A stretch of 48,527 nucleotides of DNA, taken from positions 1 to 48,527 of IMG/VR virus record IMGVR_UViG_3300024432_000002, one strand, 5' to 3'. The stretch is from a virus. How positions within the stretch are numbered: the stretch's first letter is position 1; every line of letters starts with the position of its first letter. The notes under the pieces were generated by a model. The model was not told the origin of the DNA, did not search any database, and was given only the letters and a program-made list of their open reading frames with translations. Made by a program: the position numbers and the translations under genes. Shown one piece after another: positions 1 through 48,527 of this stretch.

Positions 1-101
1 AGAACACCCCCCAACTGTTTCCGATCCTTTCAAAAGAAAACGCAGAAGCCTGGGGTCGCTGGTATGTTGGCGGTCAAACTTGTGCAGAAATAGCAGAGAT
101 T
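1..101. repeat. Terminal direct repeat, left copy (circular overlap)
   Basis: The first 101 bases are identical to the last 101 (48427-48527). This is the usual signature of a contig that closes on itself, so the molecule was probably circular, terminally redundant or concatemeric. The repeat lies in the middle of an HTH gene rather than at a packaging site. A third identical copy is at 546-646 inside the tandem paralogue, so the overlap alone does not prove circularity. True physical genome ends cannot be read from it. Confidence 0.95.
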
Positions 102-353
102 ATGGGAACGACAGAAGATGTTATCTTAAAACGACTTCAACGTGTTAAAGAAAAGATGGGATACACTGAGATAATTACTGCGAATCCGAATAGGGCACTT
201 AGTTGGGATTCGTTAGCGGTAGAATATCGTATGGTTAGCGGTATCAGTCAAAATAGAGAAACTCACAGTCGAGTTAATGATGGCTTATCTCCCATGATAA
301 AAAGGTGGTGGGCAAGTGGAGCTGATGAATATTTTTTCAGAAAAATTGAATAA
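1..353 (+). CDS. HTH regulator A, C-terminal part (gene continues from 48285 across the contig junction)
   Basis: The frame is open from base 3 to the stop at 351-353. It joins in frame with the 81 codons at 48285-48527 once the 101-bp overlap is merged, giving a 164-aa protein. This part holds the second HTH-like segment (GQTCAEIAEIMGTT) and a tail unlike its paralogue, ending in FFRKIE. The paralogue at 404-790 is identical at DNA level over 137 bp (here 1-116) and again over 42 bp (156-197). The role is probably a DNA-binding transcription regulator, inferred from the two HTH segments only. An internal ATG at 102 is not needed once the circle is closed. Confidence 0.8.
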   Translation, partial: NTPQLFPILSKENAEAWGRWYVGGQTCAEIAEIMGTTEDVILKRLQRVKEKMGYTEIITANPNRALSWDSLAVEYRMVSGISQNRETHSRVNDGLSPMIKRWWASGADEYFFRKIE

Positions 354-394
354 TACGTTCGTAAAGGGAGTAGCTGGTGCATACTTATAGAAGG
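352..394 (+). promoter_or_regulatory. 43-bp shared leader element, copy 1
   Basis: This 43-bp stretch is a perfect inverted repeat of 43095-43137. In both places it reads in the direction of transcription and lies just upstream of a gene: here 9 nt before the HTH gene at 404, there about 30 nt before the first leftward gene. Here its last bases (AGAAGG, then AAG) serve as the ribosome site. It contains ATACGTTC (353-360), also seen near the promoter at 43423. A promoter, operator or antitermination/leader RNA site are all possible. I see no clear sigma70 -10/-35 pair within it. Confidence 0.7.
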
Positions 395-403
395 AAGTGT
401 TAA

Positions 404-790
404 ATGAAACGTCTGATAACAGAAAAGCAGGAAGCAGTATATCGTTGCAGACATCACGATTTCGAAGGGTTAACTGAAGAAGAGACCGCTAAGAAATTAG
501 AAATATCTATACGGATGGTACAAAAACACCTTACCAACTTAAAGAAGAACACCCCCCAACTGTTTCCGATCCTTTCAAAAGAAAACGCAGAAGCCTGGGG
601 TCGCTGGTATGTTGGCGGTCAAACTTGTGCAGAAATAGCAGAGATTATGGGAACGACAGAAAAAGCTATTTTAGAACGACTCCAACACGTAAAAAAGAAA
701 ATGGGATACACTGAGATAATTACTGCGAATCCGAATAGGGCAATTAATATCGATGCAATTAATGAGAACGAAATAATACACCGATTCTAA
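404..790 (+). CDS. HTH regulator B (tandem paralogue of regulator A)
   Basis: 128 aa with two HTH-like segments. Residues about 5-46 resemble a sigma region 4/LuxR-type HTH (LTEEETAKKLEISIRMVQKH); residues about 60-95 form a second one (EIAEIMGTTEKAILERL). The start has an AAGGAAG site 7 nt upstream. It is probably a phage transcription regulator. Compared with regulator A, the first HTH differs (EISIRMVQKH against KIAVQTVREH) while bases 525-661 are identical, so the pair looks like a duplication with a diversified DNA-recognition part and a homogenised core. Target sites are unknown; the 43-bp element directly upstream is an obvious candidate. Confidence 0.8.
   Translation: MKRLITEKQEAVYRCRHHDFEGLTEEETAKKLEISIRMVQKHLTNLKKNTPQLFPILSKENAEAWGRWYVGGQTCAEIAEIMGTTEKAILERLQHVKKKMGYTEIITANPNRAINIDAINENEIIHRF
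525..661 (+). repeat. 137-bp perfect repeat shared with the junction HTH gene
   Basis: These 137 bp are identical to 48406-48527 joined to 102-116. Flanking coding sequence on both sides is clearly diverged, with many synonymous changes upstream, so the identity edges are sharp. This fits recent gene conversion between tandem paralogues, or a repeat collapsed during assembly. A further 42-bp identical block lies at 701-742 (= 156-197). Confidence 0.9.
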
Positions 791-793
791 CCA

Positions 794-862
794 AAGCCGG
801 TCAAGCACCACTGAAGCTGTTTTCCAGCATCTATGTAAAAGCGATGGATTGCTTACCGGCTT
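794..862 (+). promoter_or_regulatory. Long stem-loop in the leader of the LAGLIDADG gene
   Basis: AAGCCGGT (794-801) pairs with ACCGGCTT (855-862), and after one bulged C the stem continues with AAGCA (803-807) against TGCTT (850-854). That is 13 pairs enclosing a 42-nt loop with a small inner GCTG/CAGC hairpin. The GGAGG site of the next gene lies just beyond it. It could be a leader structure that tunes expression. There is no T-run, so it is not an ordinary terminator, and no group I intron core was recognised. Confidence 0.5.
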
Positions 863-885
863 ACTTTCTAACTGGAGGTCACGAT

Positions 886-1305
886 ATGAGCTATGAATTG
901 GCGTGGGCGGCAGGTTTCTATGATGGGGAAGGTTCAATGTCGTGCACTTCCAACAATGGGCATCTATACACGCGAATACAGTTTAGTATTGGTCAAAAGG
1001 ATTATAACGGGTGCGTTGATGAACGGCTTGAAAGGTTTAAGGCGGTGATCGGGGTGGGTAAAATATATGTAAAGGCATTGCGAGGCAGAGAAACAAATCA
1101 GCATCAATTTTTAATTATGAAAACTTTAGACATTAGAAAGGCGATAGGTTTGTTATGGCCATATTTGTCTATCCCTAAAAAACGACAGGCAATACGTGCT
1201 TTGCTTTTGCGTGCAGCGGGGCGAGAACGATTAATAACAGTAAGAAAACAAGGAGAAAAACTATGCAGAAATTTGCAGGTGGGGCGACCCGTGATGACAG
1301 TGTGA
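886..1305 (+). CDS. LAGLIDADG-type homing endonuclease-like protein
   Basis: 139 aa from the ATG at 886, chosen over an upstream in-frame ATG at 844 because GGAGG sits 8 nt before it. Residues about 5-16 (LAWAAGFYDGEGS) match the LAGLIDADG helix with its acidic catalytic residue. Only one motif is present, as in homodimeric enzymes of the family. The middle (QFLIMKTLDIRKAIGLLWPYL) also fits the fold. It is free-standing, not inside a recognisable intron or intein, and overlaps the next gene by 43 nt. Family members cut long specific DNA sites; activity here is inferred. Confidence 0.7.
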   Translation: MSYELAWAAGFYDGEGSMSCTSNNGHLYTRIQFSIGQKDYNGCVDERLERFKAVIGVGKIYVKALRGRETNQHQFLIMKTLDIRKAIGLLWPYLSIPKKRQAIRALLLRAAGRERLITVRKQGEKLCRNLQVGRPVMTV

Positions 1306-1661
1306 ACAAATTAGATTTTGAAGGGTTCAACAATCCTTTGATAGATGAATGCTATGCTCAATACCTGAACAAGCACCGCCAGACGGCGAATGGGTTGCGG
1401 GGTAGTGATAACTGGCAGAGTTTATTTGGCGACAAACATACAGATGTATGTATTAAGTCACTTTGCCGTCATGTTGTAGATGTACGGTTAGCACATCGGG
1501 GATATAAGAGCGAACAACCGATTAAGGATAGCTTAAACGCGATTATCTTTAACGCCAAGGCGTATCTGCTTAAACTACTACTTGATGAGGAAAATTATGA
1601 CGCCGCCATAGATCACGAAACAGGTGCAGATCGTACTAAGCCAGTACCGGGAGGTTATTGA
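1263..1661 (+). CDS. Putative dATP/dGTP diphosphohydrolase-like protein (DUF5664/MazZ-like)
   Basis: 132 aa with an AGGAG site 7 nt upstream. The pattern GGATRD near the N-terminus, then GSDNWQSLF, SLCRHVVDVRLAHRG and LNAIIFNAKAYLLKLL resembles the all-alpha MazG-related family called DUF5664 or dATP/dGTP diphosphohydrolase N-terminal domain. In 2-aminoadenine (Z-DNA) phages the related MazZ supplies dGMP, but no PurZ or DatZ was recognised here, so a general nucleotide-pool role is more likely. The neighbouring 5'-nucleotidase supports this. Recognition rests on memory of the motif pattern, not a search. Confidence 0.5.
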   Translation: MQKFAGGATRDDSVNKLDFEGFNNPLIDECYAQYLNKHRQTANGLRGSDNWQSLFGDKHTDVCIKSLCRHVVDVRLAHRGYKSEQPIKDSLNAIIFNAKAYLLKLLLDEENYDAAIDHETGADRTKPVPGGY

Positions 1662-1942
1662 TATGGCAGGATAACATAAACGGGTTATTTGAATTATGTG
1701 GTGGTATATTTGTAATGCTTCATTGTCTTAAACTACATAAAGATAAAAAAGTTAGGGGCGTTAGCTTTATAGCAACTGGTTATTTTGCTGCATGGGGTTT
1801 TTGGAATATATATTATTATCCGTTTCTTAATCAGTGGGCAAGTCTTATAGGCGGTTTACTTATTGTCGCAATGAATATTCTATGGATAGGTATGATGGCT
1901 TATTATATTAAGAAGGAAAAACATGAAAAAACTTTGGCTTGA
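1658..1942 (+). CDS. Small membrane protein, PQ-loop/SWEET-like
   Basis: 94 aa starting at a TTG that overlaps the previous stop (TTGA, 1658-1661); GGAGG lies only 3 nt upstream, so the start is uncertain. Three hydrophobic segments are visible (about 8-25, 37-56 and 59-83) with a conserved-looking KDKKVRGVS loop typical of PQ-loop proteins. The role in the phage is unknown. It sits in an overlapping run of nucleotide-metabolism genes. Confidence 0.65.
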   Translation: MIWQDNINGLFELCGGIFVMLHCLKLHKDKKVRGVSFIATGYFAAWGFWNIYYYPFLNQWASLIGGLLIVAMNILWIGMMAYYIKKEKHEKTLA

Positions 1943-2498
1943 TATGGATGGTGTTATTGCAGATTTTACTGCGGGAGTGTGCAAAGCATTCGACATACAA
2001 TTCTCAAACGAAGATTACCCGTTTCCATTGGGATTGTGGGATTATATTAAATACCTACAGGATAAACGTAACCTACTTTGGTCCAAGGTAAGGTTTGTGG
2101 GTAGCACTGCGAGTTTTTGGCAAAATTTGTCTGTGCTTCCAAATGCAAAAAAGTTTTATAGAACATTAATTTGCCATTTTGATGTAAGGTTTTTGACTAC
2201 ACCTACTGGTGATTTTGACGCAGTTTTTGATGGCAAACGAAAATGGCTCGAACGACATGGTTTTGCTGTCCCACACGATAAAAGGATGCTGCTTTTAGAA
2301 CCTGGTGAAACTAAAGAAGATTACGCAGCACCTGGAATTATTTTGATAGACGACCAGGATTCAAACGTACAAAAGTTCCGGCATGGTGGTGGATATGCTG
2401 TTCTGGCCCCACGTCCTTGGAACAATAGACATCGGGAGTTCAAATCATTTGAAGAAGCTAATGATATGATATTGGCAGAATTGTTGGAGATAAAATAA
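1923..2498 (+). CDS. 5'(3')-deoxyribonucleotidase, NT5C-type HAD phosphatase
   Basis: 191 aa. HAD motif I is DMDGVIADF (catalytic D7, D9), motif II is FLTTPTG (about 95-101), the motif III Lys lies near GKRKWLERHG, and motif IV is LIDDQDSN (about 141-148). This matches the NT5C family that removes the 5'-phosphate from (deoxy)nucleoside monophosphates. With the putative diphosphohydrolase upstream it could trim dNTPs to nucleosides or balance pools during replication. The start has AAGGA in front and overlaps the previous gene by 20 nt; the stop overlaps the next ATG. Confidence 0.85.
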   Translation: MKKLWLDMDGVIADFTAGVCKAFDIQFSNEDYPFPLGLWDYIKYLQDKRNLLWSKVRFVGSTASFWQNLSVLPNAKKFYRTLICHFDVRFLTTPTGDFDAVFDGKRKWLERHGFAVPHDKRMLLLEPGETKEDYAAPGIILIDDQDSNVQKFRHGGGYAVLAPRPWNNRHREFKSFEEANDMILAELLEIK

Positions 2499-3193
2499 TG
2501 GCAAGAGTCCTCTGTATTGGAGATTTACATATTCCTTGGGAACGTAAAGGTTATTTTCAATTTTGTTGTGACCTTTATGAACAATGGGATTGTGATACTG
2601 TAGTTTTCATTGGGGATGTGGTTGATTCTCATGCAGTGTCTTTTCACACCAAACACCCTGATATGCCGGGAGCTTTACAAGAATATAAACAGGCTAAGAA
2701 ACAAGTACAGCGTTGGCATCGCAAATTTCCAAAAGCGATAGTGACAGTTGGGAATCACGATGAACGTGTAATCCGTGTTGCCAGAGAACGTGGCATCCCA
2801 GATGTTTACTTAAAAAGCTATAAAACAAACTGGGGGGCGTCAACCTGGAGGTGGAAGAAGGGCCACATCATTGACGATGTGTATTATTATCATGGAACTG
2901 GGCAGGGTGGGGAATATCCGGCGTGTAATGCTGTACGGAAACTACTCATGTCGGTCGTAATGGGCCACAACCATACTGCGTCAGGGATGAAGTATTACGT
3001 TAATCCAATCCGCCGAATATTTGCCTGTGATACTGGGGCTGGTTGTGACGATAAGGCTTTGGCTTTTGCCTACGCTGATAACAATAAAAGGCGGAGCGTT
3101 CTTAGTGCTGCTATGATTATTGACGGTATCCCTTACGTTGAGCCGATGCAATGTGGACGCGGCGAGAAATATCACGACAGTAATTTCAAATAA
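2498..3193 (+). CDS. Calcineurin-like metallophosphoesterase
   Basis: 231 aa with the full metal-binding signature of the family: GDLH (D9, H11), GDVVDSH (D40), GNHDE (N86, H87), YYHGT (H132) and GHNH (H157, H159). Members hydrolyse phosphomono- or diesters, including nucleic acid ends or cyclic nucleotides; the substrate here cannot be told. It starts 1 nt before the end of the nucleotidase gene. Confidence 0.85.
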   Translation: MARVLCIGDLHIPWERKGYFQFCCDLYEQWDCDTVVFIGDVVDSHAVSFHTKHPDMPGALQEYKQAKKQVQRWHRKFPKAIVTVGNHDERVIRVARERGIPDVYLKSYKTNWGASTWRWKKGHIIDDVYYYHGTGQGGEYPACNAVRKLLMSVVMGHNHTASGMKYYVNPIRRIFACDTGAGCDDKALAFAYADNNKRRSVLSAAMIIDGIPYVEPMQCGRGEKYHDSNFK

Positions 3194-3196
3194 GCA

Positions 3197-3358
3197 ATGA
3201 TTAACGAACGTCAAAAACCGTATCAGACCACCAGAGAAGAACAACTACTAAGGTGGGACTATGCAGAGGGCAGGATTACCCTTGAGGAATTCGACAGGCG
3301 ATATGAGAAACTCAAGAAACAAGAGTTGATAAAAAGAAACGGAAGGGTAACGAAATGA
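3197..3358 (+). CDS. Small SHOCT-like protein
   Basis: 53 aa. The segment WDYAEGRITLEEFDRRYEKL resembles the short C-terminal (SHOCT) oligomerisation helix pair. It is charged and has no membrane segment. Its TGA overlaps the ATG of the next gene (ATGA at 3355-3358), tying it into the polymerase operon. Function unknown. Confidence 0.6.
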   Translation: MINERQKPYQTTREEQLLRWDYAEGRITLEEFDRRYEKLKKQELIKRNGRVTK

Positions 3359-3510
3359 TGATCTTGAAAATAATTTGTTTGTTCATAGGTGTTTTGTTTA
3401 CTTTTGTTAATATAACAAAGGCGATACATAAAACCTCAATATTTGCTATAAATTTTATTCTTCAAACAGCAGGTGTGGTAGGTTTTATCGTCTTACAGTG
3501 GCTAATATGA
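3355..3510 (+). CDS. Small membrane protein upstream of DNA polymerase
   Basis: 51 aa with two hydrophobic segments (about 3-20 and 31-50). GGAAGG precedes the start. The stop overlaps the polymerase start (ATGA at 3507-3510), so translation is probably coupled. Function unknown. Confidence 0.6.
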   Translation: MMILKIICLFIGVLFTFVNITKAIHKTSIFAINFILQTAGVVGFIVLQWLI

Positions 3511-5534
3511 CCCTAACCAAAATACTACAAACCATTGATTACCCAGAGAATACCTTAGTCCTTGACTTCGAGTGTTTCTTCGATCAAGAGTATTCTCTTA
3601 AAAAAATGTCCATCATTGAGTACATCACTGATCCCAGATTTAGTTTGTTGGGCCTCGGTATCAAAATCAACAATGAGTCGTCTACGTTTATTCCCGGCCC
3701 TAAAGTTCCATGGGCCATCAAGAGACTACAAGCTAAATATGGAGTTGCATTACATAACGTGACAGTTATAGCGAAAAACACCAAATTCGATATTTTGATC
3801 TTGGCACAGAAGTTCGGAATTTATCCGCCGTATGTCATCGACATCGAAGATCTCAGCAGATATTACGATTCCCGAATGAAGCATGACCTTGCTTCGCTCG
3901 CTAAACTTTTCAAACTCCCAGCTAAAGGCGATACCAGTCAGTTCAAAGGGCAGCACTGTGTTGATATAGACTGGACGGCCATGAAAGAATACTGTCTGGG
4001 GGATGTTGACATCGAATATCAGTTGCTTGAGATTCTTCTACCAATGATCGACAACCCTGAGATCGAGCTTCCGTTAATGCAGCACACCTTGAACTTGTAT
4101 CTCAAACCCACGTTTCAGCTTGATGTGGAGATGGCGAATAGCATAGAAATTGGCATGGGAACGGAACTTTTTAATGATTTGGCTAAAGTGCAGTGGATAC
4201 TTGAAGAATATGCTACAAAGAAAAAGAAAACAGTCGAAGAACTTCTCCGGGCCAGAAGTATATTTCCGAAGATCCTTGCCGACATCCTACCGGAAGATGA
4301 AATCGTGCCGATGAAGCAAGGCAAAGGTAAAACACCAAAAGCCATTCCTGCTCTGGCCAGTGAAGATGTTGGATTTCAATTACTTCTTGCTCATTCTGAT
4401 GAACGGATTCGTAATCTATGCAAAGCTAAAGCAGCCTGTTCCAGTTGGCCTATTCATCAAAAGAAAGTACAGAATCTTATCATACAGACCAGATGTTTTG
4501 GTGATGGTGTTCATATCCCCCTTAAATATTATGGTGCTCATACTGGGAGACATTCGGGTACACAAAAATGGAATCCGCTTAATCTTGGTGGTAAAGGTCG
4601 AAGCAATAAGGGTAAGTTAATACATCCCTTAATTAGTAAAGTAAGAAATACATTACTTGCACCAAAAGGATACCTACTTCCTATTGCTGACTCTGCTCAA
4701 ATCGAAGCACGGTTGTTGGCGTGGATTGCCGGACAAGATGATCTTGTGGAAGACTTCAGAACAGGTGGTGATCCTTACTCTAAATTTGCTATGAAGTTGT
4801 TTCAAGAGAAAGTTTGGAAACCGTCAGCAGAGGAAGAAAAAACACCTGAAGGTGCTCTTGCTAAAACCAGAAGGGGTTTTGGAAAAGATACCGTTCTGGG
4901 TGCAGGATATGGTCTTGGGTCTCTTACTTCTTATAACCTTTGTCGTCAAAATGAGTTACTTCGACCTCTCTTTGATTCTGGTGAGTATGATTGGGATTTT
5001 ATCGACAAAATGATTAAGCTATACCGTTCAACTTATGCTCAGATTCCTAAATTCTGGAAGGCTGTAGAGAAATGTTTCCGTTGGGTGACGAAGTATCCGA
5101 ACGAAAAATTAGGATATTGCATCCCCGACATTAATTCTGGGATTAAGGGGGAAACGACTCTAAATTTCTGGAAAGAAGGATCAACTACGATCATCCAGTT
5201 ACCATCAAGTCGGCGATTGTTCTATCGTCATGCCTCTGTTGACACTAAGGGACAGATTAAATATATTCACGGACATCTGTGGGGTGGGTCTATTACGGAA
5301 AATATCATCCAGAGCATTTGCCGTGACCTACTCGCTGGGTGGATACTTGAATGTGAACGACAAGAGATACCGATAATACTTCACTCGTACGACGAAATCG
5401 TAGGATGTGTACCTGAACATCGAGCCGAGGAGAGTCTTCAGAAAATGTTCGAGATTATGAAAATTGGTCCGGACTGGGCGGCGGGGTTACCATTAGACGT
5501 GGAGGGTGATATTTCACCATGCTTCAAAAAATAA
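3507..5534 (+). CDS. Family A DNA polymerase (T7/Pol I type) with 3'-5' exonuclease
   Basis: 675 aa from the ATG at 3507, preferred to the GTG at 3498 because it forms an ATGA overlap with the upstream stop. Exonuclease motifs: LDFECF (D20, E22), NTKFD (91-95), YCLGD (162-166). Polymerase motifs: HTGRHSG; A, ADSAQIEARLLAW (D395); B, RRGFGKDTVLGAGYG; C, HSYDEI (D629, E630). All catalytic acids are present. In motif B the position equal to E. coli Pol I Phe762 (Tyr526 in T7) is Leu464. Motif C has Tyr where Pol I has His. There is no 5'-3' exonuclease domain. It is the replicative polymerase, working with the primase-helicase at 12184. Confidence 0.95.
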   Translation: MTLTKILQTIDYPENTLVLDFECFFDQEYSLKKMSIIEYITDPRFSLLGLGIKINNESSTFIPGPKVPWAIKRLQAKYGVALHNVTVIAKNTKFDILILAQKFGIYPPYVIDIEDLSRYYDSRMKHDLASLAKLFKLPAKGDTSQFKGQHCVDIDWTAMKEYCLGDVDIEYQLLEILLPMIDNPEIELPLMQHTLNLYLKPTFQLDVEMANSIEIGMGTELFNDLAKVQWILEEYATKKKKTVEELLRARSIFPKILADILPEDEIVPMKQGKGKTPKAIPALASEDVGFQLLLAHSDERIRNLCKAKAACSSWPIHQKKVQNLIIQTRCFGDGVHIPLKYYGAHTGRHSGTQKWNPLNLGGKGRSNKGKLIHPLISKVRNTLLAPKGYLLPIADSAQIEARLLAWIAGQDDLVEDFRTGGDPYSKFAMKLFQEKVWKPSAEEEKTPEGALAKTRRGFGKDTVLGAGYGLGSLTSYNLCRQNELLRPLFDSGEYDWDFIDKMIKLYRSTYAQIPKFWKAVEKCFRWVTKYPNEKLGYCIPDINSGIKGETTLNFWKEGSTTIIQLPSSRRLFYRHASVDTKGQIKYIHGHLWGGSITENIIQSICRDLLAGWILECERQEIPIILHSYDEIVGCVPEHRAEESLQKMFEIMKIGPDWAAGLPLDVEGDISPCFKK

Positions 5535-5665
5535 TATATTGGTGGAAACGCAGAAAACGTCTTGCGGTGTTCCGAACTTTTTTAGATGGTGCATACACCC
5601 ACTACATTGAGTCGCACAGGAAAGAAGCGAAGTTCTGGGGGCGGTTCAAATGCTTCAAAAAATAA
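5519..5665 (+). CDS. Small basic protein, duplicated-junction gene
   Basis: 48 aa, rich in Lys, Arg and aromatic residues. It starts inside the polymerase gene with a 16-nt overlap. The same 16 nt (ATGCTTCAAAAAATAA) form the overlap with the next gene at 5650-5665, so both this gene and the polymerase end in CFKK. GGAGG lies 12 nt upstream of the start. Function unknown. Confidence 0.5.
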   Translation: MLQKIIYWWKRRKRLAVFRTFLDGAYTHYIESHRKEAKFWGRFKCFKK

Positions 5666-5853
5666 AAGATCATATTAGAGCTTGGCTACCTTTAATGATA
5701 GAGATAGAACAGATGGGCCATAATCCCGTAAGGCTCATGTTTGAGCCGCTAACTATAGAAATAATAGAAATTACAAATCGAGCTTTGGTAGTATGTAAAA
5801 CAAAATATCCTGAGTGGTATTCAATAATGGCAAAAGGGTGTAGGTTATATTGA
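5650..5853 (+). CDS. Hypothetical protein
   Basis: 67 aa, with a hydrophobic N-terminal helix (IRAWLPLMIEIEQM). It begins with the same MLQK residues as the preceding small gene, through a duplicated 16-nt start/stop junction. GGGGGCGG lies upstream as a weak ribosome site. The stop overlaps the next ATG (TGATG). No family recognised. Confidence 0.6.
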   Translation: MLQKIKDHIRAWLPLMIEIEQMGHNPVRLMFEPLTIEIIEITNRALVVCKTKYPEWYSIMAKGCRLY

Positions 5854-6030
5854 TGGCATTAGTAGGCGGACATAAACGAAAAGCATGGCGGCTTAAAAAA
5901 AAAGTACAATAAATGGTTCTCTAAAGCGATTTCTGGAGTTGTTCTTACTGTAATTCAGGATCTTCCAAAAGAATTTTTCATGGACGTATTTAACCACGAG
6001 AGTTATGAATTTGTAAGGTTATATAAATGA
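5853..6030 (+). pseudogene. Small gene interrupted by a frameshift at an A9 run (or programmed shift)
   Basis: The ATG at 5853 opens a frame that stops at 5912, just past a run of nine A. Skipping one A (or adding two) continues into an open frame (from KYNKWFSKAIS to EFVRLYK) that ends at 6030 with an ATGA overlap onto the next gene. That second frame has no ATG, GTG or TTG before codon 27. Together they give about 58 aa with coding-like composition. Either the homopolymer is miscounted or the gene is shifted in vivo. Confidence 0.5.
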
Positions 6031-6296
6031 ACCGAAGACAATTCCTAAAACGAGTAGGTGTCGTCTGTGCAGCGGCTGTCGTGGCCCCGACTACGTTGGT
6101 AAAAAACCCCCAGAAATTTATCATAGGTAGTCACGATAATTACATACAAGATGAACGGGTAAAAACTGCTTATGATCGTTGGCATGAATATTATATGGGC
6201 CATAATCCCCCAGTTGATACCGAGTTATTAGATAAACTTAAGGATGCCCTTAAAAATACCAAATTTACTCCTCCATTTAAGGTGTTCAGGTGGTAA
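6027..6296 (+). CDS. Protein with twin-arginine (Tat) signal peptide
   Basis: 89 aa beginning NRRQFLKRVGVV then a hydrophobic stretch to about residue 25. This matches the Tat consensus (S/T-R-R-x-F-L-K). The mature part (about 60 aa) has no recognised domain. The ATG overlaps the previous stop. Export of a folded product across the host inner membrane is predicted from the signal only. Confidence 0.7.
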   Translation: MNRRQFLKRVGVVCAAAVVAPTTLVKNPQKFIIGSHDNYIQDERVKTAYDRWHEYYMGHNPPVDTELLDKLKDALKNTKFTPPFKVFRW

Positions 6297-6742
6297 AACA
6301 TCGAACAAAAACAGATAAAATCAAAGACCAATATGATGCCTTCAAATGCATCCGCGATGGCAAGCCGGTGAAACGATTCGGGGCTAAGGACGGGAGTATC
6401 CAGACGAAGCCGGTAGTGCCGGTGCCTGATCTGCCGGAAAAAGAAGTGCTCGTTGAGTGTCTGCGATGGTTACGGCTTCATCATGTATTTCATAATCGAC
6501 ATGATGTCGGTGCCGGTGACTTTGGTTACGGATATGCCACTTATGGTATTAAGGGAGCGGGTGATATCATAGGCATTTTATCCAACGGAGTTCATTTTGA
6601 GATTGAGTGCAAAAAAGGTAAGGGTGGTCGTCTTAGTAAAGGTCAGCAAAAGCGATTAGAAAATATTAGAAAAAATAATGGTATTTATTTAGTAGTACAT
6701 GGATTATCTGAATTAGAATATTATTTTAAGGAGTTGATATGA
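6290..6742 (+). CDS. VRR-NUC domain nuclease
   Basis: 150 aa from a GTG overlapping the previous gene by 7 nt. The C-terminal part has the VRR-NUC core: KGAGDIIGIL (D92), FEIECKKG (E106, K108), then SKGQQKRL and IYLVV. These are the PD-(D/E)XK catalytic residues of the stand-alone phage family, linked to branched DNA cleavage. The N-terminal 50 residues are basic. Just downstream is a second PD-(D/E)XK enzyme. Confidence 0.85.
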   Translation: MVKHRTKTDKIKDQYDAFKCIRDGKPVKRFGAKDGSIQTKPVVPVPDLPEKEVLVECLRWLRLHHVFHNRHDVGAGDFGYGYATYGIKGAGDIIGILSNGVHFEIECKKGKGGRLSKGQQKRLENIRKNNGIYLVVHGLSELEYYFKELI

Positions 6743-7968
6743 AACGAAAACTACACCTATCGGCCAGTGCGATAGCGGCGTTCAAAAGCTGTCCTATTAG
6801 ATTCAAGAACGCGTATCATCTGGGCATCAGACCGGACGAAGACACTGAAGCTCAACGGATTGGGTCTAATTGGCATCGCATCTTAGACATCAGCACGAGA
6901 AAACCAGGAAGTGTGTGTGAACGGTGTGCTAAGAAAGCGCCGAACGACCCTAATTGTTCTTTATGTGCTGGAACGGGCTTCCTGCCAGATGATATCATGG
7001 ACGCTGTGACCCGTGAAATCAACAGAATTTATGAAGACAAGATCTTCGATGGTGTAGAAATCGAACGAACTAAACTCTTGTATATGTTATCAGGTTATCG
7101 TTGGTACTATGAGGATCAGCAGGAAGAAGTAGTGACACGAGAGCAGAGATTTGAGTTATCACTCCTTAATCCAGAGACCGGGCGTGCTCTACCGGGCGTT
7201 AAGCTCGTCGGTTGCATAGACAAGATTATTAACCTGAGTGATAAGTTTGCAATTAAAGAGCATAAATCTACAAGTAATTCAGTCGATCCTGATTCGTCTT
7301 ATTGGGGTCATTTGAATCTTGACACTCAGACTACACTTTATTTATATGCAGCACGTAGGCTTCAACTTGACGGTTTACTTGAACCTTGGAAAATCAGGCG
7401 GGATGCTCCGCTGATTAATTCGATTCTGTATGACGTGATGCACAAACCTACGATCAAGCCAAAGAAGCTCACCCAGGCTGAAAGTAAGAAGTTCGTAGAG
7501 ACTGGTGAGTATATGGGGCAGGAGTTTAGAATCACTCATGTTTTAGACCCAGAACAAGAATATTACGGACAATTACAGCAAGATGAGAATGGGAACAATA
7601 TCATTATAATTAATGGTATCCTTGCTGATTATGAACCCGGCAAGAAAGAAGACACATTCGCCATCCGCGAGACTCCTGAAATGTACGGTGCTCGATTGTT
7701 GGCTGACATCGCAGAACGTCCTGAGTTTTATTTCCGATGTGTGGAACTCAGCAGAACCGATAAAGAGATGGAAGCATTCGAGTGGGAACTCTATAATATC
7801 TATCGAACAATACAGAACATGATTAAAACTGGTCATTGGTATGGTAACGAGCACCAGTGTGAGGCAAAATATAAATGTCCATATCTATCATTTTGTTATA
7901 ATGGTATCGAAATATCGGCAGACAACGTGCCGCCAGGTATGCGGCTAATCTTTTCGGAGGAGAAATAA
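6739..7968 (+). CDS. Cas4/RecB-like PD-(D/E)XK nuclease with Fe-S cysteines
   Basis: 409 aa. Motifs in order: C18, GSNWHRILD (H46), VGCIDKI (D161), IKEHKST (E174, K176) and LDTQTTLY (QxxxY), then a C-terminal cluster CEAKYKCPYLSFC (about 370-385). With C18 the latter fits the four-Cys Fe-S cluster of Cas4/AddB nucleases. Residues 60-80 hold an extra CxxC...CxxCxGTG module resembling a DnaJ-type zinc finger. Probably an exonuclease in phage recombination or end processing. A Sak4-like ATPase follows two genes later. No cas genes are nearby. Confidence 0.85.
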   Translation: MKRKLHLSASAIAAFKSCPIRFKNAYHLGIRPDEDTEAQRIGSNWHRILDISTRKPGSVCERCAKKAPNDPNCSLCAGTGFLPDDIMDAVTREINRIYEDKIFDGVEIERTKLLYMLSGYRWYYEDQQEEVVTREQRFELSLLNPETGRALPGVKLVGCIDKIINLSDKFAIKEHKSTSNSVDPDSSYWGHLNLDTQTTLYLYAARRLQLDGLLEPWKIRRDAPLINSILYDVMHKPTIKPKKLTQAESKKFVETGEYMGQEFRITHVLDPEQEYYGQLQQDENGNNIIIINGILADYEPGKKEDTFAIRETPEMYGARLLADIAERPEFYFRCVELSRTDKEMEAFEWELYNIYRTIQNMIKTGHWYGNEHQCEAKYKCPYLSFCYNGIEISADNVPPGMRLIFSEEK

Positions 7969-8306
7969 TGTTTAAGATAAAACAAAATACCTTACAATTT
8001 TGTCCTTTCTATGTTCTTGACGGGATTAACAACTTTCTACACAGTGACGGAAGCATATTCGACACGCCTGAATATTTTCCTACAAAAGAAGACGCTCAAA
8101 AAGTGCTGGATAAATTCCAGCCTGAGCATAAATGGGAGCATGGAGATGTATTTAAGACCAGCGATGGATTTCTCATGCTTTATATTCATTCTACTCATTG
8201 TGAACCACAAGTAATTTATTTAATAGCTATTATGGCCGCAACGTGTAAACCAGACGCTTACCTAATAGACGCTGAATTTTTATATAACATTAAGGAGAAA
8301 CTATAA
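7968..8306 (+). CDS. Hypothetical protein between nuclease and Sak4-like ATPase
   Basis: 112 aa, overlapping both neighbours by 1 nt, with GGAGG before the start. Mixed composition, one hydrophobic stretch near YLIAIMAAT, no recognised motif. Its place suggests a role with the recombination genes, but nothing in the sequence shows it. Confidence 0.7.
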   Translation: MFKIKQNTLQFCPFYVLDGINNFLHSDGSIFDTPEYFPTKEDAQKVLDKFQPEHKWEHGDVFKTSDGFLMLYIHSTHCEPQVIYLIAIMAATCKPDAYLIDAEFLYNIKEKL

Positions 8307-9196
8307 TGGTTAAACCACCTGTAAGAAACACTAAACCACCAACACCGCCGACAAGACAGGCACCGAAAACGACACCGGTTAAAAACTTCCAGGCTGCTAC
8401 ATGGGACACCGATAAAGAAGGTCAACGTATTATTCTGTATGCCGATTCGGGTATGGGTAAAACTACTCTTGCCGCGATGCTGCCTAATCCTAAGTTCGCT
8501 GATTTCAAAGGGGGTAGTGACAAGATCCTACACCCTATAACGGGTGAACGACTGATACATATTCCAGGTTGCGAAACCTTCGATGATGTCCGGGCTGTAT
8601 GCCATCAACCAGGTCTACTTAAAGCTGGGGATAGTTTCGTACTTGATACTGGTACAGCGTTTGAGGATACTGGTTTGGAGTGGACTTTAGATAATATCCT
8701 CCACGAAAAAGGTAAAACAATTAAACGCATTGAAGACTATGGGTATGGTAAGGGATATCGTCACTTGTATGACACCATGAAACTTCCGCTTGCTGATTTT
8801 GATACCTTGATACGCAGGGGAGTGAATGTAGTCATTCTATGTCAGATGCAACAAGTTGAGATTGCTAACAGCGGCGGTGAAAATTATCTTTGTGATGTAC
8901 CTAAGCTTCAAAAAGCTCATGGTAAAAATGATAACGTTCCCGCTGTATGGAGTTTATACGATGAGTGGGCTGACCATGTTCTCAAAATAGATTATGGCGA
9001 CATACAGGCATCAGAAGGTAAAGCAGCCAGCACTGGAGAACATGTTGTACGGGTACATGGAAGACCCCATTTTAAGGCAAAAAGTCGTACTATTCCCAGT
9101 GAGTTTCCTGTTATTTCGTTCTCTCATCCGGGGGATGATGCAATATGGCGGTATTTATTTGATAGGGTTTGGCGTGATGTGGAGGTAGAGGAATGA
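8306..9196 (+). CDS. Sak4-like RecA-fold ATPase (AAA_24), single-strand annealing/recombination
   Basis: 296 aa. After a Pro/Lys-rich N-terminus comes Walker A ADSGMGKTT (46-54) and a Walker B-like FVLD (111-114) followed by TGTAFED. The domain resembles phage Sak4 recombinases related to RecA/Rad51, which promote strand annealing with a phage single-stranded DNA-binding protein. The gene at 10719 could be that partner. A Cas4-like nuclease precedes it. Confidence 0.8.
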   Translation: MVKPPVRNTKPPTPPTRQAPKTTPVKNFQAATWDTDKEGQRIILYADSGMGKTTLAAMLPNPKFADFKGGSDKILHPITGERLIHIPGCETFDDVRAVCHQPGLLKAGDSFVLDTGTAFEDTGLEWTLDNILHEKGKTIKRIEDYGYGKGYRHLYDTMKLPLADFDTLIRRGVNVVILCQMQQVEIANSGGENYLCDVPKLQKAHGKNDNVPAVWSLYDEWADHVLKIDYGDIQASEGKAASTGEHVVRVHGRPHFKAKSRTIPSEFPVISFSHPGDDAIWRYLFDRVWRDVEVEE

Positions 9197-9369
9197 AAAG
9201 GTGGAAAAATGGATTGATACCAATGCCCCCAGAGAGAATTGGTAAACATTTTAATGGTCAGTGCCCCGATGCTTGCGATATGATTGAGGGGCCGTGTGCT
9301 TGCGGAGCATGGCATCATCTGAATCAATGGCCTAAAGAGATACAGCAGGAATTGGAGGCAGAGGAATGA
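9193..9369 (+). CDS. Small cysteine-rich protein
   Basis: 58 aa with CPDAC...GPCACGAWHH, probably a zinc-binding knuckle. Starts in an ATGA overlap with the Sak4-like gene and ends in one with the next gene; GAGG precedes the ATG. Function unknown. Confidence 0.65.
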   Translation: MKRWKNGLIPMPPERIGKHFNGQCPDACDMIEGPCACGAWHHLNQWPKEIQQELEAEE

Positions 9370-9566
9370 AAGCGTATCAAATATGGGAAGATAATTATTG
9401 TTCCCGAACAGATACTGAATGTCCGAGTGGTAGCGGTTGCGGTAGCTGTACATCAAAAAGAAAAGAAGGATGGCGAGCCGCTTTGGAATGGGCATATAAA
9501 CAAGAGACAGACCCACAAGCGACTGAAATAGGAGATGCTATTTTAAGAGAATTGGGGGAAGAATGA
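9366..9566 (+). CDS. Small protein with WRAALEW motif and Cys cluster
   Basis: 66 aa; the N-terminal half has four Cys (YCSRTDTECPSGSGCGSC), the C-terminal half a helix GWRAALEWAYK ending LRELGEE. The WRAALEW helix also occurs in the protein at 16485. ATGA overlaps at both ends. Function unknown. Confidence 0.65.
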   Translation: MKAYQIWEDNYCSRTDTECPSGSGCGSCTSKRKEGWRAALEWAYKQETDPQATEIGDAILRELGEE

Positions 9567-9832
9567 ATCCAACAGTAACGATTAAAGGCGGTAAAGAACC
9601 GGGTCGAAATGAATTATGCCCTTGTGGTAGTGAACTGAAATATAAGTGGTGTCATGGAGACATCGGCAAACGCGCTGTATGTGAAGCCATCATGCGTGAT
9701 GCGATGGTTAGGTTAATCATGCGGGAAAAACATAAACGTAGTATAATAACTGACGAACAATTAGAAGTTATGCTTAATCCAGCAGAAAGTGAGGAAAATA
9801 ATGAAGAAGAAAGTAAAATTTGGAGACCTTAA
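9563..9832 (+). CDS. SEC-C motif protein
   Basis: 89 aa with RNELCPCGSELKYKWCHG at about 15-32, the SEC-C zinc-binding motif (CxCx8CH type) first seen at the SecA C-terminus. The rest is helical and charged. Overlaps the next gene by 32 nt. In phages such proteins are common and uncharacterised. Confidence 0.75.
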   Translation: MNPTVTIKGGKEPGRNELCPCGSELKYKWCHGDIGKRAVCEAIMRDAMVRLIMREKHKRSIITDEQLEVMLNPAESEENNEEESKIWRP

Positions 9833-9995
9833 AGCAGGAGCGAAGTTTAGGTATAGACGGTGTCTTTATCTGAAGGACGACCTTAAATATGCGGTTCGTA
9901 TTTCCGACGGAATAGTTGATCCCAAACTTGAATGCGGTATGATAATGGATGATACGTTAGTAACACCAGTAAAAATTAAAGTGGAGGCTAAATAA
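9801..9995 (+). CDS. Hypothetical protein
   Basis: 64 aa from the ATG at 9801, picked over a GTG at 9789 because GAGGA is correctly spaced before it. Beta-rich pattern (FGDLKAGAKFRYRRCLYLK). No family recognised with confidence. Confidence 0.65.
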   Translation: MKKKVKFGDLKAGAKFRYRRCLYLKDDLKYAVRISDGIVDPKLECGMIMDDTLVTPVKIKVEAK

Positions 9996-9996
9996 C

Positions 9997-10218
9997 ATGG
10001 CACGTAAATTTCAGATAGGAGATACGGTTGAAGTTATAAAGGATTTGGGGGGTGAAGAATTTCCCCTTAGTGACGATTTCAAGATAGGACATCGTGGTAA
10101 GATAACGAAATATAACCCTGGCAATGCACCACATTGTTATGTAGTAATACGGAGAAACAGGAATGAATGTTGCTTCACTCTCAGAGAACTTAAACTAATT
10201 AAACGTAAAGGAGATTAA
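9997..10218 (+). CDS. Small KOW/SH3-like protein
   Basis: 73 aa. FQIGDTVEVIKDL ... IGHRGKITKY ... CYVVIRR follows the alternation of a KOW or SH3-like barrel. Ribosome site GGAGG is present. Function unknown; such folds often bind nucleic acid or protein. Confidence 0.6.
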   Translation: MARKFQIGDTVEVIKDLGGEEFPLSDDFKIGHRGKITKYNPGNAPHCYVVIRRNRNECCFTLRELKLIKRKGD

Positions 10219-10221
10219 ACC

Positions 10222-10716
10222 ATGAGAGTTAGTATAAGGGATTATCCTGACTATTCTATCACCAAAAGTGGTAAAGTGTGGTCTCGCATATCAAAAAGGT
10301 TTTTACGTTCAGCGATAAACTCCAGAGGATATTTACAAGTATGGCTTTGTCATAACAAAAAACGCAAAAGCCGCCATGTTCATCGTTTAGTCTTAGAAAC
10401 CTATGCTGGACCGTGCCCTAAAGGTATGGTGTGTAGGCACTTAAACGGCGACCAACGAGATAATAGGTTTACTAATTTATGTTGGGGTACAGTAAGAGAA
10501 AATACTTTAGATGCGTTTAAGCATGGAACCCGTACAAATGTAGGGGAAGCGAATAGTTATTCTAAAGTAACAGAACGAGATGTTAGATTAATCTTTAATG
10601 CCTACCACGATGGTGCCAACACACAGCAAGAACTGGCTGATTATTTTAATATCACTATCAGTAATGTATCGTGTATTGTAAACAAAAAATCTTGGAAACA
10701 TATTTGGAGAAATTAA
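10222..10716 (+). CDS. HNH homing endonuclease with NUMOD4-like N-terminus
   Basis: 164 aa with AAGGAG 8 nt before the ATG. Residues 5-50 resemble NUMOD4 (YPDYSITKSGKVWS). The HNH part has HRLVLETYAGPCPKGMVCRH, LNGDQRDNRFTNLCWGT and ENTLDAFKHGT. The C-terminal 50 aa form an HTH (TQQELADYFNITISNVSCIV) for DNA binding. It is a free-standing mobile endonuclease inserted between genes; the neighbouring reading frames are intact. Confidence 0.85.
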   Translation: MRVSIRDYPDYSITKSGKVWSRISKRFLRSAINSRGYLQVWLCHNKKRKSRHVHRLVLETYAGPCPKGMVCRHLNGDQRDNRFTNLCWGTVRENTLDAFKHGTRTNVGEANSYSKVTERDVRLIFNAYHDGANTQQELADYFNITISNVSCIVNKKSWKHIWRN

Positions 10717-10718
10717 TT

Positions 10719-11684
10719 ATGGCTAATAGTGTAGACAGGCAGGGGACTTTCCGCTTCGACAAGGTACTCGAAGCCGGAGTAGGTGCAAAATACGATGAAA
10801 AAGCTAAAGAAGTTAAAAATGTATCGTTTAATGTGCGGCTACACCTTAGTGCATTTTACGATGAACAAGAGGGGGAATGGGTCGATTGGTCGGGGTATGA
10901 TGTAGAAGTATCAGCCTATCTATACCTCTTCGGCGTTAATAAAAAGACTAAGAAGTTCGGACCGACCTTTCACCACGAAGCGGTTATGAAAGTATTCAAC
11001 TGGGATGGCAAGTCTTTTCAAATTCTCGCTAACGATGATTACTCTAAGATCAAAGGCCAGGTCAGGATCATTGATAACGATCCTGAGTACGCCGATAAAA
11101 ATCCATTCCAGGTTGCTAATATCGATGTGTTCGATGCTGACCCCAGTAATCTCATGCGTTCGCTCGGTGCGGGGGATCTGAAGAAATTGGATACTGCGAT
11201 GGCCTTACTATTACAGTCATCTGGTAAACCGGCAGTTGCCGCTACAGTTCCGGCCAAGAAGAGTACGAGACCTACACCGCCTGCCCAGAAGCCACCTAAA
11301 GCTACAGCCGCCGAACTTGCTAAAGCTAATGAAGAGAAGCCAGAATCCCCGACACCAGAGGACAAGCAGGCGATCTTGAAGGCTAAATCAGAAAAGATTA
11401 AAAACGCCAGGAAAGCAGATGGACCCCAGCCACCGAAACGAACAACTACTCCTTCACCAGCAGTTTCAGAGAACTCTGGGGGTAATAACAGGATGACCAA
11501 ACAGCAAGCATGGGAGTTTACAGTCGAAATGAAAAATGATAATTGCGACGACGAACAATTACAAGCAAGTTGGAATGGTGCTGTTAATCAAATCGCCGGG
11601 GATAAGACGCCTGATGAAGATGTCACAGAGGAGCAATGGAGTGTAATAGCCAATCAGGTCATAGATGAAGTGGGGAAATTCTAA
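10719..11684 (+). CDS. Putative single-stranded DNA-binding/recombination partner protein
   Basis: 321 aa. The start at 10719 is supported by GGAG and by lying just past the HNH stop. Residues 1-160 look like a beta-rich folded domain; 165-255 is a Pro/Lys/Ala linker; the last 60 residues form an acidic helical domain (DEDVTEEQWSVIANQVIDEVGKF has an acidic tip). A folded domain, flexible linker and acidic tail is typical of SSBs, and it lies in the recombination/replication cluster. I do not recognise the domain, so the role is inference. Confidence 0.6.
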   Translation: MANSVDRQGTFRFDKVLEAGVGAKYDEKAKEVKNVSFNVRLHLSAFYDEQEGEWVDWSGYDVEVSAYLYLFGVNKKTKKFGPTFHHEAVMKVFNWDGKSFQILANDDYSKIKGQVRIIDNDPEYADKNPFQVANIDVFDADPSNLMRSLGAGDLKKLDTAMALLLQSSGKPAVAATVPAKKSTRPTPPAQKPPKATAAELAKANEEKPESPTPEDKQAILKAKSEKIKNARKADGPQPPKRTTTPSPAVSENSGGNNRMTKQQAWEFTVEMKNDNCDDEQLQASWNGAVNQIAGDKTPDEDVTEEQWSVIANQVIDEVGKF

Positions 11685-11887
11685 TGGAAGAGACATACGA
11701 GATCAGTATAGTCTGTCGTAATTGTCACCATGTGCCGGGAGAACAAACAACTGAAGGGTTTAACGATCATTTGGGGGTACATACTTCAAAGAAATTCCAA
11801 GTTCCTAAAGGCACAACAATACAGAAATTCCTTCAGGAAATAACCTGTGAGAACTGTGGCTGTGAAGGATTCATGGGGATAAACTGA
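11684..11887 (+). CDS. Small zinc-ribbon protein
   Basis: 67 aa with CRNC near the N-terminus and CENCGC near the C-terminus, a split zinc ribbon. The start overlaps the previous stop (TAATG). Function unknown. Confidence 0.65.
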   Translation: MEETYEISIVCRNCHHVPGEQTTEGFNDHLGVHTSKKFQVPKGTTIQKFLQEITCENCGCEGFMGIN

Positions 11888-11931
11888 CCTAACACGCCGA
11901 ATCCTCGTGAGGATCGAGCGTTTGAATTGGA

Positions 11932-11988
11932 GGGGGCGGGATATGTGATGAGATATGTATAAATGGAATTTGCGACTATCCCGTCCCT
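11932..11988 (+). promoter_or_regulatory. Leader stem-loop before the DUF551-like gene
   Basis: GGGCGGGATA (11934-11943) can pair fully, with one G-U, with TATCCCGTCC (11977-11986); two outer pairs extend it. The loop is about 33 nt and the ribosome site TTGGAG begins only 4 nt after. It lies in one of the few gaps of the early operon (11888-12004). It may control translation of the DUF551-like gene and the primase-helicase behind it. No T-run follows. Confidence 0.45.
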
Positions 11989-12004
11989 ATTTTGGAGATC
12001 AATA

Positions 12005-12187
12005 ATGAAATGGATAAATTGTTTTGAAGAAATGCCCGTTAAACATGAAGAGGTTTTAGTTTGGGTAAAATATAGCAATGATAATGAAGATTTTTGTCAA
12101 TCGTGGATTGATGATGATGGGTGGGCTATGGGATCAGCGAAAGGTTTTACGGTTACTCATTGGATGAGGATTGAGGAACCTAAATGA
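12005..12187 (+). CDS. DUF551-like protein
   Basis: 60 aa from the ATG at 12005 (GGAG upstream; an in-frame ATG at 11963 lies inside the stem-loop). WINCFEEMPVKHEEVLVWV and the C-terminal VTHWMRIEEPK match the common phage/prophage DUF551 pattern (WI-x-LP...VLV...HWMPLPEPP). Function unknown. Confidence 0.7.
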   Translation: MKWINCFEEMPVKHEEVLVWVKYSNDNEDFCQSWIDDDGWAMGSAKGFTVTHWMRIEEPK

Positions 12188-14454
12188 CATTCGCCGAAGA
12201 TTTTGAAATATACAAACAGAACATCTTCCCCGTTATGCTCGAAGCTCTCGCTGAAGACCTCGGATGTAAGATCTCATCCCTCCAGCAATTAGAAGTCGGA
12301 TTCTATCCTGGTAAACAGGTCTGGGTGTTCGCTGAACGTAATCACAAAGGGGAGATTATTGGTCTCCCATTCAGGACTATGGACGGTAAAAAGTGGATGG
12401 CCAAAGGATCAAAGCGGGGATTGATCTACCCCTATAACGAAAACGCCTTAGAAGGAGAAAAACGATATGAAGCGGGGAGATTTCATTGGGTGCGAATACA
12501 AGAAGCCGGTATTGAATGTCCTATTTGTGGAAAGCCGGATTGGTGTATGGTTAGCTCGGATAACCCGGAAGATCCTTCTGCGGTGCTCTGTAGTCGTATT
12601 AAAGAGGGGTCAGTTCGTCCTATTTCCGAATCTGGCTTCCTGCATTTACAGAAATCCGGGACCAAAAATTCTTTACATAACCAAACCATTCTTCCAGAAA
12701 CAGATCTGCCCATACTTATTGTTGAAGGTGCATCAGATGTACTTGCTGCCTTGGATCTCGGCTTTATGGCTATTGGTCGGCCTTCTGCTGGCGGGGGCAT
12801 GGAAGAGCTTAAACAGATGCCCCTCACAGGGAAAGAGATTTGGGCCGTAGGGGAAAATGATGCCGGTGCTGGCAAGAAGGGAATGGAGAAAACACTCCTC
12901 AACCTGGAGCATTTAACTGATAATATCCTTTGTGTAATGCCACCTGAAGGCATGAAAGATCTTCGGCAATGGACCAGTTATGGTCTCACCCAAGAAGAAT
13001 TATTCACATACGTGGGTAACTTCGGCCAAGCCGGGATCACAGATCCTAATGTCTTTCCTGATGACATAGCACAGACAATAGCTAAGAGATTTCTCGATAG
13101 ATATAGAGACGATGAGGGAATACAGACACTACGATCTTATCGGGGAAAATGGGCTATTTGGAAAGGTGGTAAGTACGGGTGTATAGATCAGGATATATTT
13201 AGGGGGGTACTTTATTCATTCCTCGATGGCAAACAGTTTGTGAGGGTGACAAAAACTGGTGTTGATGTAGCCGCGTATAAACCAACACGGGCCAAGGTAA
13301 ATGATATCATTGATGCCCTCAGTAGTCGCTGCCCTATTTCTGGTGTCCCTCCAGTATGGATCGATCAGAAGAACAGACCTGATACATACAACCTGCTTGC
13401 ATTCAAAAATGGCATCCTCAATATCGACGAATTTTGTAGGGGAAATATCAAGCTACTAAAGCCCACACCTGATTTGTTTACATTCGCCACATTGCCTTAT
13501 ACCTATGACCCCGAATCCTGGTCTGACCTGTTTGACGAATACTGTGATATTACGTTTAACACAGATGAAGACTGTATTAAGCTGCTCGCTCAATGGTTCG
13601 GCTACAATATAGTCTTTGACACCAGGTATGAAAAACTTATGATGTTCGTAGGCCAACGAAGATCAGGCAAGAGTACAATTCTGTCTGCGATGGAAGCTAT
13701 GTTAGGCCCAGAACAATGCGGATCCACAAGTTTACCCATGTTAGCAAATCCATTTGGATTAAGCCCGTTAGTAGGTAAGTCAACAGTGATAGCTGGAGAT
13801 ATTAAGGGTACGGCACGGAGAGCTGAAATGGATGCTGCCCTTGAAGTTATTCTTAGGATCACAGGACGTGATAGAGTTCCCATCAATCAAAAATATGTAG
13901 AGCCTTATGATGCCGAACTTCCATGTAGGTTCACAATGGCTATGAACGATCTGCCGTTATTCACCGATCATTCACAGGCTATTATAGCCAGGACATTGAT
14001 TTTGCCGTTCCCTAATTGTTATGAAGGCAAAGAAGATTTCGCACTAAAAGACAGGATTAAGAAAGAAGCAGCCGGTGGTAAGCTAATCAATTTTGCACTT
14101 TGGGGACTGAAGGATCTTAGAAAAACAGGACGGTTTATTGAACCGAAGGTATCAACAGAACAGATAAATCAATTTAAGGAATTAACAGCGCCCATGTCGG
14201 TCTTTATTGATGAATGCTGTAATGAAGGTGCTGTTGAGATCTCCAAGGACCAGGTGTATGAGGCTTGGAAAGCCTGGTGTGATGCTTGTGACAGAAAACC
14301 AGGTAACAGGATGTTGTTCGGTAGGTGGTTTACGCAATACGCCCCTATGGTGACAAATGTGCGTAAGAATATTAATGGTGAACGAGTATATGTCTATCAG
14401 GGTATTACGTTGAAACCCTGGGTTTTTAATAAGTATTTAGGGAGACCAGAATGA
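12184..14454 (+). CDS. Primase-helicase: zinc finger, TOPRIM and SF3/D5 helicase
   Basis: 756 aa. Order: zinc site CPICGKPDWC (112-121) with C136; TOPRIM LIVEGASDVLAAL (E181) and GENDAG (D226); a D5_N-like region about 290-470; SF3 helicase with Walker A GQRRSGKST (490-498), Walker B VIAGDIKG (535-542) and sensor AMNDLP (about 586-591); and a C-terminal winged-helix-like tail (ISKDQVYEAWKAWC). It primes and unwinds DNA at the fork for the family A polymerase. A free-standing relative of its tail is encoded at 46902. Confidence 0.9.
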   Translation: MTFAEDFEIYKQNIFPVMLEALAEDLGCKISSLQQLEVGFYPGKQVWVFAERNHKGEIIGLPFRTMDGKKWMAKGSKRGLIYPYNENALEGEKRYEAGRFHWVRIQEAGIECPICGKPDWCMVSSDNPEDPSAVLCSRIKEGSVRPISESGFLHLQKSGTKNSLHNQTILPETDLPILIVEGASDVLAALDLGFMAIGRPSAGGGMEELKQMPLTGKEIWAVGENDAGAGKKGMEKTLLNLEHLTDNILCVMPPEGMKDLRQWTSYGLTQEELFTYVGNFGQAGITDPNVFPDDIAQTIAKRFLDRYRDDEGIQTLRSYRGKWAIWKGGKYGCIDQDIFRGVLYSFLDGKQFVRVTKTGVDVAAYKPTRAKVNDIIDALSSRCPISGVPPVWIDQKNRPDTYNLLAFKNGILNIDEFCRGNIKLLKPTPDLFTFATLPYTYDPESWSDLFDEYCDITFNTDEDCIKLLAQWFGYNIVFDTRYEKLMMFVGQRRSGKSTILSAMEAMLGPEQCGSTSLPMLANPFGLSPLVGKSTVIAGDIKGTARRAEMDAALEVILRITGRDRVPINQKYVEPYDAELPCRFTMAMNDLPLFTDHSQAIIARTLILPFPNCYEGKEDFALKDRIKKEAAGGKLINFALWGLKDLRKTGRFIEPKVSTEQINQFKELTAPMSVFIDECCNEGAVEISKDQVYEAWKAWCDACDRKPGNRMLFGRWFTQYAPMVTNVRKNINGERVYVYQGITLKPWVFNKYLGRPE

Positions 14455-14951
14455 AAAGAATGAAATATGGTGGTATATATAATCTTGTGCATAGTGATCT
14501 TCTTGTGTATCAGGATAACGGTAAATCAGTAATAACATTACGTGAACTAAGGGAACGGGAAATGCCTGTTTTTGAAGTTCCCTGGGTTCAGCTTAAAACA
14601 CAATGGCATTGGAACAAAAACGAATTATTGGAGGAACAGAAAATGAATAATTACTTTGTACTTGATGGAAAACAAATTCCCATGAGTGACGAGACGGCAA
14701 AGAGTTTGCGAGAGAAGCAAAAGACATATAGTATTGGAGATTGTTTTAGGGTGGGGGAGTTTGGCACCATCGTAAGATTAGTTCAATGTAGTACCTGTAA
14801 TGTTGTCGCAGTATGTATTGGTGATTATAATCGCTGGTCCGAACAACGGAGAGTTGGAGATTATTGGGCAATAACCCATGAAGAAGTAAAAATTATACTT
14901 GATCGGGCAGAATTTACACTTGTAACCATTAAAAAAGAGGAGGTATTCTAA
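14451..14951 (+). CDS. Hypothetical protein
   Basis: 166 aa. An internal ATG at 14643 preceded by GGAGG begins the segment MNNYFVLDGKQIPMSDETA, so a shorter second product is possible. The C-terminal half (YSIGDCFRVGEFGTIVRLVQ) is beta-rich. No family recognised. It overlaps the primase-helicase and the next gene. Confidence 0.6.
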   Translation: MKRMKYGGIYNLVHSDLLVYQDNGKSVITLRELREREMPVFEVPWVQLKTQWHWNKNELLEEQKMNNYFVLDGKQIPMSDETAKSLREKQKTYSIGDCFRVGEFGTIVRLVQCSTCNVVAVCIGDYNRWSEQRRVGDYWAITHEEVKIILDRAEFTLVTIKKEEVF

Positions 14952-15433
14952 TGAACATGAAAAACATAGCACTAATGGTATTGTGTCTGGTATGTCTGGC
15001 TGGGATAAGCTGTGGCGGGTTCATTGATCGAATAACTCCATGTGAAGTCTCAGAACAGTCAATGTCATACGCTGACCGCGAGATGCCACTGGGAGGCGTA
15101 ATGACCCTGTGGGAAGCGAAACAGATCAAGGAACGAATCATCATTAAACATCGGGTATCACAACTTAGTGTAAGGCGAATAGCTGAAGATGACAAATATG
15201 CACACGATGACGCTCTTGGATTCATCGATACCAACATCGCGGCATCGGAGCGGTTTCAGGATATTATTGTGGGCAGTAAGGATAACCCGATGAGCATCAT
15301 GGGCTTACTCGGCATCGGCGGTCTTGGTTTGCTGGGTGGTCGGATGCAGAAACGTCGTGGCGATCTATCGCCGGTTGAAGTAGATGAAGTCGTGGCTAAA
15401 GCTAAAGTCGATGCTGTGAAGGAGAAAGTATGA
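14951..15433 (+). CDS. Membrane/lipoprotein-like protein with signal peptide and second hydrophobic segment
   Basis: 160 aa. N-terminal signal-like helix (IALMVLCLVCLAGISCG) with a Cys at 21 that could be a lipobox, though -3 is Gly, which is unusual. A second hydrophobic, glycine-rich segment (SIMGLLGIGGLGLLGG) lies at about 115-130, followed by a charged helical tail. Could be an envelope or lysis-associated protein; no family recognised. Confidence 0.6.
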   Translation: MNMKNIALMVLCLVCLAGISCGGFIDRITPCEVSEQSMSYADREMPLGGVMTLWEAKQIKERIIIKHRVSQLSVRRIAEDDKYAHDDALGFIDTNIAASERFQDIIVGSKDNPMSIMGLLGIGGLGLLGGRMQKRRGDLSPVEVDEVVAKAKVDAVKEKV

Positions 15434-15663
15434 AATATGTAATAATGAAAAGTGCATTCGGTGATTATTGGATTGGTAAGACCAAATTAAAATTACCAGA
15501 CAATGCAAAGGCATTCGATGATTTTGAAGATGCCAGGGAAGAAGCGATGGCCTTATGTACTCAATGTGAGAATCGTGATGAACTTGAACTTGTGGAAGAA
15601 ACTGAATATTTTGAAGATGAAGATGAAATCACAGATGAAGCCATGTGGAAATGGTTAGCTTAA
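15430..15663 (+). CDS. Small acidic protein
   Basis: 77 aa; the C-terminal third is strongly acidic (EETEYFEDEDEITDEAMWKW). ATGA overlap with the previous gene and AAGGAG upstream. Function unknown; acidic phage proteins can act as DNA mimics, but nothing specific shows that here. Confidence 0.6.
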   Translation: MKYVIMKSAFGDYWIGKTKLKLPDNAKAFDDFEDAREEAMALCTQCENRDELELVEETEYFEDEDEITDEAMWKWLA

Positions 15664-15700
15664 ATGGTTTGAGAAAATAGTGATTGGAGGAAAAATAAAA

Positions 15701-15937
15701 ATGATTAAATTAGCGGCAACCAGTAATAAAAAAGGTGTAATACAATTTTTTGCTGACGTGCTGTTTGATGACCCACATGCAGAAATAATAGGTTTAACGG
15801 CGGAGCCAGCGAAGTTTGCAATTAAAAGACGAGATGATTTATACACATCAGATGTTGGCAAAGAATTATTAACAGTTTCTTGTGATGAAGCTCGACAATT
15901 TGCTAAACAAATATTAGAATTAACTGATAAGGAATAA
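15701..15937 (+). CDS. Hypothetical protein, paralogue of the leftward gene at 37156
   Basis: 78 aa from the ATG at 15701 (GGAGG upstream). It aligns over almost its whole length with the 76-aa protein at 37156-37386: FFADVLFDDPHAEIIGLTAE against IWADIFSEDVHGNSFGLSAK, then PAKF/PASF, LLTVS/LLTIS and AKQILEL/AKEILRM. One copy is early, the other in the packaging operon. Function unknown. Confidence 0.7.
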   Translation: MIKLAATSNKKGVIQFFADVLFDDPHAEIIGLTAEPAKFAIKRRDDLYTSDVGKELLTVSCDEARQFAKQILELTDKE

Positions 15938-15940
15938 ACA

Positions 15941-16138
15941 ATGTTACAGAATAATTACAAAGCAAACATTGATTACACTATTTTTGAATCAAAACAAGTA
16001 TATGTTGGAGTGATAGTAGTGGGACGGGCTGGAAATTTTTCTGAAGCCGTAAGAAGAATAGAAGAAAAATTTGCATCAAAACCGCGTGATAAAGTTACAA
16101 TAAATTCTATAGAATATTTGGGTTGGGAGACTTTTTAA
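15941..16138 (+). CDS. Hypothetical small protein
   Basis: 65 aa; AAGGA precedes the start. Predicted beta-alpha pattern (VYVGVIVVGRAGNFSEAVRRIEE). No family recognised. Confidence 0.6.
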   Translation: MLQNNYKANIDYTIFESKQVYVGVIVVGRAGNFSEAVRRIEEKFASKPRDKVTINSIEYLGWETF

Positions 16139-16141
16139 GTG

Positions 16142-16498
16142 ATGATTCATTTTAGATCCAAAAATGACATCATACAATGGCTTGAACGGCACTGCCCCAG
16201 GAAGGCCATTGTTCGTTCTCTCCTCCAGAACGGGTGCGAGTTGTTAGGCGGCTTCGATCCGATTCCGCCGACAACTCGTGCCGGATGGATCGTGAGGGTG
16301 ATAGGAATGTATAACGCTAAACGAATATGGATTGTAGCGATTATACCCTGTGATGGTAAGCCTGATTACGAGATCAGGATATTACAAAGTGTGCCTTGGG
16401 AGAACTATATCGGGCATCCTGTGGCTAATCAAATTTGCAACGGTGATAGGCCGTGTCTATACATGGCAATGAAGGAGAGAGCAAATGAAAGTGTTTGA
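16142..16498 (+). CDS. Hypothetical protein
   Basis: 118 aa from the ATG at 16142 (a GTG directly before it is also in frame). Contains a beta-rich centre (AGWIVRVIGMYNAKRIWIVAII). The overlap of 14 nt with the next gene supports the reading frame. No family recognised. Confidence 0.6.
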   Translation: MIHFRSKNDIIQWLERHCPRKAIVRSLLQNGCELLGGFDPIPPTTRAGWIVRVIGMYNAKRIWIVAIIPCDGKPDYEIRILQSVPWENYIGHPVANQICNGDRPCLYMAMKERANESV

Positions 16499-16676
16499 AG
16501 CTTTTTGGAATAATGTTGGTCAGTATGAATTTAGCACCTACCTTACAAAAAGTCAATCTAAGGTAGTTTGGCGAGCAGCATTAGAGTGGTTCAAGAAAAC
16601 GTTGGACGAAATAGAAGAACATGATCTTCCTATCAAGGGTCAAGAAGTATTAGAACGAGAACTGGAGGAAGTATGA
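16485..16676 (+). CDS. Small protein with WRAALEW helix
   Basis: 63 aa with VVWRAALEWFKKTLDE and a C-terminal VLERELEEV, resembling the C-terminal half of the protein at 9366. GGAG precedes the start; ATGA overlap with the next gene. Function unknown. Confidence 0.6.
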   Translation: MKVFEAFWNNVGQYEFSTYLTKSQSKVVWRAALEWFKKTLDEIEEHDLPIKGQEVLERELEEV

Positions 16677-16930
16677 ATAACGCTAACCAAATCCGCCAAC
16701 TCCTTAAAACTGCAAAAACAGCAGTTGATGGGGCTATCGTATGGTCGAAGTTTCCTATAGAATCAGAAGCACATAGCAACAGAGCCTTAGATATCCTTAG
16801 TCAAATCCTCGCCCTCCTCCCCTGCGAGACCTGCAACGGTAGTGGTCAAATAGCCGACCCTATGACAGGTAATTTACACATGCTTACTCTAATGCCCTGC
16901 CCCGACTGCAAGGAGAATAATGATAAATAA
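16673..16930 (+). CDS. Zinc-ribbon protein, tandem paralogue 1
   Basis: 85 aa starting MNNANQIRQLLK and ending with two CxxC pairs (CETCNGSG and CPDCK), a DnaJ-like zinc ribbon. The next gene has the same plan. Ribosome site GGAGG. Function unknown. Confidence 0.65.
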   Translation: MNNANQIRQLLKTAKTAVDGAIVWSKFPIESEAHSNRALDILSQILALLPCETCNGSGQIADPMTGNLHMLTLMPCPDCKENNDK

Positions 16931-17156
16931 TAACCAAAAAATCCGCCAACTCCTCAAAGATCATTGTAAGGAATGTTTATCTCGGCCTGCCCCAGCACCT
17001 ATTGTAATTAATAGTTGTAGTGCTGAAAAATGTAAGATTACCGCATCCCTCGCCTTCCTCCCCTGCAAGACCTGCAACGACACTGGCAAGAGACCAGGAT
17101 GCCCCCCATATCTCGATCCAATCCCTTGCCCCGATTGTAATAAGGAGAAGACATGA
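16920..17156 (+). CDS. Zinc-ribbon protein, tandem paralogue 2
   Basis: 78 aa starting MINNNQKIRQLLK with the same LLPC/FLPC-KTCNDTG ... PCPDC ending as the gene at 16673, plus two extra Cys-containing segments (CKEC and CSAEKC). A tandem duplication with divergence. Overlaps both neighbours. Confidence 0.65.
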   Translation: MINNNQKIRQLLKDHCKECLSRPAPAPIVINSCSAEKCKITASLAFLPCKTCNDTGKRPGCPPYLDPIPCPDCNKEKT

Positions 17157-17347
17157 AAATACATGAACTAATCCAGCAATTAAGTGTCTTTAATGGGGAT
17201 CTCCCCGTAGTAATGGAAAGTAATAGTGGGCATTTTAGTGACCCTGTTGGAGTTATACGGGCTGAACCCAACCACATACGAAGCATCCCTGATGGTGTAA
17301 TAATATGTAGTGAAGACGGTTATACTCTAAAGGAGTCCTTGACATGA
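17153..17347 (+). CDS. Small conserved phage-type protein
   Basis: 64 aa; the opening MKIHELIQQLSVFNGDLPVV has the pattern of a widespread small phage family of unknown function (helix followed by a PVV strand). AAGGAG upstream, ATGA overlap at the end. Confidence 0.6.
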   Translation: MKIHELIQQLSVFNGDLPVVMESNSGHFSDPVGVIRAEPNHIRSIPDGVIICSEDGYTLKESLT

Positions 17348-17643
17348 TTCACCCACTAATTTGCAAAGAAAAAAGTACCAGATTAACAATAATCGGCGAA
17401 CAATTCAAGAAACTAATCGAGAAACCCAAAGCGATCTTATGGTGCCGAGATGGTCTCTATGGGATGTTGCCAGTTGAGGTGGTGAAGAATGCGATTGCTG
17501 TTAACAGTGATGTTGCTAATATAGTTGTGGTCTATGGTGGTTTACAGAGAAAACAATTTGAATTTAACTGGGGTGAAACAGTTGAAATTCCTGTCGAGAC
17601 AGGGTTATCAATGGAGGAGTATAATGGAAAAGACGGTAATTAA
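17344..17643 (+). CDS. Hypothetical protein
   Basis: 99 aa, alternating strands and helices, starting in an ATGA overlap. No family recognised. Its end overlaps the next gene by 20 nt. Confidence 0.6.
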   Translation: MIHPLICKEKSTRLTIIGEQFKKLIEKPKAILWCRDGLYGMLPVEVVKNAIAVNSDVANIVVVYGGLQRKQFEFNWGETVEIPVETGLSMEEYNGKDGN

Positions 17644-17926
17644 TGTTGAAAAATATGAAGTATCCATCGGGGTTACTTATCATTTAGATCTATGGGCATT
17701 ATTAAGTATTAACTGGTGGAGATATAATCATATAGATATTATACATTTATCAGCAAGTGAAGTCCCTAAAGCATTAAACATTCCGAGAAACCCTAACATA
17801 TTAGGTGGAGCTAAACATAAACTTGTAGGAAAATGTTTTACAGTAAACATAGACATCTTATGCTTTAGATTTTGGATAGAAATCTGGAAATGGTCTAAGT
17901 CAACAAAGCAATCAAAAGAGAAGTGA
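17624..17926 (+). CDS. Hypothetical protein, last gene of the rightward block
   Basis: 100 aa from the ATG at 17624, which has GGAGG 6 nt upstream; an in-frame ATG at 17525 lacks one. Aromatic-rich (WALLSINWWRYNHIDII; FRFWIEIWKW). Its 3' end overlaps the last leftward gene by 32 bp in convergent orientation. No clear terminator separates the two blocks. Confidence 0.6.
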   Translation: MEKTVINVEKYEVSIGVTYHLDLWALLSINWWRYNHIDIIHLSASEVPKALNIPRNPNILGGAKHKLVGKCFTVNIDILCFRFWIEIWKWSKSTKQSKEK

Positions 17927-18071
17927 CAGCGACTCCAGCAACTCCGATTAAAGCCATAACGACTTGCCAACAATGTCGAAGATGGTTATCGAGAGTTTTC
18001 TTAATGCTCCGAAGTTCGCCCATCATCCAGATCAAGATCTCTCGCTCAGTCATATCCTTCAGTTCTTTCAT
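17895..18071 (-). CDS. Small membrane protein, XhlA/holin-like
   Basis: 58 aa. Residues 1-35 form a charged amphipathic helix; residues about 37-58 are one hydrophobic segment (VVMALIGVAGVAVTSLLIAL). This layout resembles haemolysin XhlA/holin-like phage proteins. ATGA overlap with the end of the 1195-aa gene. As the last gene of the virion operon, a role in lysis is plausible but not shown. Confidence 0.6.
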   Translation of the reverse strand: MKELKDMTEREILIWMMGELRSIKKTLDNHLRHCWQVVMALIGVAGVAVTSLLIALLT

Positions 18072-21000
18072 CCTGGTCTCTTTCTTACCGGTGGTCGTGG
18101 GGCACGTCGTTTGGTTAGTTCCTCTTCTTTGAAGATGCCTTTGTTATAGAATAAAAGTTGTTTCAAATCGCCTTTGTTTTCCCAATAAGCTTTTATGTCC
18201 CTATGTGCCAGGTAACCTGGTATAAAAGTTTTTAAGGCACTTAACATCCTCCATTTAGCCTGATTTCTGGTTCTATCATCATCCGTAACAAGATACCTAT
18301 ATAGACCTATAAGCAACTGACCAAGCGGCGGCATCGCTTCCGGGGCTGCTCCAAATAAATAACTGGATCCATAACCCAGAGTATTTAATACTACCCCCCC
18401 GATCACCAAATAACGACCCCAACCGATTCTTCTACTCCAGGGGAGTTTTAATCCTTCTCTTGTTTCACCTGTAAAAAACCTATTAGCGGATTCACGATGA
18501 AACTTAAAAAAGTGATTCATCCACCAACTCTGCAAACGGGTAATTGGTGTGGCCGTTTTATACTTGAACACTCCGGGCATAGCCATAGGTATATAATGAT
18601 ATTGAGCACAACCGGCACCAAAATCCATTTCAGTCTGTATCTTTGTTTTTTCACTCGGATATAAAAATCCAGATTCTTCTTTATAAGTTCGTTTTGGGTC
18701 GGCCCATCCAAGATCTTTATGTTTAGAGTCTTCGATAAGTTCAAGGGTGTCATGGTAAGCCGCTTTCATCGCTGTTTTTGCATTGCTGACAGCAGACCAT
18801 TGAAAGCCCTTCATCCACGCACGACCTAAAAGACCTTTACCGTGTTCTGATAAATCTTCAAAACCCTGATCCCTATATGTCTCGAAAAACAAACTCTCAG
18901 ATAGAAACTTTTTAAGTTGTTTATTGGCGGGTAACGCACTCTTTAAGTTAGCCTTAATAGTGTAGAAAGCTAAGTTTTGGAGAAGTTGAAACTTATTTCT
19001 AATAATTTGTTTGGGCCTTAACCCCATTACCCCATAGATCTGCAAACGTCCCAGCTTACCCATCATATTAGTATATGGACGATTGCTAATTTTCCTACCG
19101 AATGGTTTTAGAACTTTATTAACCACCTTACCTATACCGGAATCCTTAACCATTTTATTCAAACGTGCATCTGTGTTCGTTTGTTTGCCTACGATCATGT
19201 GATTTATAAAATCCTCTGTCCAACGTCGAGTTGAAGCGGGGATTACTTCAGAGTGTAATGCCAGTTGAGTTTCAAAAAACTTCAGTGGTTTATTGAGATG
19301 TATTTCTTTTAATCCCGTAAACATCATAGCTTTAGTTGCTATAATCAGATCGTTTGAAAAAATTTCCCCGAGTTCATCACCAAGTTTACGTTGATATTCC
19401 ATCGGATTTGTAATCTTTTTTGAAGCATTCTTTTCGGCCCAATATTTAAGTTCTTCCGGCATCGGATGCCGCCCGTCTATGATGTCTTCGGCCATTACAT
19501 CCACAATATGTCGCATGTATCCTACTTTATAAACGATGGGTTCCATGCCAATTTCTTTACGGGCTGCGTTTTCTTTAGCGAGGAGCGTTCGACTTAGATT
19601 ACGAAAATAGTTAAATACTGCCTTATCTGCTTTTGTCAAATTAGCAGGTGCTTCTTCATATTTATTTAGCAGTTCAGCAAATCTGACGATAGATTTAGTC
19701 GGTTTATTTTTCAATTTTGCGGCTGCTTTTGTTTTTACCGTTTCTCCGCCTAAACGCTCAATGATTCGTTTCATTACATCAAGTCGCTTAAAAGATTTAG
19801 TAACTTCAAGGTCGAATCTCTGTTTACCTATTGCAGCGGGACTAACCATAAACTCTACACCGAGAATCTTTGCTTTGTAGAGTTGTGGTGTTAATTCGGT
19901 AATAGGTTCCTTAAATCTACGTTCAGATGGAAGTATCCCAGTATCAACGCCTTTTTCCTTAGCTAATTTATGTAAAGCATCAATATAGTCCTGGGCTTCA
20001 AGCGGCGACATTTTTGCCATAGATGTAATGCCGGTTTCTTTTTCCATAAACGTTCGTCGTTCTTTTTCCGACATCCCAAGAACTTTGGGAATCTCGTGTC
20101 CGGCTATATACTGTGATTTGATCGGTTTTCTTTTCTGTTTCCCTACTGCTGTTTTATCTTCAGCAGTTTCCCAATCGATTATAGCATCGAGATTATTCCT
20201 GTTTTCTGCCAAGAATCTAAATTCTCGTCGTTCATCAACAGTACGTTCAGTGGTTTCTTTTTGGCCTAACTCCTGAAAACGGCTTTCCGCTTCGGTAAGT
20301 CGATTAGTAACTTCTTCACTGTCAAGGCCATACTCTCGACCTATTCTTTCATTATCAGCTTGAATTACATCTTCTTCTACTGATACAGACGGCGGTGCGA
20401 CTTGTATGTCACCGGGAGGAATATCTGTTGGAACTTCAGAAGGTTCTACTCTCTCAGGGGGAATAAATTGTTTAACTCTACGTCGTATATTTACCGCAGA
20501 TATAGGAGCGTCTACAAGACCACCAAGGATCGTGCCCATTACCGCTGCATCAGTCAATCGTTCCGATACAGCATCATAATCAACAGAACCATCTTCTTTT
20601 TTGGGTATGTCACCACCAACAACCATAGACACAGCTTCTTGTGGTAGTTCCTCAAGGAGTCCTTCTTTTAATGCGTTTTTAAGAACACTACGAGAAAAGG
20701 TTTTTGCTCTGGCTAATTTAGTTGCAACAGCTTTAGCGGTAGCCTTACTGTGTTTGAAATATTTACCGCCACTTCCACCAGTTACTTCAATACCACCATT
20801 TATAATACCAACTGCTATCCCTCTTATTCTTGCAAGGGGTTCTGGATCTCCATTATCTAAAGCTGTTTGATAAGCATTATTACCTTCTACAGCGTAGGAT
20901 GTTAAAAACCCCGCTATCAAAGACGGTATTGCAGCACCACCTGTTAAGGCAGCAGGGGCTAAAGCGGTACCGAGAAACGGACCTGTCTCTACAGCCCCGC

Positions 21001-21655
21001 CAAAATACTTGTCGAAGGCATTTTCTATAACAGGTTGCATTGCCGGTTCTTTAAGGACATCATGGTACATCTTTGCATATTCAGCAGCTGTATCACCATA
21101 TTTACCAAGTGTCTTTACCCTTAATATTTCTTCAGCTAAATGCAACCCGCCGCCAACTACCATAGCCGAACCACGTTCCCAACGTCTATAGGTCTTTTTG
21201 AGAAACTTACCCTTTAATTCCTGTGCATCTGCTTGAAATGCTTCCTGATCGTGTGGGGCTTGTACTGCTCTTTGAATTTGTCCAGCTCGTTCATCAATCT
21301 GTGTCTTTGTGACTAATTTAGAAGCTACATCTTTTTCTTCCTCTGTCCCTGGACCTTTACGTATCTCTCTTAATCTTGTTATATATTGAGGTTCACCAGT
21401 CTCTCTTGGTAAGTCTCTTCGTAGAGCACCAAATCCACCCGGCAATCTACCCATGAGTTGTGGTAGATGAGGTCGTGTTTCAGGTTCAGGCATGTCACCA
21501 GCACGTACCATCTCCGCAGCAGTTCTGACTTCGCCTATTTCCTCACCTATCATTCGTGTTGGTTGTACGGGGGTTTCAGGTATCTGTCGCCGTTCAAGCT
21601 CTGCCGCAGCAGCACGTCGCCTGAGTTCAGCCTGTGCTTGTTCTGGTGTGGGCAT
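18068..21655 (-). CDS. Large putative internal virion/DNA ejection protein
   Basis: 1195 aa, the largest product. N-terminal 130 aa are charged and helical. A Gly/Ala-rich hydrophobic region (about 220-290) and a C-terminal hydrophobic segment (about 1085-1110) flank a long helical middle. No enzymatic motif recognised. In short-tailed phages the biggest, late, membrane-active protein encoded after the tail genes is usually an ejection protein that forms a trans-envelope channel. The two smaller genes upstream (235 and 245 aa) may be its partners. Confidence 0.55.
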   Translation of the reverse strand: MPTPEQAQAELRRRAAAAELERRQIPETPVQPTRMIGEEIGEVRTAAEMVRAGDMPEPETRPHLPQLMGRLPGGFGALRRDLPRETGEPQYITRLREIRKGPGTEEEKDVASKLVTKTQIDERAGQIQRAVQAPHDQEAFQADAQELKGKFLKKTYRRWERGSAMVVGGGLHLAEEILRVKTLGKYGDTAAEYAKMYHDVLKEPAMQPVIENAFDKYFGGAVETGPFLGTALAPAALTGGAAIPSLIAGFLTSYAVEGNNAYQTALDNGDPEPLARIRGIAVGIINGGIEVTGGSGGKYFKHSKATAKAVATKLARAKTFSRSVLKNALKEGLLEELPQEAVSMVVGGDIPKKEDGSVDYDAVSERLTDAAVMGTILGGLVDAPISAVNIRRRVKQFIPPERVEPSEVPTDIPPGDIQVAPPSVSVEEDVIQADNERIGREYGLDSEEVTNRLTEAESRFQELGQKETTERTVDERREFRFLAENRNNLDAIIDWETAEDKTAVGKQKRKPIKSQYIAGHEIPKVLGMSEKERRTFMEKETGITSMAKMSPLEAQDYIDALHKLAKEKGVDTGILPSERRFKEPITELTPQLYKAKILGVEFMVSPAAIGKQRFDLEVTKSFKRLDVMKRIIERLGGETVKTKAAAKLKNKPTKSIVRFAELLNKYEEAPANLTKADKAVFNYFRNLSRTLLAKENAARKEIGMEPIVYKVGYMRHIVDVMAEDIIDGRHPMPEELKYWAEKNASKKITNPMEYQRKLGDELGEIFSNDLIIATKAMMFTGLKEIHLNKPLKFFETQLALHSEVIPASTRRWTEDFINHMIVGKQTNTDARLNKMVKDSGIGKVVNKVLKPFGRKISNRPYTNMMGKLGRLQIYGVMGLRPKQIIRNKFQLLQNLAFYTIKANLKSALPANKQLKKFLSESLFFETYRDQGFEDLSEHGKGLLGRAWMKGFQWSAVSNAKTAMKAAYHDTLELIEDSKHKDLGWADPKRTYKEESGFLYPSEKTKIQTEMDFGAGCAQYHYIPMAMPGVFKYKTATPITRLQSWWMNHFFKFHRESANRFFTGETREGLKLPWSRRIGWGRYLVIGGVVLNTLGYGSSYLFGAAPEAMPPLGQLLIGLYRYLVTDDDRTRNQAKWRMLSALKTFIPGYLAHRDIKAYWENKGDLKQLLFYNKGIFKEEELTKRRAPRPPVRKRPG

Positions 21656-22362
21656 TATCTACCCTCCACTATACGCCTAAGTTCATCATCACTTAACTGT
21701 GATAAATCCTCAGCCTCCTGTTGCTGAATACCTGATCGCTGATCGAGATAAGCTCTGGTCTGATCTCTAATTGATCCACCTGTTCTTGCTCCCCCCATTC
21801 TTGGTGATACGGCAGCGGTCCCTAATAAACCCATTCGACCACTCATTAGGGTATTTTGTTCTGCTCTTATTCTCTTCATTTCTAATGTAGTTTTAGCTGC
21901 TCTTTCATAATCAGCATGTTTTAGACCTTTAGATGTCCACTCACCTTCTTTGCCCAAAGTTGGATCCCATTTTTCAAGTTGTTCTTTGCCTTCGCCTCCA
22001 GTCCACTGATACACACGATTTGGACCTTCAAAGTCTTTACTAACTTTACCATAAAGTGTTTCAAGTTCACTATATCGCTTAAATGCTGGATCGGGTTGAT
22101 CCATCCTCATTTTAGCATTATTAAAAGCCAACTTATACTTAGTCTGTAATTTCCTAACACCCCGATCAAACTGCTGTTGAGGCATGGAGTTTCTGGCAAA
22201 CGCATTAACTTCGATTCTATATTGTTCAGTATAGAATTTTTTTAGCTGAGTTTCTTCAGGACTAATTTGTGTTGGCATAACGGCTTGTTCTGGGCGAGTT
22301 GGTGCTCCAAAATGTGTAGTTACACCACCAGCAGTTATTGTCCCCGTTCCCCGTTCAACCAT
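21655..22362 (-). CDS. Putative virion protein (ejection-associated)
   Basis: 235 aa, helical and charged, with AAGGAG before the start. No family recognised. It overlaps the 1195-aa gene by 1 nt and probably belongs to the same internal virion set. Confidence 0.55.
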   Translation of the reverse strand: MVERGTGTITAGGVTTHFGAPTRPEQAVMPTQISPEETQLKKFYTEQYRIEVNAFARNSMPQQQFDRGVRKLQTKYKLAFNNAKMRMDQPDPAFKRYSELETLYGKVSKDFEGPNRVYQWTGGEGKEQLEKWDPTLGKEGEWTSKGLKHADYERAAKTTLEMKRIRAEQNTLMSGRMGLLGTAAVSPRMGGARTGGSIRDQTRAYLDQRSGIQQQEAEDLSQLSDDELRRIVEGR

Positions 22363-22373
22363 TGTGATTCTCC

Positions 22374-23111
22374 TTAAAATTCTTGTGGGGCATTATATGT
22401 CTGTCTCTGAGGCGGATAATAGTAATCCCCCCTAATTACACCACCTTCAGGTAAAGTTCTACGTCCGGCATCAGCTCCAAGTTCAGCGGTAGGTGGCATT
22501 TGAGGGGTTGGTGCCGCTGCTGGTGCCGCCACTTGCATCTGGCTTGTTGTCCCGCCGCTTATAGTCGCTTGCGGCTGTCTCGCTTCTAACTGGGCATACC
22601 CAAGACCAAGTTGTCCCGTCTGACCCCGTGCCTGTGTTCTTGCCTGTAAGTTAGTTATATACCTCTGTAAGTCCTGAGCCGTACCAAACTGATAGGCACC
22701 CTGCTGTGCTTGGCCCAAGGCTACGTTTAAGGAGGATAACCTTTGTGCTCGTTCACTCTCGACACCAGCACGAGTAGGAGCAGCAACTTCTTCCTCGTAT
22801 TTTTTACCAAGACCAGCAGCCATAGTTGTACCTGCAAGACCTGAACTAACGAGACTTTGCATACCACCCGCTACTGCTCTTGTTCTACCACGTTCTAATC
22901 CCGCCTCTACACCCCTACCAAATCCACCGCCAGGTCTGTAATGTCCCATAGCCTCTTGAAATGATGCAGTGAGTTCCGCTCTCTGTCTATCAGATTCCAC
23001 TTTACGTTTTGCTTTCGCCTGCTCCTCTGCATACTTCTCCATTTCTGCTTGCCATCTGTCCCCATAGCGACGACGCCACCAGCGTTCTACTGAAGTTCTT
23101 GCCTCTGCCAT
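22374..23111 (-). CDS. Putative virion protein, Ala/Gln/Gly-rich
   Basis: 245 aa: a basic helical N-terminus (VERWWRRRYGDRWQAEMEKY), an Ala/Gly region in the middle, and a Pro/Gln-rich C-terminus. The composition is typical of ejection or internal virion proteins. No family recognised. Confidence 0.55.
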   Translation of the reverse strand: MAEARTSVERWWRRRYGDRWQAEMEKYAEEQAKAKRKVESDRQRAELTASFQEAMGHYRPGGGFGRGVEAGLERGRTRAVAGGMQSLVSSGLAGTTMAAGLGKKYEEEVAAPTRAGVESERAQRLSSLNVALGQAQQGAYQFGTAQDLQRYITNLQARTQARGQTGQLGLGYAQLEARQPQATISGGTTSQMQVAAPAAAPTPQMPPTAELGADAGRRTLPEGGVIRGDYYYPPQRQTYNAPQEF

Positions 23112-24928
23112 TATTTTACTCTTCCTTTCCGTACAGTTTTAACAACCAGTCGATCAAAACTCATGGTCTGATCGGCTGTGGTGTTTTCCAATCTTATTGC
23201 CGCGAATACTCCGCGTGCTTTCTGTTTCTTTGTCTGTCCCCTGGGTCTGCCCGTTGCCTGAAACGTACCAGAAACTTTAGGGCTGGTATTGGCTACCATC
23301 TTTTCAGCTACTGTACCGGCAGTTCTCCCAACGAACACCTTATAAGCTATATCATTTGAATCAGCTTCAGTACCATCTGAACCCCCCCCAGTAACTTCTG
23401 ATGCAATAGAATGTATCACACCTTCCCGATTTTCATCGGCCAGTTTTAATGGTCCAAGCGTAACGTGACTACTTATGGCTTCAGTAGTTACACCTATATC
23501 ATCACTTTTAGCAGTTGGATTAAATTTCCTTATATACCCATCTTTACAACCTACCAATAAGTCACGATAGCCGGTGCTATTTGCATCATAATAAAACAAT
23601 GAATAAGCTCCGCATTCTTCTGGATAAGATTCAGGATAAAAACCCTTGGTTACTGGATTAAGACTATAGAAATAATTTGAATTTGTGCCGTCAGATAACT
23701 TGGTGACACAAATCACAATTCCATACCGCTTCCTATCATACGCCATAGTAATTCGATGAGTAGAAGGATCGGCAGCTTCATCCCCTATAAGATCTGGTAA
23801 ACTTATTCGGGTTAAGTTATTGACGACCGTAAGACCAGCTTGCATCATATAGATCCCGCCGGTTCCCCAGAAATATAGATTGTCCTCCCCATCAAGACAC
23901 CAACTATTCGCTCCGAATATTCCCACTGTTTCATCTATGGCATTTAGGGAACCACCTTCAGCCGGATCTCCACTAAAAGCCCATATAGTAGTTGCACACC
24001 CGACCAATAAATAATCTTTTCCAAAAGGAATTAAGGCCCGAATTATGTCTCCCACTTGTCCAGGTACGTCGGGATTTTCTCCTCCTGCTACGGGAGATCC
24101 GGCATCATTAGCTACATAAGCGTAATCAAAAGGATCACCTTGACGACTCATATACCACTGATTAGGTGCATTAGGGTTGCCGGATAAAACTATTTTTCCC
24201 CGCCACGCACATCCAAGATATGCCTTTGCTGGTAATGCCCCAGACGATCCACCTGGGTGCACTACATAATCAGACCAAAGTGGAGGCTTAGTATTAGTAG
24301 CAGTAGGTGTAAATGCAGTACCCGACCCATCCCCAGTTACTTCCTTAGTAGTGTTGAATATGCCACCTGTAATACGACCATGAGTATGAGTCTTTTCTGC
24401 GTCAGTGGCTTCAACAACCATCGTGGCACCAGTTGTAGCTTGTGTAAGTGTGTTACCGGCAGCATGAGCGGTTGTTAGAACAGCATGGGTCAATTCACCA
24501 TTAATGCCAGTGGGAGTAAAGCCAGTACCATCACCACTACTGGTTATAGCATCAACGACGTTGAATGTACCTGACATGACATACCCATAAGTCGCTGTCT
24601 TGGTGGCGTTTGTGTAATCAACTACCATCGTAGCAGTAGTACCATTTGATTGTGTTAAAATGTCCCCTTTAGCATGAGGAGTAGCTAAAGTAGTATGGGT
24701 CAACTTGACATTTATAAAATCAGCAATCTTTAAGTTGGCACCGTTAAACACAAACACTTTCTGATATGACTCAAAAGCTACTAATTGATCAGATGTATCA
24801 ATATCGTCTGTAGCAGCAGCGAGTTCTCGCATTGTTCCAGCAGCCACGTTTATATCCTCCCACCATATCTGGTCATTTCCAGCAGTTACTAATCTTTTAT
24901 ATGAAATAATGTCTGATATACTAACCAT
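23111..24928 (-). CDS. Tail/virion protein with tandem beta repeats
   Basis: 605 aa from the ATG at 24928. Opens with KRLVTAGNDQIWWEDI. Residues about 75-200 hold two tandem copies of a 60-residue unit, each ending GDG(S)GT-FTPT. The rest (FGKDYLLVGCATTIWAFSGD; YRDLLVGCKDGYIRKF) looks like beta-propeller blades. Probably a tail-tube, nozzle or hub-type protein. The related opening at the end of the preceding protein (LVAVAENKFWYEDV) suggests shuffling. Confidence 0.6.
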   Translation of the reverse strand: MVSISDIISYKRLVTAGNDQIWWEDINVAAGTMRELAAATDDIDTSDQLVAFESYQKVFVFNGANLKIADFINVKLTHTTLATPHAKGDILTQSNGTTATMVVDYTNATKTATYGYVMSGTFNVVDAITSSGDGTGFTPTGINGELTHAVLTTAHAAGNTLTQATTGATMVVEATDAEKTHTHGRITGGIFNTTKEVTGDGSGTAFTPTATNTKPPLWSDYVVHPGGSSGALPAKAYLGCAWRGKIVLSGNPNAPNQWYMSRQGDPFDYAYVANDAGSPVAGGENPDVPGQVGDIIRALIPFGKDYLLVGCATTIWAFSGDPAEGGSLNAIDETVGIFGANSWCLDGEDNLYFWGTGGIYMMQAGLTVVNNLTRISLPDLIGDEAADPSTHRITMAYDRKRYGIVICVTKLSDGTNSNYFYSLNPVTKGFYPESYPEECGAYSLFYYDANSTGYRDLLVGCKDGYIRKFNPTAKSDDIGVTTEAISSHVTLGPLKLADENREGVIHSIASEVTGGGSDGTEADSNDIAYKVFVGRTAGTVAEKMVANTSPKVSGTFQATGRPRGQTKKQKARGVFAAIRLENTTADQTMSFDRLVVKTVRKGRVK

Positions 24929-24930
24929 TA

Positions 24931-25947
24931 TCACACGTCCTCGTACCAAAATTTGTTTTCTGCAACAGCGACTAATTTTCTCGTTGTAATCATAGGACTG
25001 GGTGGTGTAGTGACAACTACATAATCAGTATCCTCTACACCATCAGGCGGCGGTGAACCATAATCGCCATTAGTATCAACAAGAAGCCGATAGTAATAAT
25101 CCTCTGTCGGATAAAAACGTGTAGGTCTGGGTGGATTAAATCTTATGGTAGTAAAAACCCATTCATCACCTGTGGTTGTACCGGAAGCATTTATCGAATC
25201 TATTCTCCAATACCGAGTTATTATATAACTAAAAGGAGAACCATTTGTAATTCCAGTAATAGTAAGAGATAATTCTTCTTGTCCTTCAGATATTAATGAT
25301 AAACTCCCCGATGTGTCTCCGTAATATACATTGTAGGTATCGGCACCACCACCATCTACCCAAGTTATAGTTGCCTGATCTAAAGTTACATTAGTAGCTG
25401 CATTTGCTGGCCCAGGAGTAATTGCTTTTTCAGGAGGCATTGCCCTTATACTAACAGTAATTATTCCGGGAGATCCACTATATTGCTTGCCCAATAATAG
25501 TTTAATATTTGTAAGGGTATAATCAGAAGAAGCTGTAAAAACTTGAGCTTTCCAATTAGCCCCATTAACACCTAACAGTATGCCATCATACGGATTTTCT
25601 GGATCTGATGTTGGTTTATAACTATCCGTACCAGTATCAAATCTCATATCTGATTCATCATTACCAACACCACTTGTATGGATTTCCCATGTTTCACCAG
25701 AATCATCACTTTCATAAGCCGTTCCTCCACCGTATAATCCTGGTCGGCGTGAATATGAATATGCCCAATTTCCTGCACCAGAACCAGATGCCCTTACTAC
25801 AATAGCATATCGAGTTCCTTCTTTAAGATCAATATTAGGAGACGTGTATATTGTTCGTTCAGTCCAAGTTGGCCCATAGATTAGGTGTCCAACAGGGCCG
25901 AGGTCATCTCCGGTTGTAGTTCCTACACATAAATCGTCACCAGTCAT
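24931..25947 (-). CDS. Tail-associated protein with FN3 domain and truncated carbohydrate-binding-like domain
   Basis: 338 aa. It begins in the middle of a jelly-roll-like domain (TGDDLCVGTTTGDDL ... RYAIVVRASGSG ... GETWEIHTSG). The first strands of a second copy follow (VFTASSDYTLTNIKLLLG). About residues 175-260 are a fibronectin type III-like domain (PGPANAATNVTLDQATITW ... YNVYYGDTSG). It ends LVAVAENKFWYEDV. The start is only 2 nt past the previous stop with a weak ribosome site, so translation may be coupled. Confidence 0.6.
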   Translation of the reverse strand: MTGDDLCVGTTTGDDLGPVGHLIYGPTWTERTIYTSPNIDLKEGTRYAIVVRASGSGAGNWAYSYSRRPGLYGGGTAYESDDSGETWEIHTSGVGNDESDMRFDTGTDSYKPTSDPENPYDGILLGVNGANWKAQVFTASSDYTLTNIKLLLGKQYSGSPGIITVSIRAMPPEKAITPGPANAATNVTLDQATITWVDGGGADTYNVYYGDTSGSLSLISEGQEELSLTITGITNGSPFSYIITRYWRIDSINASGTTTGDEWVFTTIRFNPPRPTRFYPTEDYYYRLLVDTNGDYGSPPPDGVEDTDYVVVTTPPSPMITTRKLVAVAENKFWYEDV

Positions 25948-25948
25948 A

Positions 25949-26170
25949 TCAAGCCACCGAACTCACAGTGCAGATTGCTACTACTGGCTGCTCCGCATCG
26001 CCTACCTGAGTACCAGCACCCCACTTAGCGAAGCCATCTCGTTGGCCCCCAACTGCTTTGCCGTCAAAGTATGGGCGGACATTATTCATGTCACGAGATG
26101 TATTCGCTGGTTGGCGGGCTACGGGAAATCCGGTGTGGAGTCCGCCGATTGGAAATGTCAATTCTGGCAT
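25949..26170 (-). CDS. N-terminal fragment-like tail protein
   Basis: 73 aa with GFPVARQPANTSRDMNNVRP and VGGQRDGFAKWG. As I recall, this pattern is the N-terminus of a much longer tail protein in related phages. Here it stops after AICTVSSVA and the next gene starts 2 nt on. It may be a naturally split protein or the result of an insertion between it and the 605-aa gene. AAGGAG precedes the ATG. Confidence 0.55.
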   Translation of the reverse strand: MPELTFPIGGLHTGFPVARQPANTSRDMNNVRPYFDGKAVGGQRDGFAKWGAGTQVGDAEQPVVAICTVSSVA

Positions 26171-26182
26171 TTTATCATCTCC

Positions 26183-26389
26183 TTATTTCTTTTTAGGCAA
26201 ATAAGTTTTTCTACCACCTATAAGTTCTTTGACGGATCGTTTTAATTTACTGACCCAACTCTTTTTGACTTTCTTTTTGACTTTTTGCCCGCGAACATTT
26301 TGTTCATGCATCACAACCGCCTTCTTATGGGCTTTCTGGATAGACGGTTCCGTATCAAATATACGTCGTTGTCTTGCTTTTAATCCCAT
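26183..26389 (-). CDS. Small very basic protein
   Basis: 68 aa with about 20 Lys/Arg (KVKKKVKKSWVSKLKRSVKEL). Probably nucleic-acid binding or a virion component. The upstream gap carries a hairpin (26414-26439). Function unknown. Confidence 0.6.
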   Translation of the reverse strand: MGLKARQRRIFDTEPSIQKAHKKAVVMHEQNVRGQKVKKKVKKSWVSKLKRSVKELIGGRKTYLPKKK

Positions 26390-26413
26390 AATATATTCCT
26401 AAAAATGGGGCGG

Positions 26414-26439
26414 GCCGGGAAGAAAGGGGATAGCCCGGT
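26414..26439 (-). terminator. Possible attenuator hairpin between structural genes
   Basis: GCCGGG (26414-26419) pairs with CCCGGT (26434-26439, one G-T). On the leftward transcript the hairpin is followed by C-rich sequence and then five T. The gap 26390-26500 is one of the larger ones in the virion operon. Could be a weak terminator or a stabiliser. Confidence 0.3.
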
Positions 26440-26500
26440 TTTCCCACTAAATCCAGCCTAACATTTTTGTTAAGCCACCGCCCTGTTCATTTTATCCAAC

Positions 26501-27079
26501 TTACTCATCGCTAATCGAACGCTCTGCATCCTCGAAATAAACCAGATCAGAAGCGTATACAACCTCAAGGCCGTAGACATCAACTGTGTCATTAGCGTGT
26601 GTATCTACGGTAAAATCAACACAAACAGCATCACCAGCTTGCCATCCATCACCATGTGATCTTACTTCGACCCAGTCTGCTAACTCCGTAAGAGTATTAA
26701 CAGCACCGGAAGCTGTAGGGCCAACATCACTTGACAACGCGGCACCAACACGTTTACGATACATGGCAGCACTAATAGTAACGGCATCATTAGTATTGCC
26801 AGACATCTGGGCCAAAAATCTGATGTCCAACTTATCAACACTCTCGTCATAATCTCTGGGAATCTGAAATGTAAGCTGACCGAGTGCAGTTTGATTAGTA
26901 GCACTCTGCAAAGCATCAAACGATGTTTCAACAGCTACACGCCCAGGATGGGTACTGGCTGTCGGTATAATTCCGTCACCAGATCGTACACTGTTAATAT
27001 TAATACCTTGGATCACACGTTTGAAACCTTTGCCCGTAATAATACGGTCGCAATTCTGGAGGAAGGTTGCGGGATTCAT
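26501..27079 (-). CDS. Putative virion structural protein
   Basis: 192 aa, beta-rich, with GGAG upstream. Middle part (LGQLTFQIPRDYDESVDKLDIRF ... TISAAMYRKR) looks like a jelly-roll. No family recognised; its place between the adaptor-type protein and tail genes suggests a head-tail or tail protein. Confidence 0.55.
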   Translation of the reverse strand: MNPATFLQNCDRIITGKGFKRVIQGININSVRSGDGIIPTASTHPGRVAVETSFDALQSATNQTALGQLTFQIPRDYDESVDKLDIRFLAQMSGNTNDAVTISAAMYRKRVGAALSSDVGPTASGAVNTLTELADWVEVRSHGDGWQAGDAVCVDFTVDTHANDTVDVYGLEVVYASDLVYFEDAERSISDE

Positions 27080-27133
27080 TTTATTCTCCTTTCTGTCATT
27101 TTTCAGACAGCCGTTAGGTTAGGGGACGACCCC

Positions 27134-28453
27134 TTACATATCATTGTCGGTGGTGACGTTAGTCCATGTACGTTCATGGACGATGTCAACACCTTTGTTC
27201 ATACTTCCTAATGTTCGTGGATGACTCCTGGAGTCATTATCCCACGCCTTGGCCAAGTTCTTTTTCAAATACTTATCTGTGAATCCTTTCTGAATATCTT
27301 CATCTTCCTCTTCAACTTTATACAGACAAGCCGCTAAGATCACTTCGTCAAAACGAAAACCAGCAGGATGACGATTATTCAGCGGTTCTACTGAGTACAC
27401 ACTGTCAGCAGCAGGATCAGTACCGCCAGCGGCACCAGCAGCAGTAAGCCAATCATCGCCTACTATATCGAATTTACCTGAAGCCCCTGTGTAATCTTCC
27501 ACGATAGCGTTACTGCCTTTACCCGTTCCGTGTATAATTGTTATCTTCCACCCGTTGAAATAGTCATCACCTTCTGTGCGACTTGTGTCAGATATACTAT
27601 CGGATGCACCGGCAGTCGCTACACCAGCTTCAAGATCTAACTTATCGAAGTACAGCGTATAAGGGAACACCAAGACATCAACGGCAGATGGTTTAGGATC
27701 GAGTATCAACTCAAATCTGCGTGTGATAGACGTATCCGCTAAAGTAGATCCTACAGGTTCCAGCGGTCTATACGCTGCCCTGCGAGGATACCCGCTAATC
27801 TCATTAACCGCTTTCGATAGACGTATCTGGGCCTCATCCACCCAACTGATTAGTGCCGAGTGAGCACTATCTTTAGTATAAGTAATCTTTCCGTTGACCT
27901 CACCACCAAAATTCTCTGCTAACGGATACCGAGCGATGTCACCACCTACTGTTTCGTATTGGGTGATAGCGAATGTACTACCTGCTGCCGGATTCGTACC
28001 CCCGGCATTACCATACTGATCGAGCCAGTCGAGTACGTCAACTTTACCTGTTAATCCGGTATAGTCATCGACTTGAGCATAACTACCGGCACCAGTTCCC
28101 GTAAGGATATAGCACCAATAGGTGTTTAGATCATCATCAGAATCATAAGTGTCTGCAAGTGTCAGATCCGTAATCGACGTGGAATCAGCAGCAGAGGCAG
28201 TACCAGTCGCTCGGACATTGCTGATATTGACTGACATGATTCGCCGTACCCATCGCCAACCATTACGGGGAGCATCAGAAATGAACATCTTGATCCCGTC
28301 ATTGACAATCTCTTTGCAGAGTTGAAGATTATACTCGTCATCAGCAGGAAGTAACGCTTTACCGGTACCACTACCATAGTAAGCTACACCCATCTCATGT
28401 GCTACTTTAGCTACCAGATCACCAAAGGAATAGGATGACGTCGGCTCAGCCAT
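27134..28453 (-). CDS. Putative adaptor/tail tubular protein with internal duplication
   Basis: 439 aa from the ATG at 28453. The N-terminus (SFGDLVAKVAHEMGVAYYG ... LCKEIVNDGIKMFISDAPRNGWRW) resembles head-tail adaptor subunits. Two inserted beta modules are related: GTGAGSYAQVDDYTGLTGK at about 130-150 and GTGKGSNAIVEDYTGASGK at about 320-340, each followed by a D-rich segment and GGT(N/D)PAA. Start overlaps the previous stop (TAATG). Confidence 0.6.
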   Translation of the reverse strand: MAEPTSSYSFGDLVAKVAHEMGVAYYGSGTGKALLPADDEYNLQLCKEIVNDGIKMFISDAPRNGWRWVRRIMSVNISNVRATGTASAADSTSITDLTLADTYDSDDDLNTYWCYILTGTGAGSYAQVDDYTGLTGKVDVLDWLDQYGNAGGTNPAAGSTFAITQYETVGGDIARYPLAENFGGEVNGKITYTKDSAHSALISWVDEAQIRLSKAVNEISGYPRRAAYRPLEPVGSTLADTSITRRFELILDPKPSAVDVLVFPYTLYFDKLDLEAGVATAGASDSISDTSRTEGDDYFNGWKITIIHGTGKGSNAIVEDYTGASGKFDIVGDDWLTAAGAAGGTDPAADSVYSVEPLNNRHPAGFRFDEVILAACLYKVEEEDEDIQKGFTDKYLKKNLAKAWDNDSRSHPRTLGSMNKGVDIVHERTWTNVTTDNDM

Positions 28454-28830
28454 TACTCTATCTCCTTCATCTTCACAACACGACAAATTGCAGTTTCGTG
28501 TACTTCACCGCCTAAGTTAGCCTTACCCTCAGCGGTTAACTCTACTAATCTATTTAGAGCTTGTTTAAGAACACCAGTTTCACGCTCATCCAGTTGGATC
28601 GAGTCCTCCTTGCAATCACGTATCTGCTTGGCGACACTAACTGCTTCAGCGATATCCTCACCACTCTTGAAAATACCCACACTGCGAAGCCAAATACTGA
28701 GATTATCGCGTAAGGGATACTTATCTGTTTGCTCTTCAAGTACACGTACATCTTTGCCGTCTACTGTTTTAGTAACCGGTACTTGTACTGTCACGTCGTA
28801 CTTACTAAGATCTAATTCGTACTTCTTCAT
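28453..28830 (-). CDS. Hypothetical virion-operon protein
   Basis: 125 aa, N-terminal strands (LSKYDVTVQVPVTKT) then helices rich in Glu/Lys. The pattern could suit a tail assembly chaperone or a minor head protein; no family recognised. Confidence 0.55.
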   Translation of the reverse strand: MKKYELDLSKYDVTVQVPVTKTVDGKDVRVLEEQTDKYPLRDNLSIWLRSVGIFKSGEDIAEAVSVAKQIRDCKEDSIQLDERETGVLKQALNRLVELTAEGKANLGGEVHETAICRVVKMKEIE

Positions 28831-28831
28831 T

Positions 28832-29167
28832 TCATTTCTCCTCAGACAAAATAAAACCTAATTCGCGTGAAAGTTCTTTGATAAGTAACTTGGTATCGTC
28901 TACCGACAACGCCAACATAGGGTTAACCGGAATCGAATCAAATACCCGTCGCTCTATAAAAGTAACTGGCTGGGCAGCAAAAATCACAGGTGAGTGTTCC
29001 ATATCTGGATATCGATCCATAGAAATTTCTACTAATCCACCATTTTCATTAATAGTGAACTCTGTACTCATTTTACTCTGGTCTAAGAAACCTGTTGTTG
29101 GCGTAGCCGTGGCCATAGCTGTAGCCGCAGGTTCAATCGCTTTTGCTGTAACTACTTTTTTATTCAT
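28832..29167 (-). CDS. Hypothetical virion-operon protein
   Basis: 111 aa from the ATG at 29167 (GGAG upstream). A longer in-frame start at 29245 would run through a strong hairpin and is unlikely. Ala/Thr-rich N-terminus, then FTINENGGLVEISMDRYPD. Function unknown. Confidence 0.6.
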   Translation of the reverse strand: MNKKVVTAKAIEPAATAMATATPTTGFLDQSKMSTEFTINENGGLVEISMDRYPDMEHSPVIFAAQPVTFIERRVFDSIPVNPMLALSVDDTKLLIKELSRELGFILSEEK

Positions 29168-29207
29168 CGCTTTTCTCCTTGAACAGTTATTGTTAATAAA
29201 GGCCCGA

Positions 29208-29234
29208 CGCCCCCTTCTGCCCAAGGAGGGGACG
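29208..29234 (-). terminator. Terminator-like hairpin after the 402-aa structural gene
   Basis: On the leftward transcript CGTCCCCT pairs with AGGGGGCG (8 bp, one G-U) around an 11-nt loop, followed by CGGGCCTTTATT. It lies in the gap 29168-29251, just after an apparently major virion gene, where partial termination would lower expression of later genes. Confidence 0.45.
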
Positions 29235-29251
29235 CCAGGCAACAAAACTAA

Positions 29252-30460
29252 TTACGCAACATCATCATCCGCATAAGCTACCAGATAATAAACATTGTTG
29301 TCAATACTAACTGGAATCATTTTATCACCAGAAGTTGTAGAAGTCAAATTACCCTCAGCATTATGGGCACCGAGAATTTCTTTTCTATCAACCCAGAATA
29401 AGTAATTTGGTTGTGTTCCAGATCCATCTGTATTGATGTAGAATATTGGACGATATGGCGTAGGATTATCCAACGCACCAGTATCAGTTTTCCTCAAAAT
29501 CCAATCAATACTAATTGCACAAAGGTAACTGGAAGCAGATAAATTAGGATTAACATTTTTCGTGCGAAGTCCTACTTGGAGAGGAGCTAAAATTCCACCC
29601 CCAACTGAATCTGCACCCAATTCAAGATGAGTCAGAAGACCTAAGACATTCTGACCACTCTTATTGGCTCCTGCCATAACCGTTTCAAAACGATATACGC
29701 CTCTTTGTCCATCACCACCAGTACCAGCAAGCACTGCACGATAATGTAACATTTGACAATGACCTGATGTAACTCCAAATCTGATATTCATTTTATTGAC
29801 AGTTACATCATCGTCTACTGCTTCTACTCGAAATTCTTGAACATTTTGTCCACCTTGATGCTGGAACATATTTTCATCAAGTTTGACCCAACATAGACCA
29901 GCAGCAGAGAGTGACTCCATTGCGATACCAACTACTTTTGAGTCGATGCTTCCAGGAGACCAATCTGTTCCACCGTCACTATAGGTTAGCCAATCAGGGT
30001 TATCCTGAGTTGGACTGCCAAGCGTTCTCGTCCCAACCATAACTGCTACGATAGTTCTACCTGCTGTGGTAGTAGTTAGAACCACATTAGCTGGAACTAC
30101 GGCACCACTATTGGCTACCCAGATCTCGATGAAGTCGCCGTCACCGCCAGCTTCGGGGCCGAGTGACTTAACGATACCAGCAAACTGGTCGATATTGTCA
30201 ACCAGCGGTTCCTCAACAATGAACAAACGACCAGTAGCGGTCTGCGAACCCTCAGCATACGAAGTAGCTGCGGAACCACCGAGATGGCCGCTATGTGGGG
30301 GTGATGTCCGTTCCTTGTGGTCCTGAAAATCCTTGCAGTAACACACAGGATCTCCAACTTTAAGCGGAGTGCCTGTAGAAACCGGACGCCAAAAAACTCT
30401 TTTTGTTACGGCGATTTGGGTATCATACGCACCCACGCCCATTGGTTGTATCTTACTCAT
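29252..30460 (-). CDS. Putative major head-associated protein
   Basis: 402 aa directly after the capsid gene, in its own compartment between two hairpins. Beta-rich, with several Gly-rich loops (LAGTGGDGQRGVYRFETVMAG). It may be a head decoration or second major virion protein; no family recognised. GGAG before the ATG. Confidence 0.55.
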   Translation of the reverse strand: MSKIQPMGVGAYDTQIAVTKRVFWRPVSTGTPLKVGDPVCYCKDFQDHKERTSPPHSGHLGGSAATSYAEGSQTATGRLFIVEEPLVDNIDQFAGIVKSLGPEAGGDGDFIEIWVANSGAVVPANVVLTTTTAGRTIVAVMVGTRTLGSPTQDNPDWLTYSDGGTDWSPGSIDSKVVGIAMESLSAAGLCWVKLDENMFQHQGGQNVQEFRVEAVDDDVTVNKMNIRFGVTSGHCQMLHYRAVLAGTGGDGQRGVYRFETVMAGANKSGQNVLGLLTHLELGADSVGGGILAPLQVGLRTKNVNPNLSASSYLCAISIDWILRKTDTGALDNPTPYRPIFYINTDGSGTQPNYLFWVDRKEILGAHNAEGNLTSTTSGDKMIPVSIDNNVYYLVAYADDDVA

Positions 30461-30481
30461 TTTTCATTCTCCTGTTCTCAA

Positions 30482-30540
30482 GCAAGGTTATCGCACCTTG
30501 CCCAGGTTAATATAAGTTTCTTTCAGTGTGATTGGCACTG
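30482..30540 (-). terminator. Two hairpins downstream of the capsid gene
   Basis: CAGTG/CACTG (30524-30540) and the stronger GCAAGGT-GCGATA-ACCTTGC (30482-30501, 7 bp) lie in the 83-nt gap after the capsid stop. No T-run follows, so they may protect the capsid mRNA 3' end or attenuate rather than terminate fully. Confidence 0.4.
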
Positions 30541-30543
30541 AGT

Positions 30544-31656
30544 TTACGATACGATAGGTTTGTGGATTACAAACCCGGCTTCCCTTCGGTTCACACACAG
30601 ATTGTTGTGACTACCATCCAGGAAGATGGTAAACGTAGTATGCTGACCGCGATCTGTCATCGGCTCAGACTCCTCCATCCAATAGCCATCCTGAACGTAA
30701 GGAATGAACTTCTCGAAGTCTACACAGTAAATCGGGGAAGTCGCCGTATCTTTGACTGGATCGGTAACGTCGTTCAACTGCGTAATATAAACTACCGGCA
30801 GACGATTGACATATACCAGACCACCATCATCCATGCGGATATTACCCAGAACGTCTTTGCCACGATGGAAGTCATCTCTGGCATCGGCGAGTTCCTGTAA
30901 ACTGACAGCATTATCCAAGTCAGTATAGATTCTCTTGGCTGCGTTACGAGGCTGCGATGGATCGTTAAGGATCAACGGAGCTTTGAAGTTAGTAGCCAAG
31001 AAAGCAGTTCGGAAGGTCTTCAGTAGACTATTGTCAATCTTAGTGAAGACAGCCGCATAACTCTTCCATCTCTCATTATCAATAGCAGCAGCATCCAAAC
31101 CGGCACAGACTGTAGTCGGAGTCGAACCGTTTGCCCAACGGATCTTAGAAGCATTGAACCCAGGTGTAGTAGCATCATCATCGAGCATATTAAGATAATA
31201 TGGTACACCGTAAGGATTCAGGTCATCTGTAGAACTTTCCGGGCATTTCCAGAATCGTTCCTCGATTAAGTCTGCAAGACTCCACAAACCATCAATACGC
31301 CTGGTTTCAAGCAGACGGATAAAACCCTTAGCGGAACTCTTATTACGCAAAATCTCCACTTTATCCCACGAATAGTGAGTACCGATCTGAGTCCAGGGGA
31401 CATCGATCTCAGTTAACACATCGCCAACTGCCGAGGCATCAGTATCGAACAATCTACGATACCGAGCGTTACCAGTTGGACTTAGCATAAGTTTCCTTTT
31501 GATAGACGTGCCACCGTCGATCTCCATCCGATCTTGCTGGTAAATTCGACAAGCCTCATATCTGTTGTTTGTCCAAGTTACCTCAAAATACTGCTCTGGG
31601 AGATCAGGCAATGTGGTCTCAATCAAGTCTACCAAATCCGCGTTTTTAACACTCAT
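30544..31656 (-). CDS. Major capsid protein (probable)
   Basis: 370 aa from the ATG at 31656 (GGAG upstream, 6 codons inside the longer frame). It follows portal, zinc ribbon and scaffold genes in the usual head order and has capsid-like length. Segments such as RLFDTDASAVGDVLTEIDVPW and YRRLF fit an HK97-fold capsid without clear motif proof. Two hairpins follow the gene, as often seen for highly expressed capsid genes. Confidence 0.75.
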   Translation of the reverse strand: MSVKNADLVDLIETTLPDLPEQYFEVTWTNNRYEACRIYQQDRMEIDGGTSIKRKLMLSPTGNARYRRLFDTDASAVGDVLTEIDVPWTQIGTHYSWDKVEILRNKSSAKGFIRLLETRRIDGLWSLADLIEERFWKCPESSTDDLNPYGVPYYLNMLDDDATTPGFNASKIRWANGSTPTTVCAGLDAAAIDNERWKSYAAVFTKIDNSLLKTFRTAFLATNFKAPLILNDPSQPRNAAKRIYTDLDNAVSLQELADARDDFHRGKDVLGNIRMDDGGLVYVNRLPVVYITQLNDVTDPVKDTATSPIYCVDFEKFIPYVQDGYWMEESEPMTDRGQHTTFTIFLDGSHNNLCVNRREAGFVIHKPIVS

Positions 31657-31667
31657 TTGATTCTCCT

Positions 31668-32768
31668 TTACCAATTAAGGGAAGATAATTTCTCCCCTAC
31701 TTTTTCGATTAATTCTGCACGATCTTTCGGTTTTTGTTCCCCACCAGCATCAGAAGTTACAGTAGCAGTTGACCTCGATCCATCAGACGGTTTAATCGTC
31801 ATACTGTTCTTTCGTTTAGTTACTGTACTCTTGATATCATCACGTATAATCTGATCGTGAATCGGTGCACTCACCATCATATGAGAACGCTCAAGAGCTT
31901 CAATCGGATCGAGTCGATATGCCTGTGATTCAGCACCCAACATCATTAACTCGGCCTGTTCAAGCACTCTCCATCGGTTGCTGTACTGACCTGAACTGAG
32001 ATCATTCCAGTCCTGCCCGATTTTTAGTTCGCCATAGAAATCTGAGTATAGATTGAGATCAGGCGACTTAAAGAAATTCTCGATCTGGAGTTCAACATTA
32101 GGATCAAGGCCAGTTTGAATCTGTCGTATTGGTTGCTGCTGTTGCACCGGTTCTGGTCGTTGCTGATTGAACACAGTTTCAAGTTGCTGGTTCTGTGCCT
32201 CTATCAAAGCGACAGTTTTGTCATCAAGATCATAATCTTCCTTGAGTTTTTCAACATTAACCCCTTCAAATTTAATCTCAGGTTTAGTCTCTGGTGCATT
32301 AAGAACTCTGTCACGTTCAATTTTGCCCTTTCCAATTATAGCCCATTCCCTTGATGCATTGTTGACATCCATGTAGCAGTTCTGAAACGTTTTTAATGCG
32401 GCTTCAGGACTACTCTCAAAGAACTCTTTAACATCCTCTTCCTTCCATCCACGATGGACGGCTGCTCTCATGTACGCTGGTGGTAATTCCTCCTTGTCGA
32501 CATCCGTGTCACCATCTTTGTCCTTCGGGGTAGTATCAGAGGACTCATCCTGATCGTCTGCCTGTTGATCATCTTGATCTTCAGGGGTAGACTTATCCTG
32601 ATCGTCTTCTGACTCTGCCGAACGTTTCGGTGGTTCCTTAGTGATGTCACTCAGATTAGCTAAACGTTCTTCGACACTGTTAATTAACACTGGATCTTCA
32701 ATCGCTGCTTTGTCGAGTACCTTTGGTGCTGTACCTGAATGATCGCCTTCGTTTCCTGTCATTACCAT
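31668..32768 (-). CDS. Scaffold protein (probable)
   Basis: 366 aa. Residues 45-95 are highly acidic (DDQQADDQDESSDTTPKD), then helical regions with Gln-rich stretches (QQRPEPVQQQQPIRQIQ), ending in a basic, Ser/Thr-rich tail. Position between portal and capsid genes and low complexity fit an internal scaffold that binds the capsid through its C-terminus. Confidence 0.75.
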   Translation of the reverse strand: MVMTGNEGDHSGTAPKVLDKAAIEDPVLINSVEERLANLSDITKEPPKRSAESEDDQDKSTPEDQDDQQADDQDESSDTTPKDKDGDTDVDKEELPPAYMRAAVHRGWKEEDVKEFFESSPEAALKTFQNCYMDVNNASREWAIIGKGKIERDRVLNAPETKPEIKFEGVNVEKLKEDYDLDDKTVALIEAQNQQLETVFNQQRPEPVQQQQPIRQIQTGLDPNVELQIENFFKSPDLNLYSDFYGELKIGQDWNDLSSGQYSNRWRVLEQAELMMLGAESQAYRLDPIEALERSHMMVSAPIHDQIIRDDIKSTVTKRKNSMTIKPSDGSRSTATVTSDAGGEQKPKDRAELIEKVGEKLSSLNW

Positions 32769-32817
32769 TTCTTGTCCTTTCAGTCTGCCTCATTTTTATG
32801 AGGGGTAGGTAAAAGTT

Positions 32818-33183
32818 TCAAGCTATACGTTTGCCCTTCTTTTTCTTACGTTGGGGCACCTTCACGATATTACATTTCTTCAAATATGCCTCATGTTCAG
32901 AATAATTATCAAACACAGGTTGACCTTCTGATGTCACCTGTATATCTGGAAACTTTCTACGGTGTTCCGCTATTTGATTAAGATTCATCGCCATGCTATT
33001 GCTTATGATTGGTCTGTGATAACTCCGCTTTCCTGCTCCTACGAGGACACTTTCGGCCCGGAAGTCACGGTTCATTTGTATTTTACAATAACCACAATAT
33101 ACGGGAGTAGACGCTTTATACATTGGATTAACTGTTTCTAACTTACGATCACATTCTGGACAGAAATAACAATACTGGGGCAC
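32818..33183 (-). CDS. FmdB-type zinc-ribbon protein
   Basis: 121 aa opening MPQYCYFCPECDRKLE, with a second pair CGYC at about 31-34: the FmdB/CxxC putative regulatory zinc ribbon. The C-terminal part is basic (VPQRKKKKGKRIA). Such proteins sit near portal and scaffold genes in many phages; role unknown. Confidence 0.7.
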   Translation of the reverse strand: MPQYCYFCPECDRKLETVNPMYKASTPVYCGYCKIQMNRDFRAESVLVGAGKRSYHRPIISNSMAMNLNQIAEHRRKFPDIQVTSEGQPVFDNYSEHEAYLKKCNIVKVPQRKKKKGKRIA

Positions 33184-33443
33184 TATTTACCTCCCTTCTT
33201 ATGTGGGAAGGGATTTCCAAACACTTTCTTCAATTTAGTCGAAGTTTTTCTGATAACGTCAGCCGTCTTTTCAGTTTCATCGGCTTTTCTATCCATCTCA
33301 GTTAAAACGACTTTCAAAAACTTAGAATCTGATTTTATTTTCTCAGCAGATCTAAGTGTATCTCCAGCGTTACGAACTTCCCATCCGTCGTAGCCACCTA
33401 TCTTTTTATCTGAGCTTTCATCTAAAGGACTTACTTTAGCCAT
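33183..33443 (-). CDS. Small helical protein downstream of portal
   Basis: 86 aa, charged helices and a basic end (FPHKKGGK). Overlaps portal and zinc-ribbon genes by 1 nt each. Possibly a virion or assembly factor; no family recognised. Confidence 0.6.
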   Translation of the reverse strand: MAKVSPLDESSDKKIGGYDGWEVRNAGDTLRSAEKIKSDSKFLKVVLTEMDRKADETEKTADVIRKTSTKLKKVFGNPFPHKKGGK

Positions 33444-35230
33444 TATTGTACTCCTTGATAAGTCTGTTGAGCCATAGCTGGGGCACCTTCCTGGAAACCT
33501 TGTTGAATATCCCCTGCCGGACTAAGTATTTTAGATTTCATCGGGCTACCTTCGTTTTGTTTTACAGCCTTTGGATTCATTGTAGCCTTACCCGCTGGTT
33601 GCGGTCCCATTGACATCTGCAACTGGATACGCTGCATAAACGTAGGATCTACAAACCAATCCTGAACCTCTTCAAGTATATCCATTTCTGTGGCTATATC
33701 AGTTATTGATTCCTGAAGATTAAACGGTATTCCCATCTGCATACAAACCTGAGCCGTCATAGCAAGAGACTGTACGATATTAGTAGCAAACTCCATAATG
33801 CGTTTAGACCTAATAGCAGGATCAAGCCGTGACATAGATCGTTGTTTGATCCTAAACGTATACTCAAGAAAATCACCCTGTCGTTGTTCGGGTGTGAGTT
33901 GTAGTTGAATACTCTCACCACCCGGCTGACGCTGACTAAACGGCAGATTAATCAATGGATCAGTATGCAGATACCAAGCCATCTTCTGATTAATCTTGGC
34001 TGCACAGTCATAACCCATGCCACGCATATCTTCAATAGTGACACTCTGATTAGCTTGGAGTATATTCTGTCCGGTAGCGGTCTTGGCCCCAGCAGCGATG
34101 CCAGCCATCTGATCTGGATTACCAGACATATAATTATACCAGGTTTGAAGCGATGTCATAGCTGATTCATTCTGTGGATTCTGACCACCAATAGAAAACG
34201 GTTTAGCTGTAGTAGGATCACCTAAAATAACATCACCATCAGAAGATGTTCTAATATCTTCGGCTTCATCGGCACCAGCTGGATCAGCAATAAGAATATC
34301 CCGCTGTCGTAAAATCTGATCAACCATCTTTTTCATAGTGTCGCCAGCAGCATGGTGTAGATCGTACCAAATACCAACAGGGGCTATCGGATACGGATTG
34401 CCCGGCACTGGTTGAGTTATAGCCAGATGAGTATATGGCCCTTCGTTGGGACCATAATATTCCCTTGCGGCAAGGAAGTCATCCATGATTATCTGTTCCG
34501 GGTCGGCTATTGTAATTAAAGCTTCAGCACCTGGAACATACAATTCAACTACATCTACCATATCTTGAAGGTCTAACATTTCTTGAGCAGACATACCCCG
34601 CTGCGATATAGCTTCAACTTTGCGGTTAACATCTGGGTGTTTCGATCTTGGTATCTTCATAACAAGATCATGGTCAAAGGCATCATCGTCTAAAAGTAAT
34701 TGACGAGGAACGCGATTCCTGTCACCTTCAAACGCAGGTTTCCTCATTTTTCGACAGGTAGGATCGAATACATGGTCATCAAGATCTACATTATCAGCAT
34801 AGACCTGACCTTCATCTATAAGAATATCACCGAAATTAATCATAGTCCCACCCTGGGCGAGTCCAGTCTTAAAAACAGCATATCCGAAACAAGCATCAAC
34901 AAGACCATATCGAAGAATTTCTTTTAGGTCTATCTTTTTATCAAGCCAATTTGTTGCAAGACTAAGCAAGAAAGCATATTCCCTGTGGGGTATGATCTCG
35001 GTGGTAATTTCATTCACTGGATTTTTCATTATGAGATTCGGGATCAGTGCTCGGATCGTATGGAACACGAGGTTAATTGGCTCTGAACCCTTTAATCCAA
35101 ACTTCTTACAATAGTAGTGGCCGACGTAAGCTCGGATGTACATCGCCCTTGCTTTACGGTAGTGCCGCGAACGCTGAAATCCAGCTTTCACAACATTAGC
35201 AAATTTTCTTGGATCTAATACTGAAGGCAT
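33443..35230 (-). CDS. Portal protein (podovirus-type)
   Basis: 595 aa from the ATG at 35230, with GGAG 5 nt upstream and 1 nt past the terminase stop; a longer frame to 35311 runs into terminase sequence. Features: aromatic/basic N-terminal helices, PINLVFHTIRALIPNLIMKNP, a clip-like centre (HHAAGDTMKKMVDQILRQRD), and a Gln/Met-rich C-terminal region (FMQRIQLQMSMGPQP). Position directly after large terminase supports the dodecameric DNA-entry portal. Confidence 0.85.
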   Translation of the reverse strand: MPSVLDPRKFANVVKAGFQRSRHYRKARAMYIRAYVGHYYCKKFGLKGSEPINLVFHTIRALIPNLIMKNPVNEITTEIIPHREYAFLLSLATNWLDKKIDLKEILRYGLVDACFGYAVFKTGLAQGGTMINFGDILIDEGQVYADNVDLDDHVFDPTCRKMRKPAFEGDRNRVPRQLLLDDDAFDHDLVMKIPRSKHPDVNRKVEAISQRGMSAQEMLDLQDMVDVVELYVPGAEALITIADPEQIIMDDFLAAREYYGPNEGPYTHLAITQPVPGNPYPIAPVGIWYDLHHAAGDTMKKMVDQILRQRDILIADPAGADEAEDIRTSSDGDVILGDPTTAKPFSIGGQNPQNESAMTSLQTWYNYMSGNPDQMAGIAAGAKTATGQNILQANQSVTIEDMRGMGYDCAAKINQKMAWYLHTDPLINLPFSQRQPGGESIQLQLTPEQRQGDFLEYTFRIKQRSMSRLDPAIRSKRIMEFATNIVQSLAMTAQVCMQMGIPFNLQESITDIATEMDILEEVQDWFVDPTFMQRIQLQMSMGPQPAGKATMNPKAVKQNEGSPMKSKILSPAGDIQQGFQEGAPAMAQQTYQGVQ

Positions 35231-35231
35231 C

Positions 35232-37163
35232 TCATCTCCCGAAATTATACCGCTTCCCTCTACGCTCTTCTCGTTTCCGCTCCTTAAGCATCTGCCGTCT
35301 GTAATGAGCACATCGCATCGTCTTCGATCCAGTTCGCTCGTTTAACTTACCCGATCCGGCATCACGAGTGTCAACAGTAAGAGCATCGGCTATAACACAG
35401 TCACCATGAGTCTTCCTGGCTGATGCACTTTCCTCGACCAATTCTGCCGGGCCACAACCGCCACCATCATAATAAACATACATTTTGGCTTCTTCAAGTG
35501 CCCATATAGAATGATTAATATATTTGCTGTGAGCGAGAGCACGATCATAGGCGTCCATCAGAATATCTTTAGCTGTCTGACTACTATGCCAACCGTATTT
35601 CTTTAGTTTCTTCTCCTGTCTATCACCTGGTTTACGCATTCGATAGTAATACGGGTACTGATAGGTCTTAACCGTCACACGGCCAAAATCCCAACCGGGG
35701 CCATTCATCTCCCACTTCAGGAACGGCAACTTTTTTCTACCGCCGACCCACAGAGCAAGAGCAACTACGATCTTCGCCATCTCATAAGGTGGTGTCTCAG
35801 CGTCACGCCATTCAGCTACTTTTTCCCCGGTTTGCTTGCATTTGATGGAAACAACACTGTTTGAAGCACCTTGACCCTTGGAGATGTCGATGCCGAAGAT
35901 GTAATCTTTAGTCTGATCGGGTCTTCCGTTGACAAGATGCACCCAGAGCCGAAGTTCGCCAGATTTGGTGCGTTTAGACTCCACCCTGGACACGTCCTTC
36001 CGTTTGAGGAGGGTCTTAATGCTGTCATCCGCTACACCTTTCTTAAATGATATCGACCATCGTGACAATGGTTCACGCCCGAATAGAGCGATGTGTCTAT
36101 CAATATTATCAGTGGTAAGCCGCATTGAACCAGCTTCCATATCGATAGCATCGACTTCACGAGCCATCTCTTTAGGAGATCGTACTTTCTCTTCGTTATC
36201 ATACCAAGGAGACCGTATCTTCCACGCTTTAGTAATCGGATCTTGAACCACATAGCGATCTTTGCCCTTATCTGGATGATCCCACCACATTAGAGGGAAT
36301 ACCTTGATCTTACCAGATTTTTTCCACTTGCTGTACTCAGTACCCGGTCCGGCACCAGTAGAATTAATGATTCTCATCAAACACGCATCTCTGGTAGCAG
36401 AACGCATTTCGGAACCGTTCTCAACTTTGGAGAACTCATCCAGAAGTCCTACTAACCGTCTATCACCGGAAGTAGCATGTTTAGTAGTTGACTCGCCATC
36501 AATGCAGTTACCATTTAAGGTATTCTTCATGTGCATCTTAGTACGGTAACGTCGACCATACTGACAATCGGGTGGAAGCATCCACTCAGGAAGCCACTGA
36601 TTGATATAATCATGTCGCTGGAATAAAGCTTTCATATTGCCAGCTTTGTCTACATAGTCTTCCACTCTTGAAAGTTCAAGAAGTTGGCTACCTTCGTTAA
36701 ACAACCACAACCAGTGAATGAAATTTATGCAAATCCAACTGGCACCCATATCACGAGACTTATCAAACAGAATATCTTCAGCTTTTCTACTGGGGTCATC
36801 AGGATCAAGCATACTCAAACACTTAAGTAATCGGTCAAAAGCATCATCCTGAATTTCCCATGAAATAAATGGTGCATCTGCATTCTGCGAGATAACACGC
36901 TCACCATCTTCTACGTCCATCTGGTGATAAGTCCACGAGAATAGATTAATCCATAGTTGTAGCGAATCCTTACACATCGCCATCAGGTCGTTCTGATAGC
37001 CTTTATCGTTTTCAGCATCGGTAATGACTTGTTCACGCCACTCTATATTCTCAGCTTCTTGCTTCGGAATCATTATATTCGTCTTCGGATCTTTATAGAA
37101 CCGAGGCATGTTAGGAAATGGCGTCGATAAACTTGGTCGTAAATTTTCTAACGCGTTAGTCAT
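35232..37163 (-). CDS. terL: Terminase large subunit
   Basis: 643 aa. The ATPase has an adapted Walker A KSRDMGASW (135-143) and Walker B LVGLLDEF (237-244). The RNase H-like nuclease has FGIDISKG (423-430) and the C-terminal acid in GDCVIADAL (587-595). It packages DNA through the portal. The phosphate-binding loop lacks the GK(S/T) ending, having GAS, as in several phage terminases where the Lys sits at the start of the loop. Confidence 0.92.
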   Translation of the reverse strand: MTNALENLRPSLSTPFPNMPRFYKDPKTNIMIPKQEAENIEWREQVITDAENDKGYQNDLMAMCKDSLQLWINLFSWTYHQMDVEDGERVISQNADAPFISWEIQDDAFDRLLKCLSMLDPDDPSRKAEDILFDKSRDMGASWICINFIHWLWLFNEGSQLLELSRVEDYVDKAGNMKALFQRHDYINQWLPEWMLPPDCQYGRRYRTKMHMKNTLNGNCIDGESTTKHATSGDRRLVGLLDEFSKVENGSEMRSATRDACLMRIINSTGAGPGTEYSKWKKSGKIKVFPLMWWDHPDKGKDRYVVQDPITKAWKIRSPWYDNEEKVRSPKEMAREVDAIDMEAGSMRLTTDNIDRHIALFGREPLSRWSISFKKGVADDSIKTLLKRKDVSRVESKRTKSGELRLWVHLVNGRPDQTKDYIFGIDISKGQGASNSVVSIKCKQTGEKVAEWRDAETPPYEMAKIVVALALWVGGRKKLPFLKWEMNGPGWDFGRVTVKTYQYPYYYRMRKPGDRQEKKLKKYGWHSSQTAKDILMDAYDRALAHSKYINHSIWALEEAKMYVYYDGGGCGPAELVEESASARKTHGDCVIADALTVDTRDAGSGKLNERTGSKTMRCAHYRRQMLKERKREERRGKRYNFGR

Positions 37164-37386
37164 TAGAAGTCATTCTCAATATTTCTTTAGCAAGTTTTAT
37201 GGCCTCTTCTTTAGATATGGTTAAAAGTGGTCCCTTGCCTTTATCTTGTGTAAATAATGCCCGTCGCTCAAAACTTGCCGGTTTCGCAGACAAACCAAAA
37301 CTATTACCATGAACATCTTCAGAAAATATATCAGCCCATATCTGCACTTTATCATTTTCTATCATTGGAGTTAAATTAATTTTCAT
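37156..37386 (-). CDS. Hypothetical protein, paralogue of the rightward gene at 15701
   Basis: 76 aa, similar along its length to the 78-aa protein at 15701-15937 (see ADIFSEDVHGNSFGLSAKPASF and LLTISKEEAIKLAKEIL). It lies between the probable small terminase and the large terminase and overlaps both. Function unknown. Confidence 0.7.
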   Translation of the reverse strand: MKINLTPMIENDKVQIWADIFSEDVHGNSFGLSAKPASFERRALFTQDKGKGPLLTISKEEAIKLAKEILRMTSND

Positions 37387-37786
37387 TTTTCTTTTCCTTG
37401 GACATCTGATTTAATCTTCGTTTACTTTGTGCCGCTACACGATCAGAAAGTTTCGCCTTCTCTCTACCAGAGTCCTTAACAGCTGGCGTCACCTTACCTT
37501 CAAGTCGATCCCAGATCATGCCGATGAAGCTTTTATCAGGAGGAATAGTTGTCTCTTTAACGCCATCGGCTGTCACAGTTTCTACCTTATAACCAAGGGC
37601 TTTATCCCATACGAGTCGGGCCAGTGTCTCTATCTTAGTAAGCGGCCTACCTTCATCGTCCACCGTGTGAAATTCACTACCAATATCCTTGATCATTTTA
37701 GTGAGTTCAGCGGTAGCAGCTTTCGCCACACCTTGTGGCGTCAAGTTTTTTGGATTCTTTTTGTTGTGGTTTTCTTTCTTTGCCAT
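37376..37786 (-). CDS. Probable terminase small subunit
   Basis: 136 aa, basic and helical (LTPQGVAKAATAELTKMIKDIG; LTKIETLARLVWDKALGY; MIWDRLEGKV). Assignment rests on size, charge and position just before the large terminase; no HTH is certain. It would recognise phage DNA for packaging. Confidence 0.5.
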   Translation of the reverse strand: MAKKENHNKKNPKNLTPQGVAKAATAELTKMIKDIGSEFHTVDDEGRPLTKIETLARLVWDKALGYKVETVTADGVKETTIPPDKSFIGMIWDRLEGKVTPAVKDSGREKAKLSDRVAAQSKRRLNQMSKEKKNEN

Positions 37787-37794
37787 TATGTCTC

Positions 37795-40700
37795 CTATGC
37801 AATCCTTTGCATCCTAAATTCCGGTGAATAATTACCTGTGACTGGTATAACAAGAATCCCACCACTATCTTGATAACCACCAAGCTCAACATAATCATTA
37901 ACTCCCAGATTATATATTGTTGTAATATTCATGCGAGAATCAGCAGCACTTGCAAGTGACTGTGACATTGCAATAGTAGTAGTACCGTTTAAGTATACTC
38001 TTGCACCACGTTCCCCCACTGCATTTGCCGGAAACGTAAAACATCCAGTTATTACATATTTACCCGCAGTTTTACAAGTAAGTCTTGTATTATTTGTCGA
38101 ATTATCGTGGATTGTGTCGGTATCCCAGCGTTCTTGATTAAAAGCAAGTTCTGTCCAATCTGCATTCGCCGCATTTTGTACAGCATCATTGTAAACTGCT
38201 GCTCCAATATCCGCGATATTAAGGGTAACAAAATTACCACCATCTGTATAAGATAACCCCGTCCCAGTTCTTAATACCCCATCATTGTTAGCCGCTCCAA
38301 TATACCCAGCTATAGCGGCGGCATCTATTTTTACTGTGAAAGCATCAGCCCCTACAGCGGCCTTCCATGTAGCCTGACCAGTACCAGTATCTTTAGTTAA
38401 TACATGCTCATTAGTTGCCCCGCTTACTTGTGTAAGAGCATCTATAGCTGCCTGTGCTGTCGATTGTCCCGAACCCCCATGAGCAATAGCCACATCAGTT
38501 GCCGCCCAAGTCCCCGTTACAACGGTGCCTAAAGTGACACTACCATCATCGTCCAGAACTAAACGGTCATTGCCTCCAACTGCAAAGTGCATATCAATGT
38601 CACTAACTCCGGTTCTTCGATAACACCTAATCCAAGATACAGGAGCAGTAGAATCAGAGGTGGACATAAGGAATTTCAAACCGATGTAACTATCAGCAGC
38701 AACACTATTACTTTGAAGCGTAATACCGTATCCACTTGCGGTGCTTTTGACGTGGAGTTTATTATATGGTGTTGAGGTTCCAAGACCCAAAAAGCCAGAA
38801 CTATCTAACAACATTCTAAACGAAGGAGATGTTCCATCGGTTCCGTCATTTGTACGCCAAAGAATAGACCCTTTTTGATCGTCTCCTACTCCATGATGAG
38901 AAGCCTCTATAACACCAAGGATAGTTTCTTCCCCTCCAGTTTGTTCTCCCCTAAAAGAAAGTTTACATTTTCTGGTATTATCCCCGTCCTCATGGTTGCT
39001 ATTGTGTAGAGTTAATGTGGGATTAGCCCCTGTCATTTCCAATAAAGTAACCGGAGCAGTTTCTGATATACCAATATATCCAGTAGCTTTTATCGTTAGT
39101 CTCTCTGTTCGCGTAGTCGCCCCAGAAGCACAAACCTCAAAAGCAAATTTAGTAGGATATGAAGTTCCCGCTGTCCAGTTACCATCGGCATAACCAACTA
39201 TGCCACCGCCATTAGCGGTGGCAGCAGCGGATTGAGAACCATTGAATAAGAAATACCCAAGTCTATGGCCGGAAGCCATTGCTGCACCATCATCGGAGCT
39301 AACAATAAAACCACCTCCGGCAGTAGAACTACTTGCACCAGTATTAAGGGCTTGTATCTGGGATAGATTAATATTGGCCCCGCCAGCACGTAAAGCACAC
39401 CAACCTAAAGTAGTTGTAACATTACCTGTTTTAAGAACAGCATCTGTCCCAGAATTTACAGTGGGGTTCATTCTTACCTGATTAGTTCCGGCGTTTATTG
39501 TTATAACCCCACTGGTTGTTATGGGGAAAGCCCCTCCATCACTATTAAGCCCATCGAACTGTAATGTATCCCCATCATGTGTATGAGCACCACCAGCGGC
39601 ATGACTGTGTAGTGTAGTCTCACTTCCATCTGAGAGTTCTTCTAATTCAGCAGCAGTTACTCCAGTAGCACCATCGTTACCAGATATATAAGCATAATCA
39701 TGTGCTCCGCCATTTGCAAGTTGGTCGTGGTCTATTGTTCCTTCGAGGTCATCAGCGGTTTCCCCTATTGTTCGCAAGGCAAAAGTATTGGCCCCTGTCA
39801 TCTTAATAAAACTGGCAGCAGCATAAGTTAGCCCCGCAAGAGAATCTAATCCATCATCTTGAGTTTGCCATATATTACTTGGAAGTAGATTAGTAATGTG
39901 ACAATCATTTGTACCTTCCATATATATGGTGATTATAGAATTCTGACCGCCGCCAGTAACATTAGCGTGTAGTTTAAGAACCAATCTATCGGTAGTTAAG
40001 ATAGTTGCATCAGAACTTAATACTGCATGAGTGATAAATGAAGCCATTGAACCAGGAATCGCAGATGATGTTTCAGAAGTCATCAAAACCGTTTCGTCAG
40101 CATTTAACGCATATTTGCTTAATGTCCAGTAAAATGTAGTTGGTCTGTTTCCTGTTGTTCTTGCTAAATGCGTATGTAAAACATATACACCTGACCTCAA
40201 GAACGTGACACCGGGTACACCAGAGGCAGTAATAAAACTGAACATCAATTGGTCGTCACCTTCATCCATCGCAGCAGTTTCTTCATCACTCGCTGCTTCC
40301 CCCGTATCTGTTTGGTGCAATATATGATAATTGGCTATACCAACATCGTCGTTGTCCGATAGAAAATAATCCTTTGCTGCACCAATAGACAAATCTACAT
40401 AAGTTTTTACTGCTTTTTCTGTAGGCAATGCAGAATCAGAGTTACCTCCCAATGTCCCATCAATAGAAAATTCCGTTATTGCATTAGTAATTGTAAGTCC
40501 AGCAAGTATGGGAGTCGCTCCAGTATCATAATCCTGTGGAAGTGACAACGTGATAGAGCCAGCAGCATTAGTGACAGTCACTCGCTTGGCCGTCCCTGTG
40601 ATCGTAGCTAATACAGGTGCCGCACCTGTGCTGCCTATAGGTACCTTCCCATTAGTCGCTACAGCGAGTGAAGTGAGTGCACCGCTAACGGGATAGACCA

Positions 40701-40845
40701 GGGCATTATCAGTGAGACCTGACAATGTGACACCGGCGAACTCAGGTTCTGCACGAGGTCCAAGAAAATTTTTGCCGATCTTCTGGAAATTACGTCTAAC
40801 ACCAAACCAATCATCGGCTTTTATATCAACAAGTCCGGAACCCAT
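37795..40845 (-). CDS. Tail fibre/spike protein
   Basis: 1016 aa, Gly/Ser/Thr/Ala/Asp-rich with repeated short beta units. N-terminal virion anchor (about 1-50), a fibre shaft with repeated LTGxNP/SGxGTSTP-like turns (SSGFLGLGTSTPYNKLHVKS), a jelly-roll-like part near 215-330, and a C-terminal C1q/TNF-like domain (about 890-1016: FNQERWDTDTIHDNSTN ... YVITGCFTF ... YVELGGYQDSGG). Probably binds the host receptor. It is unusually placed upstream of the terminase. Confidence 0.8.
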   Translation of the reverse strand: MGSGLVDIKADDWFGVRRNFQKIGKNFLGPRAEPEFAGVTLSGLTDNALVYPVSGALTSLAVATNGKVPIGSTGAAPVLATITGTAKRVTVTNAAGSITLSLPQDYDTGATPILAGLTITNAITEFSIDGTLGGNSDSALPTEKAVKTYVDLSIGAAKDYFLSDNDDVGIANYHILHQTDTGEAASDEETAAMDEGDDQLMFSFITASGVPGVTFLRSGVYVLHTHLARTTGNRPTTFYWTLSKYALNADETVLMTSETSSAIPGSMASFITHAVLSSDATILTTDRLVLKLHANVTGGGQNSIITIYMEGTNDCHITNLLPSNIWQTQDDGLDSLAGLTYAAASFIKMTGANTFALRTIGETADDLEGTIDHDQLANGGAHDYAYISGNDGATGVTAAELEELSDGSETTLHSHAAGGAHTHDGDTLQFDGLNSDGGAFPITTSGVITINAGTNQVRMNPTVNSGTDAVLKTGNVTTTLGWCALRAGGANINLSQIQALNTGASSSTAGGGFIVSSDDGAAMASGHRLGYFLFNGSQSAAATANGGGIVGYADGNWTAGTSYPTKFAFEVCASGATTRTERLTIKATGYIGISETAPVTLLEMTGANPTLTLHNSNHEDGDNTRKCKLSFRGEQTGGEETILGVIEASHHGVGDDQKGSILWRTNDGTDGTSPSFRMLLDSSGFLGLGTSTPYNKLHVKSTASGYGITLQSNSVAADSYIGLKFLMSTSDSTAPVSWIRCYRRTGVSDIDMHFAVGGNDRLVLDDDGSVTLGTVVTGTWAATDVAIAHGGSGQSTAQAAIDALTQVSGATNEHVLTKDTGTGQATWKAAVGADAFTVKIDAAAIAGYIGAANNDGVLRTGTGLSYTDGGNFVTLNIADIGAAVYNDAVQNAANADWTELAFNQERWDTDTIHDNSTNNTRLTCKTAGKYVITGCFTFPANAVGERGARVYLNGTTTIAMSQSLASAADSRMNITTIYNLGVNDYVELGGYQDSGGILVIPVTGNYSPEFRMQRIA

Positions 40846-40846
40846 A

Positions 40847-41359
40847 TTATTTGAACCAACCTCGAACCATTACATCCAGAGAAACCCAAACTACATCAGT
40901 CGTCCAATACTCTATTTTTCTGTCGGCATCACAAGCAACCCACTTACTTTCAAGATAAGTATTATTGCCATGACGAACATATATAATTTCCCTATTGACG
41001 TCATTTATGTTTCCGTTTTTACGAAATATAATTAAACTATTATTATAAGCCGTAAGAGCATGAACTAAAAGATGAACCAGAGTTGTTCCTTCCGGCACTT
41101 TACTTGACAAATCCAAGACGTGATAACCTCCGTCAGCAGTGAAATCAGTCTTAGAGAAATCCCAAGACGAAGGATCACCGCGATCATTATAAGAAACCGG
41201 AGAAGGAGCTGGAGCTGGACCTGATTCCCACACCCCATTACCGTTATACTTAAGTATATCCGCCTCAACAGCAGTATCAACTACAACATCAACGATATCG
41301 TTCAAATTAATTTCAGTTTTAAGTGGCTCTCCGTTTGAATCAACAATACAAACTCTCAT
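40847..41359 (-). CDS. Fibre-associated protein
   Basis: 170 aa ending 1 nt before the fibre gene. LKYNGNGVWESGPAPAP marks a fibre-like turn; the C-terminal 100 aa are beta-rich (TTLVHLLVHALTAYNNSLIIFRK). Probably a fibre tip, adaptor or assembly protein. Confidence 0.55.
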   Translation of the reverse strand: MRVCIVDSNGEPLKTEINLNDIVDVVVDTAVEADILKYNGNGVWESGPAPAPSPVSYNDRGDPSSWDFSKTDFTADGGYHVLDLSSKVPEGTTLVHLLVHALTAYNNSLIIFRKNGNINDVNREIIYVRHGNNTYLESKWVACDADRKIEYWTTDVVWVSLDVMVRGWFK

Positions 41360-41363
41360 TTTC

Positions 41364-41711
41364 TTAATCCTTTAGTCGTCTTAGAATAACTCTATGAAAG
41401 GCAGTTGTATCCGGTGTCTGACAATATAGAGTTGTATAAGGGATTGGAATTTTAATAATAATCGTTTTGCCTTCACCACAGGCCCAAATACCATTTGCAT
41501 CAGAAGTATCTATTGATGCAATACCAAAAATATGGGGGCCAACTAAAGCAGTAAGAGCATAGGACGCACCAGCTACAACATCTACCTCATGGTCCAAATT
41601 TTGAACCGGGCAAATAATATTCTGCCCGGACGCGAGTATCGGATCAGCAGCCTCACATCCAGGAGCCGTCCTGTTACCTGCGTTATCGCTAATGAAAAAT
41701 TCTTGACTCAT
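41364..41711 (-). CDS. Putative virion accessory protein
   Basis: 115 aa, beta-rich (VDVVAGASYALTALVGPHIFGIASI). GAGGAG upstream. Size, composition and position next to fibre genes suggest a small virion or capsid-decorating protein; not recognised. Confidence 0.55.
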   Translation of the reverse strand: MSQEFFISDNAGNRTAPGCEAADPILASGQNIICPVQNLDHEVDVVAGASYALTALVGPHIFGIASIDTSDANGIWACGEGKTIIIKIPIPYTTLYCQTPDTTAFHRVILRRLKD

Positions 41712-41713
41712 TT

Positions 41714-41860
41714 TTATCTCCTCTCATGGCTCATGCCGTTTGCATAGTATTCTTTCCAGGTAAGAACCTGATACCGAGGTTTGGGCCAGTCCTGAGTTTT
41801 CATCCAGTTTCTCGTTTTCCAATTCGATATAACTCGTCTATACGCTTCTCGCCAAGTCAT
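41714..41860 (-). CDS. Small basic aromatic protein
   Basis: 48 aa, rich in Trp, Tyr and Arg (WREAYRRVISNWKTRNWM). The ATG overlaps the preceding stop (TGATG), and its end provides the ribosome site of the next gene. Function unknown. Confidence 0.5.
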   Translation of the reverse strand: MTWREAYRRVISNWKTRNWMKTQDWPKPRYQVLTWKEYYANGMSHERR

Positions 41861-42042
41861 CAGTTCTGTCCCCCCACTGCACGATCAACTATCCGCTTCT
41901 CCCGTTTGCCAGCCACAATCCGGGCCAAATCACGTTGCATCAACTTCTGGTCGTTGGCTTCATTGAACCGACGACAAAATTCTTCTCTTGGCATATCTTT
42001 AGCGGATTCTTCCAGATTATCGTATATCTGTCCTGCATCCAT
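41860..42042 (-). CDS. Small helical protein
   Basis: 60 aa, strongly charged helix (QKLMQRDLARIVAGKREKRIVDR). TAATG overlap with the previous gene, TGATG with the next. Function unknown. Confidence 0.55.
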   Translation of the reverse strand: MDAGQIYDNLEESAKDMPREEFCRRFNEANDQKLMQRDLARIVAGKREKRIVDRAVGGQN

Positions 42043-42254
42043 TAATCCATCTCCGGTTTATAGATAATTGGTCTACCATTATGTCTCATTACGCCAACCT
42101 CTACTCCTGTATTGTAACCCGGATACCGCGCTACATAAATTTCCTCCAGAGCACAAAACTGATCAGCACTCACCCAGTATTCTTGACCGACCAACAGAAC
42201 ATCCACACCAAGGATCTGGACTTTATTGGACTTCGGTAAATCAGTACTAACCAC
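42042..42254 (-). CDS. Hypothetical protein with uncertain start
   Basis: 70 aa from the only standard start, a GTG at 42254. The same frame is open and coding-like up to about 42374 (SDGFLYISPEIELEAYALEQW), giving about 110 codons, but has no ATG, GTG or TTG there. The ATG at 42379 is in another frame and stops after two codons. So the gene is probably longer and either uses an unusual start or carries a frameshift. Function unknown. Confidence 0.5.
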   Translation of the reverse strand: MVSTDLPKSNKVQILGVDVLLVGQEYWVSADQFCALEEIYVARYPGYNTGVEVGVMRHNGRPIIYKPEMD

Positions 42255-42375
42255 GATGTTCGGCCAATCAGCATCGTACTTATTCCTGGCACACCACTGC
42301 TCCAGTGCGTACGCCTCAAGTTCTATTTCAGGACTAATATACAGGAATCCGTCGCTTTGTATTTCAGCTTTCAGC

Positions 42376-42822
42376 TCATTCTCCTTGGGCTTCGATAATA
42401 TAATTTGTTGCTTTTAGCATTAATCCTGGATCTTCTTTGAAATGTCCCAATCCAGTATTACAGTTATTACATAATAAACCTCTAATTTTCCCTGTCTTAT
42501 GGTTGTGATCCACAGATAACCTAACAATCCCATAATGGTTTTTGTGTGTCTCAACATTGCCACATATTGCACAAACCCCACCTTGAATTTCAAACATCTG
42601 ATCGTATTGGTCTAAAGTAATACCAAACTTTTGTTTAAGATTGCATTGCCTCGATTGTTCTATACGGCGTGGATTTCTCTTAGAATACTCCCTTTTACAT
42701 GATTTACATGAACCCGACAAACCACCTTTATTTATCTTATTGTGATGAAAATACTCTTTAGTCGCCGGGTACTCATTCTTACACGTATAACATTGTTTAT
42801 ATTTCACGACGACTCCGGACAT
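42376..42822 (-). CDS. Endonuclease VII-type HNH nuclease (Holliday junction resolvase family)
   Basis: 148 aa. N-terminal zinc knuckle (CYTCKNEYPATKEYF ... CKSCKREYS), then the T4 gp49-type domain: YDQMFEIQGGVCAICG, LSVDHNHKTGKIRGLLC and NCNTGLGHFKEDP. The metal and zinc residues are all present. Family members resolve branched DNA before packaging. A second, shorter copy is at 43458 on the other strand. Confidence 0.85.
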   Translation of the reverse strand: MSGVVVKYKQCYTCKNEYPATKEYFHHNKINKGGLSGSCKSCKREYSKRNPRRIEQSRQCNLKQKFGITLDQYDQMFEIQGGVCAICGNVETHKNHYGIVRLSVDHNHKTGKIRGLLCNNCNTGLGHFKEDPGLMLKATNYIIEAQGE

Positions 42823-42892
42823 ATTGCCTGACCTTCTGGATCAAGCGGATTAATATTAAGACCCCTGCGATAACAGTGAACAACTTAAACAT
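42797..42892 (-). CDS. Possible 31-aa membrane peptide
   Basis: A short frame overlapping both neighbours: one hydrophobic segment (LFTVIAGVLILIRLI) followed by a basic tail. Composition looks real for a phage membrane peptide, but it is very short and lacks a clear ribosome site. Confidence 0.35.
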   Translation of the reverse strand: MFKLFTVIAGVLILIRLIQKVRQYVRSRREI

Positions 42893-43064
42893 ACAACTGT
42901 TCCAGCTTGACTCCTTCTTCGACAGCGATTTTAATCGCTCCACATAGAGTCCTTTGGGCCTTAACAACGGCTTCTACTGATCTCCGCAGAGTTTCCTGGG
43001 CACTGCGTATCTCAGTAGAATGATGCCTTATCCGCTCACAGTTTCGTTTAATGATCGGGTGCAT
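42885..43064 (-). CDS. Small coiled-coil-like protein, first gene of the leftward block
   Basis: 59 aa from the ATG at 43064 with AAGGAG 8 nt upstream; a longer frame to 43112 would run into the 43-bp repeat. Almost wholly helical (IRSAQETLRRSVEAVVKAQR). Function unknown; as the first gene of the operon it could be regulatory. Confidence 0.6.
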   Translation of the reverse strand: MHPIIKRNCERIRHHSTEIRSAQETLRRSVEAVVKAQRTLCGAIKIAVEEGVKLEQLYV

Positions 43065-43094
43065 TATCGGTCTCCTTGAGCAAAACGTATATCC

Positions 43095-43137
43095 CCTTCT
43101 ATAAGTATGCACCAGCTACTCCCTTTACGAACGTATT
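43095..43137 (-). promoter_or_regulatory. 43-bp shared leader element, copy 2
   Basis: Exact reverse complement of 352-394, reading leftward into the virion operon. It contains GAACGTAT (43129-43136); a related AAACGTAT is at 43083-43090. Upstream on the same strand is an AT-rich stretch. A weak TTAACA/TAGAAA pair with 17-nt spacing is possible further upstream, but I do not rely on it. Confidence 0.7.
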
Positions 43138-43422
43138 TCAAAATAAAAATATTATTTTTCTATTGGGGATCCCATAACCTGTTAATCAATCATCTAACAC
43201 TGATTTTATGCTCGTCGAGGATTGCCGATAAAGGGTGGTCACGGGACTCTTGAACTCAGATGCAAGGGTACTACCCCCGGTCTTGGTTATAGGACACAGG
43301 TCGCTGCCTGCCACAGACATAGCAGATGGTTAACTCCATAGGCATGGTTAACATAGGTTAACGTCCACATGTGTGCATGGTTATAGAGTGACACATGTGA
43401 TGGACATTATATGAGATTGTTC
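43138..43422. promoter_or_regulatory. Non-coding divergent control region with palindromic repeats
   Basis: No gene seen. Three GTTAAC palindromes (43329-43334, 43347-43352, 43357-43362) and two CACATGTG palindromes (43366-43373, 43392-43399, 26 bp apart) lie directly upstream of the promoter at 43423. Three (T/C)ATAGG units lie at 43288, 43337 and 43352. The left part (43140-43170) is AT-rich. The arrangement fits operators and perhaps an origin between the two transcription blocks. Confidence 0.5.
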
Positions 43423-43451
43423 TTGCACTACATGAACGTATCACGTATAAT
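43423..43451 (+). promoter_or_regulatory. Sigma70 promoter for the rightward block
   Basis: TTGCAC (43423-43428), 17-nt spacer, TATAAT (43446-43451). GAACGTAT sits in the spacer (43434-43441) and could be a repressor site. The first ATG is only 6 nt past the -10, so the transcript may be leaderless. Confidence 0.8.
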
Positions 43452-43457
43452 GTAGGT

Positions 43458-43784
43458 ATGAAGGATAAACAACAACAAGCAAGGAACATGAGAACATTAC
43501 ACTACAGGCATAAGTACAACACGACCATAGCAGACTATAACTTGATGTATGCCGTACAAGACGGACGTTGTGCTATGTGTGGCAGGCAGGACAACTACAG
43601 CAAGCAGCACTTCGATATTGACCACGACCACTACAGCGGTGAAGCACGCGGTCTGTTGTGTACTGCCTGCAATCGTCTGGTAGGTAGAGCAGAACGTATG
43701 CACAATCTGAACGAAAAAATATTAGAAAAGGTAGAAAAATACTTGACAGGACGTGTAGAATTTGATATACTATATTGTTTATGA
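43458..43784 (+). CDS. Endonuclease VII-type HNH nuclease, second copy
   Basis: 108 aa: YNLMYAVQDGRCAMCG, FDIDHDHYSGEARGLLC and ACNRLVGRAERM carry the zinc and HNH residues of the endonuclease VII family, without the N-terminal zinc knuckle of the copy at 42376. The ATG lies at the expected transcription start of the promoter at 43423; the alternative is an ATG at 43488 with AAGGA very close before it. Its 3' end holds another promoter. Confidence 0.8.
   Translation: MKDKQQQARNMRTLHYRHKYNTTIADYNLMYAVQDGRCAMCGRQDNYSKQHFDIDHDHYSGEARGLLCTACNRLVGRAERMHNLNEKILEKVEKYLTGRVEFDILYCL
43743..43771 (+). promoter_or_regulatory. Sigma70 promoter with extended -10
   Basis: TTGACA (43743-43748), 17 nt, TATACT (43766-43771) preceded by TGA (extended -10). 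It lies in the 3' end of the endonuclease VII gene and drives the small-gene cluster. Confidence 0.8.
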
Positions 43785-43820
43785 AAGTGAGGTGTTCTAT
43801 GACACGTAGATAAAACCTGC

Positions 43821-43848
43821 AAGCCCTGGCCTTGCGAGACCAGGGCTT
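43821..43848 (+). promoter_or_regulatory. Intercistronic hairpin 1
   Basis: AAGCCCTGG pairs perfectly with CCAGGGCTT (9 bp) around a 10-nt loop. No T-run follows; instead comes TTTAACCTTAATAGAAG and the next ATG at 43878. Similar hairpins precede the same leader at 44210 and 47792. Confidence 0.6.
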
Positions 43849-43877
43849 ATGGGTTTAACCTTAATAGAAGCAAGAGA

Positions 43878-44006
43878 ATGGAACAGCAAGAACTTGACCG
43901 GCAATGCGACATAATCCTGGAACGTGTCCGTCTTGAAATACTCGATCCAGTAGAAGCAATCGAAGAGCTAAAGACAATGATAACCTTAATAGGAGCAAGA
44001 GAATGA
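43878..44006 (+). CDS. Small helical protein
   Basis: 42 aa, acidic helix (LDRQCDIILERVRLEILDPVEAIEEL). Its last codons (MITLIGARE) are the repeated leader element of the next gene, with an ATGA overlap. Function unknown. Confidence 0.5.
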   Translation: MEQQELDRQCDIILERVRLEILDPVEAIEELKTMITLIGARE

Positions 44007-44197
44007 TAGTACTAACTATTTCACTTAACTTTGAAAATGATATGGTACGTGTCGTTACTGAAACAGAAAATTCACGCCGAGACGTAGGTGTTGACTATGA
44101 CGATGGTGTATCGGCACTGGCCGAAGATGTATTAAAGCAAGTCCTTGGAGAAGTAGCCTTGTTTTCCTGGGAACGGGCTGTCCGTAAACTATTGTAA
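44003..44197 (+). CDS. Hypothetical small acidic protein
   Basis: 64 aa, starts in an ATGA overlap behind TTAATAGGAG. Beta strand opening (IVLTISLNFENDMVRVVTE) and a helical end. Function unknown. Confidence 0.6.
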   Translation: MIVLTISLNFENDMVRVVTETENSRRDVGVDYDDGVSALAEDVLKQVLGEVALFSWERAVRKLL

Positions 44198-44209
44198 TTT
44201 CCCTTAATA

Positions 44210-44232
44210 CCGTCCTACCTGTTGTAGGGCGG
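44210..44232 (+). promoter_or_regulatory. Intercistronic hairpin 2
   Basis: CCGTCCTAC pairs with GTAGGGCGG (9 bp, one G-U) around CTGTT. Flanked by CTTAATA before and ACTTAAT after, then ATGATAACCTTAATAGGAG and the ATG at 44264. The same flanks surround the larger fold at 47792. Confidence 0.6.
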
Positions 44233-44263
44233 ACTTAATGATAACCTTAATAGGAGCAAGAGA

Positions 44264-44443
44264 ATGCAAAGCAAACCAACAGCAACAAACGTATTTGATA
44301 ACATCGAAGCCGATGTTAAACAATTAAAACAGTATTGGAATGACGGAAATACATCAGCGTTTAAGAAAAAACATAAAGAAATCGTTCAGATATTAACTGA
44401 CAGCCGCGATATACTCAAAAGTCAACTATGGTGCAATCTATGA
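44264..44443 (+). CDS. Small helical protein
   Basis: 59 aa, Lys-rich helices (IEADVKQLKQYWNDG; FKKKHKEIVQIL). AGGAG in the repeated leader precedes the ATG. Function unknown. Confidence 0.55.
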   Translation: MQSKPTATNVFDNIEADVKQLKQYWNDGNTSAFKKKHKEIVQILTDSRDILKSQLWCNL

Positions 44444-44499
44444 TCAACTGGCGAACCATAATCAGGCTGGCTGTGTTGGCGTACATGGCTTTACTCTAA
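44440..44499 (+). CDS. Possible 19-aa membrane peptide
   Basis: Starts in an ATGA overlap; consists of one short hydrophobic helix (IIRLAVLAYMALL). May be a real micro-protein or chance. Confidence 0.25.
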   Translation: MINWRTIIRLAVLAYMALL

Positions 44500-44511
44500 A
44501 AGGATAGAGGT

Positions 44512-44682
44512 ATGGCATATTATAATGGAAACCCAAGAACAGGCAAGCCGAAGATTACTCGTATCCTCTGCGATACCTGTGCAATAAAAGAAGTAAAATT
44601 TGAACATGGCCAACAAGTAAAACCTTGGCGATGGTCGCCTATTTATGGCGATACTTGCCATAAGTGTGGCAATAGGTGTTAA
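44512..44682 (+). CDS. Small zinc-ribbon protein
   Basis: 56 aa with CDTC and CHKCGNRC, a two-knuckle zinc ribbon; a basic N-terminus (RTGKPKITR). GATAGAGG precedes the ATG. Function unknown. Confidence 0.55.
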   Translation: MAYYNGNPRTGKPKITRILCDTCAIKEVKFEHGQQVKPWRWSPIYGDTCHKCGNRC

Positions 44683-44807
44683 GGCCTCCAGCAGGCCGCT
44701 CAGTGGACGAACACCGATAGGGCCAGTATCAGGTGTGCGATAGCACGTTCTTTGCAGGTGTCGAGTGTGGGGTTCCTGAAAATCAGCACCAAAATTAGGA
44801 GAATAAA
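44683..44807 (+). ncRNA. Possible structured intergenic RNA
   Basis: 125 nt without a gene. GGCCT/AGGCC (44683-44697) forms one hairpin. ACACCGATA (44711-44719) pairs with TATC-GGTGT (44727-44736, one bulged A) around GGGCCAG. GTGC-GATA-GCAC (44735-44746) could form a third but shares bases with the second. Locally more GC-rich than its surroundings. A tRNA was considered and not supported. May be a leader structure for the gene at 44808. Confidence 0.35.
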
Positions 44808-44966
44808 ATGAAGTGGGTATACATCGAAGACCATAATGGACAACTTATTGCTAAACTATATGCAAATCCCGATGATGTCTTTAACGCATTTAAGGGACTT
44901 AGATATATTATCAGTACAAAACAGCAATCAGAAATATCCGTATGCTATCGTATTTACAAAGTATGA
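44808..44966 (+). CDS. Hypothetical small protein
   Basis: 52 aa with AGGAG 8 nt upstream (MKWVYIEDHNGQLIAKLY). A longer frame at 44836-45087 overlaps it in another register but has a poorer start. Ends in an ATGA overlap with a 30-aa frame. Confidence 0.5.
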   Translation: MKWVYIEDHNGQLIAKLYANPDDVFNAFKGLRYIISTKQQSEISVCYRIYKV

Positions 44967-45055
44967 ATTACACGATTATCATGGAATGCCGTATGCTGCC
45001 TACTGGTGGACTGCCTCCCTCCCACCGACCTACCTATGGCAGATTTTCAGTATAG
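44963..45055 (+). CDS. Possible 30-aa peptide
   Basis: Begins in an ATGA overlap with the previous gene; Pro-rich (LPTGGLPPSHRPTYG). Short and unsupported by motif; competes with the frame 44836-45087. Confidence 0.2.
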   Translation: MNYTIIMECRMLPTGGLPPSHRPTYGRFSV

Positions 45056-45385
45056 GGGGGCTACAAGTATATATAATGAGGTTATAGGCAAGTGACTTTG
45101 TGTCACCCTATACCCTAAACCTCCCTCTATAGGGAAATTTTACTTTACTTTATTTATCTACTCCTTTAGTAGTATATACCTGATTATAATTTTATGTAGG
45201 GATTAGTTTATAATATAGTGACATAAGTACACCTGTCTTTAACTTCATTATATTATACCTATAGGCAATATACGGCGAAACTAACCATAGGTAGGTCAGG
45301 GGTTATAAGGCAGACCACCATAGGTATCCGTAGGCACAAAATCTGACCAAATAGCAAATATGAAAGAATTGTGGTACGTGAAATT
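45056..45385. other. AT-rich non-coding region with iteron-like CATAGG/TATAGG units
   Basis: No convincing gene in 330 bp. Repeated (T/C)ATAGG units on the + strand lie at 45051, 45083, 45128, 45260, 45286 and 45319, several followed by GCA or GTA. GTGAC/GTCAC (around 45091-45106) forms an inverted repeat. Long AT-rich runs lie at 45134-45240. The mix of short iterated units and AT-rich DNA resembles an origin or a protein-binding array; unproven. A 9-codon frame (45360-45388) ends on the next ATG. Confidence 0.4.
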
Positions 45386-45637
45386 ATGAAATATACAGAT
45401 TTGACAAATAAATTGATCGGTAATTTGTGGGTGAAGCGTCCAGCGGATATACAAGAACTCCAAAAGTATGTACCACAGAAGCTAAAGTGGGCACAAAAAC
45501 CAGGCTATAAAACAGTCGTTTGTACCACAAATAACCGAAATAAATACTGGTATTGCATGTGTATTAAGTGTGGCACGTATTATGTGTTACGCTCGGACTA
45601 CATATTACGTAAAAATTGTCGATGTACCAGAAAATAA
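45386..45637 (+). CDS. Zinc-binding protein of the DNA-binding 'CxC...CGC' phage type
   Basis: 83 aa from the ATG at 45386. DLTNKLIGNLWVKRPAD, then YWYCMCIKCGTYYVLRSDYI and NCRC match a recurring phage/AP2-associated pattern (DLTG-x-x-G-x-LxV ... WxCxCxCG ... SCGC). It probably binds zinc and perhaps DNA. The start is uncertain; a GTG at 45371 is also in frame. Confidence 0.5.
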   Translation: MKYTDLTNKLIGNLWVKRPADIQELQKYVPQKLKWAQKPGYKTVVCTTNNRNKYWYCMCIKCGTYYVLRSDYILRKNCRCTRK

Positions 45638-45640
45638 TGC

Positions 45641-45669
45641 TTGACAACCGTAACCGGATATGGTAGAAT
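45641..45669 (+). promoter_or_regulatory. Sigma70 promoter with extended -10
   Basis: TTGACA (45641-45646), 17 nt, TAGAAT (45664-45669) preceded by TGG. Directly after the stop of the zinc-binding gene and 45 nt before the ATG at 45714. Confidence 0.8.
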
Positions 45670-45713
45670 AATGATAATGAATGATAACCCTTAACATAGT
45701 TGGAGGAACGAAA

Positions 45714-45920
45714 ATGTTTACAAAACAACACTATGTAGCAATAGCAAGTATTATCAAGGCAAATACAACCAGAATATGTATTGAGGATATAGCACAAGGC
45801 AGTAACGGATTACCCTGTTTGCATCCAGATACCATTGAGGATTTGGCTGACTACTTTGCAGCCAACAACCCACAATTCGACCGGCAGAAATTTCTTGATA
45901 CCTGCGGGATTGAAGGTTGA
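45714..45920 (+). CDS. Small conserved phage-type protein, copy 1
   Basis: 68 aa from the ATG at 45714 (GGAGG upstream). MFTKQHYVAIASII at the start, and an end FDRQKFLDTCGIEG identical to the protein at 46279. Resembles a common family of unknown function (MFTKxHYxAIA ... LADYFAxxNPxFDRxxFL). Its 3' end carries a promoter inside a 137-bp repeat. Confidence 0.7.
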   Translation: MFTKQHYVAIASIIKANTTRICIEDIAQGSNGLPCLHPDTIEDLADYFAANNPQFDRQKFLDTCGIEG

Positions 45921-45974
45921 CAAGCCATATCGAATATGGTATAATAAAGAGAATGATTTAGGAGAAATAAAATG
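45838..45974 (+). repeat. 137-bp direct repeat, copy 1
   Basis: Identical to 46397-46533, 559 bp apart. Contains the last 26 codons of one small gene, a full promoter and the ribosome site plus ATG of the next gene. A ready-made cassette for gene duplication or gain by recombination. Confidence 0.9.
45917..45945 (+). promoter_or_regulatory. Consensus sigma70 promoter in repeat copy 1
   Basis: TTGACA (45917-45922), exactly 17 nt, TATAAT (45940-45945), extended -10 TGG. Both hexamers match consensus fully, so strong constitutive host-polymerase transcription is expected. Confidence 0.88.
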
Positions 45975-46253
45975 AGCGAAAGTAAACATACGCCGGGAAC
46001 GTGGATGTCTGAGGGACTTATCGTAACAGCTTGTGAAGGTCGGCTATCTATAGCCGAAGTGCATGACCACAGCGAGACAAGCGATATGCACACAACTATA
46101 GAAGCAGAAGCCAACGTCCGCCTTATTGCTGCCGCTCCTGATTTGTTGGCAGCGTGTGAATATGCAATCGAAAAAATGAGAAACATCAAGGGAAAAACGT
46201 TCCCAATTTTACCAATACTAAATGCTATAGCCAAAGCCAAAAAAGAACAATAA
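45972..46253 (+). CDS. HTPGPW-type phage protein
   Basis: 93 aa. KHTPGTW near the N-terminus and ANVRLIAAAPDLLAACEYAIEK in the middle match a widespread phage/prophage family of unknown function. AGGAG precedes the ATG; transcribed from the promoter at 45917. Confidence 0.7.
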   Translation: MSESKHTPGTWMSEGLIVTACEGRLSIAEVHDHSETSDMHTTIEAEANVRLIAAAPDLLAACEYAIEKMRNIKGKTFPILPILNAIAKAKKEQ

Positions 46254-46278
46254 CTTTAACATAGTTGGAGGTATGAAC

Positions 46279-46479
46279 ATGTTTACAAAACAATACTATA
46301 AAGCAATAGCAGAGATTATTGTAAAGAATACGCACTACCATCAATTTTATTGTAGTACACCAAAATCAAATTTCGTGTATCATAAAGAATTAGTGAAGGA
46401 TTTGGCTGACTACTTTGCAGCCAACAACCCACAATTCGACCGGCAGAAATTTCTTGATACCTGCGGGATTGAAGGTTGA
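46279..46479 (+). CDS. Small conserved phage-type protein, copy 2
   Basis: 66 aa from the ATG at 46279 (GGAGG 7 nt upstream). MFTKQYYKAIAEII and an end identical to the protein at 45714; the middle is diverged (NTHYHQFYCSTPKSNF). Duplicated together with the promoter cassette. Confidence 0.7.
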   Translation: MFTKQYYKAIAEIIVKNTHYHQFYCSTPKSNFVYHKELVKDLADYFAANNPQFDRQKFLDTCGIEG

Positions 46480-46533
46480 CAAGCCATATCGAATATGGTA
46501 TAATAAAGAGAATGATTTAGGAGAAATAAAATG
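46397..46533 (+). repeat. 137-bp direct repeat, copy 2
   Basis: Identical to 45838-45974. Downstream of it a different gene is joined at exactly the ATG, showing that recombination within the cassette can swap the gene behind the promoter. Confidence 0.9.
46476..46504 (+). promoter_or_regulatory. Consensus sigma70 promoter in repeat copy 2
   Basis: TTGACA (46476-46481), 17 nt, TATAAT (46499-46504), identical to the promoter at 45917. Confidence 0.88.
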
Positions 46534-46683
46534 TATCAAGTATTAGTAAAGGTAATACTGGAAGACGGCACAACATACAAGAGACTATTTAATTACTGGG
46601 GTAATGCAGCAACATGGATTGAGGATTTAGCGAATGAGGGTGATAGTTTACCAGCAGAAGTTACAATGGAAATAATCAGATAA
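46531..46683 (+). CDS. Hypothetical small protein
   Basis: 50 aa (MYQVLVKVILEDGTTYKRLF), strand-strand-helix pattern, with AGGAG 7 nt before the ATG. Transcribed from the promoter at 46476. Function unknown. Confidence 0.6.
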   Translation: MYQVLVKVILEDGTTYKRLFNYWGNAATWIEDLANEGDSLPAEVTMEIIR

Positions 46684-46710
46684 CCTTTAACATAGTTGGA
46701 GGACAGTAAG

Positions 46711-46905
46711 ATGAATTCGTGTGAGTATAGTGCTGTTGCTTATGAACATGAAATATACTGTATTGACTGTTTGCCAGATGGGATAGAAAACCCAAACCGT
46801 GTCATTGATCCCATATTTGCCAATACAGAATGGGACGTGTATCCTATATGCTGTATTTGTGGCCGTGAACACGACTATGTTGTTTTATTGGAGGAGCAAA
46901 AATGA
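46711..46905 (+). CDS. Small zinc-ribbon protein
   Basis: 64 aa from the ATG at 46711 behind the AACATAGTTGGAGG leader. CIDCLPDG and CCICGREHDYVVLL form a zinc ribbon of a recurring phage type. Function unknown. ATGA overlap with the next gene. Confidence 0.65.
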   Translation: MNSCEYSAVAYEHEIYCIDCLPDGIENPNRVIDPIFANTEWDVYPICCICGREHDYVVLLEEQK

Positions 46906-47174
46906 ACAACATTAATGACTGGAAACAGCAACAGCGGGAATTTGGTGAATGGCTTGGGACGTATTGTGTGCTTGATGATAGTCGGCTAATAATAAGTAAA
47001 AAAGATCTGTACCAGAACTATTGTGAGCATAGTACAGAATCAACACGGGCGCATATAACATTATTTAGTAAACTGTTGTTTCAAACGATACATCAGATAG
47101 ATACGATACGGTTAAACACTAACAGACGAAGAATAAATGCTTATCGAGGCATTGAATTGAAACCCTTAACATAG
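46902..47174 (+). CDS. Stand-alone winged-helix protein like the primase-helicase C-terminal domain
   Basis: 90 aa. ISKKDLYQNYCEHS ... LFSKLLFQTIHQIDTIRLNTNRRRINAYRGIELK parallels the tail of the primase-helicase at 12184 (ISKDQVYEAWKAWC ... LFGRWFTQY ... NINGERVYVYQGITLK). This is the DNA-binding winged helix common at the end of D5-type primases. It may regulate or load the replisome. Confidence 0.6.
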   Translation: MNNINDWKQQQREFGEWLGTYCVLDDSRLIISKKDLYQNYCEHSTESTRAHITLFSKLLFQTIHQIDTIRLNTNRRRINAYRGIELKPLT

Positions 47175-47189
47175 TTAGAGGATATAAGA

Positions 47190-47357
47190 ATGGACGAACG
47201 CAATAAAGTCGAACGACAAAGACTTGAAAGACTATTTGATGATTTAATAGAAGAAATAATGGTATGTTTCCATGATCGCTATCATTGCCCGATGATAACA
47301 TTTATGGCAATAGAAAGTATTGGCGACTTATATCCTAATTACATAGTTATAGATTAA
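47190..47357 (+). CDS. Hypothetical small helical protein
   Basis: 55 aa (VERQRLERLFDDLIEEIMVCF). Preceded by the leader AACATAGTTAGAGG. Function unknown. Confidence 0.55.
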   Translation: MDERNKVERQRLERLFDDLIEEIMVCFHDRYHCPMITFMAIESIGDLYPNYIVID

Positions 47358-47387
47358 CAATAGTGTTACTGTATGGGAGACAAGAAA

Positions 47388-47546
47388 ATGAAAACATACG
47401 AGTTTACTATTAAAATACGTGGAACGGGGAGTGATGAAGAGGCTGCATGGATAGATGCTTGTGAAGCATTTGCTCTTGATCCTGGTATAAACGACCCAGA
47501 AAACACAGTCAAAGTAGAAGATGATAACCATAAAACAGAAAGGTGA
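47388..47546 (+). CDS. Small phage-type protein
   Basis: 52 aa. YEFTIKIRGTGSDEEAAWIDACEAFALDPG fits a recurring small phage/bacterial family (strand, then AW-x-DA helix) of unknown function. GGGAG upstream. Confidence 0.6.
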   Translation: MKTYEFTIKIRGTGSDEEAAWIDACEAFALDPGINDPENTVKVEDDNHKTER

Positions 47547-47552
47547 AGCGAA

Positions 47553-47777
47553 ATGAGTACGAAAGTAACACCAAAACCAAAATTTAAGATGCAAGGCGTG
47601 GACTTTGCGAGCCTGTCAATGGGGGATTATTTTCTCCATGATGATAGTCTACTGGTGAAAACAAGTGTTGGAGACCAAAGAGCGGTCGATGTCAAGACGG
47701 GCATAGATTACTGTAATTTATGTGGCGAATACGTCCGTCCGGTTGATGTCGAGATCAAGTGGAAACGGAAGCAGTAA
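47553..47777 (+). CDS. Hypothetical small protein
   Basis: 74 aa; FASLSMGDYFLHDDSLLVKT ... AVDVKTG looks beta-rich with a CNLC pair near the end. Function unknown. Confidence 0.6.
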   Translation: MSTKVTPKPKFKMQGVDFASLSMGDYFLHDDSLLVKTSVGDQRAVDVKTGIDYCNLCGEYVRPVDVEIKWKRKQ

Positions 47778-47791
47778 TCCTTCTCTTAATA

Positions 47792-47876
47792 CTGTGCTGT
47801 ACGGGCAGGCGTTATTTCGCCGAGGCTCTACATTATCATTGTCGGATTTGCCGACAGCCGTTACCGTGCAGCACAG
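47792..47876 (+). ncRNA. Multi-branched structured RNA element
   Basis: P1: CTGTGCTGTACGG (47792-47804) with CCGTGCAGCACAG (47864-47876), 13 bp with one G-U. P2: GGCG/CGCC (47808-47821) with a 6-nt loop. P3: TGTCGG/CCGACA (47840-47856) with a 5-nt loop. This gives a three-way junction. The outer flanks CTTAATA and ACTTAAT match those of the simple hairpin at 44210. TTAATAGGAG and the next ATG follow at 47915. No T-run. Probably an mRNA leader element or small RNA; class not recognised. Confidence 0.6.
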
Positions 47877-47914
47877 ACTTAATAGAATGATAACCCTTAA
47901 TAGGAGACACAAAA

Positions 47915-48124
47915 ATGAAAGCTAAAATGGGTATAAATGAAGACCATTGCCCGGAATGTGGTGGTAGTTTGATGTATTTTGACAGGGACTGGCATGGAGA
48001 CCAGTTTTGTCAAGAGGTAATATGTCGTGCTTGCGGGTTTGAGTTTCAACAGTGGTACAAGATAACTTTTGATGGCATGACAATGACAGGTGAAGATGGA
48101 GATCATGAGGATATTACAGAATGA
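47915..48124 (+). CDS. Small zinc-ribbon protein
   Basis: 69 aa: CPECGGSLMYF and CRACGFEFQQWYKI form a zinc ribbon of a frequent phage type. AGGAG leader and the RNA fold lie upstream. ATGA overlap with the next gene. Confidence 0.65.
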   Translation: MKAKMGINEDHCPECGGSLMYFDRDWHGDQFCQEVICRACGFEFQQWYKITFDGMTMTGEDGDHEDITE

Positions 48125-48276
48125 AAAACCTAAGTAAAATAGAGGTAGCTATGGCAGCCGATAAAAAAGCCGATGCTCTTTTATGTAGTGTTGGTTTGAA
48201 AAATGCTAAAAAGATTACAATCGCAGTAAGACGATTATTGCTCGCCGAAGAACAACGCCGAAAGGGATTAAGATAA
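48121..48276 (+). CDS. Hypothetical small basic protein
   Basis: 51 aa, Lys/Arg/Ala-rich helices (ITIAVRRLLLAEEQRRKG). Starts in an ATGA overlap. Ends 8 nt before the HTH regulator. Function unknown. Confidence 0.55.
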   Translation: MKNLSKIEVAMAADKKADALLCSVGLKNAKKITIAVRRLLLAEEQRRKGLR

Positions 48277-48284
48277 AAACCGTA

Positions 48285-48527
48285 ATGAAACGTCTGATAA
48301 CAGAAAAGCAAGAAGAAGTGTACCGCTGTCGCCACCATGACTTTGAAGGGCTAACAGAGAAAGAGACTGCTTTGAAACTAAAGATTGCTGTTCAGACAGT
48401 ACGTGAACACCTTACCAACTTAAAGAAGAACACCCCCCAACTGTTTCCGATCCTTTCAAAAGAAAACGCAGAAGCCTGGGGTCGCTGGTATGTTGGCGGT
48501 CAAACTTGTGCAGAAATAGCAGAGATT
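48285..48527 (+). CDS. HTH regulator A, N-terminal part (continues at 1-353)
   Basis: 81 codons to the contig end, continuing in frame at base 102 to the stop at 353 (164 aa in total). Starts MKRLITEKQEEVYRCRHHDF like regulator B, with a distinct first HTH (LKIAVQTVREHL). No strong ribosome site; the preceding gene ends 8 nt upstream, so coupling is likely. Confidence 0.8.
   Translation, partial: MKRLITEKQEEVYRCRHHDFEGLTEKETALKLKIAVQTVREHLTNLKKNTPQLFPILSKENAEAWGRWYVGGQTCAEIAEI
48427..48527. repeat. Terminal direct repeat, right copy (circular overlap)
   Basis: Identical to 1-101. See the left copy; a third copy at 546-646 means the closure should be tested with spanning reads. Confidence 0.95.

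Follow-up and report, generated by a model that had tools for sequence, protein, structure and literature searches.

A strongly folded intercistronic element in the early region of an uncultured tailed phage and its family of hairpin modules

Phages pack their small early genes into operons, and the dosing of each gene is poorly known. In phage T7, the early RNase III processing sites are stable but imperfect hairpins lying at the borders between cistrons of the early operon. Element B, which lies in the window analysed here (the whole 48,527-nucleotide stretch of IMG/VR virus record IMGVR_UViG_3300024432_000002), is likewise a stable imperfect hairpin at an intercistronic border; unlike the T7 sites, it carries a conserved sequence frame and an SD leader, and some of its copies are too short.

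The nearest published analogue of the module is SAS/ESAS of the cluster K mycobacteriophages, short start-proximal repeats found with non-structural and mutually unrelated genes; about half of them follow inverted repeats that enclose a variable spacer, and their function is not known (PMC3203893; PMC12699233). Conservation in ESAS concerns the repeats themselves, and RNA pairing has little support according to the authors (PMC3203893). Similarly, elements A, B and C of our window are inverted repeats with a variable spacer just before repeated AACCnTTAATAG leaders; unlike in ESAS, the stem varies here while pairing is kept through compensatory changes. SAS proper is absent: its 13-bp consensus GGGATAGGAGCCC shows no enrichment, with 3 matches when up to 3 mismatches are allowed versus 7.4 expected. 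The module would give the unexplained mycobacteriophage SAS/ESAS a structural counterpart. A further comparison is offered by the T4 gene 32 leader pseudoknot and the gene 43 operator hairpin, which bind the encoded protein and control translation (review PMC3014915). B resembles these leaders in being a structured stretch of mRNA that precedes a phage gene; unlike them, it has no such binding protein known, and its pseudoknot is only a candidate.

Fold and genomic setting of element B

The earlier note had described a 13-bp closing stem with one G-U and two inner hairpins at 47792-47876, and we found these parts where it placed them. The stem CTGTGCTGTACGG/CCGTGCAGCACAG, with a single U-G, encloses hairpin 1 (GGCG-UUAUUU-CGCC, 47808-47821) and hairpin 2 (GUCGG-AUUUG-CCGAC, 47841-47855). 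The 85 nt reach an MFE of -39.6 kcal/mol versus a shuffle mean of -23.3 ± 3.1 (z -5.26), and none of 200 dinucleotide shuffles attains this stability. Pair probabilities are 0.98 to 1.00 for the closing stem, about 0.96 for hairpin 1 and about 0.99 for hairpin 2, while the 3 to 4 bp beneath hairpin 2 are less certain (0.37 to 0.75). Those coordinates are right for the core but too short for the whole, as the stem continues outward to 47774-47895 through symmetric internal loops of 1 to 2 nt. The predicted excess of stability over shuffled controls holds for the core, for this extended stem (z -6.3) and for the entire gap (z -8.6).

An unbiased RNALfold scan of the whole window places B among the top three + strand folds. 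By comparing 203 same-strand gaps of 45 to 170 nt, between genes called in about 20 contigs of the phage group, we found that the gap holding B has the lowest z of all. A z of -3 or below occurs in 36 of the 203 gaps versus 4 of 203 length-matched coding controls, so that the intercistronic gaps of this phage group are, as a class, enriched for strong folds. The folded RNA of element B is real, and it is the strongest fold among the gaps tested in the phage group. The + strand stretch 16155-16292 folds as strongly as B; it was dropped as an RNA element, since similar stretches in several relatives look protein-coding.

B fills the gap between two rightward genes, upstream of a zinc-ribbon gene as the earlier note had it, and the repeated leader AATGATAACCCTTAATAGGAG stands at the foot of its long hairpin (Table 1). 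The downstream gene also gives a weak match to the Q-like antiterminator PHROG 6060 (E 1e-4). The stem has no T-run directly after it, the next letters being ACTTAATAG, which agrees with the note and led us to reject B as an intrinsic terminator. The list of promoter matches has no entry between 47416 and B.

No Rfam 15 family matches B at or above its gathering score, in line with the suggestion that it fits no known class. The best sense-strand match over B is the Cis-reg family freshwater-2 RNA (RF02980), of which B is not a member (18.4 bits versus a gathering score of 49.9). It does not conform to the ARAGORN model of a tRNA or tmRNA either.

Two leader sequences recur next to starts in the early region, on the + strand only: TTAATAGGAG at 43986, 44247 and 47897, and TTAACATAGTTGGAGG at 45691, 46256 and 46687. 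These are SAS-like repeats.

Table 1. Positions of the features discussed in the text
Feature	Position	Strand	Evidence
Upstream 74-aa gene without a family; the module opens at its stop codon TAA	47553..47777	+	
Full extended B stem, from upstream stop codon region to the leader of the next gene	47774..47895	+	fold, RNALfold scan
B left frame TTCTCTTAATA, common to the 44199 copy and G006	47781..47791	+	
Element B core, closing stem and two hairpins	47792..47876	+	fold, pair probabilities
Unpaired junction TTATCATT, perfect complement of AATGATAA	47833..47840	+	
B right frame ACTTAATAGAA	47877..47887	+	
Leader AATGATAA; alternative partner is 47833-47840 or the extended stem	47886..47893	+	
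Start-proximal repeated leader AACCCTTAATAGGAG, includes SD AGGAG	47892..47906	+	
Downstream gene, 69-aa zinc-ribbon-like protein	47915..48124	+	sub-threshold Pfam zinc ribbon
Strong sigma-70 promoter nearest to B (1.3 kb upstream), matching the consensus 12/12, with TG before -10	46476..46504	+	
Element A, second copy of the B frame with other stem CCGTCCTAC/GTAGGGCGG; then CCTTAATAGGAG, ATG 44264	44199..44244	+	
Element C, type I frame AAACCTGCAAGC/GCTTATGGGTTTAA; then leader AACCTTAATAGAAG, ATG 43878	43813..43858	+	covariance model
Separate leader: terminator-like hairpin, its loop pairing with the SD of the gene that begins at 29167	29175..29245	-	loop/leader covariation

Copies of the module and their paired stems

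Relatives of the virus were collected through its putative major capsid protein, a name given from gene order only, as the protein has no PHROG match. This search yielded 77 related loci in IMG/VR (46 to 100% identical) and one MAG contig labelled Neptuniibacter, and no relatives among 50,697 sequenced phages. The window matches two contigs from a single metagenome at 99.9% identity, neither of which covers B. DNA searches for B in the 50,697 phage records and 72,556 plasmids returned short chance matches only; the exact stem pattern had no match in IMG/VR, 49 relatives gave short flank or leader matches only, and protein-based retrieval via the neighbour genes of B gave nothing. Scanning with the leader pattern produced mostly chance coding matches, with the exception of a contig of the window's own virus.

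Three copies share what we call the type II frame, TTCTCTTAATA-stem-ACTTAAYAGAA, and differ in their stems: element B, element A and a copy in the nearest relative (G006), the latter being the only true copy in a frame-pattern scan that otherwise gave mostly chance coding matches. With the spacer before ATG omitted, B reads TTCTCTTAATA-stem-ACTTAATAGAATGATAACCCTTAATAGGAG-ATG and A reads TTCCCTTAATA-(CCGTCCTAC ctgtt GTAGGGCGG)-ACTTAAT-GATAACCTTAATAGGAG-ATG; the G006 copy is TTCTCTTAATA-(CCGGGCTATG cccgcaa CATAGCTCGG)-ACTTAACAGAA. Among these three sequences 94% of the cells are paired, a level reached by 1 of 500 shuffles, while slid controls are 33 to 44% paired. Compensatory changes among homologues, which the note had asked of its element, are seen for the stem, where 7 of 18 pairs differ on both sides; with three members of the exact frame, two of them from one genome, this is suggestive and not conclusive. 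The inner hairpins are present in B only, and the multi-branched top is therefore without comparative support. What had been announced as a new multi-branched element is a real and very stable RNA-like structure, but what the copies conserve is a plain hairpin frame together with the repeated ribosome-binding leader, and their comparison does not support a three-way junction as a conserved class.

A sister frame, type I, reads AAACYYRCAAGC-GA-stem-GA-GCTTATGRGTTTAA and occurs in four relatives, twice each in G004 and G014 and once each in G015 and G036. In the six copies 97% of the cells are paired, 7 of 12 pairs show double changes and 0 of 500 shuffles match, figures to be read with a bias toward pairing in mind, as several module copies were first recognised partly via their folding. 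A covariance model built from these six finds further copies as well as element C of the window (hit at 43811-43857, E 2.6e-4), which had been left out of the model. The modules separate genes that run in the same direction. For most type I copies the upstream gene was called as ending on the frame's first TAA, and in several the right arm extends into the next SD. These copies bear on whether B is a chance or neutral structure without function, the least probable reading in our judgment: B's inner hairpins have no homologue, as neutrality would allow, but the z values of -5 to -8.6, the shared frame and the compensatory changes speak against it, and the frame-sharing copies largely refute it.

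The same comparison bears on the level at which the module acts. In the type II copies, all stem pairs but one are Watson-Crick, the exception being a G-U when read on the mRNA strand, and the cores fold more strongly in sense than in antisense. Several type I copies fold about equally on both strands, and the core of C is weaker in sense than in antisense. Because the strand signal is mixed in the type I copies, action at the RNA level is likely but not proven. It seems improbable that the module is instead a DNA-level element, in which inverted repeats, conserved at the ends and variable in the middle, serve as a site of recombination or insertion or form a small mobile element, non-autonomous and bounded by CTTAATA. 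CTTAATA does stand on either side of B and again in the leader, the G015 copy is a highly symmetric inverted repeat, modules accompany different genes, and the module is missing from the syntenic region of G004. However, the G-U on the mRNA strand and the stronger sense folds of B, A and G006 oppose such an element, as does the placement from stop codon to SD; integron attC was also rejected, the ends of A, B and C lacking the RYYYAAC/GTTRRRY simple sites on either strand.

Other features were noted. A four-codon mini-ORF with an SD, ATGACACGTAGATAA (43788-43812, +), lies between an early promoter and hairpin C and is a possible leader peptide. In G004, a very strong 25-bp hairpin (locus L005, 16-92, z -8.4) lies upstream of a probable early promoter.

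A separate SD-pairing leader and the candidate pseudoknot of B

Elsewhere in the window, a hairpin leader occupies the same location in about 16 relatives and in locus L156, often with a T-rich tail. The family lies about 1 to 1.5 kb after the putative capsid gene, where a strong hairpin is followed by the next gene, and the window loop CCTTGGGCAG is complementary to the SD region CTGTTCAAGG. Across 17 phages the loop-leader duplexes average -19.4 kcal/mol for cognate versus -12.2 for non-cognate pairs, and in a non-redundant set of 13 members -18.3 versus -10.5; none of 20,000 permutations gives an equally strong covariation. The MAG contig, outside the earlier set, has the same pairing in quite different sequence. 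No Rfam match was obtained for six loci of the family or for the whole window, and the leader is probably a new cis-regulatory pseudoknot leader. As judged from its covariation, this family shows that loop-to-leader pairing is a device used by these phages; it does not prove such pairing for B, whose pairing is shorter and misses the SD.

In B, the single strand of the junction is 13 nt long and includes TTATCATT, and the complementary AATGATAA is repeated in the early leaders at 43976, 44237, 45680 and 47886. An 8-nt complementarity of this kind would arise by chance in about 0.7% of cases (of 4000 shuffles each, 26 for the leader and 31 for the loop), a figure that applies to the B copy only. 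When the gaps were searched blind for loops complementary to their leaders, the B gap came directly after nine gaps, all from the orthologous leader family just described. The pairing in B is weak (-5.7 kcal/mol), does not cover the SD itself and is absent from A and G006; TTATCATT/AATGATAA is a possible pseudoknot. The same complement might let B work in trans, as a small RNA or an RNA binding several leaders, since AATGATAA occurs in several of them and its partner is unpaired in B. We regard this as highly improbable, because no promoter match lies near B, no terminator closes it and the loop sequence is not in the other copies; a free small RNA is also disfavoured by the membership of B in a family of intercistronic modules and by the lack of any sign that it has its own promoter.

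Possible roles of the module

According to the above-described analysis, the likeliest reading of B, to which we give about even odds, is a cis-acting intercistronic mRNA module controlling the downstream cistron. We are led to an mRNA element in cis by the stop-to-SD placement, the fixed frame, the stem that is free in sequence but paired, and the repeated leader. The rightward early operon of this uncultured tailed phage would be transcribed into a polycistronic message, probably starting at the 46476 promoter, and in the interval from the upstream stop codon to the zinc-ribbon gene's SD this message would fold into a long hairpin on the fixed frame. The leader would be held beside the SD, either as part of the extended stem or by base-pairing with the junction loop TTATCATT. 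In its likeliest role, the structure would keep terminating ribosomes apart from the next start, so that translation of the downstream gene is set independently of the upstream gene. We favour control of translation initiation, or its decoupling from the upstream gene, and the module family probably tunes expression of the next gene.

The main rival is a hairpin for RNase III-type processing or stability, in which cutting of the stem or a block to exonuclease splits the operon message at the cistron border. The long imperfect duplex (13 bp plus the extended part with internal loops), the intercistronic position and a stem that varies while keeping its pairing would all suit such a site. However, the A and G006 copies have only 9 to 10 bp plus UUAA/UUAA, which is short for a substrate, and a processing site would not need a conserved sequence frame; we consider it unlikely, though less so than the other rivals.

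A module that joins an invariant frame and leader to a stem free in sequence yet paired, and that accompanies unrelated genes, would amount to a transferable expression-control cassette. More tentatively, the two hairpin frames, whose stems vary freely but are compensated, may together with the loop-to-SD pseudoknot leader form a modular system that sets expression gene by gene in these uncultured phages. If so, RNA regulation in phages would have a layer so far unrecognised, with B as its most elaborate copy.

Several minor observations concern the window itself. A repeated sigma-like HTH gene is found at 1-201, 539-746 and 48420-48527, and the record end is identical to 539-646, which means that the break of the contig falls inside a repeat; circular permutation or incomplete closure of the genome is probable. 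Near-identical strong promoters (TTGACA-N17-TATAAT) lie at 45917-45950 and 46476-46510, both within a duplicated stretch (about 45843-45975 and 46402-46534), and a similar promoter occurs in L005 near 4276. The palindromic spacer of the window pair, CCATATCGAATATGG, is a possible candidate operator.
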